Shown: piece by piece, positions 1 to 64,000 of the stretch
Position numbering within the stretch: position 1 is the stretch's first letter
Layout: the number at the start of each line of letters is the position of its first letter
Assembly: GCA_902825775.1 (NCBI GenBank)
Contig: CADECF010000006.1
Span: forward strand, 155,759 to 219,758
Direction: 5' to 3'
Length of the DNA stretch: 64,000 nt
Source of the DNA: an uncultured Lysobacteraceae bacterium
GTDB taxonomy: Bacteria > Pseudomonadota > Gammaproteobacteria > Xanthomonadales > Xanthomonadaceae
The notes under the pieces: generated by a model
Databases searched by the model: none
Seen by the model: only the letters and a program-made list of their open reading frames with translations
Told to the model about the DNA's origin: nothing
Program-made: the position numbers and the translations under genes

Positions 1-2
1 AT

Positions 3-413
3 ATGCTCGTCAAACATTTGACGCCGATTTTGAACGTTTCCGACATCGAACAATCTTTCCTGTGGTTCGAGAAATTCGGCTGGACGAAGGGATGGGACTG
101 GGGCGCTCCGCCGACGTTCGGAGGCGTCTGCTCGGGGCATTGCGAGATCTTCCTGTGCCAGAACGGACAAGGCGGCCACGGCACCAGCGGCTATCCGGCG
201 ACATTCGGTCCGGACTCGAACGTAGCCGCCGAGAAGGGCGTGTGGATGTCGCTGTGGGTGGACGATGTCGATGCGGTTTACCGGCGATGCCTCGAGCAAG
301 GCATCGAGGTGACTTGGCCGCCTACCGACATGCCCTGGAACGTGCGTGAGATGCATGTACGCCACCCGGACGGACATGTTTTCAGGATCAGCCGCGGCGT
401 CGAGGAACATTGA
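3..413 (+). CDS. VOC (glyoxalase/bleomycin-resistance fold) family protein
   Basis: A 136-residue protein of the vicinal oxygen chelate superfamily. It begins with the usual first strand (LTPILNVSDIEQSFLWF) and ends with the typical HPDGHVFRI strand, where metal-binding or substrate-facing residues normally sit. Members are metal-dependent lyases, dioxygenases or binding proteins, and the substrate cannot be told from sequence. The ATG lies two bases from the window edge. The protein start looks natural for the family, but an upstream extension cannot be excluded. It is the first of three unrelated VOC genes in the window. Confidence 0.8.
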   Translation: MLVKHLTPILNVSDIEQSFLWFEKFGWTKGWDWGAPPTFGGVCSGHCEIFLCQNGQGGHGTSGYPATFGPDSNVAAEKGVWMSLWVDDVDAVYRRCLEQGIEVTWPPTDMPWNVREMHVRHPDGHVFRISRGVEEH

Positions 414-552
414 AGCTCCGCCTGCATCTCGAAACGCACGAGATCTCAAGCGTTTAGATATACCGGAGCCGGTTAAATCGGACCGAAATCTGGCGTAGGA
501 TCACCCAGCGGGCGAGCCGAAGCCCGCCCTACGAACCTATCCAGAGGAACCG

Positions 553-1473
553 ATGGAAAAACCCCGCATCTTCCTGGGATCGTCAGGCAAACAGGCGAAA
601 CTGCTGCAGGCATTGACGCACGGCCTCGAAGACATCGCACAGGTGGAACCTTGGATGACATCGTTCAATCCAGGCACCACCACGCTGGAACGCCTGCTCG
701 AGCTGACGCGCCAAGTGGATTTCGCGACATTCGTTTTCGCTCAGGACGACTGGACCGCCAACAGTTCGCCCGCGACGGCAGAGTCGGCATCCGGCCAGGC
801 GTCTCCGCGGGATAACGTCGTCTTCGAAGCCGGTCTTTTCGGCGGCGTTCTCGGCATGCGCCGGACCTTCATACTGCACGCCAACGGCGCCAAGCTTCCG
901 ACCGACCTGCTCGGCCTCACCTGCGTGCGCTACGACGGATCGGGCACCGCTGCGGAGCTCAAGACCATATGCCAGAAGCTGCGCAACGCGATCGAGAACG
1001 AGGGCCGCGCCGCCCGCATCGAAGGCATGTGGTGGCAATACTCGCTGACCCAGCGCACCGAGAAAGAACCGTCGGCATTGGGCGTTCTGAAGATATCGAG
1101 GAATCGCAACGGCGCAATGGAAACGAACGGCCGCGCATGGCAGGAGGACGGCACGCTATCGGCCAGATACTGGAGCGAAGCGGTGAAGGAGAAGGACGAT
1201 GCGTCCGGCATCTTCTACTATTGGAAGGGCGAACGGCCGCTGCACCCGGACGCGCCGCAACTGGAGGGAACCGGCGAAGTCCGCCTGGAATCCGCGGATC
1301 GCGCATCGGGCTACTTCACCACGCGCGGCGAAGGCGTAAACGCGCGGACGGCCGGCGTCTACGTCCGCGCCGAACCCGCGGACGTGAATATCCTGGACGG
1401 GTCCGACAATCGCGGGCGCGCAGAACTCATCGCTGAGCGGCTCGCGGATTGGAAATCGATCAGGAACTCCTAG
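553..1473 (+). CDS. TIR-domain nucleotide-binding protein (CAP12/PCTIR type) with unassigned C-terminal domain
   Basis: A 306-residue, two-part protein. Residues 1-140 match the predicted nucleotide-binding TIR family PF10137. The N-terminal strand is IFLGSSG, followed by the diagnostic PRDNVVFEAGLFGG at 85-98 (Glu92 in the position of the TIR NADase glutamate) and KLPTDLLGL at 114-122. Such domains cleave NAD+ or bind nucleotides, and several act in anti-phage signalling. Residues 155-300 look beta-rich with many aromatics (GMWWQY near 158, FYYW at 221, GVYVRAEP at 268) and match no family I can name; a calycin-like barrel is a guess. There is no signal peptide or membrane segment, so it should be cytoplasmic. 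No cyclase or other defence gene lies nearby. The gene overlaps nothing: the next gene most likely starts at 1524. Confidence 0.75.
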   Translation: MEKPRIFLGSSGKQAKLLQALTHGLEDIAQVEPWMTSFNPGTTTLERLLELTRQVDFATFVFAQDDWTANSSPATAESASGQASPRDNVVFEAGLFGGVLGMRRTFILHANGAKLPTDLLGLTCVRYDGSGTAAELKTICQKLRNAIENEGRAARIEGMWWQYSLTQRTEKEPSALGVLKISRNRNGAMETNGRAWQEDGTLSARYWSEAVKEKDDASGIFYYWKGERPLHPDAPQLEGTGEVRLESADRASGYFTTRGEGVNARTAGVYVRAEPADVNILDGSDNRGRAELIAERLADWKSIRNS

Positions 1474-1523
1474 ACGCGTCGGCCAAAAAAGGCCACGAGT
1501 TTCGCAACAGAGAGGAAATCCCC

Positions 1524-1985
1524 ATGAAACCGCGGATGGAATACTGGAAAGTCGCTCCCGACAGCTACAAAACGATGATGGCTTTGGAAGCCTATCTCCG
1601 CGAGTCGGGCCTCGAGAAGTCCTTGTTGCACATGATCAAACTGCGCGCGTCGCAGATCAACGGCTGCGCTTATTGCATCGACATGCACTGGAAGGACGCA
1701 CGTGCCGCCGGCGAAACCGAGCAGCGCCTGTACGGCCTGGACGCCTGGCGCGAAGCGCCCTACTACACCGACCGCGAACGCGCCGCGCTGGCGTGGACCG
1801 AGGCGTTGACCAACATCACCGACGGACACGTCTCCGACGACGTCTACGAGGCCACCCGCGGCCATTTTTCCGACAAGGAACTGGCCGATCTCGGGTGGGC
1901 CGTCGCCGCCATCAACGCTTGGAACCGCGTCGCCATCGCGTTCCGCTCGGAAGCGGGTTCTTATCGGGCCAGGGCGCATGGTTGA
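1524..1985 (+). CDS. Carboxymuconolactone decarboxylase/AhpD-like family protein
   Basis: A 153-residue alpha-helical protein of the AhpD/CMD family. The redox motif CAYCIDMH (C-x2-C-x3-H) is intact, in the same arrangement as alkylhydroperoxidase AhpD, so a thiol-based peroxide or redox role is likely. The reading frame is open back to 1449, but the ATG at 1524 follows a good ribosome site (AGAGGAAA, 1511-1518) and gives the usual family N-terminus (MKPRMEYWK), so I take it as the start. It lies 50 bases after the TIR gene in the same orientation, so co-transcription is possible. Nothing shows a functional link. Confidence 0.85.
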   Translation: MKPRMEYWKVAPDSYKTMMALEAYLRESGLEKSLLHMIKLRASQINGCAYCIDMHWKDARAAGETEQRLYGLDAWREAPYYTDRERAALAWTEALTNITDGHVSDDVYEATRGHFSDKELADLGWAVAAINAWNRVAIAFRSEAGSYRARAHG

Positions 1986-2074
1986 CCGATGCGTCCGTAA
2001 GCTGGATTGGTTTTCCTCAAGCCGGCCCCGCATCGCTGGTTGGCTGAATTCATGCGTTACGAGGCAGGTGAACT

Positions 2075-2428
2075 ATGCGCGCGCTTCATTGCCCCTATTG
2101 CGGCCTTCGGTGCCTGAGCTTCTGGGCAAAGGCATCGCTTGGTCCGCTCCGGAAAAAACCTTGTGATTCTTGCGGGCAGTTCGTAGGTGTCGCCTGGCTG
2201 CCGAGCTCGCTACTGCTTTTGTTGTCGAGCTTCACGGTCTTTTTTGGCGGCCTGCTGGCAGTGATCTTTTTTAGTCCAATGCCGCCAGGCGTGCTCTTTT
2301 TGCCATTCGTACTAGGCGCTCTGGCAGGCGCCGTACCGGTGTTGTGGCTGTACTATCGTTTCGTACCGCTGGTGCGCAGGCCGCCTGATAACTCACTCCA
2401 ATCGAACCCATACAGCGCGCCCGACTAA
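2075..2428 (+). CDS. Small zinc-ribbon membrane protein, unknown function
   Basis: A 117-residue protein. Its cytoplasmic N-terminus has two Cys pairs (CPYCG at residue 6 and CDSCG at 30) that would form a zinc ribbon. Two hydrophobic helices follow (about 43-68 and 73-94), then a short polar tail. A ribosome site (GAGGCAGGTGA) precedes the ATG. Proteins of this layout are common in Xanthomonadaceae and are not characterised. I do not recognise a specific function. Confidence 0.6.
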   Translation: MRALHCPYCGLRCLSFWAKASLGPLRKKPCDSCGQFVGVAWLPSSLLLLLSSFTVFFGGLLAVIFFSPMPPGVLFLPFVLGALAGAVPVLWLYYRFVPLVRRPPDNSLQSNPYSAPD

Positions 2429-2490
2429 TCCGATTATCGGGGGCGAGAATCGCGCAATATCGCTGTCAATCAAGCCGCGAGGAAACGATC

Positions 2491-2862
2491 GTGCAACTCG
2501 GCAACTTCTCCGTCAGCCTCGCAGTGAAGGATATCGAAGCCTCTCGCGCTTTCCACGAAAAGCTCGGCTTCGCCGTATGGGGCGGCGATCAGAAGCAGAA
2601 CTGGTTGATCCTGAAGAACGGCAGCACCGTCATCGGCCTGTTCCAGGGCATGTTCGAGCGCAATATTCTGACCTTCAACCCGGGCTGGGATAGCGATGCG
2701 AAGCGGCTGCCCGAGTTCACCGATATCCGCGATCTGCAGCGCGGCCTAAAAGCAAAGGGCGTTCGACTGGTCAGTGAGGCCGACGAAACTACGTCCGGAC
2801 CAACGAGCTTCATGGTGGCGGATCCGGATGGCAATCAAATTTTGGTTGACCAGCATGTCTGA
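2491..2862 (+). CDS. VOC family protein
   Basis: A 123-residue single-domain VOC protein beginning with GTG after GAGGAAACG. The first strand (FSVSLAVKDIEASRAFHEKLGF) and the final DPDGNQILVDQ strand are typical of the glyoxalase/bleomycin-resistance fold. The HxE metal set of true glyoxalases is not obvious, so it may bind a ligand without classical catalysis. It stands alone between unrelated genes. Confidence 0.85.
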   Translation: MQLGNFSVSLAVKDIEASRAFHEKLGFAVWGGDQKQNWLILKNGSTVIGLFQGMFERNILTFNPGWDSDAKRLPEFTDIRDLQRGLKAKGVRLVSEADETTSGPTSFMVADPDGNQILVDQHV

Positions 2863-2949
2863 CCTGCCTTGCCGAACCGATGCGGCATCTAACCATTCAT
2901 TCAAGCCGAATCGGCTCTGCGGGTCGGCCCAATCCGGGCGTTTGAACTC

Positions 2950-4122
2950 ATGAAAAGCGCCTTAATCGCCGCACTGCTGTTTTCAGGCCAAGCGATAGAC
3001 GGAGACGGCTACGAGCCCGCCGAGTGGTTCACGGATCAGCGTGTCTTGGCCTGCGCCCCTGCAACGCTTTCCTCAAAGGACACATTAGTTCTCACACTTG
3101 GACCGGCTCATGGCCGCGAGCTGGCGATCCGCCGTGTCGCAGACAACACATGGTATTTCCTGGTAGTAAGCAGTCCGGCTGATGACGAGCCGCAATTGAT
3201 GACCCCCGATGAATTCTTCATCGCCGCCCGGGTGAAGATTCCAGCAACATTCGAGGCCCGTACGTCGGGTGGCCCGCTTGAGCCAGTTCTCAATCGTCCA
3301 GGACGGTACGAGGCCTATGTCTCGGACGTTCTCGAGTCGGAAGTCGGCGGTCATGTTTGCCGCTTCGATTACGTCGGCGCAAGCCGCGACGACTCGAGCT
3401 CCACCGAAGCAAAGCCAGAGGCTTTACGATACGAACGATTGGCTGCTGAGCGGACGCCCTCCATCTGGCAGGCGGGCTCTACGTGGGAATTGGAAGTCTA
3501 CGATTCCAAAGACCAGGTCGCTACTTCTATCTCTTTCAAGATTACGGACGAGCCTGCCGATACTTGCATGAGCGGCGACTGGAAGAAGCTCTTAACTTTA
3601 CGCGAAAACAAGCCGACGACGCGAAACCCCGCCTACATGCTTGCCGGGAGAAATCTCAGTATTCTGCTTTCCACTGGGCTATGCGATGCATACGATGAAC
3701 TGCAAGGCGAACTGGACGCGCGCGGCTTCGAAGGAAGACGCGTTTTATCGGGCTTGTTCGGCGGTGCGGATCAAGGGAAGGCATTGGGCAAGCCATCGTT
3801 AGAAGCCGCAATGCTTGCACCCTCACTGCCGCTCCAATCCGGAGAATACATTTTCCAGCATCGCTTTTACGAGCATCCGGGCCTTCCGAGCATTCGCGTC
3901 ACCGCAAGCATTTCTGGGCGCCACATCGTGCTCAACAACGAAATCGCATCAGGCGCTTTTCCCAAAGGCATAATCGCGGAAGGAACTCTCATCTGGCACA
4001 AGGCTTCCGGCGAATGGATCATCGGCCAGGATGTTCCGGACGGGGATGCCGACGAGGTCGGCGGTTGCAGCGACGGCCCAGAAGTCGTCGATCTGCGCGA
4101 GAGAATCTACTGGACTTGCTAG
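2950..4122 (+). CDS. Hypothetical exported protein
   Basis: A 390-residue protein with a short hydrophobic N-terminus ([15 protein letters not shown]) that reads as a weak Sec signal, followed by a soluble, acidic, beta-strand-rich body. Several cysteines (residues 35, 133, 205, 244 and two near the C-terminus) could form disulfides, which fits export to the periplasm. I recognise no family. The coding sequence uses slightly less GC-biased third positions than the large biosynthetic genes, as do the other accessory genes in this stretch. Confidence 0.6.
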
Positions 4123-4174
4123 CACTCCCGCTGCGCCGAAATAGACGAATCACCCAGCTATCCGGAATGCGACG

Positions 4175-4720
4175 ATGCCAACCCGACGACACGCCGCGAC
4201 GGCGGTGCCGCTTCCGCCAGAATCCCGGATCGCCAACATGTATGCGGTCACCCATCTGGCCGATGCCTACGCGATCGAGCTGCCGGCCGACGCGTCGGCG
4301 GATCCCGAAGCGTTGGCAAGATTCATCTTCTCCCGGCGTTCGGCCTGGATGAGCGGACTGATGGCGGTTCGCGACGCGATCGTGGCCGGCTTCGGGCTCA
4401 AGACCGCCAAGGGCTTTAGGGAAACAGGCCTTGCGAACAACGAAAACCGCATCGGCATCTTCAAGATCTACGAGATCCATCCGGCGGAGATCGTGCTCGG
4501 CGAGGACGACAAGCATCTGGACTTCAGGCTCTCCCTGCTCTGCTCCGATACGCCGCCGCCATCGAATGGGCGGCGCCTGAGCGTGTCGACCGTGGTGCAC
4601 TGCCATAACCGGCTCGGGCGCGCGTACATCTTCGTCATTGCGCCGTTCCATCGCGCCATCGTACGAGCCAGCATCCGACGCGCGGCGCGGGCTGGCTGGC
4701 CCCGCGCAACCGAGGCTTAG
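4175..4720 (+). CDS. DUF2867 domain-containing protein
   Basis: A 181-residue protein. From about residue 25 it follows the DUF2867 pattern: ADAYAIELP, LARFIF, a central GIFKIYEIHPAEIVLGEDD followed by HLDFRLSL, then a histidine-rich strand (VVHCHNRLGRAYIF) and a closing PFHRAIVRASIRRAAR. The family is uncharacterised; in longer relatives it sits next to NAD-binding epimerase-like domains. The first ATG is used here, but the ATG at 4238 (MYAVTHLADAY) would also give a complete domain. Confidence 0.75.
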   Translation: MPTRRHAATAVPLPPESRIANMYAVTHLADAYAIELPADASADPEALARFIFSRRSAWMSGLMAVRDAIVAGFGLKTAKGFRETGLANNENRIGIFKIYEIHPAEIVLGEDDKHLDFRLSLLCSDTPPPSNGRRLSVSTVVHCHNRLGRAYIFVIAPFHRAIVRASIRRAARAGWPRATEA

Positions 4721-4819
4721 GCACAACCGCTGCGGCTGACCCTTGCGAATTGACGCTTCGAAACAACAGCCGCAAACTCCTGCCGCGCCTTGTGAGGGCG
4801 TCAGGCATAAAGAGTTCTC

Positions 4820-5218
4820 ATGAGCGGACTAGCGCTGATCGCCTTCGTGCTGTTGACGCCGATTATCGGCATCGCGATAGGCCGCTGGTCCTTGCGCCGC
4901 TATCCGCGGCGGCGGCGGTCGGTCGTCGCGTTCGCGGTTTTGGCGCTCGCCGCGGTGGCGGCCTGCGTTTCGCTCTCATTCCTTTATCCCGGTCCCAAGC
5001 AGTACCTCGCTTGGTCCTATCCTTGGGCCGTGCGTCAAACCGGGCTGTTCGTGGTTACGTTGCCGATATGGGTCTCGCTGGCGGCGTTCCATCTGCCGCC
5101 GCCCGCTCCAGGCCGCCGCAATGTCATCATCGCGGCGATAGCCGGCTATCTTTCGTTGATCGTAACGGTGCCATGCCTGGTGATCGTCGGATGCAACCAA
5201 GCGGGAGCCTGTTTCTAG
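4820..5218 (+). CDS. Hypothetical four-helix membrane protein
   Basis: A 132-residue protein with four predicted membrane helices: about residues 3-22, 35-57, 72-92 and 103-122. A highly basic loop (RRYPRRRRS) after helix 1 marks it as cytoplasmic by the positive-inside rule. The C-terminus carries two cysteines (CNQAGACF). I recognise no family. About 230 bases without a convincing gene follow. Confidence 0.5.
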   Translation: MSGLALIAFVLLTPIIGIAIGRWSLRRYPRRRRSVVAFAVLALAAVAACVSLSFLYPGPKQYLAWSYPWAVRQTGLFVVTLPIWVSLAAFHLPPPAPGRRNVIIAAIAGYLSLIVTVPCLVIVGCNQAGACF

Positions 5219-5450
5219 GAGAAGGATTGATAGGCGTTGGAGATCTTCCGCGAGCACGCGTCCGCGACGATCGAGCCGCCGTCCATGTAAGCCATGCTGA
5301 AGGTGTGCTAGGTTCCGCAACGCACCGGATAGCGGCAGGAGCGAGGCATGAAGAGATTCCCGGGTAGGCGCGCGGCAACTGCCGGTTCCGTGCGGCCGTT
5401 CTCGCAAAGCCGCAGAATACGGACGCACTCTGCATAGGTCACTCGTCGAC

Positions 5451-6005
5451 ATGTCCACAGAAGATCCCTCCGCCCGCTATCTGCCGATGAGGAATCGGGG
5501 CGAGTCGCCGCAGGACATCTATTCCGCGGCCCGCATGCATGGGCAAAGCCGCGCCGATGCGATCGCCATCCTTTGTTCGCTGTACCGATTCTCCGAGACC
5601 GATGCCGCGCGGATCGCCGTATCCGTCGATGGGCCGCAGCCGGAGCGTTTGCCGAGGGTCGATACGTATCCGGAACTAGTCGAAATACTGAAGAAGGAAT
5701 TGGGTTATTGCGCGTGCGCGCCAGACGAAGCCGTCGGCATGCTCCGTTCTTTTCTGCAAGCGGCGCGAGACCGGACCGAGGCGACTGCGGACGGCGAGGC
5801 ATTTTCTCGCGCGTCGCGAACGCTGGAAGCATGCCTGTCGCTGGAAGCGGCGCCGGGCGTCGCCAGCTGGTTCGTATACGGGCTGCAGCAGCGGGATCTG
5901 ATCTGGCATGGTTTTCGCGTTACCGACAGCTGGATCACCGACAAAGGCCGATGGCTGCTGGAAGCCATCGAACGCCTCGCTCCGCCTGCCGATGCCGCAA
6001 AATGA
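5451..6005 (+). CDS. Hypothetical protein
   Basis: A 184-residue soluble, mainly helical protein. The N-terminal half has a UBA-like or helical-bundle look (SPQDIYSAARMHGQSRADAIAIL, then SETDAARIAVS). The C-terminal segment is richer in aromatics (SWFVYGLQQRDLIWHGF). No family is recognised. Its last codons overlap the first possible start of the ankyrin gene that follows, so the two may be co-translated. Confidence 0.5.
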   Translation: MSTEDPSARYLPMRNRGESPQDIYSAARMHGQSRADAIAILCSLYRFSETDAARIAVSVDGPQPERLPRVDTYPELVEILKKELGYCACAPDEAVGMLRSFLQAARDRTEATADGEAFSRASRTLEACLSLEAAPGVASWFVYGLQQRDLIWHGFRVTDSWITDKGRWLLEAIERLAPPADAAK

Positions 6006-6069
6006 GCCGCCTTTCGGCTACGGCCTTTCGGTTACCATCTGGGCCGTGAGCCGCCATGGGAAGCGCCCT

Positions 6070-6525
6070 GTGAACGAGCTGGCCGACCTGATCGACGCGG
6101 TGAGCCAACGCGATCTGGCTCGAGTGGAAAGACTGCTCGACGCGAACGCCGGGCTCGCCTGCAAACGCGACCCGTCGGGGGCTACCGCGTTGCACTACGC
6201 CGCCTTGGTCGGCGAGCCCGAGATCGCACAACTGCTGGTAGAGCGCGGCGCCGACATCAACGCTGCGGATGACGAGTTCGGTGCGACGCCCGCAGGTTGG
6301 GCGATCGAATACCTGCGCGAGTTGGGCGGGCATCTGGGGATCGAACTGAGCGATCTGCGGCACGCCATAGACAAGGGCGATGCGCACTGGGTCGAACGTT
6401 TTCTGGTGCGGTTCCCTTCGTTGCGCGACGCCAAGGATAGCGAGGGCGTCGCGTTCCGCGAGCGCGCGAGGACCAGCGGACATCGCGATATCGTTGCGCT
6501 GTTCGGTGAAGATTCCGCAGACTGA
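6070..6525 (+). CDS. Ankyrin-repeat protein
   Basis: About 151 residues from a GTG start placed after GGGAAGCG. The frame stays open upstream to 5908, inside the preceding gene, and an ATG at 5992 is an alternative start. One clear ankyrin repeat is visible (GATALHYAALVGEPEIAQLLVERGADIN), followed by a partial one (FGATPAGWAIEYLREL) and a degenerate helical region. Such short ankyrin proteins act as protein-binding modules, and the partner here is unknown. There is no signal peptide. Confidence 0.65.
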   Translation: MNELADLIDAVSQRDLARVERLLDANAGLACKRDPSGATALHYAALVGEPEIAQLLVERGADINAADDEFGATPAGWAIEYLRELGGHLGIELSDLRHAIDKGDAHWVERFLVRFPSLRDAKDSEGVAFRERARTSGHRDIVALFGEDSAD

Positions 6526-6603
6526 CATAGCGGCGGGTCGTCACGACACGGCCACCGCTGCGGCGGCAAACTTGCGGCGGTTACTCTTGCTACGGAGCAG
6601 ACG

Positions 6604-6951
6604 ATGAGCCTCGCCCACGAACTCGGCCAACTGGAATTCGGCTTCTGGAAAGGCACGCGCAATTACTACGACGAGCATCTGGCTTCGGAAGCGATGGCTG
6701 TCTATCCGGAACCGGTCGGATCGTTGTCGCGCGACGAGATCCTGGCGTCGATCGACGACGGCGCGCGCTGGCAGGACGTCGAACTCGAGGACATGGCCGT
6801 CATCGAGGCCGCACCGGGCATGGTCATGGTGACCTACCGCGCGAAGGCTTCGCGCGGCGACGGCGAAACGTACCGGGCGCTGGTCGGCAGCGTGTACGTC
6901 AAGGAAGACGGCGAGTGGAAGCTGGCGTTCAACCAGCAGACGCCGAGCTGA
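6604..6951 (+). CDS. NTF2-like (DUF4440-type) protein
   Basis: A 115-residue protein with the cone-shaped NTF2-like pattern: an N-terminal helix (LAHELGQLEFGFWKG), LSRDEILASID, then antiparallel strands ending in GEWKLAFNQQTPS, the usual DUF4440 C-terminus. Members are small ligand-binding proteins or enzymes with no fixed activity. It is transcribed in the same direction as its upstream neighbours and is followed directly by a palindromic repeat pair. Confidence 0.75.
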   Translation: MSLAHELGQLEFGFWKGTRNYYDEHLASEAMAVYPEPVGSLSRDEILASIDDGARWQDVELEDMAVIEAAPGMVMVTYRAKASRGDGETYRALVGSVYVKEDGEWKLAFNQQTPS

Positions 6952-6973
6952 AGCCGGCTTTTCGGGAGCAGCC

Positions 6974-7059
6974 TTTGTGGGAGCGGCTTTAGCCGCGAGC
7001 TTTTTTGAAAGACTGTCGCGAATCTTGAAAAAGCTCGCGGCTAAAGCCGCTCCCACAAA
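6974..7059. repeat. REP-type palindromic repeat pair
   Basis: Two face-to-face copies of the GTGGGAGCGGCTTtAGCCGCGAGC element (about 6974-7000 and 7033-7059), able to form one long hairpin. The same family recurs at 8683, 14921, 16215 (single), 41703, 43558, 60163 and about 63770 in this window, always in gaps between genes. Confidence 0.85.
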
Positions 7060-7095
7060 GCCGCTCCTACAAGAGCGTGGCTACAATAGGTAGGC

Positions 7096-7545
7096 ATGGA
7101 TACGGCACAGCTCAAGAAATTCTGCGCCGCGCTGCCGGGCGCCGCATCGCGCCAGCTCGACGAGCCGATGAACGTGCTGGTCTATTCGGTGGCCGACAAG
7201 ACGTTCGCCTACTTCAAGACCAGTGAGCCGGAGCGGTGGCGCTTCAGCTTCCGCGCCTCGCCCGAACGCTTCATCGAACTGACCGACGTGCCCGGCATCA
7301 AGCCCGCGCGCTGGATGGGCCGGCACCGTTGGGTCACCGTGGTCGACGTACGGACCGTGCCCGCCGCCTATTTGCGCGAGCTCGTGGAGTGGTCGCATCG
7401 CGACGCGCTGGAAAAACTCAGCAGGAAACGCAGGAACGAACTGCTGGGCATCCCGGCGGCGCCGGTCAGCGCGCCGCGCCCTGCGCAACACCTTGCTCGG
7501 ACGACGAAACCGCGCCGCGGAAATAGCGGCCGGGGTGATAGCTGA
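7096..7545 (+). CDS. MmcQ/YjbR family protein
   Basis: A 149-residue protein. The MmcQ/YjbR (CyaY-like fold) pattern is clear: an N-terminal LKKFCAALPGA, a strand VLVYSVADKTFAYF, and the W-[RH]-FSF and RWMGRHRWVTV segments, followed by YLRELVEWSHR. Members are called DNA-binding from the fold; a biological role is not established. The basic tail after residue 120 (KPRRGNSGRGDS) runs into the oppositely directed gene at 7466-7852, with an overlap of 80 bases. Confidence 0.8.
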   Translation: MDTAQLKKFCAALPGAASRQLDEPMNVLVYSVADKTFAYFKTSEPERWRFSFRASPERFIELTDVPGIKPARWMGRHRWVTVVDVRTVPAAYLRELVEWSHRDALEKLSRKRRNELLGIPAAPVSAPRPAQHLARTTKPRRGNSGRGDS

Positions 7546-7852
7546 CGTATTCGCAGAAATCCAGTCCGCGATGCACGAAGGCCTTGCCGCCGCGCAGCAC
7601 GATCCTGGCGTCGTACAGGCATCCGTCGCCTTCGCTCTGCCTGATCGCCAGCGTTTCGCTCATGCCCGCTTTCAATCCATCGTCGCCCAACATCGGCGTC
7701 CACGCATCGGTGTCGCTCTGGGCGAGGAAAAACGATTCGATGCGGTCGGCGGTGTCGTTGACCAGGTAGACGTAACGCGTCTTGGCCACGGCGGGCGAAG
7801 CGGCGATCAACAGGGCGCACGGCAGCGCCAACATCGGCTTGCGCGGATGCAT
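7466..7852 (-). CDS. Hypothetical exported protein
   Basis: A 128-residue protein starting behind a strong ribosome site (GGAGGAATCCCC). A Sec signal is visible (MHPRKPMLALPCALLIAASPAVA, cleavage near residue 23), followed by a compact domain with two cysteines (GDGCLYDAR and LDFCEYVSYHPGRYF) that probably pair in the periplasm. Similar short exported proteins occur in Xanthomonadaceae without a known role. Its 3' end overlaps the YjbR gene on the other strand. Confidence 0.6.
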   Translation of the reverse strand: MHPRKPMLALPCALLIAASPAVAKTRYVYLVNDTADRIESFFLAQSDTDAWTPMLGDDGLKAGMSETLAIRQSEGDGCLYDARIVLRGGKAFVHRGLDFCEYVSYHPGRYFRGAVSSSEQGVAQGAAR

Positions 7853-7963
7853 GGGGATTCCTCCAGTGGATGTGTGGAGCGAGCACGGGCTGCGCCGGTG
7901 GCCGCGCTATTTGTGATGCGGCGCCCGAAGAAAAGGTTGCAGCGGTTTGCGGGGCGGCTTTTT

Positions 7964-8127
7964 AGCCGTCATTCCCGCGAAGGCGGGAATCCAGTGACTT
8001 GAAGGCCCTCGCCAGAAGGCGCCGAAACTATCGGCAATGTCGGGCGCCCTCACCAACCCCTCTCCCGCAAGCGGGGAGGGGTAAAGCGTAAGTCGCCGGA
8101 TTCCCGCGTTCGCCGGAATGACGGCTT
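7964..8127. repeat. Nested palindromic repeats
   Basis: Two arms of the CGTCATTCCCGCGAAGGCGG family (7964-7999 and 8092-8126) face each other and enclose one copy of a second family (CCCTCTCCCGCAAGCGGGGAGGG, about 8045-8080). No gene is seen in the gap from 7853 to 8142. Confidence 0.8.
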
Positions 8128-8142
8128 AAAGCTTGTCGGGTG

Positions 8143-8595
8143 TCAAAGCGTCTCATGCCCCAGATCCAGCTCGCGCACGCGCTTGGAGTCGCGGCGCTGC
8201 TCGACCAGCGCGCGGATGCGTTCGCGCACGCTGTCGGCATCCCTGATATCGCCGAGCACCATCGTCGGCGTCGTGGCATCGGAAGTGCTGAGTACGATGT
8301 CGCCGATCCCGACCATCCGCTGCCAGAACGTCTGCTGGAAATGGGTGTCTTTGACGCGGTACAGCTCCAGGTCGTCGGTGACGCGGTTGAATACGCCGCG
8401 CGTGGTCTTCAATCGCTGGTCGGTGAGGGCATAGCGCGTGGTGCGCGTGACCAGCCAGCGCCACAGCGCCCAGGGGATCGGGATCACCAGTACGCAGGCG
8501 AGCCAATATCCGATGTTCTGCCATTGCGACGGCGTGCCGCTCCAGGCTTCGCGTTCGCTGGCGGTTACGGGAATGCTGTTCTCGACCTCGTCCAT
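8143..8595 (-). CDS. PH-domain (YdbS/DUF304-like) membrane protein
   Basis: A 150-residue protein from the ATG at 8595, chosen over the ATG at 8643 because it follows GAGGAAGCC at good spacing. One membrane segment (NIGYWLACVLVIPIPWALWRW) precedes a bacterial PH domain (bPH2). The telltale RYALTDQRLKTTRGVFNRVTDDLELYRVKD is split here as RYALTDQRLKTTRG and VTDDLELYRVKD, followed by a GIGDIVLST strand. Members are uncharacterised membrane-associated proteins, some implicated in envelope homeostasis. Confidence 0.8.
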   Translation of the reverse strand: MDEVENSIPVTASEREAWSGTPSQWQNIGYWLACVLVIPIPWALWRWLVTRTTRYALTDQRLKTTRGVFNRVTDDLELYRVKDTHFQQTFWQRMVGIGDIVLSTSDATTPTMVLGDIRDADSVRERIRALVEQRRDSKRVRELDLGHETL

Positions 8596-8682
8596 GCAGG
8601 CTTCCTCGTGGAGGATGGGAGATGGCTCCCGTACCTGGATCATAAACGCCGGGAGCCCTGCGAGCAGGTCATCCAGCCGTCG

Positions 8683-8760
8683 TTGTGGGAGCGGCTTCAG
8701 CCGCGAACTCTTGATCTGTCGCGATGGACGAAAAGCTCGCGGCTGAAGCCGCTCCTACAA
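8683..8760. repeat. REP-type palindromic repeat pair
   Basis: Inverted copies of the GGAGCGGCTTCAGCCGCGA element at 8683-8710 and 8734-8760. The pair lies immediately downstream of the gene at 8778-9287 and could stabilise or end its transcript. Confidence 0.85.
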
Positions 8761-8777
8761 CGCCTAAAGACAGAGCT

Positions 8778-9287
8778 TCACTGGCAAGCCTTGCCTTCGA
8801 CGCCCATCGACGCGGCGTAGACCGGCAGTTCGGCCAGATCGCCTTTTTTCGCCGCGTCGACCGATTCCTTCAAATAGATGCGCGAGCGACCTTGCGCGTC
8901 GAGCTTCGGCGGCGCGCCGCCGGCGGGTTTGCGCCAGACCCGCACCACCGCCATCTGCGAGGGACAGGCGGCGCTTGGCACGCGGATCACGTCGTTGAAG
9001 ATCCAGCCGCTCTTCTCGCTGGCCTTGGCCTTGGCCGCATCGACGAAGCGCGCGCGCGCCTGGCAGTTGGGGCTGGTGCGGACCACGGCGAATTTGTAGG
9101 GCTCGGCCGCCTGGCCGGTGAAGGCGCCTTCGACGCGCGCGCAGGCTTCGGGGATCTGGCGCAGGGTATGGACCACGCCGACCGCCTGCGGCTTGCCGGT
9201 CGGGCGCTCGATCTCGGGCTTGGGATCGGCCGCCACGGCAGGCAACGCCAGCGCGGCGCAAAGGACGAACAACGGGGCGTGGCGCAT
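8778..9287 (-). CDS. Hypothetical exported protein
   Basis: A 169-residue protein from the ATG at 9287, which follows GAGGAGAAACGCC. The frame is open further upstream across the hppA promoter region, but the signal peptide (MRHAPLFVLCAALALPAVAA) fixes the start. The mature part has four cysteines and an alternating strand pattern (GVVHTLRQIPEACARVEGAF). I recognise no family. It is divergent from hppA. Confidence 0.65.
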   Translation of the reverse strand: MRHAPLFVLCAALALPAVAADPKPEIERPTGKPQAVGVVHTLRQIPEACARVEGAFTGQAAEPYKFAVVRTSPNCQARARFVDAAKAKASEKSGWIFNDVIRVPSAACPSQMAVVRVWRKPAGGAPPKLDAQGRSRIYLKESVDAAKKGDLAELPVYAASMGVEGKACQ

Positions 9288-9360
9288 GGCGTTTCTCCTC
9301 GAAAGCAGGGCCGCAGGCTGGCATGGCCCCGCTGAACCGAACCCGGACGCTCGCGGCAGC

Positions 9361-9389
9361 GCAACAAAAACCGGGCAAAGTCCCGGTTT
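9361..9389 (-). terminator. Rho-independent terminator without an obvious upstream gene
   Basis: Read on the minus strand: an 8-bp stem AAACCGGG/CCCGGTTT with a 6-base loop, followed by TTTTTGTT. It lies between hppA and the divergent exported-protein gene, about 80 bases upstream of that gene's start. It would end a short minus-strand transcript starting near the hppA start, or attenuate the exported-protein gene. Confidence 0.5.
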
Positions 9390-9458
9390 GGCTGCGGCCG
9401 GGCGCCTATGCCATAGTCGGCCGGTTGCCAATTTTCGGTATCGCCACGGGAGGGGTTC

Positions 9459-11504
<2,046 letters not shown>

Positions 11505-11530
11505 GTCGCCACGAACGACGCAAAGAAAGA

Positions 11531-11557
11531 AGCCCCGCTCCGGCGGGGCTTTTTTTT
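11531..11557 (+). terminator. Rho-independent terminator of hppA
   Basis: Perfect stem AGCCCCGC/GCGGGGCT with a TCCG loop, followed by seven or more T residues, 26 bases after the hppA stop codon. Confidence 0.95.
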
Positions 11558-11565
11558 GCTTGTCT

Positions 11566-11669
11566 TCCCCCTTTGAAAAAGGGGGATTGAGGGGGATTTG
11601 CTTTTCGGTCCATGGCGACAGAAGCAAGAGCAAAAGCAAATCCCCCGTGGCCCCCTTTTTCAAAGGGGG
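11566..11669. repeat. Inverted repeat pair of the CCCCCTTTGAAAAAGGGGG family
   Basis: Two arms (about 11566-11615 and 11631-11668) face each other. Each contains a short internal palindrome (CCCCCTTTgAAAAAGGGGG) plus an AATCCCCC segment. A single copy of the same family occurs at about 31189-31244 after thrC. Confidence 0.8.
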
Positions 11670-11712
11670 CGACAGCAAAAGCGAGCGACGCGATGGCGGA
11701 TCGATCGGCCGA

Positions 11713-12366
11713 TCAGGATTCGAATTCGCCCGTCGGCAGATCGAACCACGCCGTGCACAGCAGTTGCTGGCTCTCGGCGTGCGACAACGAGCCCAGCCAA
11801 ACTTCCGGCTTGTTCGGCTCGGGCTCGAGCGCTTTGAAGTCGTCCGCGAACGGCACCACCCCCAAACACCAACGCACACGCTCGACCGGCACGTCGGTGA
11901 GGATCGAGAATTCGAAAGCGCCTTCCAGCGTCGCACCCGGTTCCACTCGCGAAGCCAGCGGCGTCGGCGGAATGATCGGATGCGGCTTGGTCAGCGGGAG
12001 CGCGCGATGGCTCAGGGTCAGATCGCCCTCTTCCTGCGAGAACGTCGGCTGCGCCACCTCACCCTGCACCAGCTTCTTGGTCATCACCGCATGCCGGTTG
12101 CCGCGATCGAACGCCATCAGCGGCGCTTTGCCTTCGTTGCGCAGCGTGTAGGCCACTTTCAACGGACCGCCTTCGGCGTAATCGAAGCGCGCTTCGAGGA
12201 CGGCGTCGGCGCCTTCGATTCGTGCGATGTTTCGAGCTTCGGCCGACATGGCGCTTTTCTCCGCAGCCGCGGGGGAGTCATCGGGCATCGACGCGGTGGC
12301 GAGCGCGTAGCCGGTGACGAGCATCGTCAACATAAGCGCGTTGACCGGCTGCAGCAAATACTTCAT
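11713..12366 (-). CDS. Hypothetical exported protein
   Basis: A 217-residue protein with an N-terminal hydrophobic signal (MKYLLQPVNALMLTMLVTGYALATA). The body looks like an immunoglobulin-like or BsuPI-like beta domain (FDYAEGGPLKVAYTLRNEGK, then GATLEGAFEFSILTDVPVERV). It contains two cysteines. No specific family is assigned. It lies downstream of, and in the same direction as, the RTX-metallopeptidase gene, but a terminator separates the two. Confidence 0.55.
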   Translation of the reverse strand: MKYLLQPVNALMLTMLVTGYALATASMPDDSPAAAEKSAMSAEARNIARIEGADAVLEARFDYAEGGPLKVAYTLRNEGKAPLMAFDRGNRHAVMTKKLVQGEVAQPTFSQEEGDLTLSHRALPLTKPHPIIPPTPLASRVEPGATLEGAFEFSILTDVPVERVRWCLGVVPFADDFKALEPEPNKPEVWLGSLSHAESQQLLCTAWFDLPTGEFES

Positions 12367-12377
12367 CCGCCCTCTCC

Positions 12378-12418
12378 TTGAAATAAAGACGGGCGGTGCA
12401 CGAATGCACCGCCCGTCC
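12378..12418 (-). terminator. Rho-independent terminator of the RTX-metallopeptidase gene
   Basis: A 13-bp perfect stem (GACGGGCGGTGCA against TGCACCGCCCGTC) with a 4-base loop. On the minus strand it is followed by TTTATTTC. It sits 62 bases past the stop of the gene ending at 12481. Confidence 0.8.
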
Positions 12419-12480
12419 CCCGTAATCCTTCACAGGGGCTCCCCCGTACTCCCTCACAGGCGAACAGCGTCGAGCGCTCC

Positions 12481-14031
12481 CTACAGCGAGTAGCTCGGCC
12501 GATCCGGCAGGCCGAGTTCGCGGCGCAGGCCGTTCTCGGTCAGGTCGATCGGGTTGTGGGTGGTGGCCGGCGTGCTGGGATCGCCGTCGAAATCGAACGG
12601 CTGCGCGCTCGTCTCCAGGCCTACCGCCTGGCGCTCGGCATTGGGCACCTGGCCGTTGTCCGGGCCGGTACCGCTATACGTGCCGGGTTGGAAGGTGCCG
12701 TTGACGCCGTTATAGGCATGCGACATCTCGTGATACAGCACGACCACCGGTGCCGGGAACGCGTCCATGTGGAAGGACGGGTTGTAGCTGATCTGCACGT
12801 CCGAGCCCTCGCCCGCCTTGCCGTTGCTGATCTCGGCATCGCCGCGGCCCAGCGTCTGCGCGTAGCCGTTCTGTTCGTTGGCCAATTCCTTGATCGTCAC
12901 GGTGTTGCCGTTGGCCGCTGCCGCATCGAACTCGGCGAGCATCTGCTGGCCGTTGGGCGAGCTGCGCAGGAATTCGATTTCGGCCTCGACGCGCTGGCGG
13001 AAGGCATCCGAACCTTCGACCTTGACGCCCTGCGTGCCGAGCTTGCTGTTGAGTTCGACGTTGACCACGACCTGCCCGTTGTCGCGCTGGCCGGCGGCGA
13101 AATTCACCGCATCCACGCCCTGCTGGGCATAGACCTTGTCGCTGTTGGTGACGCCTTCGACCGTATCGGTGCCGCCGCCGGTGTAGATGCGGTTGCCATC
13201 GGCGCCGCTGCGGATGATGTCGTCGTCCAGGCCGCCGGACAGCATGTTCTTGCCGGCGCCGCCGTCGAGATCGTCCTTGCCCTTGCCGCCTTCGAGGAAG
13301 TCGACGCCGTCGTTGCCGAGCATGGTGTCGTCGCCGTCGCCGCCGTAGACCACGTCGTCGCCCGCGCCGGCTTCGATCTTGTCGTTGCCGGTATTGCCGA
13401 AGATGTCGTCGCGGCCTGCGCCGGTGCTGATCGTATCGTCGCCCGCGCCGCCGTCGATGCGGTCGTCGCCAGCGCCGGTGGTGATGCTGTCGTCGCCGGC
13501 ACCGCCATCGACCACGATGTTGACCTTGACGTTGGGCGCGACGTTGATGGTGTCGTTGCCGGCGCCGGTGCGCAGGGTCAGTTCCTGATTCTCGGCCAGG
13601 CGCATTTCGTAGCTTTCGCCGTTGACAGACACGTCGAGCGTGCCGTCGTCGCGCTGGGTCACCTGCACGTCGTCGTTGCCGGTGCCCTTGGTGGTGACGA
13701 CCAACTGGTCGCTGCTGACATAGGTCTGGCCGAAGCCGGCCTCGGCGATGGTCTGCTCGCGAGTGACCGTGGACTGCTCGCCCTGCGCCAGTTCGGCATT
13801 GCGGATGGTCTTGCCGTCCGGCGTCGAGGTCGACGGCTGACGGGTGCCGGTATCGCTGCCATCGACCGCGATCGCGTCGTCCGCGGCCGGGCGCGGCGAC
13901 GGCTCGACCGGATCGGGACCGGCGAGGGTCTGCGCCGGGCCGTTGGCCGTCAGCGCTTCCTGCTCGGCGGGATTGTCCCAATAGCTCGGCGCTTGCGAGG
14001 ACTGGACGGCGGGGTCGAACTGAACGGTCAT
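12481..14031 (-). CDS. RTX-repeat calcium-binding protein with C-terminal M91-type zinc metallopeptidase domain
   Basis: A 516-residue protein, probably secreted. Residues 1-100 are low-complexity and polar. Residues 155-290 contain about a dozen RTX nonapeptides (GGAGDD, GAGDDRIDG), which bind calcium after export. Residues 335-516 form a protease-like domain with HEMSH at 434-438 inside VVVLYHEMSHAYNG and a downstream glutamate in NAERQAVGL (Glu466). That is the HExxH plus E arrangement of the M91 family (NleD/XopG-type effectors). There is no N-terminal signal peptide, which fits export by a type I or other non-Sec system. No ABC exporter or membrane fusion partner lies in the window. The substrate is unknown. 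Confidence 0.8.
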   Translation of the reverse strand: MTVQFDPAVQSSQAPSYWDNPAEQEALTANGPAQTLAGPDPVEPSPRPAADDAIAVDGSDTGTRQPSTSTPDGKTIRNAELAQGEQSTVTREQTIAEAGFGQTYVSSDQLVVTTKGTGNDDVQVTQRDDGTLDVSVNGESYEMRLAENQELTLRTGAGNDTINVAPNVKVNIVVDGGAGDDSITTGAGDDRIDGGAGDDTISTGAGRDDIFGNTGNDKIEAGAGDDVVYGGDGDDTMLGNDGVDFLEGGKGKDDLDGGAGKNMLSGGLDDDIIRSGADGNRIYTGGGTDTVEGVTNSDKVYAQQGVDAVNFAAGQRDNGQVVVNVELNSKLGTQGVKVEGSDAFRQRVEAEIEFLRSSPNGQQMLAEFDAAAANGNTVTIKELANEQNGYAQTLGRGDAEISNGKAGEGSDVQISYNPSFHMDAFPAPVVVLYHEMSHAYNGVNGTFQPGTYSGTGPDNGQVPNAERQAVGLETSAQPFDFDGDPSTPATTHNPIDLTENGLRRELGLPDRPSYSL

Positions 14032-14240
14032 GGCTTTCCCTCATGGATCCCGGAACGTTGGGATTGCATGTATACGGGACCGTATGGGCCGCGACCAAGC
14101 TAGGGCGTGCCCTAGTGTCCGGGTAAAAACCCCTGGATGCTGCGTCGCAGCACCAACGCGTAGAATGGCGGGCCTCAATCCCCCTTTCCTGTCCCGGTTC
14201 CGCTCGGAAACGGGACAAACTTGATCGGAGCAGCATCGCC

Positions 14241-14789
14241 ATGGGCCTGGACCTCGTCGCCACCGGCAAGAACCCGCCGGACGAAATCAACGTCATCATC
14301 GAAATCCCGAAGGACGCCGAGCCGGTCAAGTACGAAGTGGACAAGGCCAGCGGCGCGATCTTCGTCGACCGCATCCTGTCCACCCCGATGCGCTATCCCT
14401 GCAACTACGGCTACGTCCCGCACACGCTGTGCGGCGACGGCGATCCGGCCGACGTGCTGGTGATCCTGCCGCTGCCGCTGATCCCCGGCTCGGTGATCCG
14501 CTGCCGCCCGGTCGGCGTGCTGCGCATGAAAGACGAAGCCGGCAGCGACGAAAAATTGCTCGCGGTGCCGATCGACAAGGTGTTCGCCGGTTACAGCCAC
14601 ATCGCCGACATCGACCAGGTCAGCCCGCACTGGTGCGAGCGCATCGGCCACTTCTTCGAGCACTACAAGGATCTGGAGAAGGGCAAGTGGGTGAAGCTGG
14701 ACGGCTGGGGCAATGCGGCCGAGGCCAAGTCGATCCTCAACGAGGCGATCCAGCGCTTCAACGATTTGCCCGATAAGCCGAATTTCTAA
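14241..14789 (+). CDS. ppa: Soluble inorganic pyrophosphatase, family I
   Basis: A 182-residue cytoplasmic enzyme that hydrolyses PPi to phosphate and so pulls biosynthetic reactions forward. The metal-binding signature DGDPADVLV is intact at about residue 66, with the flanking RYPCNYGYVPHT and KWVKLDGWG segments. Length is typical of bacterial family I enzymes. Together with hppA, the window holds both a dissipating and a conserving pyrophosphatase. Confidence 0.97.
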   Translation: MGLDLVATGKNPPDEINVIIEIPKDAEPVKYEVDKASGAIFVDRILSTPMRYPCNYGYVPHTLCGDGDPADVLVILPLPLIPGSVIRCRPVGVLRMKDEAGSDEKLLAVPIDKVFAGYSHIADIDQVSPHWCERIGHFFEHYKDLEKGKWVKLDGWGNAAEAKSILNEAIQRFNDLPDKPNF

Positions 14790-14790
14790 C

Positions 14791-15046
14791 GTAGGGTGGG
14801 CCTTGGCCCACCATTACCATTTCGCACGTTCGCCGCGATCATCCACCGGCGCGATGGTGGGCCAAGGCCCATCTACGATTCTCTTTGTAGAGCGGGGCTT
14901 GCCCCGCTGCTCTTCGCTCTTTGTGGGAGCGGCTTCAGCCGCGATCTTTCCTGCATTCATTGCCATTGATGTACCCGCTCGCGGCTGAAGCCGCTCCCAC
15001 GAAGAGCCAAAGCAAAAAAAGCAGCGGAGCAAGCCCCGCTCTACAA
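14791..15046. repeat. Cluster of nested palindromic repeats
   Basis: The 344-base gap between ppa and the first toxin gene is filled with repeats. A GGGCCTTGGCCCACCA pair lies at 14791-14813 and 14853-14877. A GTAGAGCGGGGCTTGCCCCGC pair (14885-14910 and 15021-15046) encloses a REP pair (14921-14945 and 14977-15000). No gene is seen. Confidence 0.85.
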
Positions 15047-15133
15047 AAAGCAGAGCCTAGGGCCGGCACTAGCTAGCCCATCCCCGACGCGATCCCTAGC
15101 CTTCCGCCGTCCCCCCAAACGGAAGGCGAACTT

Positions 15134-15880
15134 ATGGATGGCGTGCGTCCGGCTTTGTCTGCGAACGAATGGTCGGCGGTGCCATTGCAAACGCGCAACG
15201 CGAATGCGATGGCGGCCGCCGCTGCAGACGGCGACCTGGTCGCCCATCTCGAAGATCTCGCCGCGGACGACAAACTGGTGGATTTCCTCGGCCAGACCGA
15301 CGATGCGATCGCGCTGGCGCAAAGCGACCCCACCTTCGCAGAAACGCTCGATCCGCTTCTGGAACGCATCCAAGGCGCGCTGACGGCACTCCCCACCGGC
15401 AACCTGTCGCGCGCCGAGCGCGACGCCGTGGAATCCACGCAGGGCAAGCTCGATGCCTATCTGGGCACGGTGGAAGAACCGCCGGGCGGCGGCGAAGTCC
15501 CCGGCGGCGGCCTGGAAGCGCATGAAGAGGCCGGCAGCCACCTGATCGAACGCCATGTCGGCAAAAGCGAACAGGACCTCATCGATCGGCTGAACAGGGA
15601 AAACATCAGCGCATCGTCCAGCTTCCGCGATCTGCAGGCGGCCGAGCACTTCGTCGCCGCCACCATCGCCGAAAACCAGGCGCAGGTGGACGCCTGGGTC
15701 GACGGACAAGGCGGCAACCGGCTCGTGCTGGAGGAACGCTTCGACGCCAGCACCGGCATTTCGGTGAAACGCGGCGACACACAAGCCGAAGATGTTTTTT
15801 CGGTGAAACTCGTGCTGGAACGCTCCGACAAGCTCGGCATCGGCTATAGAATCGTAACCGGGTACCCGACCGCGCCATGA
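15134..15880 (+). CDS. Polymorphic toxin with C-terminal RNase A-like (CdiA-CT type) domain
   Basis: A 248-residue protein. Residues 127-248 match the bacterial CdiA-CT RNase A-like fold (PF18431). The catalytic-type histidine segment is AGSHLIERHVGKS (His136, His141, Lys144), followed by the ASSSFRD strand (160-166) and the closing GYRIVTGYP (237-245). These toxins degrade RNA in a target cell. The first 110 residues are helical and match nothing I know; a glycine/proline linker (PPGGGEVPGGG) separates the two halves. There is no CdiA, Rhs, VgrG or signal sequence, so the route of delivery is open. The next gene overlaps by ATGA and looks like its immunity protein. Confidence 0.8.
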   Translation: MDGVRPALSANEWSAVPLQTRNANAMAAAAADGDLVAHLEDLAADDKLVDFLGQTDDAIALAQSDPTFAETLDPLLERIQGALTALPTGNLSRAERDAVESTQGKLDAYLGTVEEPPGGGEVPGGGLEAHEEAGSHLIERHVGKSEQDLIDRLNRENISASSSFRDLQAAEHFVAATIAENQAQVDAWVDGQGGNRLVLEERFDASTGISVKRGDTQAEDVFSVKLVLERSDKLGIGYRIVTGYPTAP

Positions 15881-16179
15881 GCGTTCTGCAGATGAGCGAT
15901 TTCCCCGCGTTGCGCAACTTCCTGTCCGCCTATTTCCATCAGGACTGGGCCGTCGAGCACGACACCCCGGGCGCGGTCGTCGATTACTTCGTCGAAGGCG
16001 AATCGGCGCATCAAGTGGCGCAGCTGCGCGACGAGATCGCGCGCTTGCTGGCGCAGGGTATGGACGAGGACGAACTCGCCGCGCAGGTGCACGAACTGGG
16101 CAGCGAATACGATCCGAGCCTGGATGGCGGCAACTACCAGGACTGGCTGCGCGACATCGAAGAGCGCCTGGTCGCCTGA
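15877..16179 (+). CDS. CdiI-like immunity protein (PF18593 type)
   Basis: A 100-residue acidic protein with the family pattern: FPALRNFLSAYFHQDW at residues 9-24, a central DEIARLLAQ and a C-terminal LGSEYDPSLDGG followed by WLRDIEERL. Members bind and neutralise a cognate toxin. The start codon overlaps the toxin stop codon (ATGA), so toxin and antidote are translationally coupled. A repeat pair follows. Confidence 0.85.
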   Translation: MSVLQMSDFPALRNFLSAYFHQDWAVEHDTPGAVVDYFVEGESAHQVAQLRDEIARLLAQGMDEDELAAQVHELGSEYDPSLDGGNYQDWLRDIEERLVA

Positions 16180-16258
16180 CACCGCGCCGGCTCTTTTTTG
16201 TGGGAACGGCTTCTTTGTAGGAGCGGCTTCAGCCCGCGAGCTCTCGCCTTTGTCTTTT

Positions 16259-16334
16259 GCCTGTCATCCCGAGCGCAGCGAGGGATCTGCTATCGAGTGG
16301 CAGCAGATCCCTCGCTGCGCTCGGGATGACAGGC
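16259..16334. repeat. Perfect inverted repeat, CATCCCGAGCG family
   Basis: Two 33-base perfect arms (16259-16291 and 16302-16334) with a 10-base loop. The arms carry TGTCATCCCGAGCGCAGCG and AGGGATCTGCT. A single REP copy lies just upstream (about 16215-16243). Other members lie at 33379-33494, 36598-36634 and 63815-63888. Confidence 0.9.
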
Positions 16335-16453
16335 AAATGAACTCGCAGCTGGAGTCGCTCCTCAAGGAACGGACCGAGCCCTAGGGTTTTCCCCGGTTAA
16401 CGCCCCATCGCCGCATCCGCACAATGCGCGGCATCGATGGCGGAGTTGGCGGC

Positions 16454-17359
16454 ATGTTCGATCCCGTACGCATCAGCGATCCGCGAAACGACGTTGCGCA
16501 GGCTACGCAGCCGCAAGCGAGCCCGTCGGATCCGGAATCCGTACAAACCGCGCTTCGCGATGCGCCGTTGACCGATCGCGCGCAGACCGCATTGGCGGCG
16601 ACGCAGCGCATGGACGACGGCGAACTGTTCGCGCTCGCCGCCAGCGAGCGAGGCACGCAGGCCTTGGCCGCCCTCGATCACGCACTCGCCGACGCCCCGC
16701 CCGCGCTCGCCGGCGTACGCGAACAGCGCGTGCGTCTGGGCGATGCCCTGGACCGCAGCCCGCATTCGGTCGACGCGAATCCCATCGGTTCGCCATCCGC
16801 GCCGGCGTTTCCGGCGATCGTGCCGTTCGGCGCGCTCGCGCAGATCTTCCCGGCGACGGCTGCGGCCACGCAGACCACGGCGCACATCGGCGACAACACC
16901 GTCACCTGGACCAACGACAGCCAGGGCCGCCCGATCCGCGCCGAAGCGGATCTGACCGAAGTGTTCGAAGGCATCGACCGCAGCAGCGAGGAAACCGACG
17001 CGCAGCGCGAAGCCGCCGACCGCGGCATCGAAGGCGACCAGGGCGGCCATCTGATCGGCCACCGCTTCGTCAAGGATCAGGGCCTGAAGAACCTGTTCCC
17101 GCAGAACGGCAACTTCAACGTCAGCGCTTACAAGACGCTGGAGAACGAGTGGGCCGATTGGATCGAAAGCGGCAAGGACGTGCATATCGCCGTCCAGCTG
17201 ACGCCGAAGGATCAGGACCGGCCGAACCACGTGCGCGTGTCCTACGAAGTGACCGACCCCGCTTCCGGCGACGTGGTGTACGATCAACGCGTGACCTTCC
17301 GCAACGAAGCCGGCCAGCATTACGACCGCGTGCCGCGTGCGGACATGGCCAATTATTGA
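16454..17359 (+). CDS. Polymorphic toxin with C-terminal NS-type DNA/RNA endonuclease domain
   Basis: A 301-residue protein from the ATG at 16454, which has a GGAG at suitable spacing; an in-frame ATG at 16424 would add 10 residues. The last about 155 residues match the non-specific endonuclease family Endonuclea_NS_2 (PF13930). GDQGGHLIGHRF at about 194-205 holds the catalytic-type histidine, followed by NLFPQNGNFN and AYKTLENEWADW. The N-terminal 130 residues are helical, Ala/Asp-rich and not assigned. They share the composition, but no obvious sequence, of the first toxin. The protein probably degrades nucleic acid in rival cells. A small likely immunity gene follows after 22 bases. Confidence 0.8.
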   Translation: MFDPVRISDPRNDVAQATQPQASPSDPESVQTALRDAPLTDRAQTALAATQRMDDGELFALAASERGTQALAALDHALADAPPALAGVREQRVRLGDALDRSPHSVDANPIGSPSAPAFPAIVPFGALAQIFPATAAATQTTAHIGDNTVTWTNDSQGRPIRAEADLTEVFEGIDRSSEETDAQREAADRGIEGDQGGHLIGHRFVKDQGLKNLFPQNGNFNVSAYKTLENEWADWIESGKDVHIAVQLTPKDQDRPNHVRVSYEVTDPASGDVVYDQRVTFRNEAGQHYDRVPRADMANY

Positions 17360-17381
17360 CCACTGCAGGACCGCGTCCGCC

Positions 17382-17753
17382 ATGACCCAGGATGAGCTGA
17401 TCGTAGAAATCGGCCGGCTGATCGTCGCCGACGGCAAGGCGACCGCGCAGCCGTGGGATCGCTATGCGCTGATCGCGTACTACGACGGCGGCGTGTCCAA
17501 GCTCAACGGCTTCGGCTATGCGGGCGACGGCCGCGGCAGACCGGCGACGCCGGAAACTTTCGACCTGGAAGACCGGCTCGACGAATTGCGCGAAGCCACG
17601 CGCGTCGACGGCAAGCCGCCCTGGCGCGTCTGCGTTTTCCGGTTGGACCGGAAGACCGGCAAGGCGACGGTCGATTTCGAATACGACAACCCCGAACGCT
17701 GGTATGTGACGCCGCAGACCGCCAGCGAAATCGCAGAACGCGCACGCCCGTAA
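17382..17753 (+). CDS. Probable immunity protein, YezG/DUF600-like
   Basis: A 123-residue protein with strands YALIAYYDGGVSKLNGFGYA and WRVCVFRLDRKTGKATVDFEY, followed by RWYVTP. These resemble the YezG-like (DUF600) immunity family found beside nuclease toxins. The start is set at the ATG closest to the toxin stop. The family assignment is tentative; its position directly behind a nuclease toxin is the stronger argument for immunity. Confidence 0.6.
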   Translation: MTQDELIVEIGRLIVADGKATAQPWDRYALIAYYDGGVSKLNGFGYAGDGRGRPATPETFDLEDRLDELREATRVDGKPPWRVCVFRLDRKTGKATVDFEYDNPERWYVTPQTASEIAERARP

Positions 17754-17851
17754 CCGATGTCATCGTATTGTTCGGTTCCTGCATAACGCGTTCTTCGCCC
17801 CAGGATCGGTCTAGGTTCGGCATCTCCTTCCTCGCCGCAGCGCCTGCCGCA

Positions 17852-18841
17852 TCAGTCCTTCGATATGGCTACGGCAAGCGGCTCATTCCGAAGTGAATGC
17901 GAAAGATCGTAAAAGGCGCGCATCGCGATCGGCCAATCCTTCGCCGCGCGCGCAGCCGTCGCCGGCGATCGCGCAAGATGGCTATGGCGCAGTTCCACTG
18001 CCGTATCGTTTCCACGGGGAAGCAAGCGCCATCGAAGCAGCGATTCCGGCTCCGCCGCCAAGAGTCCGGAGTGCACGGCTGAGAACGACATCTCCAGTAG
18101 CGAAGGCGCCTCGACGGCATGGAACGTTCCGGTGAGGGCTGGCGTACGGTTCGCCGAACGATAGGTGTAGCCACTGCCGGCGACGGGAGGCGCATCGGGC
18201 GTCACGCCGAAGAGCCAGCGGGGTATGTACGCCGGGTCCGTGAGTATCCTCCATGCCTCGGCCATCGTCGCAGGCACGACGATTGAGAAATCCAGATCCG
18301 CCGAGCGGACCATGCTCTCCAGCCAGTCCAGCGCGTCGGCGGCGGCTTCATGAAATGCGAGACGGCCGATCGTCGCACTATCGACGAAGCCCGCATCGGC
18401 CATAGCATCGATCAAAGCGGCGAGCGGCCGGTAGAACTGTCCTACGTTTACGATGGCGACCGGCTTGATCGACAGCCCGAGGTGCGCGCGCACCAGGACA
18501 TCCGCCAGCTCGTCGAGAGTCCCCACGCCACCCGGTAGAACGACGAACGCGTCTGCGCGCTCGAATAACGCAGCTTTGCGCTCAGCGAGACTGTCGACGA
18601 TGAGCAATTCGGTGATCGAATCCGCAGCGATCTCGCGCCCCGACAGAACCCGTGGAAGCACGCCCGTCACCCGCCCACCGGACGCTAGCGCCTGTGCGGC
18701 GAGCGCGCCCATCATGCCTACCGAAGCCCCGCCATAAACCAGCTCATGCCCACGGCGTACGAGAGCCTCGCCGAACGAGCGCGCAGCCTCCAGATGCGGC
18801 GCTCCGCCTGGCCTGGATCCGCAAAAGACACAGATGCGCAT
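17852..18841 (-). CDS. LOG family cytokinin phosphoribohydrolase fused to an SRPBCC domain
   Basis: A 329-residue fusion. Residues 1-178 form a complete LOG protein (MRICVFCGSRPG start, VYGGASVGMMG at 35-45, ERKAALFERADAF, and the signature PGGVGTLDEL at 103-112). LOG enzymes remove ribose 5-phosphate from cytokinin nucleotides and release the active free base. Residues 184-320 form an SRPBCC/AHSA1-like ligand-binding domain (VVPATMAEAWRILTDPAYIPRW). The ATG at 18841 is preferred because it follows GGAAG; the ATG at 18883 would overlap the divergent VOC gene. It lies downstream of ipt, P450 and isomerase genes on the same strand, which supports a cytokinin role. Confidence 0.85.
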   Translation of the reverse strand: MRICVFCGSRPGGAPHLEAARSFGEALVRRGHELVYGGASVGMMGALAAQALASGGRVTGVLPRVLSGREIAADSITELLIVDSLAERKAALFERADAFVVLPGGVGTLDELADVLVRAHLGLSIKPVAIVNVGQFYRPLAALIDAMADAGFVDSATIGRLAFHEAAADALDWLESMVRSADLDFSIVVPATMAEAWRILTDPAYIPRWLFGVTPDAPPVAGSGYTYRSANRTPALTGTFHAVEAPSLLEMSFSAVHSGLLAAEPESLLRWRLLPRGNDTAVELRHSHLARSPATAARAAKDWPIAMRAFYDLSHSLRNEPLAVAISKD

Positions 18842-18881
18842 GCTAGCTTCCGCCCTCGGGAAGCCGATATACAATTCGGCC

Positions 18882-19235
18882 ATGGAGACGATGCCGGTAG
18901 CGTGGTTCGAGATTGGAACGCATTGCGCGCAAGAGCTCGAGAAGTTCTATCGCGATGTGTTCTTGTGGAAGTTCCGCACCGATGCGAGCTTCGATGGACA
19001 TTCGATCGTCGAGACTGGCGAAGGCGGCCTGCGTGGAGCCATGTGGAGCATTGCGGACGACATCCTGCCTTACGCCTGTCCGTACATACGCGTGCAGGAC
19101 CTGGAATCGACGGTGCAGAAAGCGGTCGCTGCAGGCGGCAGGGAATTGCTGGCGCCACGCCCTGGTCCGGGTACGCTGCGGTTCGCGCACATTGCCGATC
19201 CGGAAGGCAATCGCATCGGGCTGTTCCAGATCTGA
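18882..19235 (+). CDS. VOC family protein inside the cytokinin cluster
   Basis: A 117-residue VOC protein (VAWFEIGTHCAQELEKFYRDVFLW near the N-terminus, ADPEGNRIGLFQI at the end). It is the only gene in the cluster on the plus strand, squeezed between LOG (divergent, 40 bases away) and the isomerase (convergent, 5 bases away). The start could also be the ATG at 18891. A TATACAAT box lies only about 7 bases before the ATG, so a leaderless transcript is possible. Its ligand is unknown. Confidence 0.75.
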   Translation: METMPVAWFEIGTHCAQELEKFYRDVFLWKFRTDASFDGHSIVETGEGGLRGAMWSIADDILPYACPYIRVQDLESTVQKAVAAGGRELLAPRPGPGTLRFAHIADPEGNRIGLFQI

Positions 19236-19240
19236 AGCGT

Positions 19241-20296
19241 TCATCCCGTTGTCTCCGCAATACGTCCCCGAAGCGCGGCGAGATCGCGAGCGCCCGTCAG
19301 GAACATCGCAGTACGCAGTTCCTGCTCGAAACAGGCGACCTCGAATTCGCATTCGGCGATGCCGACCGCGGCGGCTTTCAGGAAGGGGAGAGCCATAGCG
19401 ACGGTCGAGGCGCCGAGCGCGAGCGCACGCGCGCCATCCAATCCCGTACGAAGCCCGCCAGAGGCGACGATCGGACGGCCTGCGCCGTATCGCAGGCAGT
19501 TCTGCAGACTGGTGGCCGAATCGACCCCCCACTGAGCGAACGTGACCCCGAGTCTCGCCGAAAGCGGGCCTTTTGCGCGTAGCGCCTCTATAAGCGGCCA
19601 GGACGTCCCGCCGAAACCCGCGCTTTCAATGAAGGCGAGGTCCGCGTCGGCAAGCCGTTCGAGTGCGCTGCGGGAGAATCCGCACCCTACTTCTTTAACG
19701 CCGCAAGGAAGGCCGATCTCCTGCACCGCCTTGGAGATGGCCTCGGCGAGGCCGCCGAAGCAGGTATCGCCTTCAGGCTGCACCGCTTCTTGAGCGGCAT
19801 TGAGGTGAAACACGACGGCATCGGCGCCGACGCGCCGAGCCGCATCCTCGATCTGTGCGGGCGACATGCCACGGCGCAGTTGCACTGCACCGATGTTCGC
19901 GATCAGGAGAATATCGGGTGCGACGTCGCGGATCTGGTAAGTCTCGGTCAATCCGGGATCTTCGACCATCGCGCGTTGCGACCCCAGGCACATGCCTATA
20001 CCGGTCGCCTGGGCCGTCGCGGCAAGCCGCTTGTTGATCTCTCCGGCTTTGGCGGAACCGCCGGTCATGCTGCCGATCAGCAGAGGGATGCGCAGGCGTT
20101 TTCCGAGGAAGGAAACCGTGGTGTCGATCCCGTCGAGGTCGACCTCCGGAAGCGCCTGATGTTCCAGCACGATGTGCGAGAACGGACCGTCGGGTCGTCG
20201 CCCTGGTTCCACCGCTGCTTCACGCACGATCGTGAGATGCTCGTCCTTGCGCGCGCTCGTGGTGCGCGCGGCTTCGGCTGCCTGTTCGGTCGTCAT
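19241..20296 (-). CDS. fni: Isopentenyl-diphosphate delta-isomerase, type 2 (FMN-dependent)
   Basis: A 351-residue enzyme that interconverts IPP and DMAPP using reduced FMN and NAD(P)H. Characteristic segments are RKDEHL (17-22), LLIGSMTGG, GLCLGSQ-like GIGMCLGSQRAMV, HLNAAQEAVQPEGD, and GVKEVGCGFS followed by a glycine-rich FMN phosphate site (ASGGLRTGLDGARALALGA). The start codon overlaps the P450 stop (ATGA). DMAPP is the prenyl donor for the isopentenyltransferase two genes upstream, so the likely job is to feed cytokinin synthesis. Confidence 0.93.
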   Translation of the reverse strand: MTTEQAAEAARTTSARKDEHLTIVREAAVEPGRRPDGPFSHIVLEHQALPEVDLDGIDTTVSFLGKRLRIPLLIGSMTGGSAKAGEINKRLAATAQATGIGMCLGSQRAMVEDPGLTETYQIRDVAPDILLIANIGAVQLRRGMSPAQIEDAARRVGADAVVFHLNAAQEAVQPEGDTCFGGLAEAISKAVQEIGLPCGVKEVGCGFSRSALERLADADLAFIESAGFGGTSWPLIEALRAKGPLSARLGVTFAQWGVDSATSLQNCLRYGAGRPIVASGGLRTGLDGARALALGASTVAMALPFLKAAAVGIAECEFEVACFEQELRTAMFLTGARDLAALRGRIAETTG

Positions 20297-21462
20297 GGCG
20301 AAGCATCCCATTCGAGCGGTATCCGGTCCCAGCCGCCGAGCGACGCATGAGGCGCTCTGCGCCGCGGCGGCTCTGAGAAACGTAGGCCGGGCAACCCGGA
20401 GAGCGCTTCGAGAACAAGCTCTATTTCCAAACGGGCGAGCGTAGAGCCCGGACAGGCGTGCTCGCCCCGTCCGAAGCCTAGGTGTGCTTTCCGGCTCGCC
20501 GGACCAGGAAGGAAACGTTGCGCATCTGACCCCATCTGCGCCGCATCGCGATTGGCACAGGCGTAATCGATCGCGACGCGATCGCCGGCCGCAACCGTCA
20601 CACCTCCTATCGCCGTATCTCGATCGACTCGGCGGAAAAGGAGCTGAACCGGCGGGTCTAGCCGCAGCGCTTCTTCGACGAACGCCCTGCGCGCCGACGC
20701 TTCGGCGCGCACGGCAGCGTGATATTGCGGATACTCGACGAACGCAACCGCGGCGTTGGCGATGCCCAGCGTGGTCGTCTCGTGACCCGCGACGAGCACG
20801 CCCATAGCCAATCTGACTTGCTCGACGCGGGAAAGCATCCCTTCGCTTCGAGCCCTGACGAGAGCGCCCAGCAGGTCGTCCGCGGCGGCATCGTGGTTTT
20901 GCAGCGTCTCGCTCATGAATCGCTGGAGCGAAAGGTAGGACTGCGCGCAGCGGACGAGTTCGCCCTCGGGCGCCGAACTCGATTGCAACGCCATCCAGTC
21001 GTCGCACCAGGCCTTGACCTGGCAGAGGCTGCCCGAAGACATCGACATGCCGAGCACTGCCCCGATCATGGCGAGCGGCAGCGGCGATGCAATCTTGGAA
21101 ACCAACTCCATGGCGCCGTGCGGACGGACCTCGTCGATCGCCGTCCGCACGAAATTCCGTGCGGGCTCCCGTAACGACTTGACCCGCGCATTGCTGAAGA
21201 AAGGCGCGATCAACTGCCGGAAACGCTTATGCTCGGGCGCATCGTTATCGATGAGCGTCCTTGCATAAGGTAGTCCCTGTTCCGCCAGGAGCTTTCCTGC
21301 AAGCCCCTTGTGGGATGGCCTGGCTTTCAGGACATCCGCGGAGGAGAAAGTCTCCGGCGACAGCAGTACCTGCGCGGCTTCGGCAAAAGATTCCGTGTAC
21401 CAATCCGCTTCCACGGATATGCCCCCGCAGGCTCGACCCGACGAAACCCGAGTCCTTTTCAT
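20293..21462 (-). CDS. Cytochrome P450 of the cytokinin cluster
   Basis: A 389-residue soluble bacterial P450. All hallmarks are present: I-helix AGHETTT at 225-231, K-helix EEALR (ExxR) at 263-267, and the heme loop FGRGEHACPG at 330-339 with Cys337 as ligand. The start overlaps the ipt stop, and the stop overlaps the isomerase start, both as ATGA. Context suggests hydroxylation of an isopentenyl-adenine side chain to a zeatin type, as proposed for FasA of Rhodococcus fascians; this is inference. No ferredoxin gene lies beside it, so electrons must come from elsewhere. Confidence 0.9.
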   Translation of the reverse strand: MKRTRVSSGRACGGISVEADWYTESFAEAAQVLLSPETFSSADVLKARPSHKGLAGKLLAEQGLPYARTLIDNDAPEHKRFRQLIAPFFSNARVKSLREPARNFVRTAIDEVRPHGAMELVSKIASPLPLAMIGAVLGMSMSSGSLCQVKAWCDDWMALQSSSAPEGELVRCAQSYLSLQRFMSETLQNHDAAADDLLGALVRARSEGMLSRVEQVRLAMGVLVAGHETTTLGIANAAVAFVEYPQYHAAVRAEASARRAFVEEALRLDPPVQLLFRRVDRDTAIGGVTVAAGDRVAIDYACANRDAAQMGSDAQRFLPGPASRKAHLGFGRGEHACPGSTLARLEIELVLEALSGLPGLRFSEPPRRRAPHASLGGWDRIPLEWDASP

Positions 21463-22187
21463 GGCGTCGCCATCATCGCTATGTCCCGAACCGCCGTCGC
21501 CTGGCGCGGAAACAACTTTCCGAAGATGAAACGCTGCCTAGCCGCATAAGCGAGGTGCGCACTGACGATACGGGGGAAAACCCGCTTGGCGATCTCCTCT
21601 GCGGCGAGCGCGCCGGGCCGACAGCCGACCTCGTCGCATACCGCGGCAATCGCGTCGTAACCACAAATGGACGACACGAAAGAGCGGTTCGGCGCGACCG
21701 GCCAAGCGCGGTCCGCTTCGTCGATCATCGAAGCGGCCGAAGGGTCGAGCATCCGATGAACGCGCGAAACGATGGCATGGATATGCGGCTCTGGTTCTCG
21801 ATCCACCATTTGCACGCGGCTGATCGCCGCCGCGACATCGGCATCCTTCATCAAAGATGCGATCAGCGATGTCGAGCCTCCTTCGAGGATGACTTCCTGG
21901 CAATCGGAACGAAGAAAACGCAAGATCCTGCGCACCTTTTCCAACGCCTCCACCGCGGACAATTCACCGGCGGCGACGGGGCGATTCTCCAGGAAATGCT
22001 TGCCGGGCCGAACTGGCGAATCGTCCCGGCCCGTGCCCACTCTCAGCTCGGGAAAAACCTGAAACCGATCGAGCACTACGATGGGGCAGCCCGAGCTTTC
22101 GGCTGCGGCTTCAGCGCTAGCCGATTTGCCTGCGCCTGTCGGGCCTACAAACAGCAATAATCTGGGATATCTGTCACGGTTCGCCAT
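21459..22187 (-). CDS. ipt: Adenylate isopentenyltransferase (cytokinin synthase)
   Basis: A 242-residue protein, the length of the bacterial Ipt/Tzs class rather than of tRNA-modifying MiaA (about 310). The P-loop GPTGAGKSASAEA lies at residues 15-27, followed by VVLDRFQVFPELRVGTGR, the conserved substrate-binding region of AMP isopentenyltransferases (MiaA has DSMQVY there). It transfers an isopentenyl group from DMAPP or HMBDP to AMP, the first step of cytokinin synthesis. It is the first gene of an operon with the P450 and isomerase (ATGA overlaps). The 246 bases upstream show no clear promoter. Confidence 0.88.
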   Translation of the reverse strand: MANRDRYPRLLLFVGPTGAGKSASAEAAAESSGCPIVVLDRFQVFPELRVGTGRDDSPVRPGKHFLENRPVAAGELSAVEALEKVRRILRFLRSDCQEVILEGGSTSLIASLMKDADVAAAISRVQMVDREPEPHIHAIVSRVHRMLDPSAASMIDEADRAWPVAPNRSFVSSICGYDAIAAVCDEVGCRPGALAAEEIAKRVFPRIVSAHLAYAARQRFIFGKLFPRQATAVRDIAMMATP

Positions 22188-22433
22188 ACATGCTCTCCCA
22201 TCCTTCTGCGAACAGAAGCGCCTCCCAGGACCCGTTGTCCTGCGCAGGCTGCATGTAAGACGGAAAAGCTAAAAAAATGGGCCATGACGCTTCAGCGGAG
22301 CACCCGAAAAAAAGCGGAGCGCTCGCAACCTTCTGGCGTTATCGCCCGGATGCGCGTTGGCCCATTCGAATCGGGGCAGCGCGCGCCTGCCGGAAACCTG
22401 GCCAGACATCGAACCCCGTTCGAAGCGCAGCAG

Positions 22434-23135
22434 CTACGGCTTACGCACGCGCAGCGTGGCCAGCGCGATCAGCCTCGACACCACGACCGCGATGTACATC
22501 ACGCCCGCGAACATCTCCAGCATCGACAACGCCCGCGCCGGCGCGGTGACCGGCACGATATCGCTGAGGCCGACGCTGGACAGCAGGCTGAAGCTCAGGA
22601 ACAGCAACTCCATCCACGTCCGCGGCGATTCGGTACTGAGCGCGGCGGTGAAGCTGCCCGGATACCAGCTCTGGCAGACCGAGAATGCGAATGCGAAAGC
22701 CCACGCCAGCAAGGTGAACGTCGCGCCCGCGGCGAGCAGTTCGTCGAGCGACACGCGCGCGTCGGCCAGCATATAGGCGGTCAACGCGCCGGCCGTGTAG
22801 AAATACAACGCCGACTCCAGCATATGCGCGACCGGCACCAGCTGGGTCATGCCGCCCACGTTGGCGGCCAGCGATATCGCGATCGACGGTATGGCGAGCA
22901 GCCATGCGATCCAGTTGACCGCCTGGCTGCGGTTGATCACCCACAACGCCAGCGCCAGCACCGCGATGCCGAACACGCCGAACACCGCGCGCCCGGCGGC
23001 GGTGTTCTCCATCAGCGGATTGACCACGATGGTCAGCAGCTGCACCCCCAGCAACCATCCCGATGGATGGCGCTGCAGGCTGGACCACAACGCTGCCAAT
23101 CCGATCGATCTGCGCGGCGCCTCGGATGAGGACAT
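22434..23135 (-). CDS. Putative ion channel (Ion_trans_2 pore family)
   Basis: A 233-residue membrane protein with about six hydrophobic segments. The C-terminal third has the two-helix pore layout: helix, pore loop ending in SVGLSDIVP, helix. The filter reads VGLSD instead of the canonical VGYGD, so potassium selectivity is uncertain. It starts 3 bases after the stop of the upstream lipoprotein gene and is surely in the same operon. Confidence 0.7.
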   Translation of the reverse strand: MSSSEAPRRSIGLAALWSSLQRHPSGWLLGVQLLTIVVNPLMENTAAGRAVFGVFGIAVLALALWVINRSQAVNWIAWLLAIPSIAISLAANVGGMTQLVPVAHMLESALYFYTAGALTAYMLADARVSLDELLAAGATFTLLAWAFAFAFSVCQSWYPGSFTAALSTESPRTWMELLFLSFSLLSSVGLSDIVPVTAPARALSMLEMFAGVMYIAVVVSRLIALATLRVRKP

Positions 23136-23138
23136 CTT

Positions 23139-23759
23139 TTACTTCGCCGGCGGCGGCGTCGGCGGCACCGGCACGTTGGAGCCGGCCTGGAACGGGAAGC
23201 GCTGGAAGATCTCGAAGATCGCGCGGTCGACATCCAGCAAGCGTTCCTGCGGCGATTTGCGGCCGACGCGGCCGATCGCATCGCCCGTCCACACCAGACG
23301 GTTCCGGGCCGCATCTACCAGATCGACCGTCAGCGTACCTTCGGTGTAGTTGCTGACCTGGGTCTGGTCGTACCAGAACGGCACGGCCACATAGCGGCGC
23401 GAGCGGTAGCTGTAGAGATACTGGTAATCGACCATGGGCGTGCTGTAGACGTCGGTGCGCTCCTGCACGACGCCCTGGAAATTCACTTTCATGTCGGGCG
23501 ACTTGGCGTCGTAGGTATAGCCGCGGCGACCCATTTCCTGACGGATGTCGGCCTTGACGCGGTCGGTGATCCAGGTGGAATACCCGGTGTTCTCCTCCAT
23601 CGCGATCGGCTCGTAGAAAGCCCACGTGCGGTAGCGCGAGAAATCGGCTTCCGGATCGGTTTCGCTGCGGATGCGCGGGCCGGTGACGCAGGCCGACAAC
23701 AGCGCGGCGAGCATCAGCAGCACGCCGCCCCGCCAAAAGTTAGTGGTCGTGTATTTCAT
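23139..23759 (-). CDS. DUF4136 lipoprotein
   Basis: A 206-residue protein with a signal peptide ending in the lipobox LLSAC (Cys about residue 24), so it should be lipidated. The mature part follows DUF4136: FSRYRTWAFYEP, RVKADIRQEMGRRGY, DMKVNFQG, a tyrosine-rich stretch (YQYLYSYRSRRY) and EGTLTVDLVDAARNRLVWTGDA. It ends in a proline-rich tail. The function of the family is unknown. It is co-transcribed with the channel gene. Confidence 0.85.
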   Translation of the reverse strand: MKYTTTNFWRGGVLLMLAALLSACVTGPRIRSETDPEADFSRYRTWAFYEPIAMEENTGYSTWITDRVKADIRQEMGRRGYTYDAKSPDMKVNFQGVVQERTDVYSTPMVDYQYLYSYRSRRYVAVPFWYDQTQVSNYTEGTLTVDLVDAARNRLVWTGDAIGRVGRKSPQERLLDVDRAIFEIFQRFPFQAGSNVPVPPTPPPAK

Positions 23760-23872
23760 TGCCGAATCTCCGGGCTTGTTGGCGCCGAGTCTACGCTGGA
23801 CCCGTCGATCCGGCGTGAGCGGTTTCCGAACGGTTCACGGTCGTTCAGCGCCGCCCGTTCCGCGTGCCGCCC

Positions 23873-25896
<2,024 letters not shown>

Positions 25897-25944
25897 GGTG
25901 CATTGAACCACGCGGGCGCCGCCGGGGCCATCCTGGAGTCGGTT

Positions 25945-26023
25945 TTGTAGAGTCGAGCTTGCTCGACTGCTCTTGATTCGATCCCGACCTAGGAAAAGCA
26001 GTCGAGCAAGCTCGACTCTACAA
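25945..26023. repeat. Inverted repeat pair, GTAGAGTCGAGCTTGCTCGAC family
   Basis: Two 27-base perfect arms (25945-25971 and 25997-26023), each itself palindromic, between thiC and the thr operon. It may act as a boundary between the divergent units. Confidence 0.85.
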
Positions 26024-26032
26024 GGCCAGGGC

Positions 26033-26062
26033 TTGACGCAGCGCACCATCCTCCGGTATTGC
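26033..26062 (+). promoter_or_regulatory. Candidate promoter of the thr operon
   Basis: TTGACG at 26033-26038 and TATTGC at 26057-26062 with an 18-base spacer, about 75 bases upstream of the leader peptide. The -35 box is good and the -10 box weak. Confidence 0.35.
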
Positions 26063-26138
26063 TGTCGCCATGCACGCCGCATCCGCCCTCGCCCGCATCG
26101 CCGCCCCGCCGCTAGGCCGGGGCGCGCTTGCGGCTGCG

Positions 26139-26204
26139 ATGACGATTACCACCACCACGACGACCACCACCCCGACCCGGGTGCGGACGCGCGTGTTTAT
26201 CTGA
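26139..26204 (+). CDS. thrL: thr operon leader peptide
   Basis: A 21-residue peptide, MTITTTTTTTTPT followed by RVRTRVFI. Ten of its residues are threonine, eight in a row. This is the architecture of thrL leader peptides: scarce threonyl-tRNA stalls the ribosome on the Thr run. It lies 85 bases upstream of thrA in the same direction. It contains only one isoleucine before the terminal one, so the control signal is threonine rather than isoleucine. Confidence 0.9.
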   Translation: MTITTTTTTTTPTRVRTRVFI

Positions 26205-26239
26205 TCGACCACGCCGCTCCGCACCCGATCCGGGTGCGG
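26178..26239 (+). promoter_or_regulatory. thr attenuator: mutually exclusive hairpins
   Basis: The segment CCGCACCCG (26219-26227) can pair with CGGGTGCGG inside the leader coding region (26178-26186) or with an identical CGGGTGCGG just downstream (26231-26239). A ribosome stalled on the Thr codons leaves the first partner free (antiterminator). A ribosome at the stop codon covers it, so the downstream 9-bp hairpin with a 3-base loop forms. No T-run follows this hairpin, so termination may be weak or need a factor. Confidence 0.7.
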
Positions 26240-26289
26240 GCTGGCAGCCTTCACCTAGTCGCGGCGCGGAGCTCAACCGGAGCTCCACC

Positions 26290-28803
26290 ATGCCGTCCGC
26301 AATAGCTTCGAAAGAACCTTCGCCGCACTGCCATGTGCACAAGTTCGGCGGCAGCAGCCTGGCCGATGCCGCGCATATGCGCGCGATCGGCGGCTTGCTC
26401 GGCGACGCCGACGGCACGCGGCTGGTCGTGGTGTCGGCCATGCAGGGCACGACCAATGCGCTCGTCGCGCTGACGGCGACGGCGCACGAAGGCCGCGATT
26501 GGGCGCCGGACTGGCAGGTTCTGCGGCAACGACACCTGCAGGCCGCTGCGGAATTGGACGAAAACGGCGATGCCGGGCTGGCCGCCATGCTGGCCGACGA
26601 ATTCGAAGTCTTGCGCCGGGATCTGGAGGCCCTCGCCCGCGCACCGGCGGACGCCGAACGCATTTCGGCCCGCGTGCATGGCCTGGGCGAGATCTGCTCT
26701 TCGCGGCTCGTGCATGCCGCGCTCGGCGGCGAAACCGCCGGCTGGCAACGCGTCGACGCGCGCGAACTGCTGGTCGTGCATCCCGGCGAAATGGGCGTGG
26801 GCGTGGATTGGGACGAAAGCCGCCGGCGCTTCGCGCAATGGCGCGCGCAACATCCAGGCCGCGATGCCGTCGTCACCGGTTACGTCGCCAGCGATGCGCA
26901 AGGCCAAGCCACCACGCTCGGCCGCAACGGCAGCGATTTCTCCGCGGCGATCTTCGCTGATCTTTGCGATGCGGATGCGTTGACCATCTGGACCGACGTC
27001 GACGGCGTACTGTCGGCCGATCCGCGTCTGGTGCCCGACGCGGTCTGCCTTCCGGCCATGTCGTACGCCGAGGCCTGCGAGCTGGCGTATTTCGGCGCCA
27101 AAGTGCTGCATCCGCAGACGCTGGCGCCGGTGCAATCGCGCGGCATTCCGCTGCGCATCCGCAACACGCTGCGGCCGCAGGCGCCGGGTACGCTGATCGT
27201 GGCGCGCTCGGATACCGGCGGCACGCCGGTGAAAGGCCTGAGCCTGGTGCGCGATCTCGCGGTGCTGGAACTGGCCGGCAACGGCATGGTCGGCGTGCCC
27301 GGCACCGCCGAGAAGCTGTTCGCCGCGCTGCACGGCGCCGGCGTGTCGGTGACGATGATTTCGCAAGGCTCTTCCGAGCATTCGATCTGCTGCATCGTTC
27401 GCGCCGATCAGGCCGAACGCGGCCGCGCCGCGATCGCCGCCGCCTTCGCCGACGCGATGGCCGACCAGCGCACGCAGTCGGTGCACGTGACCGGCGACAT
27501 CTGCGTGCTGGCCGCGGTCGGCGACGGCATGGTCGGCACGCCCGGCGTGGCCGCGCGCCTGCTCGGTGGGCTCGCACAAGCGCGGGTCAACGTGCGCGCC
27601 ATCGCGCAGGGCGCGAGCGAACGCAACATCTCGGTCGCGATCGCCAGCGCCGATGCGACGCGTGCGTTGCGTGCCGCGCATTCGGCGTTCTGGCTGTCGC
27701 CGCAATACGTCTCGGTGGGCATCATCGGCCCCGGCCAAGTCGGCCGCGCATTGCTGTCGCAACTGGCGTCGACCTTGCCGCGGCTGCGCGCGAGATCGCG
27801 GCTGGATCTGCGCATCCGCGGCATCGGCGACAGCAGGCGGATGGCCTTGTCCGAAACCGGATGGGAGCCGGACAGTGCGCTCGACGCGCTGCAAGGCGCT
27901 TCGGCGCAGGCGGCCGACCTCGACGCGTTCGCCGCGCACATCCGCGCCGAGCACCTGCCGCATGCGCTGATCGTCGACTGCAGCGCCAGCGATGCGGTCG
28001 CAGCAAAATATCCGCAGTGGTTGGCCGCCGGCATCCATGTGGTGACGCCTAACAAACACGCCGGCAGCGGCGCCTGGGCGCGCTACGCCGCGATCCGCGA
28101 GGCGCAACGTCACGGCGGAGGGCGATTCCTGTATGAGGCCACCGTCGGCGCCGGCCTGCCGGTGATCCTCACCCTACGGAGCCTGCTAGACACCGGCGAC
28201 GAACTGCACGGCATCGATGGCATGCTGTCGGGCACGCTGGCCTGGCTGTTCAACCGTTTCGACGGCAGCCAGCCGTTCTCGGCGCTGGTGCGCGAGGCGA
28301 TGGCGCTGGGCTACACCGAGCCGGATCCGCGCGACGACCTGTCGGGACTCGACGTGGCCCGCAAGCTGGTGATACTGGCGCGCGAGGCCGGGCGCGAACT
28401 GTCGGTCGAAGATGTGGAAGTGGAGAGCCTGGTGCCCGTGCAACTGCGAACCGTAAGCCGCGAGGATTTCCTCGCCCGCCTGCAAGAACTCGATGCGCCG
28501 ATGCAGGCGCGATGGGAAGCCGCGGCCGCTCAAGGCCTCGGCCTGCGCCATGTCGCTCAGCTCGGACGCGACGGCAAGGCCAAGGTCGGCGTGATCGGAC
28601 TGCCCGCCGAACATGCCTGCCGGCATACGCGCCTGACCGACAACCTGGTGCAATTCCGCAGCGACCGCTATTCGGAAAACGCGCTGGTCGTGCAGGGACC
28701 GGGCGCGGGCCCGCAAGTGACCGCTGCGGGCGTGTTCGGCGACATGCTGTCGATCGCGCAATCTTTCGGCGCGCAGACCGGCATCGCGGAAGTGCGCGGA
28801 TGA
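26290..28803 (+). CDS. thrA: Bifunctional aspartokinase I / homoserine dehydrogenase I
   Basis: An 837-residue fusion that catalyses the first and third steps from aspartate to threonine. The kinase domain opens with HKFGGSS (17-23), followed by two ACT-like regulatory segments (about 320-465, including [16 protein letters not shown]). The dehydrogenase part starts with the NAD-binding [14 protein letters not shown] near residue 476 and ends with VVQGPGAG. Length matches the E. coli ThrA class (820). thrB starts within its stop codon (ATGA). It is controlled by the thrL leader. Confidence 0.97.
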
Positions 28804-29747
28804 ACGGCGATCGTCGCTCCGCACGCGCGTTCGCGCCGGCCAGCGTCGGCAACATCGGCGTCGGCTTCGATCTGCTCGGCCACAGCATCGACGGGCCGCG
28901 CGATGTCGCTACCGTGCGGCGCATCGACGAGCCGGCGGTGCGCATCGCAGCGATCGCCGGCGCGGCGACCGGCGCGGGATCGTTGCCGCTGGCGGCCGAA
29001 AGAAACACCGCCGGCCAAGCTTTGATCTCGCTGCGCGAGAAAATGCGCCTGGCTTACGGCTTCGAATTGGAATTGCATAAAGGCATACCGCTCGGTTCCG
29101 GCCTCGGCGGCTCCGCGGCGTCGTGCGTGGCGGCGGTGGTCGCGGCGAACGCGCTGCTCGATGAGCCGCTCTCGCGCCAATCGCTGTATCCGTTCGCGCT
29201 GGACGGCGAATCGGTGTCCAGCGGCAGCCGTCATGGCGACAACGTGGCGCCGATGCTGCTGGGCGGCGTGGTGATGGCGACGGAATCGCGGATGATCGCC
29301 TTGTCCGCGCCCGATTGGCTGCATTGCGTCGCAGTCCACCCCGACCAGGTGCTCGAAACGCGGCGCGCACGATCGGTGCTGGCCGAACCGTATCCGCTGG
29401 GTTTGATCGTCGAACAAACCATGCATTTGGCGCTGTTCCTCACCGGCTTGCAGCGCGGCGATGCAGCGACGATCCGCGAAGGCTTGCACGACTTGCTGGT
29501 GGAGCCGCGTCGCGCGCCGCTGATCCCCGGTTTCGCGCAAGTCAAAGCGGCCGCGCTCGATCACGGCGCGCTCGGCGCCAGCATTTCCGGCGGCGGGCCG
29601 AGCGTGTTCGCATGGTTCGAGTCGAAGGCCGAAGCCGAAGCGGCCGCGCCGGCGATGCGGGCGGCGTTCGCTGCGGCCGGTTTCGATTCGCGCGCCTATG
29701 TGTCGCCGGTAGCGGGGCCGCGGGCGGAGGTGATGGATGCTCAGTGA
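28800..29747 (+). CDS. thrB: Homoserine kinase
   Basis: A 315-residue GHMP kinase that phosphorylates homoserine. The ATP loop [13 protein letters not shown] lies at about residue 97, with the N-terminal [14 protein letters not shown] and C-terminal [14 protein letters not shown] motifs typical of ThrB. The start overlaps thrA by ATGA; thrC follows after a repeat-containing gap of 132 bases. Confidence 0.97.
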
Positions 29748-29775
29748 GTTTTCGGGCGACCCTGATCTCCTCACC

Positions 29776-29870
29776 CCGTCATCCCAGCGGAAGCTGGGAC
29801 CCATTTTGATTTTGTTCCCGATAACCCGAAGCAAGATCAAGATGGGTCCCAGCGTTCGCTGGGATGACGG
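29776..29870. repeat. Inverted repeat pair, CGTCATCCCAGCG family
   Basis: Arms 29776-29810 and 29836-29870 (CCGTCATCCCAGCGGAAGCT against its complement, extending into GGGACCCATTTTGAT) between thrB and thrC. The pair may alter the thrB/thrC expression ratio by forming a stable stem in the mRNA. Confidence 0.85.
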
Positions 29871-29879
29871 TTCGAAGAT

Positions 29880-31169
29880 ATGAAGTTCCTGAGTACCCGC
29901 GGCGTCAGTTCGCCCGTTTCCATCGATGAAGCCCTCGCTGCGGGTCTCGCCCCCGATGGCGGACTGTATGTGCCAGAGCGCTTCCCCGACCTTGTTTTCC
30001 AAGGCCCGGGCGCAACGCTCGACCGCACTGCTTACACCCTGCTTGCCTCTTATTTCGAAGATTCATCGCTACGCGATCGACTAGTCGACATCTGCGAGCA
30101 AGCCTTCTCCTTCCCCGCACCGCTGCGTCCGCTACACGGCGAAGGCGACCACTTGCTGGAACTGTTCCACGGCCCCACCGCCGCCTTCAAGGACTATGCC
30201 GCGCGCTTCCTCGCCGAAGCCTTGTCGGAATTACGCAAACCCGATGCGCCAACGACCACCATCGTCGTGGCCACTTCCGGCGACACCGGCGCGGCTGTCG
30301 CAGCGGCCTTCCATCGCCGACCCGGTTTCAACGTCGCGATCCTGTATCCCGATGGCCGCGTCTCTCCGCGCCAAGCGCATGGCCTGGGCTGCTGGGGCGA
30401 CAATGTGCGGGCCTTCCGCGTCGACGGCAGCTTCGACGACTGCCAAACGCTCGCCAAGCAAGCGCTGTCGGACGAAGCGCTGCGCCGCGAGCGGCCGCTG
30501 AGCTCGGCGAACAGCATCAGCCTGGGCCGCCTGCTGCCGCAAACCGCTTATTACGCGCACGCCGCGCTGCAATTCCGCGCCGAACACGACGCGCCGCTGA
30601 ACTTCATCGTGCCCACCGGCAATCTCGGCAATGCCTGCGCTGCCTTCGTCGCCAAGCGGATGGGCCTGCCGATCGGCGAAATCCGTCTGGCCACGAACGC
30701 CAACGATGTGCTGCCGCGTTTCTTCGCCGGCAGCGGATACGCACCGCAGCCCACGCGCGCGACGCTGGCCAACGCCATGGACGTCGGCGCGCCCAGCAAT
30801 TTCGAACGACTGCGCCATTGGTACGACGACGACGACGCGTTGCGCGCCGATTTCATCGCCGAATCGGTGGACGACGCCACCATCCGCGACACGATCCGTC
30901 AGGCACCGCAACGCCATGGCATCGTCCCCTGCCCGCACACCGCAACCGGATTGCGCCTACTCGAACGTCTGCGCGCTTCCGGAGACCGCCGGCACTGGGG
31001 CGTGGTCGCGACCGCGCATCCGGCCAAATTCGAGAGCATCGTCGAATCGCTGGTCGGCCACGCCGTCGAACCGCCGCCGGCACTGGCCGAGAGCCTGGCG
31101 CGACCCGCTTCGGCCGAACTGTTGCCGGCCGATTACGCGGCACTACGCGAACGACTCCTCCCCCGCTGA
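29880..31169 (+). CDS. thrC: Threonine synthase
   Basis: A 429-residue PLP enzyme that makes threonine from O-phosphohomoserine. The N-terminus (MKFLSTRGVSSPVSIDEALAAGLAPDGGLYVP, here in part) and the PLP-lysine motif HGPTAAFKDYAARF are those of the long (class II) threonine synthases. ATSGDTGAAVAAAF and the phosphate loop PTGNLGNACAAF are intact. It completes thrLABC. A repeat and a T-rich tail follow. Confidence 0.97.
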   Translation: MKFLSTRGVSSPVSIDEALAAGLAPDGGLYVPERFPDLVFQGPGATLDRTAYTLLASYFEDSSLRDRLVDICEQAFSFPAPLRPLHGEGDHLLELFHGPTAAFKDYAARFLAEALSELRKPDAPTTTIVVATSGDTGAAVAAAFHRRPGFNVAILYPDGRVSPRQAHGLGCWGDNVRAFRVDGSFDDCQTLAKQALSDEALRRERPLSSANSISLGRLLPQTAYYAHAALQFRAEHDAPLNFIVPTGNLGNACAAFVAKRMGLPIGEIRLATNANDVLPRFFAGSGYAPQPTRATLANAMDVGAPSNFERLRHWYDDDDALRADFIAESVDDATIRDTIRQAPQRHGIVPCPHTATGLRLLERLRASGDRRHWGVVATAHPAKFESIVESLVGHAVEPPPALAESLARPASAELLPADYAALRERLLPR

Positions 31170-31188
31170 GGGCATCCTGCTGTCGCTG

Positions 31189-31244
31189 TCGCCCCCTTTG
31201 AAAAAGGGGCTGGCCGCGCAGCGGACGGGGGATTTGCTCTTGAT
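31189..31244 (+). repeat. Single copy of the CCCCCTTTGAAAAAGGGGG family
   Basis: GCCCCCTTTGAAAAAGGGGC can fold on itself 20 bases after thrC and is followed about 45 bases later by TTAATTTTTTT. It could serve as the end of the thr transcript. The rest of the 243-base gap before ilvL holds a TTGACA at 31377-31382 with no convincing -10 partner. Confidence 0.6.
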
Positions 31245-31412
31245 TTTGCTTAATTTTTTTCCATCGAGCATCCAACACCCCGCATCCGAATTTCGACGCA
31301 ACCACACACTAGCTATACAGCCGTCGCGACGCATGCCCACTTCCGCGGCGACCCTAAAATTTTCTCCGCAAAGGTATTGACAACCCGCCAACCCGCGTGT
31401 TCTTCTCGACCC

Positions 31413-31559
31413 ATGACGCAGCGCAACATCCAACCGCAGACCCTCAAGGCCACGTCGCAAGACGTGCCGGTCGCGTTGCTCAGCTTCACCGCCGCTGCCC
31501 TCGTACTCGTACTCGTCCTTATTACCGTCCAAACAGGCGTGGGAGTCGGGTTTGCGTAA
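31413..31559 (+). CDS. ilvL: ilv operon leader peptide
   Basis: A 48-residue peptide whose residues 30-39 read [10 protein letters not shown]: nine branched-chain codons in ten, using Leu, Val and Ile. This is the regulatory-codon block of a branched-chain leader. A further Val-rich tail (TGVGVGFA) precedes the stop. The ATG at 31413 has no clear ribosome site; a TTG at 31377 in the same frame is an alternative start. An intrinsic terminator follows 33 bases after the stop, then ilvD. Confidence 0.85.
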
Positions 31560-31630
31560 ATAACGCCACAAACCCAGGTCGAAAGAACCTCAACCCCGCG
31601 CCCGAAAAGGCGCGGGGTTTTTCGTTTTTA
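31536..31630 (+). terminator. ilv attenuator (terminator with competing antiterminator)
   Basis: The terminator is an 11-bp perfect stem (AACCCCGCGCC 31592-31602 with GGCGCGGGGTT 31609-31619), a CGAAAA loop and a T-rich tail. Its 5' arm (CCCGCGCC, 31595-31602) can instead pair with GGCGTGGG at 31536-31543 inside the leader coding region, 8 bp with one G-U. The leader segment lies just after the Leu/Val/Ile codons, so a stalled ribosome leaves it free and a terminating ribosome covers it. GGGTTTG/CAAACCC (about 31548-31575) may form the pause hairpin. Confidence 0.8.
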
Positions 31631-31672
31631 AGGCCCGGGTTCCTGAAATTCGCACGACAGGAACATGCGTTC

Positions 31673-33436
31673 GTGAAAAGCGATGCCATAAAACTAGGTC
31701 CTTCGAGAGCGCCAGCGCGCGCGATGCTGCGCGCGACCGGACTCGACGATGCGGCTATCGCCAAACCGCTGGTGGCCGTGGTGCATACCTGGTCGGACGT
31801 GTCTCCGTGCAACCTGACGTTGCGCGATCTGGCCCAGCATGTGCGCGCCGGCGTGATCGCCGGCGGCGGCACGCCGGTCGAATTCAACACCATCGCCGTC
31901 ACCGACGGCATCGCGATGGGCAGCGATGGCATGCGCGCATCGCTGGCTTCGCGCGAAACCATCGCCGATTCGATCGAACTCGCGGTTTCTGGCCATTGCC
32001 TCGATGCCGTGGTGATGCTGGTCGGCTGCGACAAGACCATTCCCGCCGCGGCTATGGCCGCCGCGCGGCTCGATATCCCCAGCGTGATCCTGTACGGCGG
32101 CACGATCATGCCCGGCCAGTGCCGCGCGAAAGACGGCAGCGAGAAAGCGCTGACCGTGCAGGACGTGTTCGAAGCCGTCGGCGCGCACGCCGCGGGCCGC
32201 ATCGACGATGGGGAACTGCACGAAATCGAAAGCCGCGCCTGCCCCGGCGCCGGTGCGTGCGGCGGCCAGTTCACCGCCAACACGATGGCGATGGTGCTGA
32301 CCTTCCTGGGCCTGTCGCCGCTGGGCGCGAACGATATTCCGGCGATCCACGCCGGCAAACCCGCCGCGGCGAAAGCCTGCGGCGAACTCGTCATGCAGCG
32401 CTTGCGCGATGGCGGGCCGAGGCCGCGCGCGCTCCTCTCCCCCGGGGCGCTGCGCAACGCGGCGCGCGCGGTCTCGGCCACCGCCGGTTCGACGAATGCG
32501 GCGCTGCATCTGCTGGCGATCGCGCACGAAGCCGGCGTGCCGTTCGATCTGGAGGAATTCGAAGCCGCGTCGGCCAACACGCCGGTGATCGCCGACCTGA
32601 AACCCGGCGGCCGCTACACCGCCGCGGAAATGTTCCAACACGGCGGCACTGCATTGGTGGCGCGCGAACTGCGGGCGGCCGGTTTGATCGAGGATATTCC
32701 GACGGTCACCGGCCGTTCCTTTTTCGCCGAACTCGACGCCGCGCCGGTTTCCGGCCCGCAGGACGTGGTGCGCCCGGTGCGCGATCCGATCAAACCGCGC
32801 GGCGGCTATTCGATCTTGTACGGCGATCTAGCGCCGGAAGGCTGCATCGTCAAACTCGCCGGCCACGGCCGCGAACGCTTCGAAGGCCCGGCGCGCGTGT
32901 TCGATTCGGAAGAAGCCGCATTCGCCGCGGTGCAGGCGCGTGGGATTTCCGCTGGCGACGTAATCGTGATCCGCTTCGAAGGCCCCGCCGGCGGCCCCGG
33001 CATGCGCGAGATGCTGGCGGTCACTGCGGCCTTGGTCGGACAAGGCTTGGGCAACGATATCGCGCTGATCACCGACGGCCGCTTCAGCGGCGCCACGCAC
33101 GGTTTCATGGTGGGACACATCTCGCCGGAAGCTGCGCATGGCGGGCCGATCTCTAAATTGCGCGACGGCGATACGGTGCGCATCGATGTCGTCGCGCGCC
33201 GGATCGATGCCGATGCCGATCTCGCCTCGCGCGATCCCGCACGCATCGCATCGCGCGTGACCACGGGCGTGCTGGCCAAGTACGCGCGCGATGTCGGTTC
33301 TGCTTCGAAAGGTGCAGTCACTGCGCCCGGCCCTTTGGATACGCCGAACAACGATCGCCGCGCCATCCCCGTTTCTGTCGTCCCGAGCGAAATTCCTGTC
33401 ATCCCGAGCGAAGAGAGGGATCTGCTTTACGTGTGA
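31673..33436 (+). CDS. ilvD: Dihydroxy-acid dehydratase
   Basis: A 587-residue iron-sulfur dehydratase for the common third step of isoleucine and valine synthesis. The GTG at 31673 is taken as the start because it follows an AGGA and is the first start after the attenuator. Cluster and signature residues are present: [26 protein letters not shown], and [16 protein letters not shown] followed by [20 protein letters not shown]. The last about 22 residues ([19 protein letters not shown]) are encoded by a dispersed CATCCCGAGCG repeat and are not part of the family. Confidence 0.95.
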
Positions 33437-33494
33437 CATGACCAGTTCGGAAAGCAGATCCCGGCCCGGAGCGAGTCCTGGGTCGGGATGACAA
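33379..33494. repeat. CATCCCGAGCG-family repeats overlapping the end of ilvD
   Basis: Copies at 33379-33395 and 33396-33427, plus a facing degenerate arm at 33460-33494. The first two lie inside the ilvD reading frame, and the stop codon falls in the loop. Confidence 0.8.
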
Positions 33495-33541
33495 GTCTCC
33501 TTCGATAACCGCCTCCAACCCACGACAACAAGGCCATCGCA

Positions 33542-34570
33542 ATGACCACCTCCACCAAACCCAAAATAACCATCGTCGGCTACGGCAGCCAAGGCCGCGC
33601 CCATGCGCTCAACCTGCGCGACTCCGGTTTCGACGTGACCGTCGGCCTGCGTCCCGGCGGGCCGACCGAACTCAAGGCGAAAGCCGACGGCTTCGCCGTC
33701 AAAACGCCGGCCGATGCGGTGAAAGGCGCCGAACTCGTCGCCGTGCTCACGCCCGACATGGTGCAGCCGCAACTCTACGGCGAGGTGATCGAGCCGAACA
33801 TCGCGCCAGGCGCCTGCCTGCTGTTCGCGCACGGCTTCAATGTGCACTTCGGACAGATCGCGCCGCGCGACGATCTCGACGTGGTGCTGGTCGCGCCCAA
33901 AGGCCCCGGCGCGCTGGTGCGCCGCGAATACGAGATCGGCCGCGGCGTGCCCAGCGTCTATGCCGTGCACCAGGACAAGAGCGGCCGCGCCGAGGAATTC
34001 GCGCTGGCGTATTGCGCAGGCATCGGCGGCGCGCGCCAGAACGCGATCAAAACCACGTTCAAGGAAGAAACCGAAACCGACCTGTTCGGCGAGCAGGCCG
34101 TGCTCTGCGGCGGCGCCACCAAACTGGTGCAGGCCGGATGGGAAACGCTGGTGGAAGCCGGCTATCAGCCGGAAGTCGCCTATTACGAATGCCTGCACGA
34201 GCTGAAGCTGATAGTCGACCTGTTCTACGAAGGCGGCATCACCCGCATGCACGAATTCATCAGCGAGACCGCGCAGTACGGCGCGTTGACCCGCGGCGCT
34301 TATGTGGTCGACGAAAACACGCGCGCGCAGATGAAGAAGATCCTCGCCGAGATCCAGGACGGCACGTTCGCGCGGCAATGGATCGCCGAGTACGCCGCAG
34401 GCAATGCCAACTACAAGGCCTTGAAGCAGGCCGATCTCGAACATCCGATCGAAGCGGTCGGCAAGCGGCTGCGCGCCAATATGAAATGGCTGTCCACAGC
34501 GCCGCAAGCGCCCGCCAAACCCGCTGCGGCAAACGTGCGCAACGAAAGACAGGAAGAGGCCGCGGCATGA
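33542..34570 (+). CDS. ilvC: Ketol-acid reductoisomerase (class I)
   Basis: A 342-residue NADPH enzyme of isoleucine/valine synthesis. The Rossmann motif [17 protein letters not shown] sits at residues 13-29. The metal-binding segment [19 protein letters not shown] and the C-terminal knotted domain ([18 protein letters not shown]) are intact. Length is that of the short class I enzymes, with an Ala/Pro-rich tail. The stop overlaps the ilvG start (ATGA). Confidence 0.97.
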
Positions 34571-36351
34571 ACGGCGCCCGCTGGCTGGTGCAAGCCTTGT
34601 CTGCGGAGGGCGTGGACACGCTGTTCGGCTATCCGGGCGGCGCGATCATGCCTTTCTACGATGCGCTGCACGGATCGGACCTGAAGCCTGCCCTCATCAA
34701 GCATGTCCTGGTCCGTCACGAGCAGGGCGCAGCGTTCGCAGCCAATGGTTATGCGCGTGCCAGCGGGCGCGTCGGCGTATGCGTGGCCACGTCCGGCCCG
34801 GGCGCCTCCAATCTGGTCACCGGCATCGCCGATGCGATGCTGGATTCGGTGCCGATGGTGATCGTCACTGGGCAGGTCGCCACGCCGCTGATGGGCACCG
34901 ATGCGTTCCAGGAATTGGACGTGTTCGGCATGACGATGCCGATCGTCAAGCATAGTTTCCTGCCGCGCAGCGTCGACGACCTGCCGCGGATGGTGGGCGA
35001 GGCGTTCCGGATCGCGCGTTCCGGGCGTCCGGGCCCGGTGCTGATCGATCTGCCCAAAGACGTGCAGAACGGCGACGCTTCGCGTCTGCCTGCGCACCGG
35101 CCGCTTCCCATCGACGACGTGCCCGCACCGATCGATGCGGCCCTGCACGCGGCGCTGGCATTGATCTCGCAGGCGCAGCGGCCGGTGCTGTACGGCGGCG
35201 GCGGATTGGCGCTGGGCGACGCGGTGCACGCGTTCCGGTTGTTCGCCGATGCCACGCAGATTCCGGCCGTGCTGACCTTGAAGGGCCTAGGCGCATTGCC
35301 GGCGCAGCATCCGTTGAACCTGGGCATGATCGGCATGCACGGCAGCCGCGCCGCCAATATCGCGGTGCAGGAAAGCGATCTGTTGATCGTGGTCGGCGCG
35401 CGTTTCGACGATCGCGCCACCGGCAAGTTGGCCGAATTCGCGCCGCATGCGCGCGTGGTGCACATGGACCTGGACGCGTGCGAGATCGGCAAGCTGCGCC
35501 ACGCCGATGTCGGCGTTCGCGGCGACATCCGCACGACACTGACCGCATTGACTCTCCCTTGCGCCGCTCATCAGCACGGCCGCAACGGCGCCGCGCGCCG
35601 GCAATGGCGCGCCGCGTGCCAGCAGCGGGCGCGCGATCACGCCGCCCGCTACGACGCGCCCGGAGACGCCGTGTATGCGCCGGCGCTGCTGAAACGGCTG
35701 TCGGAACTGGCGCCGGACGCCGTGGTGTCCTGCGATGTCGGCCAGCATCAGATGTGGGTGGCGCAGCATTGCCGCTTCGATCATCCGCGCAAGCATCTGA
35801 CCAGCGGCGCGTTGGGCGCGATGGGGTTCGGCTTGCCGGCGGCGATCGGAGCCCTTCTCGCTTTGCAAACGCCGGAAAATCCCGATGCGCAAGTGATCTG
35901 CGTCAGCGGCGACGGTTCCTTCCTGATGAACGTGCAGGAGTTGGCGACGGTGGCGCGCTATCGCCTGCCGATCAAGATCGTACTGCTGGACAACCAGGCG
36001 CTGGGCATGGTGCGCCAATGGCAGGAGCTGTTCTTCGAGCGCCGCTATTCCGAAGTCGACCTTTCCGACAACCCGGATTTTGCCGCCGTCGCCAACGCAT
36101 TCGGCATCCACGCGTCTTTCGTCGACCGCACGGACGATGCCGAAGCGGCCCTGCAACGGCTGCTGGATGCGCCCGGCCCTGCGCTGCTGCATGTGGCGAT
36201 CGACCAAGCCGCGAACGTCTGGCCACTGGTGCCGCCCAACCACAACAACGCGCAGATGCTCGATGCCGACGAGGTCGCATCGCTGCCTGTAGCGGCCGAC
36301 GCGTCCGTCCCTCCCAAACCCCAGGAAGTCCGCCATGCGCTATCAACTTGA
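34567..36351 (+). CDS. ilvG: Acetolactate synthase, large (catalytic) subunit
   Basis: A 594-residue ThDP enzyme that makes acetolactate and acetohydroxybutyrate. The catalytic glutamate sits in [15 protein letters not shown], and the ThDP-Mg motif is [11 protein letters not shown] with the [18 protein letters not shown] follow-up. Paired with a short IlvM-type subunit, it resembles isozyme II. It overlaps ilvC by ATGA and ilvM by 17 bases. Confidence 0.96.
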
Positions 36352-36568
36352 TCTCACCTTGCGCCAGGCCGAAGGCGCACTGTCGCGCGTGCTCGGCACC
36401 GCCGAACGCCGCGGTTTCCGCCCGTTGTCGGTGGACGGCGAAGCCCAGCCCGACGGCGACCGCTGGTATCTGCGCATGACCGTCGAGGGCGAACGCTCGG
36501 ACGAATCGCTGCAGAACCAACTGGCGAAGCTCTACGACTGTTTGGACGTGCAGGTGACGCCGTGTTGA
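36335..36568 (+). CDS. ilvM: Acetolactate synthase small subunit, IlvM-type
   Basis: A 77-residue ACT-domain protein ([27 protein letters not shown], here in part) of the short type that activates isozyme II enzymes; the long IlvN/IlvH valine-sensing form is not present here. It overlaps ilvG at its start and ilvE at its end, so its translation is coupled to both. Confidence 0.92.
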   Translation: MRYQLDLTLRQAEGALSRVLGTAERRGFRPLSVDGEAQPDGDRWYLRMTVEGERSDESLQNQLAKLYDCLDVQVTPC

Positions 36569-37500
36569 CCAAGATTGCCGCCGAAACGGTCGCACCTTCC
36601 TGTCATCCCGAACGCAGCGAAGGATCCGCTGTCGTCGACGGCAAACCGAAACTGTGGTTCGACGGCGAAATCGCAGACGCGGATGCGTTGCAAGCCGACC
36701 TGACCACGCACGCCATGCACTACGGCAGCGGCGTCTTCGAAGGCATCCGCAGCTATGCGACGAAACAGGGCGCCTCGGTCTTCCGCCTGCGCGACCACCT
36801 CGAACGCATGCGCAAAGGCGCGGAACTGCTGGGCATCGCCTTCGACGCCGAGCAAGCCGCCGACGCGACGCTGCAAGCGCTGCGCGCCAACCGCCACCGC
36901 GATGCCTACATCCGCCCGCTGGCCTGGGTCGGCGCCGGCAGCTTCGGACTGGACGTGGCAGGACACGCGCAGCACCTGATGGTGGCGACCACGCCGGCGC
37001 TGGTGCATCTGAGCGGCGCGAACACGCGCATGACCGTGTCGCCCTGGCGGCGCAATCCGGCCAGCTCGCTGCCTCCATTGAAATTATGCGGCGCTTACGT
37101 CAATTCGATCCTGGCCAAGCGCGAGGCCAAGTCGCGCGGCTTCGACGAAGCGTTGTTCGTCGACGATGCCGGGCTCGTCGTCGAATGCACGGGCGCCAAC
37201 GTGTTCCTGGTCAAGAAGGGCCGCGTCACCGCCGTCGAGCATCGCGACGCGCTGCCCGGCATCACCCGCGACACACTGATCGCATTGAGCAGCGCCGATG
37301 CGCGAGCGGTTACGCTCGACGAACTGCGCGACGCCGACGAAGTCTTCGCGTGCGGCACGGCCGCGGAAGTGGCGCCGATCGCCGCCATCGACGCTCGCGT
37401 CTTCGGCGACAACCCGGTCAGCCGGGAACTGGCCGCGCTGTACGCGCGCGTGGTGCGCGGCGAAGAAGCGGCTTTCCGATCCTGGTTGACGCCGGTCTGA
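36562..37500 (+). CDS. ilvE: Branched-chain amino-acid aminotransferase
   Basis: A 312-residue fold-type IV PLP enzyme for the last step of Ile, Val and Leu synthesis. MHYGSGVFEGIRSY, LAWVGAGSFG, the lysine-bearing KLCGAYVNSILAKREAKSRG region and ECTGANVFLVKKG are canonical. The start is a GTG overlapping ilvM. Residues 13-22 (SCHPERSEGS) are encoded by a dispersed palindromic repeat, and no start codon other than possible rare ones lies between that repeat and the conserved LWFDGEI, so the residues must be in the protein. Confidence 0.95.
   Translation: MLTKIAAETVAPSCHPERSEGSAVVDGKPKLWFDGEIADADALQADLTTHAMHYGSGVFEGIRSYATKQGASVFRLRDHLERMRKGAELLGIAFDAEQAADATLQALRANRHRDAYIRPLAWVGAGSFGLDVAGHAQHLMVATTPALVHLSGANTRMTVSPWRRNPASSLPPLKLCGAYVNSILAKREAKSRGFDEALFVDDAGLVVECTGANVFLVKKGRVTAVEHRDALPGITRDTLIALSSADARAVTLDELRDADEVFACGTAAEVAPIAAIDARVFGDNPVSRELAALYARVVRGEEAAFRSWLTPV
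36598..36634 (+). repeat. Single CATCCCGAACGCAGCGAAGGATC repeat inside ilvE
   Basis: One arm of the CATCCCGAGCG family lies in frame near the 5' end of ilvE and is translated as CHPERSEGS, a peptide known from other genomes where this repeat is read in this frame. Confidence 0.85.
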
Positions 37501-37502
37501 CC

Positions 37503-38651
37503 ATGGAGTCCGCAATAGCCAGCGACGTAACCGTGACCGCCGCCGACGTGCTGGCGGCGCAGGCGCGTTTGCGGCGTTATCTCGACGTCACGCCGACGCA
37601 TTACGCGGAACGTTTCGGCTGCTGGCTGAAACTGGAGAACCTGCAACGCACCGGTTCCTACAAAGTTCGCGGCGCCTTGAATGCGCTGCTGGCGGCGCGC
37701 GAACGCGGCGACGAGCGTACCGTTATCGCGGCCTCCGCGGGCAACCACGCACAAGGCCTGGCTTGGGCCGCGTACCGGCTCGGCGTGCATGCGATCACGG
37801 TCATGCCGCGCTGCGCGCCGGAAACCAAGATCGCCGGCGTCGCGCACTGGGGCGCCACCGTACGCCTGCACGGCGACAGCTACGACGAGGCCAAGGCCTT
37901 CGCCCGCGAGCTCGCCGGACAGCACGATTACCGCCTGCTGTCGGCCTTCGACGACCGCGACGTGATCGCCGGCCAAGGTACGGTCGGCCTGGAACTGGCG
38001 GCACTGGCGCCGGATGTGGTGCTGGTGCCGATCGGCGGCGGCGGCCTGGCGGCGGGTGTCGCTCTCGCGTTGAGATCGCAAGGCGTGCGCATCGTCGGCG
38101 CGCAAGTGGAAGGCGTCGACGCGATGGCGAGAGCGTTGCGTGGCGACCGCAACTTGCGCGAACCCGCCGTTACGCTGGCGGACGGCGTCCGCGTCAAGGA
38201 GCCCGGCTATCTGACGCAATACGTGTTGGCGTCATTGTTGGACGACATCGTCATCGTGCGCGAAGCCGAATTGCGCGAAACCTTGGTGCGGTTGGCGCTG
38301 GAAGAACACGTGATCGCCGAGGGCGCCGGCGCATTGGCGCTCGCCGCAGGCCGGCGCGTGGCCGGCAAGCGCAAGTGCGCAGTCGTTTCGGGCGGAAATG
38401 TCGATGCCGGCGTCCTTGCAAATCTGTTATCGGAAGTGCGGCCCCGCCCGCCGCGCAAACCGCGACGTCGGGCTCAAGAGCGCGCTTTGCTCAAGCCCTC
38501 TCCCGCTTGCGGGAGAGGGTTGGGTGAGGGCGCGCGAACGATCCAGATCGCGCCGAAAGATTCTGGAGAGAAGGCAAAGCCACTGGATTCCCGCCTTCGC
38601 GGGAATGACGGCCAAACAAAAAGCAACGTCTTAGAGGAGACCTGCGCATGA
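37503..38651 (+). CDS. ilvA: Threonine deaminase, short form without regulatory domain
   Basis: A 382-residue PLP enzyme converting threonine to 2-oxobutyrate. The PLP lysine is in [10 protein letters not shown] (about residue 50), with [11 protein letters not shown] and the phosphate loop IGGGGLAAG intact. The catalytic core ends near residue 311. The about 170-residue allosteric domain of classical biosynthetic IlvA is missing, so isoleucine feedback inhibition by that route is unlikely. In its place is a basic tail (about 312-382) largely encoded by two palindromic repeats ([14 protein letters not shown] and [10 protein letters not shown]). Operon position shows a biosynthetic role. It overlaps leuA by ATGA. 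Confidence 0.92.
38496..38613 (+). repeat. Two palindromic repeats inside the 3' end of ilvA
   Basis: A CCCTCTCCCGCTTGCGGGAGAG repeat (38496-38532; here shown in part) and a CATTCCCGCGAAGGCGG repeat (38580-38613) lie within the ilvA reading frame and encode most of its C-terminal tail. Confidence 0.85.
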
Positions 38652-40183
38652 GCGCCACCGATCACATACGCATCTTCGACACCACGCTGCGCGACGGCGA
38701 GCAATCGCCCGGTTGCAGCATGTCGCCGCAGCAGAAAGCGGTGATGGCCCGTGCGCTCGCGGAACTCGGCGTCGACATCATCGAGACCGGTTTCCCGGCC
38801 AGCTCGCTTTCCGACCGCGAAGCCGCCGCGCTCATCGCGCGGGAACTGCGCGAAACCACGCTGTGCGTGCTGTCCCGCTGCCTGCCCGGCGATATCGAAG
38901 CTTCCGCTCGCGTACTGCAGGCGGCCGCGAAACCGCGCCTGCACGTATTCCTGTCGACCAGTCCGCTTCATCGCGAACACAAATTGAGGATGAGCAAGGA
39001 CGAAGTGCTGGAAACTACGGCGCGCAACGTCGCTTATGCGCGCAGCTTCGTCGACGACGTCGAATTCTCGACCGAGGACGGCACCCGCACCGAGGAGGAC
39101 TTCCTGGCCGAAGTGATCGGCGCCGCCATCGCCGCCGGCGCGACCACCGTCAACGTGCCCGACACGCTCGGCTACACCACGCCGGCGGAAATGCGCGGCC
39201 TGTTCCAACGTCTGATCGCTGGCGTTCCCGGCGCGGAGGGCGTGGTTTTCAGCGCGCATTGCCACAACGATCTGGGCATGGCGGTGGCGAACTCGCTGGC
39301 CGCGATCGAAGGCGGCGCGCGCCAGGTGGAATGCACCATCAACGGCATCGGCGAGCGTGCGGGGAATTGCGCGATGGAAGAGCTGGTGATGGCGCTGAAA
39401 GTGCGTGGCGCCTATTTCGAGGCCGACACCCGCATCGACACGCGCCGGCTCGTGCCGACGTCGCAATTGCTGTCGCGCCTGGTCGGCATGCCGGTACAGC
39501 GCAACAAGGCGATCGTCGGCGCGAACGCCTTCGCCCACGAGTCCGGCATCCACCAGCACGGCATGTTGCGCCATCGGGGCACCTACGAAATCATGAACCC
39601 CGAAGACGTCGGCTGGCCGTCGTCGCAGATGGTGCTGGGCCGGCACAGCGGCCGCGCCGCAGTCGCCCATCGCTTGCGCGCGCTGGGCCATCCGTTGGAA
39701 AACGAAGCGCTGGATCGGGTATTCGCCGATTTCAAGTCGTTGTGCGAAACCCAGCGCGTGGTCGACGACGTGGACCTGCAGCGCCTGATGCAAGGCGACC
39801 GCGTCGGCGACGGCTATCGATTGGCGTCGATGACCGTCAGCGACCGCGGCCAGCGCGCGAGCGCGCAGATCGAACTGTCCGATCCGGACGGCTTGCGCAT
39901 CATCGAAAGCGCGTTGGGCGACGGCCCGGTCGATGCGCTGTTCGCAGCGCTGGCCGCCGCTACCGATGTCGACCTGAAGCTGGAGAGCTACCAGGTGCAC
40001 AGCGTCGGCATCGGCAACGACGCGCGCGGCGAAGCCAACCTGAGCGTTCGCTGCGACGAAGCCGAGTATCAGGGCACCGGCACCAGCAAGGACATCATCG
40101 AAGCCAGCGCGTTGGCCTGGCTGGACATCGCCAATCGCGTGCTGCGCACCCGGCAGCCGCAACGCATGTCCGCGATGGCGTGA
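38648..40183 (+). CDS. leuA: 2-isopropylmalate synthase
   Basis: A 511-residue enzyme committing 2-oxoisovalerate to leucine. The DRE-TIM motif [11 protein letters not shown] (14-24) and [16 protein letters not shown] are intact. The C-terminal dimerisation/regulatory domain that senses leucine is present (about 390-505, [12 protein letters not shown]). The ribosome site GAGGAGA lies inside the ilvA tail, and the start overlaps the ilvA stop. Confidence 0.97.
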
Positions 40184-40197
40184 CACGGGACGAAACC

Positions 40198-41637
40198 ATG
40201 AAACCAAGAACGCTGTTGGACAAATTATGGGACGCGCACCTGGTGGCGCCGGAAAGCGACGACGTGCCCGCAGTCCTATACGTGGACCTGCACTTGATCC
40301 ACGAAGTCACTTCCCCGCAAGCCTTCGCAGAACTCGACGCGCGCGGCCTGCGCCTGCGCCGTCCTGATCTGACCAAGGGCACGCTGGACCATTCGACGCC
40401 GACCTTGCCCGCCGATGCGGACGGCCGCCTGCCCTATGCCAGCGCGGAGGCCGAAAACCAGGTCGACACGCTGCGCCGCCATTGCGTCCGGCACGAGGTG
40501 GAGCTGTTCGATTTCGACAGCGCGCAGCGCGGCATCGTGCACGTGATCGGGCCGGAATTGGGCCTCACCCAGCCCGGCATGACCATCGTCTGCGGCGACA
40601 GCCACACCGCCACGCACGGCGCTTTCGGCGCGCTCGCGTTCGGCATCGGCACCAGCGAAGTCGGCCACGTGCTGGCCACGCAATGTCTGTTGCAGCGCAA
40701 ACCGAAGACGCTGGCGATCTTCGTCGATGGCGAGCTCGCGCCCGGCGTCGGCGCCAAAGACCTGATCCTGCATGTGATCGGCGTCATCGGCGTCAACGGC
40801 GGCACTGGCCATGTGATCGAGTACCGCGGCTCGACGATCCATGCGTTGTCGATGGACGAGCGCATGACCGTCTGCAATATGTCGATCGAAGCCGGCGCGC
40901 GCGCTGGGCTGATAGCGCCGGACCAGACCACTTTCGACTATCTGGCGACCACGCCACGCGCGCCGCAGGGCGCCGATTTCGCCCGCGCGGTCGCGCGCTG
41001 GCGCGAGCTGCGCAGCGACGACGGCGCCCGTTTCGACCGCGAAGTGCGCATCGATGCGCGCGACATCGCGCCGACGCTGACCTGGGGCACGCATCCGGGC
41101 CAGGTCGCCGCGGTGGATGCGCGCTTGCCGACCGCTCGCGACGCCGATGCGAGCAAAGCGATGGCTTACATGGGTTTCGAAGGCGGTGCGGCGCTCGCCG
41201 GCCGGCCGGTGGACGTGGTCTTCGTCGGCAGTTGCACCAATTCGCGCCTGTCCGATCTGCGTCAGGTCGCCGAAGTGTTGCGCGGGCGCCAGGTGCATCC
41301 GCGCGTGCGCATGCTCGTGGTGCCTGGCTCCGAACAGGTCAAACGCGCCGCGGAAGCAGAAGGCATCGACCGCATCGTGCGCGACGCCGGCGCCGAATGG
41401 CGCGAGCCAGGCTGCTCGATGTGCATCGCGATGAACGGCGACCTCGTCGGACCCGGACAACTCGCGGTATCCACCAGCAACAGGAATTTCGAAGGCCGCC
41501 AAGGCAAAGGGGCGCGCACGCTGCTGGCTTCGCCGCTCACGGCCGCTGCGTGCGCTGTGATGGGAGTCGTCACCGATCCGCGCGATTTTTTGCCTTCTTC
41601 TCCTGCGCGAAGTCGCACCTTCTTGGAGGTTGCGTAA
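40198..41637 (+). CDS. leuC: 3-isopropylmalate dehydratase, large subunit
   Basis: A 479-residue aconitase-family subunit. The 4Fe-4S ligands are visible as VGSCTNSR and [20 protein letters not shown] and [14 protein letters not shown] are typical. It starts 14 bases after leuA. A 222-base, repeat-filled gap separates it from leuD, its partner subunit. Confidence 0.97.
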
Positions 41638-41658
41638 TGCGGAGGAATTTGCCCGTAG

Positions 41659-41828
41659 GCCGTCATTCCCGCGAAGGCGGGAATCCAGCGACTTACGCCT
41701 TTATAGAAGCGGCTTCAGCCGCGAGCTTTTCCCACATCGGCGTCAGCTCGAAGAGCTCGCGGCTGAAGCCGCTCCTACAAAGGGCAGAGCGAAGTCGCTG
41801 GATTTCCGCCTTCGCGGGAATGACGGCT
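41659..41828. repeat. Nested inverted repeats between leuC and leuD
   Basis: An outer CGTCATTCCCGCGAAGGCGG pair (41659-41694 and 41792-41827) encloses an inner REP pair (41703-41728 and 41753-41780). The whole unit could fold into one very long stem within the operon mRNA. No gene or clear promoter is seen here. Confidence 0.9.
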
Positions 41829-41859
41829 TTAAAGGCACAAGTTTCGCGGAGCTACACTC

Positions 41860-42471
41860 ATGGCTGAAATCACAAAATTCTCTTCCCGCACTGTCGTGCT
41901 GCGCGATCGCAATATCGACACCGACCAGATCATCCCTGCGCGCTTCCTGACCACGACCGAACGCAAAGGCCTCGGCCGCTTCGCCTTCAACGACTGGCGC
42001 TATCTTGCGGACGGCAGTCCGAATCCGGAATTCGCCCTCAACCGCCCGGAGAACGCCGGCGCGCAGATACTTATCGCCGGCCGCAACTTCGGCTGCGGCT
42101 CGTCGCGCGAACATGCGCCGTGGGCGCTGGCCGACCTCGGGTTGCGCGCAGTGATCAGCAGCCAGATCGCCGATATCTTCCGCAGCAATGCGCTGAAGAA
42201 CGGGCTGCTGCCGATCGTGCTCGACGAAGCCGTCGTCGACGAGCTGCTCGATCGCCCGGGCATCGAACTGCGCATCGATGTCGCCGCGCGCAGCGTGGAT
42301 CTGCCCGACGGCCGCAGCTACGGCTTCCCGCTGGATGCGTTCGCCCAAACCTGCCTGCTGCAGGGAGTGGACCAGCTCGGTTACCTGCTCAATCAACAAT
42401 TCGCCATTACCCGCTTCGAAAACGGCCGGCTCACGGCGCATCCCCGACAGGAGTTCCACCATGCACGCTGA
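41860..42471 (+). CDS. leuD: 3-isopropylmalate dehydratase, small subunit
   Basis: A 203-residue swivel-domain subunit that completes the LeuCD isomerase. [15 protein letters not shown] and [15 protein letters not shown] are the conserved segments. leuB starts 11 bases before its stop codon. Confidence 0.97.
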
Positions 42472-43546
42472 AATCGTCGTCCTGCCTGGCGATGGCATCG
42501 GCCCGGAAGTCACCGCAGCCGCGGTCGAAGTGTTGCGCGCCGTCGGCTATCGTTATCGCCATAATTTCGCACTGCACGAGCATACGATCGGCGGGGCCGC
42601 CATCGACGCCTGCGGCGAGCCGCTGCCGGAAAAAACCCTCGCCGCCTGCCGCTATGCCGACGCGGTGCTGCTGGGCGCTGTCGGAGGACCGAAATGGTCG
42701 GATCCGCGCGCGAAAACGCGCCCGGAACAAGGCTTGCTCGCATTGCGCAAAGCGCTCGGCCTGTACGCAAACCTGCGCCCGGTACGGCCGCATCCGGCCA
42801 CGCTCGGGGCCGCACCGATCAAGCCGCACTTGCTCTCAGGCGTCGATCTGCTGGTGGTTCGAGAACTCACGGGAGGCATCTATTTCGGCGACAAGACGCG
42901 CGATGCCGACAGCGCCAGCGACACCTGCCGTTACAGCGCGGCGGAAGTCGAACGCGTCGTGCGCCGTGCCTGCGCATTGGCGCGGCAGCGCCGCGGGCAC
43001 GTGACCTCGGTCGACAAGGCCAACGTGCTGGAAACTTCGCGGCTCTGGCGCGAAGTGGCGACGCGCGTCGCCCGCGACGAGTTCCCGGATATCGTGCTGG
43101 AGCATCAACTGGTCGATTCGATGGCGATGCACCTGCTGGCCAAACCGCGCGCGTTCGACGTGATCGTCACCGAAAACATGTTCGGCGATATCCTCACCGA
43201 CGAAGCTTCGATGCTCGCCGGCTCGATGGGCCTGCTGCCTTCGGCCTCGCTGGGCGATGGAGGCATCGGCCTATACGAACCGATCCACGGCTCCGCGCCG
43301 GACATCGCCGGCCGCGGCAGTGCCAATCCTTGCGGCGCGATCCTCAGCGTCGCGCTGCTGCTGCGCTATTCGCTGGGATTGGAGATGGAAGCGAACTGCG
43401 TGGAGCAGGCGGTCTCGGCGACGCTGGACGATGGCGTGATGAGCGCGGATCTGACACCGCATCGGCCATCCAGCACGAAGCAGGTGACCGCGGCGGTGTT
43501 GGAGCGCATCGCCGCGGATTGCCATGTGGCGGAACTGCGCGATTGA
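42461..43546 (+). CDS. leuB: 3-isopropylmalate dehydrogenase
   Basis: A 361-residue NAD enzyme that oxidises 3-isopropylmalate. [10 protein letters not shown] opens the protein. The [10 protein letters not shown] and [19 protein letters not shown] segments hold the substrate and metal-binding residues. The ATG at 42461 follows AGGAG and overlaps leuD. It is the last gene of the roughly 12-kb ilv-leu unit; a REP pair follows. Confidence 0.97.
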
Positions 43547-43557
43547 GCCTTTGATCT

Positions 43558-43633
43558 TGTGGGAGCGGCTTCAGCCGCGAGCTCTTCGAGTATCGACGAA
43601 GATCAAGAGCTCGCGGCCAAAGCCGCTACCACA
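43558..43633. repeat. REP-type palindromic repeat pair at the end of the ilv-leu operon
   Basis: Arms 43558-43588 and 43605-43633 of the GGAGCGGCTTCAGCCGCGAGC family. It sits between the convergent ends of leuB and the oxidoreductase beta gene and may act as a bidirectional mRNA end. Confidence 0.85.
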
Positions 43634-43647
43634 GGGCAGCCCACGCG

Positions 43648-44703
43648 TCAGCGCAACGAGGCGTTGATCTTGGCCAGCACGGCGGCTCCCGGATTCAACT
43701 CCTCCGCTTCCAATGCGTTCAACGGCATCGGCACCGTATTGAGATGCCCATGCAGATCGCCCGCTTCCTGGTCGAAGTAAAGCAGCCCGGTCACCACTTC
43801 GCCCTGCGCCTGGCGCTGCTGGATCAGGTTCATCGCCGTCAGCCGGTCGCGCGGGTCGTAGGCTTCGTCCAGTTTGCGCAGCCGCAGGACGGAACCGTCG
43901 TGCTGTTCCACTTCGATGGCGTCCCCGGCGGCGTAATCGACCGCTATTTCGGCACGCGGCACCATCACGTCGAGCTGGTTGACCGCATCGTTGTGCTCGC
44001 GCACGTAGTCGTAGCTCTTGGTGCTGCCGGGATGGTTGTTGAAAGCCACGCAGGGGCTGATCACATCCAGGAACGCCGCACCGCGGTGCGACAACGCACC
44101 CTTGATCAGCGGCACCAGCTGTTTCTTGTCGCCGGAAAAGCTGCGCGCGACGTAGCTCGCGCCCAGTTGCAAGGCCATGCTGACCATGTCGAGCGGACTG
44201 TCGGTGTTGGCCACGCCCTTCTTCGACACGGATCCCTGGTCGGCGGTGGCCGAGAACTGGCCTTTGGTCAGCCCGTACACGCCGTTGTTCTCGACGATGT
44301 AGACCATGTTCACGCCGCGGCGGATTGCATGCACGAACTGGCCGATGCCGATCGACGCCGAATCGCCGTCGCCGGACACGCCCAGGTAGATCAGATCGCG
44401 ATTGGCGAGATTGGCGCCGGTCAGCACCGACGGCATGCGGCCGTGCACGGTGTTGAAGCCGTGCGACTGGCCGAGGAAATAGTCCGGCGTCTTGGAACTG
44501 CAACCGATGCCCGACAGCTTGGCGACGCGGTGCGGTTCGATATCCAATTCCCAACAAGCCTGAATGATCGCCGCCGAGATCGAATCGTGGCCGCAACCCG
44601 CGCACAGCGTGCTGATCTTGCCTTCGTAATCGCGGCGGGTGAAGCCGATCGCGTTGCACGAGAGCGTGGGGTGATGCAGTTTCGGTTTGGCCAGATAGGT
44701 CAT
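43648..44703 (-). CDS. korB: 2-oxoacid:ferredoxin oxidoreductase, beta subunit (KorB-like)
   Basis: A 351-residue ThDP-binding subunit. The cluster/ThDP segment LCAGCGHDSISAAI, GIGCSSKTPDY and GDGDSASIGIGQ (ThDP-Mg motif) followed by ENNGVYGLTKGQ are typical of 2-oxoglutarate ferredoxin oxidoreductase beta chains. The enzyme oxidatively decarboxylates a 2-oxoacid with CoA. A good ribosome site (AGAGGAG) precedes it, and its start overlaps the stop of the small membrane gene upstream (ATGA). Symbol by homology; the substrate is inferred. Confidence 0.9.
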   Translation of the reverse strand: MTYLAKPKLHHPTLSCNAIGFTRRDYEGKISTLCAGCGHDSISAAIIQACWELDIEPHRVAKLSGIGCSSKTPDYFLGQSHGFNTVHGRMPSVLTGANLANRDLIYLGVSGDGDSASIGIGQFVHAIRRGVNMVYIVENNGVYGLTKGQFSATADQGSVSKKGVANTDSPLDMVSMALQLGASYVARSFSGDKKQLVPLIKGALSHRGAAFLDVISPCVAFNNHPGSTKSYDYVREHNDAVNQLDVMVPRAEIAVDYAAGDAIEVEQHDGSVLRLRKLDEAYDPRDRLTAMNLIQQRQAQGEVVTGLLYFDQEAGDLHGHLNTVPMPLNALEAEELNPGAAVLAKINASLR

Positions 44704-45110
44704 ATCAACTCCTCTACCGAAGCTTTCCGCAGCCATAGGAGGAACGTCACGACGCGCGATGCCAGCATCAGCACGCCGACTTGGAACAGCGTCCATGAGC
44801 CGCTGTCGTTCGGGCGTAAATGGGTGTCCGCGTATCCGTTCAACGCGCCGAGGACGACGAATACGCCGCCTACGAATACGACTCCGGCAGTCAGCAGCAT
44901 GAACAACCACAACGGGCGAACGAAGAAAGCCGTCGCCCAGGCCAGCACCGCGAACAGCCACAACGATGCGCTATCCGACGACGAGGGCTGTCCGGTCGTT
45001 GCGACGGCGTTAGCGGCGTCCGACGACGGCGGGACCATGGAATTCGCCATCCAGAAGCCCAGTATGAGCACGATCGCGAAACCGCCCAGCAGGAACAGCG
45101 TGGAACGCAT
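44700..45110 (-). CDS. Small membrane protein between oxidoreductase subunits
   Basis: A 136-residue protein from the ATG at 45110, with three or four hydrophobic helices (about 4-25, 50-68, 70-92 and 108-125) and a polar Ser-rich loop (TTGQPSSSDSAS). I recognise no family. It sits between the alpha and beta subunit genes, 2 bases after alpha and overlapping beta by ATGA, so it is certainly made with them. A role in anchoring the complex is only a guess from position. Confidence 0.65.
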   Translation of the reverse strand: MRSTLFLLGGFAIVLILGFWMANSMVPPSSDAANAVATTGQPSSSDSASLWLFAVLAWATAFFVRPLWLFMLLTAGVVFVGGVFVVLGALNGYADTHLRPNDSGSWTLFQVGVLMLASRVVTFLLWLRKASVEELI

Positions 45111-45112
45111 GC

Positions 45113-46951
45113 TCAGGCCACCTTGTCTTGATGAGCCGCCGGCCGCAACCGCGCCGAAATCGCATCGCAAATGAATCTCGCCGTGATCGGCGTACCGTCG
45201 TAATGCAGTACGGCCACAAGCCGCGCCGGGTCGATGCCGAATTCGTTCACCAGCAGCGACCGCAATTGCGCATCCCGGTTCTGCTCGACCACGAACACGG
45301 AGTCGTGCGCGTCGATGAAGGCCTTCACCGAATCCGGGAACGGGAATGCGCGCACACGGAGCGTGTCGAGCCCGACGCCATCGGCTTGCAGGCGTTCTAT
45401 CGCCTCCTCCATCGCCGGGCTGGTCGAGCCGAAATAGATCGCGCCGTGGCGCGCCGGGACGTCGGACTGGCGCAACAGCGGCTGCGGCACCAGCGTTTTC
45501 GCCGTGTCGAACTTCTGCAGCAGCCGCTGCATGTTGTAGACGTAATCCGGGCCGCGCTCGGAATACTGCGCCTGCGGATTGCGCGAGGTGCCGCGGGTGA
45601 AATACGCGCCTTTTTCCGGATGCGTGCCGGGATAAGTACGGTACGGGATGCCGTCGCCGTCGACGTCCTTGTAGCGCGCGAATTCGCGGCCTTCGTCCAG
45701 TTGCTCCGCGGTCATCACCTTACCGCGGTCGTAACGCTTCGCATCGTCCCAGGCGAAGGGCGCGCACAGGCGCTGGTTCATGCCGATGTCGAGGTCGGTC
45801 ATCACGAAGATCGGCGTCTGCAGGCGGTCGGCCAGGTCGAAGGCCACGGCGGAAAACTCGAAGCACTCGTGCGGATCTTCGGGGAACAGCAGCACATGTT
45901 TGGTGTCGCCGTGCGACGCATAGGCGCAGGCCAGCACGTCCGACTGCTGCGTGCGCGTCGGCATGCCGGTCGATGGTCCGCCGCGCTGCACGTCGATGAT
46001 GGTGATCGGTATTTCGGCGAAATACGCCAGACCGATGAACTCGTTCATCAGCGAAATGCCGGGGCCGGCGGTGGTAGTGAAGGCGCGGGCGCCGTTCCAG
46101 CCCGCACCGACCACCATACCGATCGACGCGATCTCGTCTTCGGCCTGGATGATCGCGTAACGCGTCCGGCCTTCCTCGTCGACGCGGTATTTCTGGCAAT
46201 ACTTCTGGAAAGCCTCGGCGAGCGAAGACGACGGCGTGATCGGATACCAGGCGCAGACCGTGGCGCCGCCGTATACGCAGCCCAAAGCCGCCGCCGCATT
46301 GCCTTCGACGAAGATCTTGTCGCCGACCGCATCGGCTTTTCGCACGCGCAGCCCGATCGGATGCGGCAGGTGTGCGCGCACCCAGTCGCGGCCCAGATGC
46401 AGGGCTTCGATATTGGGTTTGAGCAGCTTTTCCTTGCCTTTGTACTGCTCGCCGATCAGGGCTTCGATGGTCGGCACGTCCATGTCCAGCAGCGCGCTCA
46501 GCGCGCCGACGTACATGATGTTCTTGAACAGCTGGCGCTGGCGCGGATCGCTGTAGGTGGCGTTGCAGATCTCGGTCAGCGGCACGCCGATGATGTTGAC
46601 GTCGTCGCGGAACTTGGATTTCGGCAGCGGCTTGCTGTTGTCGTAGAAGAGATAGCCGCCGGCTTCTATTTCGGCGATATCGGCGTCCCAGGTCTGCGGG
46701 TTCATCGCCACCATCAGATCGACGCCGCCGCGCCGCCCCAGCCAGCCGCGCTCGGAAACGCGCACCTCGTACCAGGTCGGCAAGCCTTGGATATTGGATG
46801 GGAAGATGTTGCGCGGGCTGACCGGTACGCCCATGCGCAGGATGGCCTTGGCGAACAATTCGTTGGCGGAAGCGGAGCCGGAGCCGTTGACGTTGGCGAA
46901 CTTGACGACGAAGTCGTTGGTGGATTGGAGCGGAGAAAGGCTCGGAGTCAT
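45113..46951 (-). CDS. korA: 2-oxoacid:ferredoxin oxidoreductase, fused gamma-alpha subunit (KorA-like)
   Basis: A 612-residue protein. The N-terminal about 190 residues are the gamma (CoA-binding) domain (VKFANVNGSGSASANELFAKAI), the rest the alpha pyrimidine-binding part (GCVYGGATVCAWYPITPSSS, GLAYFAEIPITIIDVQRGGPS, MPTRTQQSD). This fusion is the common form in KorA-type enzymes. The ATG follows GGGAGG. Gene order oxidoreductase - alpha - membrane protein - beta points to one operon. Confidence 0.9.
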   Translation of the reverse strand: MTPSLSPLQSTNDFVVKFANVNGSGSASANELFAKAILRMGVPVSPRNIFPSNIQGLPTWYEVRVSERGWLGRRGGVDLMVAMNPQTWDADIAEIEAGGYLFYDNSKPLPKSKFRDDVNIIGVPLTEICNATYSDPRQRQLFKNIMYVGALSALLDMDVPTIEALIGEQYKGKEKLLKPNIEALHLGRDWVRAHLPHPIGLRVRKADAVGDKIFVEGNAAAALGCVYGGATVCAWYPITPSSSLAEAFQKYCQKYRVDEEGRTRYAIIQAEDEIASIGMVVGAGWNGARAFTTTAGPGISLMNEFIGLAYFAEIPITIIDVQRGGPSTGMPTRTQQSDVLACAYASHGDTKHVLLFPEDPHECFEFSAVAFDLADRLQTPIFVMTDLDIGMNQRLCAPFAWDDAKRYDRGKVMTAEQLDEGREFARYKDVDGDGIPYRTYPGTHPEKGAYFTRGTSRNPQAQYSERGPDYVYNMQRLLQKFDTAKTLVPQPLLRQSDVPARHGAIYFGSTSPAMEEAIERLQADGVGLDTLRVRAFPFPDSVKAFIDAHDSVFVVEQNRDAQLRSLLVNEFGIDPARLVAVLHYDGTPITARFICDAISARLRPAAHQDKVA

Positions 46952-46967
46952 ATCGCATCCTCCCTTC

Positions 46968-47063
46968 CCGTCATTCCTGCGAAAGCAGGAACCCATTTTG
47001 ACCCTGATTTTGGTGGATCAACAGCAAGATCAAAATGGGTCCCAGCTTTCGCTGGGATGACGG
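46968..47063. repeat. Inverted repeat pair, CGTCATCCCAGCG family
   Basis: Arms at about 46968-47001 and 47028-47063 in the 139-base gap between the flavoprotein gene and korA. Confidence 0.85.
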
Positions 47064-47090
47064 TTCTGGAGCATTCCGCGATCTCCAACA

Positions 47091-48929
47091 TCACGCCGCC
47101 TCCTTCTGCTTCTTGCTGCGGCATCCCGAGCCGGCATAAGTCTCCAACAACAGGAACTTCTGCATGTCCCAGGCCCCCGTGGGGCAGCGTTCCGCGCATA
47201 GCCCGCAATGCAGGCATACGTCCTCGTCCTTCACCATCACCCGCATCGTCTTCAGCGGTTCGGACACATACAGGTCCTGCCCGGCATTCAACGCCGGCGC
47301 CGTCAGGCGCGTACGCAAGTCCGCTTCGTCGCCGTTGGCGGTGAAGGTGATGCAGTCGGTCGGGCAGATGTCGACGCAGGCATCGCATTCGATGCATTTG
47401 TCGCGGGTGAATACGGTCTGCACGTCGCAGTTCAGGCAGCGCTGCGTTTCCTTCCATGCGGTGGCCGGGTCGAAACCCAATTCGACTTCCACCTGCATGC
47501 TGTCGAGCTTCTTGGCGGCTTCCGACCACGGCACCACGTAACGTTCGTCGGGCGAAACGGCGTTGTCGTAGCTCCATTCGTGGATGCCCATCTTCTGCGA
47601 ATCCAGCTGCACCAGCGGGTCCGGCCGTTCTTGCGCGTCTTCGCCGTGCAGCAGCTTGTCGATCGAGATCGCCGCGGCATGGCCGTGCGCAACGGCCCAG
47701 ATGATGTTCTTCGGCCCGAACGCGGCATCGCCGCCGAACAGCACGTGCGGCAACGTGGATTGATGGGTGATCTTGTCGACCGCCGGCATGCCCCATTCGT
47801 CGAAATCGATGCCCAGGTCGCGTTCGATCCACGGGAACGCGTTCTCCTGGCCGACGGCGATCAGCACTTCGTCGCAAGCATGGAATTCGTCGGGCTCGCC
47901 GGTGGGCACCAGCTTGCGGCGGCCTTTGTCGTCGTACTCCGCGCGCACGCGCTCGAAGGTCATGCCGGTCAGGCGGCCGCTGGCATGGACGAAGGTCTTG
48001 GGTACGCGGCAGTCGAGGATCGGGATGCCTTCGTGTTGCGCATCCTCCTTCTCCCACGAGCTGGCTTTCATTTCGTCGAAACCGGAACGCACCAGTACTT
48101 TCACGTCGGTGCCGCCGAGCCGGCGCGCCGAGCGGCAGCAGTCCATCGCGGTGTTGCCGCCGCCGAGCACGAGCACGCGCTTGCCCACCGAAGTGATGTG
48201 GCCGAAATAGACGTTGGCCAGCCAATCCAGACCGACGTGGATCTGCGCGGCCGCTTCTTGCCTGCCCGGAAGATCGAGATCGCGTCCGCGCGGTGCGCCG
48301 CTGCCGACGAACACCGCATCGTAGTTCTCGGCGAGCAGCGCCTTCATCGATCCGATGCGATGGCCGCCGACGAATTCCACGCCCAGGCCGAGGATGTAGC
48401 CGGTCTCTTCGTCTATGACGCTTTCGGGCAGGCGGAAACGCGGCACTTGCGTGCGCATGAAGCCGCCGGCCTTGGGATCGGCTTCGAACACGGTGACGTG
48501 GTAGCCGAGCGGCGCAAGATCCCGCGCAACGGTCAGCGACGATGGGCCGGCGCCGACGCAGACTATGCGTTTGCCGTTGCGTTGCGCGGCCGGTTTTGGC
48601 ATGCGCGACTGCACGTCGCCTTTGTGATCGGCGGCGACGCGTTTGAGGCGGCAGATGGCGACCGGTTCGGGCTTTTCGCTCATCGAAGCGGGGCCGTTGT
48701 TCTCTTCGACGCGACCGCGGCGGCAGGCCGGTTCGCAGGGCCGATCGCAAGTGCGGCCGAGGATCCCGGGGAAGACATTGGAGTGCCAATTGACCATGTA
48801 CGCATCGGCGTAGCGGCCGGCGGCGATCAGGCGTATGTACTCGGGCACCGGGGTATGCGCGGGGCAGGCCCACTGGCAGTCGACGACCTTGTGGAAGGTG
48901 TCGGGATTGCGAATATCGGTCGGCTTCAC
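47091..48929 (-). CDS. GltD-like NAD(P)H/ferredoxin flavoprotein with C-terminal 4Fe-4S clusters (KorC-like)
   Basis: A 612-residue iron-sulfur flavoprotein. The N-terminus has the GltD-type cysteine region (CQWACPAHTPV, GRTCDRPCEPACRRG). FAD and NAD(P) loops follow (VCVGAGPSSLTVARDLA, VLVLGGGNTAMDCCRSARRLGG) and GGDAAFGPKNIIWAVAHGH. The C-terminus binds two clusters (CIECDACVDICPTDC and CLHCGLCAERCPT). It probably passes electrons between the KorAB enzyme and NAD(P)H, like KorC of Thauera and Azoarcus. Same strand and close to korA. Confidence 0.85.
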   Translation of the reverse strand: MKPTDIRNPDTFHKVVDCQWACPAHTPVPEYIRLIAAGRYADAYMVNWHSNVFPGILGRTCDRPCEPACRRGRVEENNGPASMSEKPEPVAICRLKRVAADHKGDVQSRMPKPAAQRNGKRIVCVGAGPSSLTVARDLAPLGYHVTVFEADPKAGGFMRTQVPRFRLPESVIDEETGYILGLGVEFVGGHRIGSMKALLAENYDAVFVGSGAPRGRDLDLPGRQEAAAQIHVGLDWLANVYFGHITSVGKRVLVLGGGNTAMDCCRSARRLGGTDVKVLVRSGFDEMKASSWEKEDAQHEGIPILDCRVPKTFVHASGRLTGMTFERVRAEYDDKGRRKLVPTGEPDEFHACDEVLIAVGQENAFPWIERDLGIDFDEWGMPAVDKITHQSTLPHVLFGGDAAFGPKNIIWAVAHGHAAAISIDKLLHGEDAQERPDPLVQLDSQKMGIHEWSYDNAVSPDERYVVPWSEAAKKLDSMQVEVELGFDPATAWKETQRCLNCDVQTVFTRDKCIECDACVDICPTDCITFTANGDEADLRTRLTAPALNAGQDLYVSEPLKTMRVMVKDEDVCLHCGLCAERCPTGAWDMQKFLLLETYAGSGCRSKKQKEAA

Positions 48930-49061
48930 CGCGATCCTCGCTTGCTGGCAGACCGGACGCGCCGGCCATCGCTTGCCGGGCGAGTCTAGACCCGAATGCG
49001 GGTCGGCGGCAAAGGTCCGCTCGTGATCCCGAAAGCCGAGGTCCAGCGCCTTGCTCTGACT

Positions 49062-49578
49062 TTGTAGAGCGGAGCTTGCTCCGCTGCCTTTGCGGTTGGA
49101 CTCTCGCGACCTGCCGGCCTTTCAGGCCGAGGCGACGGACCCGAATGCTTCTTTAGCGAAAATCCAAAGAAGACACGTCGCCGCAATCGCGGTTAATCAA
49201 AATCTAGTACCTGCGTAAGAAGGTCAACAATGACGAAAGCAGGCCTACCCGCGGACCTTGCAGTTGCGACGAATCGCACCGCAGTTCAGGTCCTTTCTTT
49301 GGTTACTTTCTTGATTCGCGCCTTCCTGGCGCTCACCCCTTCGGGGCCGGCTTCGCCGTTCGCGCGCGCTCCGGCGCGCGCAGTGGGCCAACAAAGAAAG
49401 TGACCCGCGCGCAGCGCGGAAGCCTTTTTCCATGGCGCGAGTCGCGTCGCCACTGGCAAGGACGCGGGCCTGGGTCCCGGCGTTCGCCGGGATGACGGGC
49501 AAGGGCAAAATGGGTCCCAGCGTGCGCTGGGATGACGGCTTTAGGAGCAAGAGCAGCGGAGCAAGCTCCGCTCTACAT
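49062..49578. repeat. Repeat-filled gap (no gene seen)
   Basis: The 660 bases between the flavoprotein and RND genes hold several repeats. A GTAGAGCGGAGCTTGCTCCGC copy at 49062-49086 faces another at about 49552-49576. A CATCCCAGCG copy lies at about 49505-49540. Between them is a larger element (about 49196-49450) containing AATCAAAATCTA, CCTGCGTAAGAAGGTCAAC, a TTACTTTCTT...AAAGAAAGTGACC stem and CCATGGCGCGAGTCGC. An inverted variant of this element lies at 57240-57423. Short open frames here consist of repeat sequence and are not called. Confidence 0.75.
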
Positions 49579-49590
49579 ATGAAACTCTAG

Positions 49591-52500
49591 TCACTGAATC
49601 GGCGAGGCGAGCGGCGCATGGCTTGCTTCGGCTTCCTGCGGCTTCACCTTGAACCACGCCGCGTACAACGCCGGCAGGAACAGCAGCGTCAGCGCCGTAG
49701 CCACGATCAGGCCGCCCATGATCGCCACCGCCATCGGCCCGTAGAACACCGAACGCGATAGCGGGATCATCGCCAGCACCGCCGCCAATGCGGTCAGCAC
49801 GATCGGGCGGAAGCGGCGCACCGTCGCATCGATGATCGCGTGCCAGCGATCGTGGCCGGCGGCGATGTCCTGCTCGATCTGATCGACCAGGATCACCGAA
49901 TTGCGCATGATCATGCCCGCCAGCGCGATCGTACCGAGCATCGCCACGAAACCGAACGGCACCCGGAACATCAGCAGGAACAACGTGACTCCGATCAAAC
50001 CCAACGGCGCTGTCAGCAGCACCAGACCGACCCGCGAGAAGCTGCGCAGTTGCAGCATCAGCAGCGTGATCACCGCCAGCAGGAACAGAGGCATGCCGGC
50101 ATTGACCGAATTCTGGCCGCGCGCCGAATCCTCCACCGTGCCGCCGGTGCGCAGCAGATAGCCTTCCGGCAGCGCATCGCGGATGCCTTCCAGCGTCGGC
50201 TCGATCTGCGCGACCGCGCTCGGCGGCGTGGTGCCGTCGATGATGTCGGCGCGCACGGTAACCGTCGGCAAACGGTCGCGATGCCAGACGATGCCTTCCT
50301 CGAAGGCGTATTCCAGCTTCGCGATTTGCGATAACGGCACCGACTGGCCGCTGGCGGTCGGGATCGCCAGGCTCGACAGCAGATCCAGCCGCGCGCGCTC
50401 GTCGTCGGGACCGCGCAGCAGCATTTCGATCAACTCGTTGCCTTCGCGATAGGTGCTGACGTGCAGGCCCGACAGCGAACCGGACAGGAAACTGGATACT
50501 TCCGCCGAACTGATGCCCAGCGCGCGGGCGCGATCCTGGTCGATGCGCAGCCGCACCACCTTGCTGGGTTCGTCCCAATCGAGGTTCACGTTGGCCGCAT
50601 GCGGATTGGCGCGTACTTTTTCCGCCACCTGCTGCGCGATCGCGCGCACGCGCTCGACATGCTCGCCGGACACGCGGAACTGCAGCGGATAGCCCACCGG
50701 CGGCCCGTTCTCCAGGCGCGTCACGCGCAACTGCAATTCCGGGAATTGCGGGATCACTTTTTCGATCAGCCACGTGCGCAGGGCCTCGCGCGATTCCAAC
50801 CCGTCGGCGCGAACCACGAATTGCGCGAAATTCGCCGCGGGCAGTTGCTGATCCAGCGGCAGGTAGTAACGCGGCGAACCGGTGCCGACATAGGCGACGT
50901 AGTTGTCTATGCCTTCATGGCCCTTCAAATAGCGCTCGAGCTTCTTCGCCTGCGCCTCGGTTGCGCGCAACGAAGCGCCTTCGGCCAATTCCATGTCGAC
51001 CATCAGCTCGGGCCGTGTCGAATCGGGGAAGAACTGCTGCGGCACGAAGCGGAACATCATGATCGAAGCGACGAACGCCGCGGCGGTGATGCCGACCACC
51101 CACCAGCGGTGCGAAAGGCACCAATCCAGCAAGCTGCGGAAGCGGCGGTAAAACGCGGTTTGATAGGGATCGTGCTCATGCCCCACGATCGGCGGCGGCG
51201 CCAGCATGAAGGCCAGCCGCGGCAACCGGTCGGCGGCGCGCTGCCGCAGCGCGCGCCAGCGCCCGGACAAGGAACGCGGACCGGGTTCGTGCCGGTGCGC
51301 CAAGTCCGGCAGCATCTTGTCGCCCAGGTAAGGAATGAACAGCACTGCCGCGATCCACGACACGATCAGCGCGATCGTCACCACCTGGAACAGGGACCGC
51401 GTGTATTCGCCGGTGCTCGATGCCGCCGTCGCGATCGGCAGAAATCCGGCCGCGGTGACCAGCGTACCGGTCAGCATCGGGAACGCCGTGCTCTCGTAAG
51501 CGAAGCTCGCCGCTTTCAAGCGGCTGAAGCCCTGCTCCATCTTGATCGCCATCATCTCCACCGCGATGATCGCGTCGTCGACCAGCAGGCCCAGCGCCAG
51601 CACCAGCGCGCCGAGCGAGATCTTGTGCAGGCCGATGCCGAAGTAATGCATCACCGCGAACGTCATCGCCAGCACCAGCGGAATCGATACCGCGACCACC
51701 AGCCCGGTGCGGAAGCCCAGCGAGAAGAAACTCACCAGCAGCACGATCGCGACCGCTTCGGCCAGCACGCGCACGAATTCGCCGACCGACTCCTTCACCG
51801 CTTCGGGCTGGTCTGCCACTTTGCGCAGTTGCATGCCGGCCGGCAGGGTTTCCTGCAAGCGCTCGAATTCTTGTTCGAGGGTGCGGCCCAGGCGCAGGAT
51901 GTCGCCGCCGTCTTTCATCGCCACGGCGATGCCGATGGCTTCTTCGCCCATGAAACGCATTTTCGGCGCGGCCGGATCGGAGAAGCCGCGCGTTATCGTG
52001 GCCACGTCGCCCAGGCGGAGGGTGCGGTCGCCGGCGCGGATCGGGAACTGGCGGATCTCTTCGACCGAATCGAAGGCGCCTTCCACGCGCAACTGCACGC
52101 GGTTGCCCGGTGTTTCGAAAAAGCCGCTGGGCGTGATCGCGTTCTGCTGCTCGAGCGCCTGCCTCACCGCCGACAGCGGCACGCCCAGCGTGGCCAGTTT
52201 GGTGTTGCTGACTTCGATCCAGATCTTCTGGTCCTGCAGGCCGATCAGATCGACCTTGCCGACGTCGGGCACGCGCTGCAGTTCGAGTTGCAGGCGATCC
52301 GCGTAATCTTTCAGCACCGCGTAATCGAAACCCTGGCCGGTCAACGCATAGATGTTGCCGAAGGTATCGCCGAACTCGTCGTTGAAGAACGGGCCGACCA
52401 CGCCTTCCGGCAGCGTCGGCCGGATGTCACCGATTTTTTTGCGCACCTGGTACCAGAGCGGATCGATCTGCGCGGACTTCAGCGAGTCGCGCGCCACGAA

Positions 52501-52785
52501 GATCACCTGCGATTCGCCGGGCCGCGAGTACGAACGGATGAATTCGTACTGGCCGGTTTCCATCAATTTCTTTTCGATGCGCTCGGTGACCTGGGTCGAC
52601 ACCTGCTCGGCGGTCGCCCCCGGCCACAACGTCTGCACCACCATCGCCTTGAAAGTGAAAGGCGGATCTTCGGATTGGCCCAGATGTCGGTACGACCAGG
52701 CGCCGATCAATCCCAGCACCAGCATCGCGTACAGCACCAGGCTGCGGTTGCTCAGCGCCCACTCGGAGAGATTGAATTTGCGCAT
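49591..52785 (-). CDS. RND efflux transporter, inner-membrane permease
   Basis: A 1064-residue HAE-type RND pump, driven by protons, that expels drugs or other toxic compounds. The twelve-helix layout with two large periplasmic loops is clear. The proton-relay aspartates in TM4 are present (ALGLLVDDAIIAVEMM), and the second half carries GFVAMLGTIALAGMIMRNSV. It belongs to the branch with an N-terminal SEDPPFTFKAMVV rather than to the AcrB branch. The adaptor gene lies 5 bases upstream, and a TetR gene is divergent. No outer-membrane partner is in the operon. Confidence 0.95.
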   Translation of the reverse strand: MRKFNLSEWALSNRSLVLYAMLVLGLIGAWSYRHLGQSEDPPFTFKAMVVQTLWPGATAEQVSTQVTERIEKKLMETGQYEFIRSYSRPGESQVIFVARDSLKSAQIDPLWYQVRKKIGDIRPTLPEGVVGPFFNDEFGDTFGNIYALTGQGFDYAVLKDYADRLQLELQRVPDVGKVDLIGLQDQKIWIEVSNTKLATLGVPLSAVRQALEQQNAITPSGFFETPGNRVQLRVEGAFDSVEEIRQFPIRAGDRTLRLGDVATITRGFSDPAAPKMRFMGEEAIGIAVAMKDGGDILRLGRTLEQEFERLQETLPAGMQLRKVADQPEAVKESVGEFVRVLAEAVAIVLLVSFFSLGFRTGLVVAVSIPLVLAMTFAVMHYFGIGLHKISLGALVLALGLLVDDAIIAVEMMAIKMEQGFSRLKAASFAYESTAFPMLTGTLVTAAGFLPIATAASSTGEYTRSLFQVVTIALIVSWIAAVLFIPYLGDKMLPDLAHRHEPGPRSLSGRWRALRQRAADRLPRLAFMLAPPPIVGHEHDPYQTAFYRRFRSLLDWCLSHRWWVVGITAAAFVASIMMFRFVPQQFFPDSTRPELMVDMELAEGASLRATEAQAKKLERYLKGHEGIDNYVAYVGTGSPRYYLPLDQQLPAANFAQFVVRADGLESREALRTWLIEKVIPQFPELQLRVTRLENGPPVGYPLQFRVSGEHVERVRAIAQQVAEKVRANPHAANVNLDWDEPSKVVRLRIDQDRARALGISSAEVSSFLSGSLSGLHVSTYREGNELIEMLLRGPDDERARLDLLSSLAIPTASGQSVPLSQIAKLEYAFEEGIVWHRDRLPTVTVRADIIDGTTPPSAVAQIEPTLEGIRDALPEGYLLRTGGTVEDSARGQNSVNAGMPLFLLAVITLLMLQLRSFSRVGLVLLTAPLGLIGVTLFLLMFRVPFGFVAMLGTIALAGMIMRNSVILVDQIEQDIAAGHDRWHAIIDATVRRFRPIVLTALAAVLAMIPLSRSVFYGPMAVAIMGGLIVATALTLLFLPALYAAWFKVKPQEAEASHAPLASPIQ

Positions 52786-52790
52786 GGGAT

Positions 52791-53918
52791 TTACTTCGCC
52801 GTAGCGACGGATTTGACGGGCAGGAGCGGCCTGTTATCGCGATCCACCGGCGTCACGAGCTGGTTCTCGCGCAACAAATGCCCGCCGGCCGAAACCACCA
52901 TCGCATCGGCCTTCAACCCGCCGAGCACCGGCACGCTGTCTTCGCCGAAAGCGCCGGTGCGCACCGGCATGGCGTGCACGCGGCGAGTGGCGCGATCCAC
53001 CACCCACACCGTATTGCGGCCATCGGCGCCGCGCTGCAGCGCGGACAAGGGCAATGCCAGCGTCGCCTGCTCATCGCCGCCGGCGACGTAAACGCGTGCG
53101 CTCTGGCCGAGTTCGACCTTGTGCTCGGCATCGCCGCCCAGCGCGACGCGCGCGGCGTAAGTGCGCGCCTGCGGGTCGGCGGCTGGCGAGATTTCGCGGA
53201 TCGTGCCGGGCAAACGTTGGCCGGGGGCGTTCCACAATTCGACCAGCACCGGCTGGCCGACCCGGTAACTGCGGATCTGAGATTCGGGCAGAGCGATAGC
53301 GACTTCGCGGCCGTCGTCGCCGGCCAGGGTGAATATCGTCTGCCCGGCCGCCACCACTTGCCCGGCCTCGGCCTGGCGGCTGGCGATCGCGCCGTCGCGC
53401 GGCGCGCGCAGTTGCGAATATTCGGCCTGGTTGCGGGCCACATCCAGATTGGCGCGCGCGGCGCGGGCCTGGCCTGCGGCGGCCTGATAGGAGGCGTTCT
53501 GGGCATCGAGCGCCGAGCGGCTGACCAATTGCTGTTGGGCCAGCGCCTGGTAGCGCGCTTGGTCGGCGCGGGCGCGGCCGAGCTCGGCTTCGGCCGCCGC
53601 AAGCTGAGCTTGCGCGCCCTGGGCTTGCAGACGCAGATCGCCCGGATCGAGCACCGCCAGCAGATCGCCCTTTTTGACCCGGGCGCCGACATCGACATCG
53701 CGCCGCACCAGGTTGCCGCCGACGCGGAACGACAGCGCGCTCTCTTCGCGGGCGCGGATTTCCCCGGCAAAGGCGACGACGTTTGGGGCCGCGTCCCCGG
53801 CCCGGGTCACCAGCACCGGGCGCGCCGCTTCCTGCGGTTCGCCGCCGCCGTTGCAGGCGGATAAGAGTAAGGTCGCGCTGACCAGCGCTGTCGCTGCAAA
53901 GACGTGCCTGGCGGGCAT
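52791..53918 (-). CDS. RND efflux periplasmic adaptor (membrane fusion) lipoprotein
   Basis: A 375-residue HlyD-family protein with a lipobox (LLLSAC, Cys about residue 22). It has a lipoyl/barrel-sandwich part (LSFRVGGNLVRRDVDVGARVKKGD, then LLAVLDPGDL), an alanine-rich coiled-coil hairpin (about 85-165), the returning lipoyl half (RAPRDGAIASRQAEAGQVV) and beta-barrel domains. It bridges the permease to a TolC-type channel. It shares one transcript with the permease. Confidence 0.95.
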   Translation of the reverse strand: MPARHVFAATALVSATLLLSACNGGGEPQEAARPVLVTRAGDAAPNVVAFAGEIRAREESALSFRVGGNLVRRDVDVGARVKKGDLLAVLDPGDLRLQAQGAQAQLAAAEAELGRARADQARYQALAQQQLVSRSALDAQNASYQAAAGQARAARANLDVARNQAEYSQLRAPRDGAIASRQAEAGQVVAAGQTIFTLAGDDGREVAIALPESQIRSYRVGQPVLVELWNAPGQRLPGTIREISPAADPQARTYAARVALGGDAEHKVELGQSARVYVAGGDEQATLALPLSALQRGADGRNTVWVVDRATRRVHAMPVRTGAFGEDSVPVLGGLKADAMVVSAGGHLLRENQLVTPVDRDNRPLLPVKSVATAK

Positions 53919-53947
53919 AACGGACTCCGACCTATTTATTGCACCGG

Positions 53948-53973
53948 TCGGTATAGTATAAATATAAAACCGA
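53948..53973. promoter_or_regulatory. Candidate TetR operator and divergent promoters
   Basis: The 73-base gap between the adaptor and TetR genes contains the inverted repeat TCGGT...ACCGA (53948-53952 and 53969-53973) around an AT-rich core (TATAGTATAAATATAAA) that offers -10 boxes on both strands. Its position fits repression of both directions by the TetR protein. Confidence 0.5.
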
Positions 53974-53991
53974 TTAGTCTAGTATTACGTC

Positions 53992-54651
53992 ATGAGCAAG
54001 CCAGCCGCCGCCAGCAATCTCGATACTCGAGCCAAAACCACCAGTCCTGGTCGCCCCAAGGACTTGAACAAACGCGCCGCCATTCTGGAAACGGCGAAGC
54101 GCCTGTTCACCCTGCAGGGCTTCGACGGCGTCAGCATGGACCAGATCGCCAGCGACGCCGGGGTTTCCAAGCTGACCGTCTACAGCCATTTCGGCGACAA
54201 GGACGCGTTGTTCATGGAAGCGATCCGCGCCAAGTGCGAAGAGCAGATGCCGCCGGACTTGTTCCCCGCGGACCTGAAAGGCCCGCTGCGGGTGCAACTG
54301 ACCCGGATCGCGCAGGCCTTCTTCGCCCTGATCACCAGCGACGAGGCGCTGTCGATGCATCGGATGATGCTGACCCAGTCCAGCGACGTTCGCGTCCGCC
54401 AGATGTTCTGGCAGGCCGGGCCGCAGCGCGTACAGGAAGCGTTCAACGAATTCCTGCAGGCGCGCGTCGCCGCCGGCGAGCTGGTGGTGCCCGACATCGC
54501 CCGCGCGCCGTCGCAGTTCTTCTGCCTGCTGAAAGGCGAGTTGCATATGCGCATGGTCAGCGGTCTTTGCAGCGCCCCCACCCAACGCGAAGTCGATGCG
54601 CATATCGATGCCACCGTCGACCTGTTCCTGCGCGCCCATGAGCCGCGCTGA
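53992..54651 (+). CDS. TetR/AcrR family transcriptional regulator
   Basis: A 219-residue repressor. The N-terminal HTH is typical (AAILETAKRLFTLQGFDGVS, then MDQIASDAGVSKLTVYSHF). The C-terminal ligand domain resembles the AefR-like group. It is divergent from the RND adaptor and permease and presumably represses them until a pump substrate binds. A perfect 8-bp hairpin (GCGATGAC/GTCATCGC, 54689-54708) follows, without a T-run. Confidence 0.92.
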   Translation: MSKPAAASNLDTRAKTTSPGRPKDLNKRAAILETAKRLFTLQGFDGVSMDQIASDAGVSKLTVYSHFGDKDALFMEAIRAKCEEQMPPDLFPADLKGPLRVQLTRIAQAFFALITSDEALSMHRMMLTQSSDVRVRQMFWQAGPQRVQEAFNEFLQARVAAGELVVPDIARAPSQFFCLLKGELHMRMVSGLCSAPTQREVDAHIDATVDLFLRAHEPR

Positions 54652-54836
54652 GCCGGTGTCCGCCGCCGCATCGCGGACGTCCGCGGTCGCGATGACAGTT
54701 GTCATCGCTACAAGAGTCTCGGTTACTTCCGGCACTCAGAGCCCCCTGCGGTGTGGGCGATCCTGTTTCCCGCACTTTCCCCACCCTGCCGCCAGAGACC
54801 GGTAAAATCGCGGGCCGACCGCACCAGGCACAGAGC

Positions 54837-55493
54837 ATGACGATCGATTACGCCAAAGTCCGCGAAAACATGGTCGAACAGCAGGTGCGCCCCTGGGACG
54901 TGCTGGATACGCGCGTGCTGGAAGCCCTGGGCGCCGTGCCGCGCGATGCGTTCGTGCCCGATGCGTACCGCACGCTGGCCTACGCCGACCTGGAATTGCC
55001 GATCGGCCACGGCCAATCGATGATGAAGCCGGTGGTCGAGGGACGCATGCTGCAGGGTTTGGAACTGGACGCGGGCGACGAAGTGCTGGAGATCGGCACC
55101 GGCACCGGTTTCGTGACCGCCTGCCTGGGTTATCTGGCACGCGATGTGCATAGTCTGGAAATAGTGCCGGAACTCGCGGCCGCGGCGAGCGCGCGTTTGG
55201 CGCAGCGCGGTTACGACAATAACGTACGCATCGAAACCGCCGATGCGCTGGCCTGGGACACGGCGCGCCGCTTCGACGCGATCTGCGTCACGGCCGCCGT
55301 CGATACGGTGCCGGCGCGCTTCGTCGAATGGCTGCGTCCCGGCGGACGCCTGTTCGTGGTCCGCGGCCGCGCGCCGGTGATGGAAGCGATTTGTTTGCGC
55401 AACGAAGTCAACGCTCCGCGCATCGAGTCGTTATTCGAAACCGAATTGCAGTATCTCGCCGGCGCCGCGCCGGCACCCGAATTCCACTTGTGA
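54837..55493 (+). CDS. pcm: Protein-L-isoaspartate O-methyltransferase family protein
   Basis: A 218-residue SAM methyltransferase. LPIGHGQSMMKPVVEGRML and the SAM loop VLEIGTGTGFVTACLGYLA follow the PIMT family, as does RPGGRLFVV. Family members methylate damaged isoaspartyl residues for repair. The family's usual IGHGQTIS reads IGHGQSMM here, as in other Xanthomonadaceae tolC-linked homologues, so a specialised substrate is possible. The ATG at 54837 follows a TAAAAT box 29 bases upstream. It precedes tolC by 64 bases. Confidence 0.88.
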   Translation: MTIDYAKVRENMVEQQVRPWDVLDTRVLEALGAVPRDAFVPDAYRTLAYADLELPIGHGQSMMKPVVEGRMLQGLELDAGDEVLEIGTGTGFVTACLGYLARDVHSLEIVPELAAAASARLAQRGYDNNVRIETADALAWDTARRFDAICVTAAVDTVPARFVEWLRPGGRLFVVRGRAPVMEAICLRNEVNAPRIESLFETELQYLAGAAPAPEFHL

Positions 55494-55557
55494 TCGATTA
55501 AGAACCCGCCCGCGCACCGAAGCGCGGACTGCCAATAAAAACCAAGGACCTCCCCGC

Positions 55558-56958
55558 ATGAGTCGCCGTCCGCTGTTTTTCGCCCTCGCCCTGGCCCTGC
55601 TGCCCGCCAGCGCTTTCGCCGAAGACCTGTTGCAGACCTATGAGCTGGCCCGCACCGGCGATCCGCAATTGTCCGCCGCCGAAGCCGACCGTCGCGCGGT
55701 CAAGGAAGGCGCCGTGCAGGCGCGCGGCGCGATGCTGCCGCAGATCGACGCCAGCGCTACGTTCAACCGCCAGCGCAACTACAGCGACAGCCCGGTGCAG
55801 ATCGACCCCGACACCGGCTCGATCTCGGGCGGCAACCGCCGCACCGAAACCTCCAGCCGAAGCACCGGGGTCAACGTCGACCAGATGATCTTCGACTTCG
55901 GCAATTTCGCGCGCCTCAAAAGCCAGAAGGCGCTCAGCAAGGGCGCCGACTTCTCGCTGGAAAGCGCCGGCGACGCTCTGATCACGCGCACTTCGCAAGC
56001 CTATTTCAACGTGCTGGTCGCGATCGAAACGCTGGCCGCGGCCGAAGCGCAGGAAACCGCGCTGAAGAAGCAATTCGATTTCGCCGACAAGCGCTTGGAA
56101 GTGGGTCTGGCGCCGATCACGGACGTGCACGAGGCGCGCGCGCAGTACGACAGCGCCCGCGCCAATACCATCGTTCGCCGCAACGAGCTCGAGGACACCT
56201 ACCAGGCGCTGACCGAGATCACCGGGCAGCCGGTACGCAACCTCAAGGGCCTGCCGGAGGATTACAAGCCGGAACTGCCGCCGGAGCAGACCGTCGAGAG
56301 CTGGGTCGAAAGCGCGGTCAAGAACAATCCCGCGCTGGCGGCTACCCAATACCAGGTGGATTCGGCGGCCGCCGATGTGCAAACGGCGCGCGCCGGCCAC
56401 CTGCCGCGCCTTTATCTGAGCGGCAGCTACAACGACAATACCAATTGGGGCGACGTCACGTTCGGCGGGACGCGGTTTCCGTTCACCGACGATCACGGGT
56501 ACGGTCCCTCGGTAGGCCTGACGCTTTCGGTGCCGATCTTTTCCGGCGGCATAACGCAGTCGCAAGTGCGTGCGGCCATCGCACGCCGCGACGCCGCGCA
56601 AAACCGGCTGGAACAGCAGAAGCGCGCGCTCGAGCGCAGCACGCGCAGCGCTTACCAGGCGCTGATCGCGGGCGTGAGCGAAGTCGAAGCGCGGCGCTTG
56701 GCGGTCGTGTCGGCGAAGGCCGCGTACGAAGCTTCGCAGGTCGGCCTGGAAGTGGGCACCCGCACCGTGATCGACGTGCTGATCAACCAGCAGAACCTGT
56801 TCAACGCGCAGCAGCTGTACGCGCAGGCCAAGTACGGCTTCCTGCAGAACCGTCTGTTGTTGGACCAGTCCGCCGGCACGCTGGACATCGACGACGTGCA
56901 GGAAGTGAACCGCCTGCTGACCGTTAACGCCGAAGCGCAGTTGCAGCCGACGCAATAA
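55558..56958 (+). CDS. tolC: TolC-type outer-membrane channel protein
   Basis: A 466-residue outer-membrane efflux protein with a clear signal peptide (RPLFFALALALLPASAFAE). Two repeats of the OEP domain are visible, each with long coiled-coil helices (for example ITDVHEARAQYDSARANTIV and TRTVIDVLINQQNLFNAQQL). It forms the trimeric exit duct for RND pumps and type I secretion systems. It lies 1.6 kb from, and in the same stretch as, an RND pump that lacks its own channel. An intrinsic terminator follows. Confidence 0.93.
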   Translation: MSRRPLFFALALALLPASAFAEDLLQTYELARTGDPQLSAAEADRRAVKEGAVQARGAMLPQIDASATFNRQRNYSDSPVQIDPDTGSISGGNRRTETSSRSTGVNVDQMIFDFGNFARLKSQKALSKGADFSLESAGDALITRTSQAYFNVLVAIETLAAAEAQETALKKQFDFADKRLEVGLAPITDVHEARAQYDSARANTIVRRNELEDTYQALTEITGQPVRNLKGLPEDYKPELPPEQTVESWVESAVKNNPALAATQYQVDSAAADVQTARAGHLPRLYLSGSYNDNTNWGDVTFGGTRFPFTDDHGYGPSVGLTLSVPIFSGGITQSQVRAAIARRDAAQNRLEQQKRALERSTRSAYQALIAGVSEVEARRLAVVSAKAAYEASQVGLEVGTRTVIDVLINQQNLFNAQQLYAQAKYGFLQNRLLLDQSAGTLDIDDVQEVNRLLTVNAEAQLQPTQ

Positions 56959-57020
56959 CCCATCGCGCATTCCGGGCTATGCCGCAGGCCGCGCCCGCGA
57001 AAAACCCGATAGATCCATAC

Positions 57021-57054
57021 ACGATCCCGGCGCAAGCCGGGATCGTCGTTTTTT
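57021..57054 (+). terminator. Rho-independent terminator of tolC
   Basis: Perfect 11-bp stem ACGATCCCGGC/GCCGGGATCGT with a GCAA loop, then CG and six T residues, 62 bases after the tolC stop. Confidence 0.93.
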
Positions 57055-57860
57055 CGCCTTGTAGAGTGGGGCTTGCTCCGCTGCCCTTGCTTCTAAACCG
57101 TCATCCCAGCGGACGCTGGGACCCATTTGCTCTTGCTCCTAAAGCCGTCATCCCAGCGAAAGCTGGGACCCATATTGCTTTTGCCCGTCGCCCGTCATCC
57201 AGACGCACGCCGGAATCCACGCCCGACGTGGCCGGTGAACGGCGCAGCGACTCGCGCCATGGAAAAAAGCTTCCGCGCTGCGCGCGGGTCACTTTCTTTG
57301 TTGGCCCAAAGAAAGTAACCCAAGAAAGGGCCCGAAGCTTATGTGATTCGCATCAGCTGAAAGTTTGTTAGCGCTCATGCTCTCGTCGCGGTTGACCTTC
57401 TTACGCAGGCATTAGATTTTGATTCGCCGCATCTGCAATGACGTGGCTTTTGCGGAATTCGCTAAGGCACAGTTCTTGTAGATCGCATCGAATCTAATAT
57501 CGAAGCGACGGAGGAATCCCGAGAGCCGGCGAGCGGCGGCCAAGAACACCGGGTTGCCTATCGCCGCCATCTCTTCCAAAGGCCCTTTTTCTTTGGTTAC
57601 TTTTCTTTTTGGGCCGTACAAAAAGAAAGCATGCCCTGAGCTTGTCGAAGGGTAACCCGGCCGCGGTTTTAGCGGATGGAACCCCGAACGAAGTGAGGCA
57701 GATCACCACAGACCACCAGCAAAGAGCAGCGGGGCAAGCCCCGCTCTACAAAGAGCGAAGCAAAGTCACTGGATGACATGCCGCTCCTGCGGCATGCCCT
57801 TCGGGCCATCCGCTGCGCGGATGTTCGCTCCGGCATCCTGCCTCCGCAGTCCCGCCTTCG
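57055..57860. repeat. Repeat-filled gap (no gene seen)
   Basis: About 800 bases between tolC and waaA with no convincing gene. It holds a GTAGAGTGGGGCTTGCTCCGC copy (about 57060-57083), two tandem CATCCCAGCG copies (about 57100-57175), an inverted variant of the 49-kb element (57240-57423), a TTTCTTTGGTTAC stem with AAAGAAAG (about 57588-57630), a GCGGGGCAAGCCCCGCTCTACAA copy (about 57728-57751; only part of the repeat unit) and a CCCGCCTTCGCGGG copy near 57850. Confidence 0.75.
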
Positions 57861-57874
57861 CGGGGATGACGGGT

Positions 57875-59188
57875 TCAGGGGCTTTCAACCGCGGTTACCG
57901 CCGGCAACTGCGGCTCGATCAACGCCATCGTCCGCGCAAGCGCGCCGCGCCCTTGCGCGACCAGCGCCAAGCCGGCATTGCCCATCGCGATACGCGCCTG
58001 GCCATCGGCGAGCAGCGTCTCCAATGCCGGGCAGAGTTCTTCGGCGCCGGCGATGATCCGCAGCGCGCCCGCCTGTTCCAGGTGCGAAGCGATCTCCGCG
58101 AAATTGTGCAAGTGCGGGCCGGTAACGATGGCCTTGCCCAACGCCGCCGGCTCGAGCAGATTGTGCCCGCCGATCGGTTGCAGACTGCCGCCGACGAAAG
58201 CGGCGTCGGCGCAGGCGTAGAAATCGGCGAGCTCGCCCAGCGTGTCGATCACGAATACCGCATCGCCCGCGCGCGGCCAGCGATCCTTGCTTCGCAATGC
58301 CACCTGCAGGCCTTCGCCGCGCGCCAATTCGGCCACCGGCCGGAACCGTTCCGGATGCCGCGGCGCCCACAACAACAATAGATCCGGCCAGCGCTTGCGC
58401 AGGCAGCGATGCGCGGCGATCACCGCGGCCTCTTCGCCATCGTGCGTGCTGGCCGCGATCCATACCGGCCGCGCTACGCCCAGGCTGTCCTGGAATTGCG
58501 CCAGGAAAGCGGCCGCGCCGGCCGGCACGGCGACGTCGTACTTGAGATTCCCGGTGACCACCACCCGTTCGCGCAGCGCGCCGAGCGCGATGAAGCGTTC
58601 GCCATCCGCGGCCGATTGCGCCGCTACCCGCGTCACGCTGCGCAGCGCGCGCCCGATCAGCGGGCGCAATACCCGATAGCCGCGCATCGAGCGTTCCGAC
58701 AGGCGCGCATTGAGTACGTACGACGGGATGTCGCGGTCGCGGCAGCCGAACAGCAGATTCGGCCACAGTTCGGTTTCCAGGATCAGCGCGATCCTGGGCC
58801 GGAAATGGTCGAGGAAACGGCCGACCGCACCGGGCAGGTCGTAAGGCAGATACACGTGCTCGACCGCATCCAGCCACAGTGAGCGGGCGCGCGCCGAGCC
58901 GGTGGGCGTGATCGTGGTGACCACCAGCCGCAGGTCCGGCCGCGCGCGGCGCAGGGCATCGACCAGCGGTGCCGCGGCATTGACTTCGCCCACCGACACC
59001 GCATGCAGCCAGATCGTGGCGGCATCACGGCGCGGCGAGTAGGCGGCGTAACGCTCGTTCCAGCGCTGGAAGTATTCGCGGTGGCGGAAACCGCGCCAGA
59101 TCAGGTGGTACAGCGTGACCGGCGCCAACAGGTACAGGGTCGCCGAGTACAGGGCGCGCAGAATTCGTTCGATCGGGTCACCCTGCAT
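57875..59188 (-). CDS. waaA: 3-deoxy-D-manno-octulosonic acid (Kdo) transferase
   Basis: A 437-residue GT-B enzyme that adds Kdo to lipid IVA at the inner membrane. An N-terminal anchor (LYSATLYLLAPVTLYHLIW) is followed by LHAVSVGEVNAAAPLV with the catalytic glutamate, ILETELWPNLL, and the C-terminal nucleotide-binding region (GGSLQPIGGHNLLEPAALGKAIVTGP, here in part). The ATG at 59188 gives the usual length; the open frame further upstream would overlap the divergent acyltransferase gene. Confidence 0.95.
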   Translation of the reverse strand: MQGDPIERILRALYSATLYLLAPVTLYHLIWRGFRHREYFQRWNERYAAYSPRRDAATIWLHAVSVGEVNAAAPLVDALRRARPDLRLVVTTITPTGSARARSLWLDAVEHVYLPYDLPGAVGRFLDHFRPRIALILETELWPNLLFGCRDRDIPSYVLNARLSERSMRGYRVLRPLIGRALRSVTRVAAQSAADGERFIALGALRERVVVTGNLKYDVAVPAGAAAFLAQFQDSLGVARPVWIAASTHDGEEAAVIAAHRCLRKRWPDLLLLWAPRHPERFRPVAELARGEGLQVALRSKDRWPRAGDAVFVIDTLGELADFYACADAAFVGGSLQPIGGHNLLEPAALGKAIVTGPHLHNFAEIASHLEQAGALRIIAGAEELCPALETLLADGQARIAMGNAGLALVAQGRGALARTMALIEPQLPAVTAVESP

Positions 59189-59238
59189 ACCGACACAGCA
59201 TAGCGAAGCGGCGCGCTTTGTTGGCCTAAAATCGACGC

Positions 59239-60153
59239 ATGTCCTCGAACTCGCCCGCCGGGCCTCCACCTTTGTCGCTCCGCCACTGGCCGATGTGGCT
59301 GGTCCTGGGCGCGATCTGGCTGGCGGCGCGCATCTACTGGCCGCTGCAACGCAGCCTCGGCCGCGCGCTCGGCGAAGTCATGTTGCGCTTGCTGCCGGAC
59401 CGGCGCGAGGCGGCCCGGACCAACCTGGCCCTATGCCTGCCGGAGTTGTCCGAAGCCGCGCGCGAAACGCTGTTGCGGCAGAGTTTCGACGACCTGGGCA
59501 TCGGCTTGTTCGAATTCGCGCGCGCCTGGTGGGGTTCGATCGCTACGCTGCGACGTGACGTGCAGATCGAAGGCCTGGAGAAGTTGGCCGCGCTGCAGGC
59601 GCAGGGCCGCGGCGTGCTGCTGATCTCCGGCCACTTCATGACCCTGGAAACCTGCGGCCGCCTGCTCTGCGATCACGTCACCCTGGCCGGCATGTACCGG
59701 CGGCACCGCAATCCGGTCTTCGAATGGGCGGTCAAGCGCGGCCGGCTGCGCTACGCCAGCGCGATGTTCGCCAACGACGAACTGCGCGCCGCGGTGCGCC
59801 ATCTCAAGCGCGGCGGTTTCCTGTGGTACGCGCCGGACCAGGACATGCGGGGCAAGGAAACCGTGTTCGCGCCTTTCTTCGGCATACCCGCCTCGACCAT
59901 CACCGCCACTCACCAACTGGCGCGGCTGACCGGCTGCGCGGTGGTGCCGTTCTTCCACCGCCGCGAAGGCGGCCGCTATCTGTTGCGCGTCGGCGATCCG
60001 CTACCCGATTTTCCGACCACGGACGTGGTCGCCGACAGCGCACGGGTCAATAGCGCGATCGAGCAGATGGTGCGTCAGGCGCCATCGCAATACCTGTGGA
60101 TCCATCGCCGCTTCAAGCGGCTGCCCGATGGCCGGCCTTCCGTCTATTCGTAA
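59239..60153 (+). CDS. lpxL: Lipid A biosynthesis acyltransferase, LpxL/HtrB family
   Basis: A 304-residue inner-membrane acyltransferase that adds a secondary acyl chain to Kdo-lipid A. One N-terminal helix (MWLVLGAIWLAARIYW) precedes the catalytic HxxxxE motif (SGHFMTLE, His about residue 131). APDQDMRGKETVFAPFFG and the closing YLWIHRRFK are family hallmarks. It is divergent from waaA, whose product supplies its substrate. Confidence 0.93.
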   Translation: MSSNSPAGPPPLSLRHWPMWLVLGAIWLAARIYWPLQRSLGRALGEVMLRLLPDRREAARTNLALCLPELSEAARETLLRQSFDDLGIGLFEFARAWWGSIATLRRDVQIEGLEKLAALQAQGRGVLLISGHFMTLETCGRLLCDHVTLAGMYRRHRNPVFEWAVKRGRLRYASAMFANDELRAAVRHLKRGGFLWYAPDQDMRGKETVFAPFFGIPASTITATHQLARLTGCAVVPFFHRREGGRYLLRVGDPLPDFPTTDVVADSARVNSAIEQMVRQAPSQYLWIHRRFKRLPDGRPSVYS

Positions 60154-60162
60154 CTGCCCGCC

Positions 60163-60246
60163 GTTGTGGGAGCGGCTTCAGCCGCGAGCTTTTTTTGCCG
60201 GACCGCCGCGACCTCGAAGCGCTCGCGGCTGAAGCCGCTCCCACAA
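60163..60246. repeat. REP-type palindromic repeat pair
   Basis: Arms 60163-60190 and 60221-60246 of the GTGGGAGCGGCTTCAGCCGC family between the convergent acyltransferase and glycosyltransferase genes. Confidence 0.9.
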
Positions 60247-60259
60247 ACGAAGGCGGGCG

Positions 60260-61030
60260 TTACGGTTCGTCGCTCCGGCGTTGCGCTTCGTAGAGCTTGG
60301 CGTATTTCAAGAACGCATAGAAAGCCTGCGTTCTCGCGGCGAAGTATCCGGCCCAGCCATTGAGGAAATAGCGCTTGCCGAAATACAGCTTGGCGAACGC
60401 GAACGGCGGATACAGCAATAGGCGCAATCCCAGCAACGCAGGGCGACGTGACCGCTTGTGCTCGACCAAACCGCTCGAATAGCGGTTGACCTTGTCGACA
60501 CGGTCGTGCAGCCGCGGCTCGCCGTAATGCAGGAACGGCGCGTCGAGGTCGATCGCGCGTCCGTCGATTTCCGGCGCGGCATGCACCGGTACGGCGTTCA
60601 TGCGTCCGCGCGAACGGCGGAACAGGCGCAATTGCCAATTGCTGCGCGTCCACGGATGCGGCCAGCGCCAGAACAGCCATTCGCGGCGCGGCAACCGGTA
60701 ACCGTCGGCGCGCGGCGCCAGCAGCTCGCGCTCGATCGCGACGCGGCCGGCACCGCTCAAATGCTCGTCGGCGTCGAGCAGCAGCACCCAGTCGTGGCGG
60801 GCGCGGTCGATCGCGGATTGCTTCTGCGGCCCGTATCCCTTGAACGCTTCGATGTCCACGCGCGCGCCGTGCCGTTGCGCGATGTCGCGCGTGGCGTCGG
60901 AGGAATCCGAATCCAGCACGACGATCTCGTCGCAGAACGCAACACTGGCCAAACAACGCTCCAGCGTGGCGGCGTTGTTGTAGGTGGTCACTACCGCCGA
61001 CAGCGGCGCGCGGGCGGCGGGCGCGGTCAT
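60260..61030 (-). CDS. Glycosyltransferase family 2 (WaaE/LgtF-like)
   Basis: A 256-residue GT-A enzyme. LSAVVTTYNNAATLERCLAS opens the nucleotide-sugar domain, with VVLDSDSSDATRDIA and the metal-binding DADEHLSG. FKGYGPQKQSAIDRA is typical of the WaaE/LgtF group that adds glucose to the LPS inner core. The C-terminus has an amphipathic, aromatic-rich segment likely to touch the membrane. It overlaps the upstream polymerase gene by ATGA. Confidence 0.88.
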   Translation of the reverse strand: MTAPAARAPLSAVVTTYNNAATLERCLASVAFCDEIVVLDSDSSDATRDIAQRHGARVDIEAFKGYGPQKQSAIDRARHDWVLLLDADEHLSGAGRVAIERELLAPRADGYRLPRREWLFWRWPHPWTRSNWQLRLFRRSRGRMNAVPVHAAPEIDGRAIDLDAPFLHYGEPRLHDRVDKVNRYSSGLVEHKRSRRPALLGLRLLLYPPFAFAKLYFGKRYFLNGWAGYFAARTQAFYAFLKYAKLYEAQRRSDEP

Positions 61031-62322
61031 CGGTCGCCGCGCGCCAACAAGCTGCCGGCGAACAACGCCGCGAGCATCAGCGTCAATCCGCCCCAGAAGG
61101 TAGAATAGAAGGCCAGGTGCGTGTTGAACGGAAACACGGTGACGCACAGCGCCAGCATCGCCGGGCGCGCGCGTTCGCGCGATGCGGCATCGGCATAGCG
61201 CCACGCGTGCCAGGCCATCGCCGCGCCGGCCAACCACAGCAGCAGGCCGATGGCGCCGGTTTCGCTGAGGATTTCCAATACGATCTGGTGCGCATGCAGC
61301 GCCGGTCCGACGCCCCATGCCGGCGTCTGCCCGGTGCGCGGATCGCAGTGCGGAAACGCCTCGCGGAAACCGCGCGCGCCGACGCCGTTGATCGGATGCT
61401 CGCGCACCATGCAAGCCGCGGCGCTCCAGATCCGGCCGCGCCCGGACAGGGCCGTATCGACGCCGCCGTCCTCCTCGGCCAGCGCATGCGTGGTGCGTTC
61501 GATGCGATCGCGCACCTGCGGCGAAGAGAACGTCAGTACCGCCAGCGCGATCGCACCGAAGGCCAACACGCCGGTCAGTTTTTTCCAGCCGAACAGGCGC
61601 CAGCCCGAAAACACCAGAACCAGGCCGTACGTGATCCACGACGCGCGCGCGCCGGCCAGCATCACCACGATGCCGGCCGCAGCGGCCGCCATCAGCCAAC
61701 CGGCGAAGCCGAAACGCCGGCCCGCGGCATACAGCAGGAACGGCGACAAACTGGCCAGCACGATGCCCAGCTTGAGATTGCAGGGACCGAGCACGCCGCT
61801 CAGCCGGTCGACCGCGTCCACCGCAGCGGGCGTGCACATCGGCTCGCCGCTGATCGCTCGCTTGATCGCATCCAGGCTCCAGAACAAGGGGCTGGTGCCC
61901 GACAAAGCCTGCAGCAACGCATCCAGCGTCCACACGCCGACGATGATCGCCAGGCCGCCGAACGTGATGCGGCGCCCGCGCGTATCGCCGACTGCGGCGG
62001 CGACCAGCCACAGGAACGGCAGATAACGCAGATCGACCAGCGATTCGCGCAAGGCGCGGCCCTGGTCGAGCGCGTCGAGCGCGGATACCACTTCCGGCAT
62101 CCAGTACGCGAAGAACAGTACGCTGGTCAGCGCCCAGGTCGGGCCGCTCAGCAATGCGGCCGTGCCGCGGAATCGCGCCAACAACAGGCGTACGATCGCG
62201 GCCAGCGCACCCAGCACCATCACGCCTTCCGCATAGCCCGGCGCCGGCCACAAGGCCACGAACGCCAGCACCCAGGCGGGTGCCCAGCGCCAGCCGGTCG
62301 CGTTATCCAGCGTTTGGGTCAT
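61027..62322 (-). CDS. O-antigen ligase/polymerase-like membrane protein
   Basis: A 431-residue polytopic protein with about ten to twelve hydrophobic segments. It has the large periplasmic loop of the Wzy_C/WaaL superfamily, seen as LSGRGRIWSAAACMVREHPINGVG followed by the histidine-bearing ALHAHQIVLEILSETGAIGLLLW. Such proteins join or polymerise O-antigen at the periplasmic face. Ligase and polymerase cannot be told apart from sequence alone. It overlaps both neighbouring glycosyltransferase genes. Confidence 0.85.
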   Translation of the reverse strand: MTQTLDNATGWRWAPAWVLAFVALWPAPGYAEGVMVLGALAAIVRLLLARFRGTAALLSGPTWALTSVLFFAYWMPEVVSALDALDQGRALRESLVDLRYLPFLWLVAAAVGDTRGRRITFGGLAIIVGVWTLDALLQALSGTSPLFWSLDAIKRAISGEPMCTPAAVDAVDRLSGVLGPCNLKLGIVLASLSPFLLYAAGRRFGFAGWLMAAAAAGIVVMLAGARASWITYGLVLVFSGWRLFGWKKLTGVLAFGAIALAVLTFSSPQVRDRIERTTHALAEEDGGVDTALSGRGRIWSAAACMVREHPINGVGARGFREAFPHCDPRTGQTPAWGVGPALHAHQIVLEILSETGAIGLLLWLAGAAMAWHAWRYADAASRERARPAMLALCVTVFPFNTHLAFYSTFWGGLTLMLAALFAGSLLARGDR

Positions 62323-63439
62323 GGTCGATGAGCTCTCGGTAGCAGGCGAGCGTCGCGGCTTGCATGGCCTGCAAAGTGTAGGCGGACATCGTAACGGTTG
62401 CCGTCGACGGTTGCGCGAGCAGCTGCAATGCCGCCGCTTCCAGCGCGGCGGCATCGAATGGCGGCGCCGCGCCTTGCGGTTGCAGTTCGCGCAGCAATTC
62501 GCCGACGCCGCCGTGCGCCCAGCCGAGCACGGGCCTGCCGACCGACAACGCCTCGATCACCGTGCGTCCGAATGCTTCGGGTTTGCGCGAGAGCTGCAGC
62601 ACCAGATCCGAAGCGGCATAGGCCTGGGCGATAGCGGAAGTCGCCTCTGTTATCGCGACGGCCTCGCCGACACCGCCGGTCGCAGCCGCGGCTTGCAGCT
62701 CGGCGATGTAGCGTTCGCGGCCGCGTTCGCGCGCGCCGGGCATCCACAGGCGGGCGTCGATACCGGCGCGGCGCAATCCGCCGAGCAGGTTGATCGCATC
62801 GATATGCCCTTTAAGGCGCGTACCGCGGCCCGGCAGAAGCAATAAAGGGCCGTCGCCGCGCAGTTGTGGATGCATCGCTGCGACCGCCGCGCGCGCGGTG
62901 CGATCTGGCGATGGCGCGCGCGGAAATTGCGTGGGATCGATGCCGCGCGGGATCACCCGCAATTTGCCCGGATCGGTGCGCGGATAATGCCGCAGCAGAT
63001 GGTCGCGCACCGTCTGCGAAACGCAGATCACGCGGTCGCCGCGGGCCATGATCGCGCTGTAGCGCGACGGCGAGTTGAGCCCGTGCATGGTGGTGACGAA
63101 ACGCGGCCGCGGCCCCGCCGGCCAATGGCGCAATGCGCGCCAGCCGATCCAGGCCGGCAAGCGCGAGCGCGCATGCACGATATCGGCGCCGGATGCTGTC
63201 AGCAACGTGCGCAATGCGGACACGTGGCGCAGGGTCCACAGCGACTTGCGGCCGATATCCAATTCGATATGTTCGGCGCCGGCGGCGAGCAACGCCGGCA
63301 GCAGACGACCGCCCGCGGACACGACGATGGCGCGATGACCGGCGCGTACCAGCGCATCGGCGATTTCGATCGTTGAGCGCTCCACCCCGCCCGATTCGAG
63401 CGCGGGCAGCAATTGCACGACGGTCAGCGCACGGCCCAT
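62303..63439 (-). CDS. Glycosyltransferase family 4
   Basis: A 378-residue GT-B enzyme. VVQLLPALESGGVERSTIEIA is the acceptor-side start, and the donor-side E-x7-E motif is seen in PEAFGRTVIEALSVGRPVLG. The ATG at 63439 is chosen because it matches the family N-terminus. It overlaps the ligase-like gene by 20 bases, so the surface-polysaccharide genes form one unit. The sugar is unknown. Confidence 0.88.
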   Translation of the reverse strand: MGRALTVVQLLPALESGGVERSTIEIADALVRAGHRAIVVSAGGRLLPALLAAGAEHIELDIGRKSLWTLRHVSALRTLLTASGADIVHARSRLPAWIGWRALRHWPAGPRPRFVTTMHGLNSPSRYSAIMARGDRVICVSQTVRDHLLRHYPRTDPGKLRVIPRGIDPTQFPRAPSPDRTARAAVAAMHPQLRGDGPLLLLPGRGTRLKGHIDAINLLGGLRRAGIDARLWMPGARERGRERYIAELQAAAATGGVGEAVAITEATSAIAQAYAASDLVLQLSRKPEAFGRTVIEALSVGRPVLGWAHGGVGELLRELQPQGAAPPFDAAALEAAALQLLAQPSTATVTMSAYTLQAMQAATLACYRELIDHDPNAG

Positions 63440-63458
63440 GCCGTCGTCGCAGCGGCGG

Positions 63459-63662
63459 TCAGTCGGCCAGGACGAAATGCGCCCCGCAATACGGGCACTG
63501 CGATTCACCGCCCTCGTCCTCGATCGCCAGATAGACGCGCGGATGCGAATTCCACAAAGCCATCGACGGCAACGGGCAGCTCAGCGGCAGGTCGCTGCGA
63601 TGCACTTCGTAGCGCTTCTGAGCATTGGCGGGCGAAGAGGCGGTGGGGGTCTGATCGGGCAT
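63459..63662 (-). CDS. Small zinc-finger (CHCC-type) protein
   Basis: A 67-residue protein with the zf-CHCC pattern C-x11-H-x14-C-x2-C (LSCPLPSMALWNSHP, then QCPYCGAHF), also found in the NDUFS6 subunit of complex I and in small bacterial proteins of unknown role. It is probably the first gene of the glycosyltransferase operon, 19 bases upstream of the GT4 gene. Confidence 0.85.
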   Translation of the reverse strand: MPDQTPTASSPANAQKRYEVHRSDLPLSCPLPSMALWNSHPRVYLAIEDEGGESQCPYCGAHFVLAD

Positions 63663-63814
63663 GGCGCGGTGGACCGGCTGAGCGATGGCCTTAGTTTACC
63701 CCGCCGCCGGTTTTCCCGCCTTTCGTGGCAGCGGCTTTTGCGAGATCGGCGCTCATGGGAGAGGCTTTATAGGAGCGGCTTTTGTAGGAGCGACTTCGGC
63801 CACGAGCTTTTTTA

Positions 63815-63888
63815 GCTGTCATCCCGAGCGAAGCGAGGGATCTGCTCTCACGACTAAGCAGATCCCTCGCTTCGCTCGGGATGGCAGC
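63815..63888. repeat. Perfect inverted repeat, CATCCCGAGCG family
   Basis: Arms 63815-63846 and 63857-63888, nearly perfect over 32 bases. Degenerate REP copies precede it (about 63730-63808). It lies between the zinc-finger gene and the end of the pirin-like gene. Confidence 0.9.
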
Positions 63889-63898
63889 AGATCAAGAA

Positions 63899-64000
63899 CT
63901 ACACCGGCAGATCGAACAGGAGTACATCCGCAACCTCATCGCCCGCGCCACGGATTTTCAGTTCGCCGGTCTCCTCGGCGATGCCCAACGCATCGCCTGC
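63899..64000 (-). CDS. Pirin-like (quercetinase/YhaK) protein, C-terminal fragment at the window edge
   Basis: Only the last 33 residues are inside the window: GDALGIAEETGELKIRG followed by a strand ending in VLLFDLPV and a TAG stop. This matches the C-terminal beta strands of pirin-family proteins, where DAL.I.....L.L......LLFDL is conserved. The N-terminal metal-binding domain lies beyond the window, so activity cannot be judged. Confidence 0.65.
   Translation of the reverse strand, partial: AGDALGIAEETGELKIRGAGDEVADVLLFDLPV

What the first reader, a model, noticed from the sequence alone, without database searches (positions are those of the whole stretch)
17852..22187. Compact cytokinin biosynthesis cluster with its own DMAPP supply
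Seen directly: an Ipt-length isopentenyltransferase, a complete P450 and a type 2 IPP isomerase follow one another with ATGA overlaps on the minus strand, and a LOG-family gene lies next on that strand. Known: Ipt makes iPRMP, LOG frees the base, and FasA-type P450s hydroxylate the side chain in the R. fascians fas locus. Inferred: a self-contained trans-zeatin-type pathway. The operon-linked isomerase is the unusual part, since an MEP-pathway bacterium does not need it, and it suggests dedicated DMAPP supply. No fasB-type ferredoxin, CKX or methyltransferase gene is present, so it is a reduced or separate lineage.
Basis: partly seen in the sequence, partly recalled or inferred. Interest (0 to 1): 0.88.

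Follow-up and report, generated by a model that had tools for sequence, protein, structure and literature searches.

The report
Acquired cytokinin gene cassette with isomerase
A bacterium related to Xanthomonas has picked up a compact five-gene cassette that very probably makes cytokinin plant hormones from adenine nucleotides, and it carries its own enzyme for supplying the five-carbon side-chain precursor; the parts are known, but this combination was not seen in the relatives examined.

Summary
In detail: ipt, a P450 and a type 2 IPP isomerase overlap by ATGA on the minus strand and a second LOG gene follows. All five genes lie in one 4.7 kb block absent from two sister species that keep both flanks. 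The Ipt is an adenylate Ipt, not MiaA (a separate miaA exists). Its pocket has Cys/Tyr where Tzs has Asp173/His214, so it probably uses DMAPP rather than HMBPP, which would give isomerase and P450 a reason to be there. The P450 is not a FasA orthologue. A linked isomerase is not unique: ptz-idi and the gibberellin operon are published, and type 1 isomerases lie near ipt in Ensifer, Litchfieldella, Cupriavidus, Nocardia and Rhizobium loci found here. A type 2 isomerase near ipt was found only here among 87 loci compared. Likely pathway: IPP to DMAPP, AMP to iPRMP, side-chain hydroxylation (least certain), release of the free base by LOG. New variant of a known kind.

The parts
21459..22187 (-). 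ipt: adenylate isopentenyltransferase, 242 aa; conserved T17, D40, R41, R142; C175 and Y214 at the places of Tzs D173 and H214
   Evidence: PF01745 111 bits; best solved relative 2ze5; residue table; trees
20293..21462 (-). cytochrome P450, 389 aa, ATGA overlap with ipt; N-terminus about 28 aa shorter than the closest relative
   Evidence: PF00067; 37.3% identity to Ensifer adhaerens pD P450; trees; frame check
19241..20296 (-). idi2: type 2 isopentenyl-diphosphate Delta-isomerase, 351 aa, ATGA overlap with P450; only IPP isomerase found in the genome
   Evidence: TIGR02151 338 bits over cut-off 281; one Idi2 in own genome; no type 1 match
18882..19235 (+). VOC/glyoxalase-like protein, 117 aa, tail-to-tail with idi2 and head-to-head with LOG
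   Evidence: PF18029 and PF00903 over cut-off; sequence
17852..18883 (-). LOG-SRPBCC fusion, 343 aa (alternative start ATG at 18841)
   Evidence: TIGR00730 142 bits residues 17-186 and PF08327 AHSA1 residues 205-323; an additional LOG besides a stronger one elsewhere
17745..22433 (.). whole block present here and absent from two sister species that keep both flanks
   Evidence: blastn of window against L128 (214 bp in its place) and L130 (about 110 bp)

Best explanation
A horizontally acquired, self-contained cytokinin cassette of the DMAPP-using design. Idi2 turns IPP into DMAPP; Ipt transfers the dimethylallyl group to N6 of AMP, giving iPRMP; the P450, with redox partners encoded elsewhere, oxidises the side chain, most likely to a zeatin-type nucleotide; the cassette's own LOG removes ribose 5-phosphate to give free iP/zeatin bases. 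Shown: gene content, overlaps, conserved catalytic residues, presence of all five genes in one block missing from two sisters, a separate MiaA, and recurrence of ipt with a P450 and/or an IPP isomerase elsewhere. Inferred: DMAPP preference (from pocket residues), the P450 reaction and its stereochemistry, the role of the SRPBCC domain and of VOC, and that the products act on plants.
For: PF01745 111 bits, while the miaA model gives 23 bits against a cut-off of 149; own miaA elsewhere (294 bits). Tzs catalytic residues kept; D173/H214 replaced by C/Y. PMC8234997 (sections 2.1 and 3 read whole) ties D173/H214 to HMBPP use and reports that NoIPT1, with V/Y there, uses HMBPP at under 1% of the DMAPP rate; the Nostoc loci here also show V/Y or L/Y in these columns, which supports the mapping. 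The genome has the MEP enzyme IspH, so an isomerase is not needed for housekeeping. P450 within 5 kb: 0 of 34 Ipts with the D/H pair, 8 of 53 without it. An isomerase of the other, unrelated type lies near ipt in Ensifer, Litchfieldella, Cupriavidus, Nocardia and Rhizobium. An additional LOG lies inside the same block.
Against: No activity data. The P450 is not a FasA orthologue, lacks about 28 N-terminal residues and has no redox partner in the block; redox partners elsewhere were not searched. LOG is below the CtkRMPhLog equivalog cut-off (141.7 of 300 bits). The D/H-P450 contrast weakens to p 0.10 after near-copies are removed, the D/H sequences form one group in the tree, and 22 of 87 loci have under 5 kb on one side. 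Isomerase linkage is not confined to the predicted DMAPP class: it also occurs in 6 of 34 D/H Ipts. In P. savastanoi deleting idi raised trans-zeatin and left the other cytokinins alone (PMC7472798, abstract and passages), although that Ptz is described there as Tmr/Tzs-like.
Confidence: 0.65

Rival explanations
1. iP-type cytokinin cassette whose P450 does something other than trans-hydroxylation (another position, cis product, further oxidation), so the end product is not trans-zeatin.
For: P450 recruited separately from FasA: sisterhood with the FasA homologue rejected, IPT-linked P450s not one clade; the next relative in the tree, from a Streptomyces plasmid, sits in an unrelated gene set.
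Against: The nearest P450, from Ensifer, also lies beside an ipt and an isomerase; side-chain hydroxylation is the only P450 step for cytokinins in the sections and passages of PMC8234997 that I saw.
Confidence: 0.22
2. The cassette makes a prenylated adenine or nucleoside specialised metabolite (for example an antimetabolite) rather than a plant hormone; SRPBCC and VOC add tailoring or self-protection.
For: SRPBCC and VOC have no place in the fas homologue examined; a Streptomyces plasmid Ipt lies among genes with no annotated LOG, P450 or CKX; the block lies beside CDI-type toxin/immunity genes.
Against: LOG inside the block; three of the other genes have simple cytokinin-pathway readings; none of the five proteins is a transferase other than Ipt or a transporter.
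Confidence: 0.12
3. The cassette is decaying or inactive: the P450 lacks an N-terminal stretch and the block was found in one species only.
For: About 28 residues missing; long end branches of Ipt (1.56) and P450 (1.51); 1 of 4 genomes of the genus.
Against: All five frames open, catalytic residues of Ipt intact, tight ATGA overlaps kept.
Confidence: 0.1
4. The Ipt is a diverged MiaA acting on tRNA.
For: The tree alone does not firmly exclude attachment on the MiaA branch (AU p 0.077).
Against: Model scores; Arg at the Tzs Arg34 place in every Ipt compared and Ser in the three MiaA rows; 242 aa; a separate full MiaA.
Confidence: 0.02

Closest known systems
ptz-idi of Pseudomonas syringae pv. 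savastanoi and relatives (PMC7472798; abstract and passages seen)
   Same: Adenylate Ipt gene with an IPP isomerase gene, ancestrally linked; both needed for full tumours.
   Different: No P450 is mentioned in what I saw; Ptz is described there as related to Tmr/Tzs and likely HMBPP-preferring. Here the isomerase is type 2 and overlaps a P450 gene.
fas operon of Rhodococcus fascians / Streptomyces turgidiscabies (homologue L101)
   Same: Ipt plus P450 for a DMAPP-then-hydroxylate route.
   Different: P450 not orthologous; no ferredoxin-transketolase pair, CKX or methyltransferase here; L101 has no isomerase match within 6 kb of ipt; pocket S/H there, C/Y here.
Ensifer adhaerens NER9 plasmid pD ipt / idi (type 1) / P450 (L040)
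   Same: Same three activities together; nearest P450 (37%); Ipt pocket I/Y.
   Different: Isomerase is type 1 (NUDIX), P450 on the opposite strand, no LOG match in the 17 kb read; the two Ipts as sisters are disfavoured (AU p 0.025).
NoIPT1 of Nostoc PCC 7120 (PMC8234997, section 2.1 read)
   Same: Tyr at the Tzs His214 place, non-Asp at 173; little activity with HMBPP in vitro.
   Different: The six cyanobacterial loci here show no P450 or isomerase match.
Bacterial gibberellin operon (PMC7273348, passages seen; likely homologue L163)
   Same: Hormone operon in the same bacterial family with P450s and a type 2 isomerase; the paper presumes it balances IPP/DMAPP.
   Different: Diterpene pathway with prenyl diphosphate synthase and cyclase; its Idi2 is 43.5% identical to the window's.

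Membership tests
Bacterial adenylate isopentenyltransferase (PF01745) | Over the family cut-off, with Thr10/Asp33/Arg34/Arg138 of Tzs conserved | tested here: met
   111 bits against 20; T17, D40, R41, R142
Bacterial adenylate isopentenyltransferase (PF01745) | Distinct from the genome's MiaA | tested here: met
   MiaA 294 bits at another place; miaA model 23 bits against 149 on this protein; the tree alone leaves a basal position open (AU p 0.077)
Bacterial adenylate isopentenyltransferase (PF01745) | Prenylates AMP | not testable with these tools
   needs an enzyme assay
Tzs/Tmr type (HMBPP-using) | Asp173 and His214 | tested here: not met
   Cys175 and Tyr214; clade with three Xanthomonas-family Tzs-type Ipts rejected, AU p 3e-6
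fas-type cytokinin operon | FasA-orthologous P450 | tested here: not met
   28.1% identity; sisterhood rejected, AU p 0.004
fas-type cytokinin operon | FasB/FasC ferredoxin-transketolase pair and CKX | tested here: not met
   none among the five proteins of the block; present in L101
ptz-idi type | IPP isomerase linked to ipt | tested here: met
   idi2 is the third gene of the overlapping trio
ptz-idi type | Isomerase of type 1 (NUDIX), as in the other linked loci found here | tested here: not met
   TIGR02151 type 2; no type 1 match in the genome
LOG phosphoribohydrolase | Family score and PGGxGTxxE motif (motif recalled) | tested here: met
   TIGR00730 142 bits against 96; PGGVGTLDE in the alignment
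LOG phosphoribohydrolase | CtkRMPhLog equivalog cut-off | tested here: not met
   141.7 bits against 300
Gibberellin operon | CPS, KS and GGPP synthase genes beside the P450s | tested here: not met
   none among the five proteins of the block

The most novel reading that the evidence does not exclude
Bacterial cytokinin loci come in two biochemical designs. One uses an Ipt with the Asp/His pocket that takes HMBPP and needs no oxidase. The other uses an Ipt that lacks the pair and takes DMAPP, around which P450s of unrelated lineages (and, less exclusively, IPP isomerases of both unrelated types) have been recruited repeatedly. This cassette is the most complete case of the second design seen here (isomerase, Ipt, P450 and LOG in 4.7 kb) and the only one with a type 2 isomerase, with a LOG-SRPBCC fusion that may bind or hand over the product.
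Probability: 0.4. Interest if true: 0.66.

Novelty: new variant of a known kind. Interest (0 to 1): 0.5.

Why it matters
A 2021 review heads its section on trans-zeatin formation in bacteria 'Unclarified Pathways' (PMC8234997, section 3). A four-enzyme cassette with a predicted DMAPP-type Ipt, a P450 unrelated to FasA and its own isomerase makes the DMAPP-then-hydroxylate route directly testable in E. coli, and would show that precursor supply and side-chain oxidation have been added to cytokinin synthesis several times independently.

Tried and rejected
Ipt as MiaA: rejected on model scores, key residues and a separate MiaA; the tree test alone left a basal position open (AU p 0.077). Ipt from the Tzs-like Ipts of Xanthomonas: rejected (AU p 3e-6). 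Other clade tests of the window Ipt: with the 16 D/H rows alone p 1e-6, with L104 added 0.0005, with L104 and L056 added 0.035, with Ensifer 0.025, with Litchfieldella 0.10 (not rejected). None is corrected for multiple testing. P450 as FasA orthologue: rejected. Idi2 as a piece of a gibberellin operon: none of the five proteins is a GA enzyme, and identity to nine Xanthomonadaceae Idi2 copies is only 40-43.5%. LOG-SRPBCC fusion elsewhere: of 398 genomes of the phylum 169 had a match at E 1e-30 or better, and no other listed match ran through the SRPBCC domain in an open frame (the match list was cut). L098, first taken for the fas operon, showed no P450; L101 is the fas operon. Promoter/terminator scan: no more hits than shuffles. 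Plasmid P450 relatives H48, H71, H85 and H35 had no annotated ipt within 4-6 kb. Structure predictions of Ipt and LOG-SRPBCC were unfinished at the last polls, so no fold evidence is used. The organism could not be named: records of its own genome may be left out of the named collections (note).

Rows dropped: L107 (short Ipt, 167 aa) from the cross-table and trees; near-copies (90% or more) for the 63-row set; 19 more Streptomyces/Lentzea rows thinned for the trees; five duplicate, partial or distant P450s and four further diverged ones. Neighbours were sought by tblastn with one query each for LOG, Idi1, Idi2 and VOC, so distant members can be missed.
Full report
What is there. On the minus strand ipt (21459-22187), a P450 gene (20293-21462) and a type 2 IPP isomerase gene (19241-20296) follow one another with ATGA overlaps. 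A VOC/glyoxalase-like gene of 117 aa (18882-19235, plus strand) comes next, tail-to-tail with idi2, then a LOG gene (17852-18883, minus) whose protein carries a C-terminal AHSA1/SRPBCC domain. Scores are over the curated cut-offs for IPT (PF01745), P450 (PF00067), IPP_isom_2 (TIGR02151), TIGR00730 and AHSA1. The P450 is short at its N-terminus: window residue 21 aligns with about residue 49 of the closest relative, and the frame is open for 25 codons upstream without a start.

One block. Of 4 genomes of the genus only the window's own has this ipt (E 1e-9 or better). Two sisters, G300 (L128) and G299 (L130), align to the window up to 17744/17714 and again from 22434/22443, with 214 bp and about 110 bp in place of some 4.7 kb. 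The third, G301 (L129), aligns only on the ipt side of the site. So all five genes, LOG and VOC included, lie in one block with clean borders; loss from two sisters at the same place is the less simple alternative. GC content of the block (0.61-0.66) does not stand out from its surroundings. The genome seems to belong to the same GTDB family as Xanthomonas: G256 and G219 of its family have contigs of the same length as contigs of Xanthomonas sp. GPE 39 and X. axonopodis DSM 3585; this is an inference from contig lengths.

Not MiaA, not the Xanthomonas Ipt. The genome has a full MiaA elsewhere (294 bits), and the window protein scores 23 bits against a miaA cut-off of 149. The best solved relative is the isopentenyl transferase 2ze5 (E 4.7e-11; that it is Tzs is recalled). 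In the order, 126 of 299 genomes had a match at E 0.001 or better, but only three, the own one included, scored above 45 bits. In the family, 6 of 247 had a match at E 1e-9 or better. The Ipts of the other five carry the Tzs-type Asp/His pair, and grouping the window Ipt with three of them is rejected (AU p 3e-6). In the tree the window Ipt falls in a starred set of 23 rows (97/92) with cyanobacterial, Lentzea, Nocardia, Litchfieldella and fas-operon Ipts; its branch is long (1.56) and its exact place unsure. Attachment to the MiaA branch is not firmly excluded by the tree alone (AU p 0.077).

Substrate choice. One scan of genome contigs gave 86 relatives, of which 80 were kept. With seven other loci, minus one short sequence, plus the window, 87 Ipts were compared. 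All keep Thr10, Asp33, Arg34 and Arg138 of Tzs. At Asp173/His214 the window has Cys/Tyr. The place of D173 follows from the alignment with 2ze5; that of H214 from the family alignment, where the Nostoc rows show V/Y or L/Y and the fas homologue S/H, in keeping with V173/Y216 of NoIPT1 and Ala192/His235 of FasD in PMC8234997. That review (sections 2.1 and 3 read whole) states that these two residues set HMBPP use in Tzs and that NoIPT1 uses HMBPP at under 1% of the DMAPP rate. I therefore predict DMAPP use. By pocket class: D/H 34 (P450 within 5 kb in 0, isomerase within 6 kb in 6, LOG within 5 kb in 5); other/Tyr 17 (5, 5, 4); other/His 36 (3, 0, 32). P450 in D/H against the rest: Fisher p 0.020 for 87, 0.10 for the 63 left after removing near-copies; Tyr class against the rest p 0.006 and 0.015. 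These are not independent samples, one of the eight P450s (L061) is a weak hit about 3.7 kb away, 22 loci have under 5 kb on one side, and isomerases also occur in the D/H class.

The isomerase. The genome has IspH, no type 1 isomerase match, and one type 2 isomerase, this one. Ten of 247 genomes of the family have a type 2 isomerase; the one read closely (L163) sits among three P450s, a prenyl diphosphate synthase-like gene and a weakly cyclase-like gene (the last two below those models' cut-offs), as in a gibberellin operon, and is 43.5% identical to the window's. PMC7273348 (passages) reports an expressed and tested isomerase from that operon, presumed to balance IPP and DMAPP. A type 1 isomerase lies near ipt in Ensifer adhaerens pD, Litchfieldella anticariensis, Cupriavidus necator and Nocardia, all four over the TIGR02150 cut-off, and by similarity alone in six Rhizobium loci, L115-L120, some of them near-copies and some 2-5 kb from ipt. 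ptz-idi linkage is published (PMC7472798, abstract and passages).

The P450. Among 72,556 plasmid records the best match is the P450 beside ipt and idi in Ensifer pD, 37.3%. The two are sisters at 97/51 (not starred) inside a starred set of three (98/94). A FasA homologue from a fas operon (methyltransferase, P450, ferredoxin-transketolase, transketolase, Ipt, CKX) is 28.1% identical, and its sisterhood with the window P450 is rejected (AU p 0.004). The seven IPT-linked P450s as one clade are rejected (AU p 2.9e-7; L061 was left out). So oxidases seem to have been recruited to ipt several times, and the reaction of this one is inferred, not transferred by orthology.

LOG and the extras. The genome has a stronger LOG elsewhere (184 bits) and a weak third match (37 bits), so the cassette's LOG is an additional copy. 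It keeps the PGGxGTxxE motif. No SRPBCC match was found in the other 87 loci searched, and no listed match in 398 genomes of the phylum continued through the SRPBCC domain in an open frame (list cut). The role of SRPBCC and VOC is open; product binding or tailoring is speculation.

Most likely mechanism. IPP to DMAPP by Idi2; DMAPP plus AMP to iPRMP by Ipt; oxidation of the side chain by the P450 with redox partners from elsewhere (not searched); release of the free base by LOG. I put Ipt plus LOG making N6-prenyl adenine products at about 0.85, DMAPP preference at about 0.7, zeatin-type hydroxylation at about 0.6.

Print. In the listings of ten searches of the open PMC library (several listings were capped) I saw no report of a type 2 isomerase in a cytokinin locus or of a LOG-SRPBCC fusion. 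Most subscription papers are not in that library.

Noticed in passing
window 12481-14031 (-): Protein with RTX calcium-binding repeats and a C-terminal Peptidase_M91 ('effector protein') domain.
   Followed up: no
window 15134-16179 (+) and 16424-17753 (+): CdiA-CT RNAse A-like domain protein followed by a CdiI_2 immunity protein, then a non-specific endonuclease domain protein followed by an unknown 138 aa protein: CDI-type toxin/immunity genes directly beside the cassette.
   Followed up: partly
L042 8920-10362 (Rhizobacter sp. Root1221): Single 480 aa protein with IPT and LOG domains fused, in a bacterium.
   Followed up: no
L048 8355-11088 (Litchfieldella anticariensis FP35): Type 1 IPP isomerase, Ipt and a convergent P450 side by side in a Halomonadaceae bacterium, Ipt with the same Cys/Tyr pair as the window.
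   Followed up: partly
L128 10717-10930: The empty site in sister genome G300 holds an inverted pair of a repeat that is also matched elsewhere in the window, for example near 8030 and 38477-38552.
   Followed up: no
L045-L098, many Streptomyces loci: Many Streptomyces Ipts with an Asn/His pair have a LOG match about 2 kb downstream on the same strand, seemingly a separate actinobacterial cluster type.
   Followed up: no
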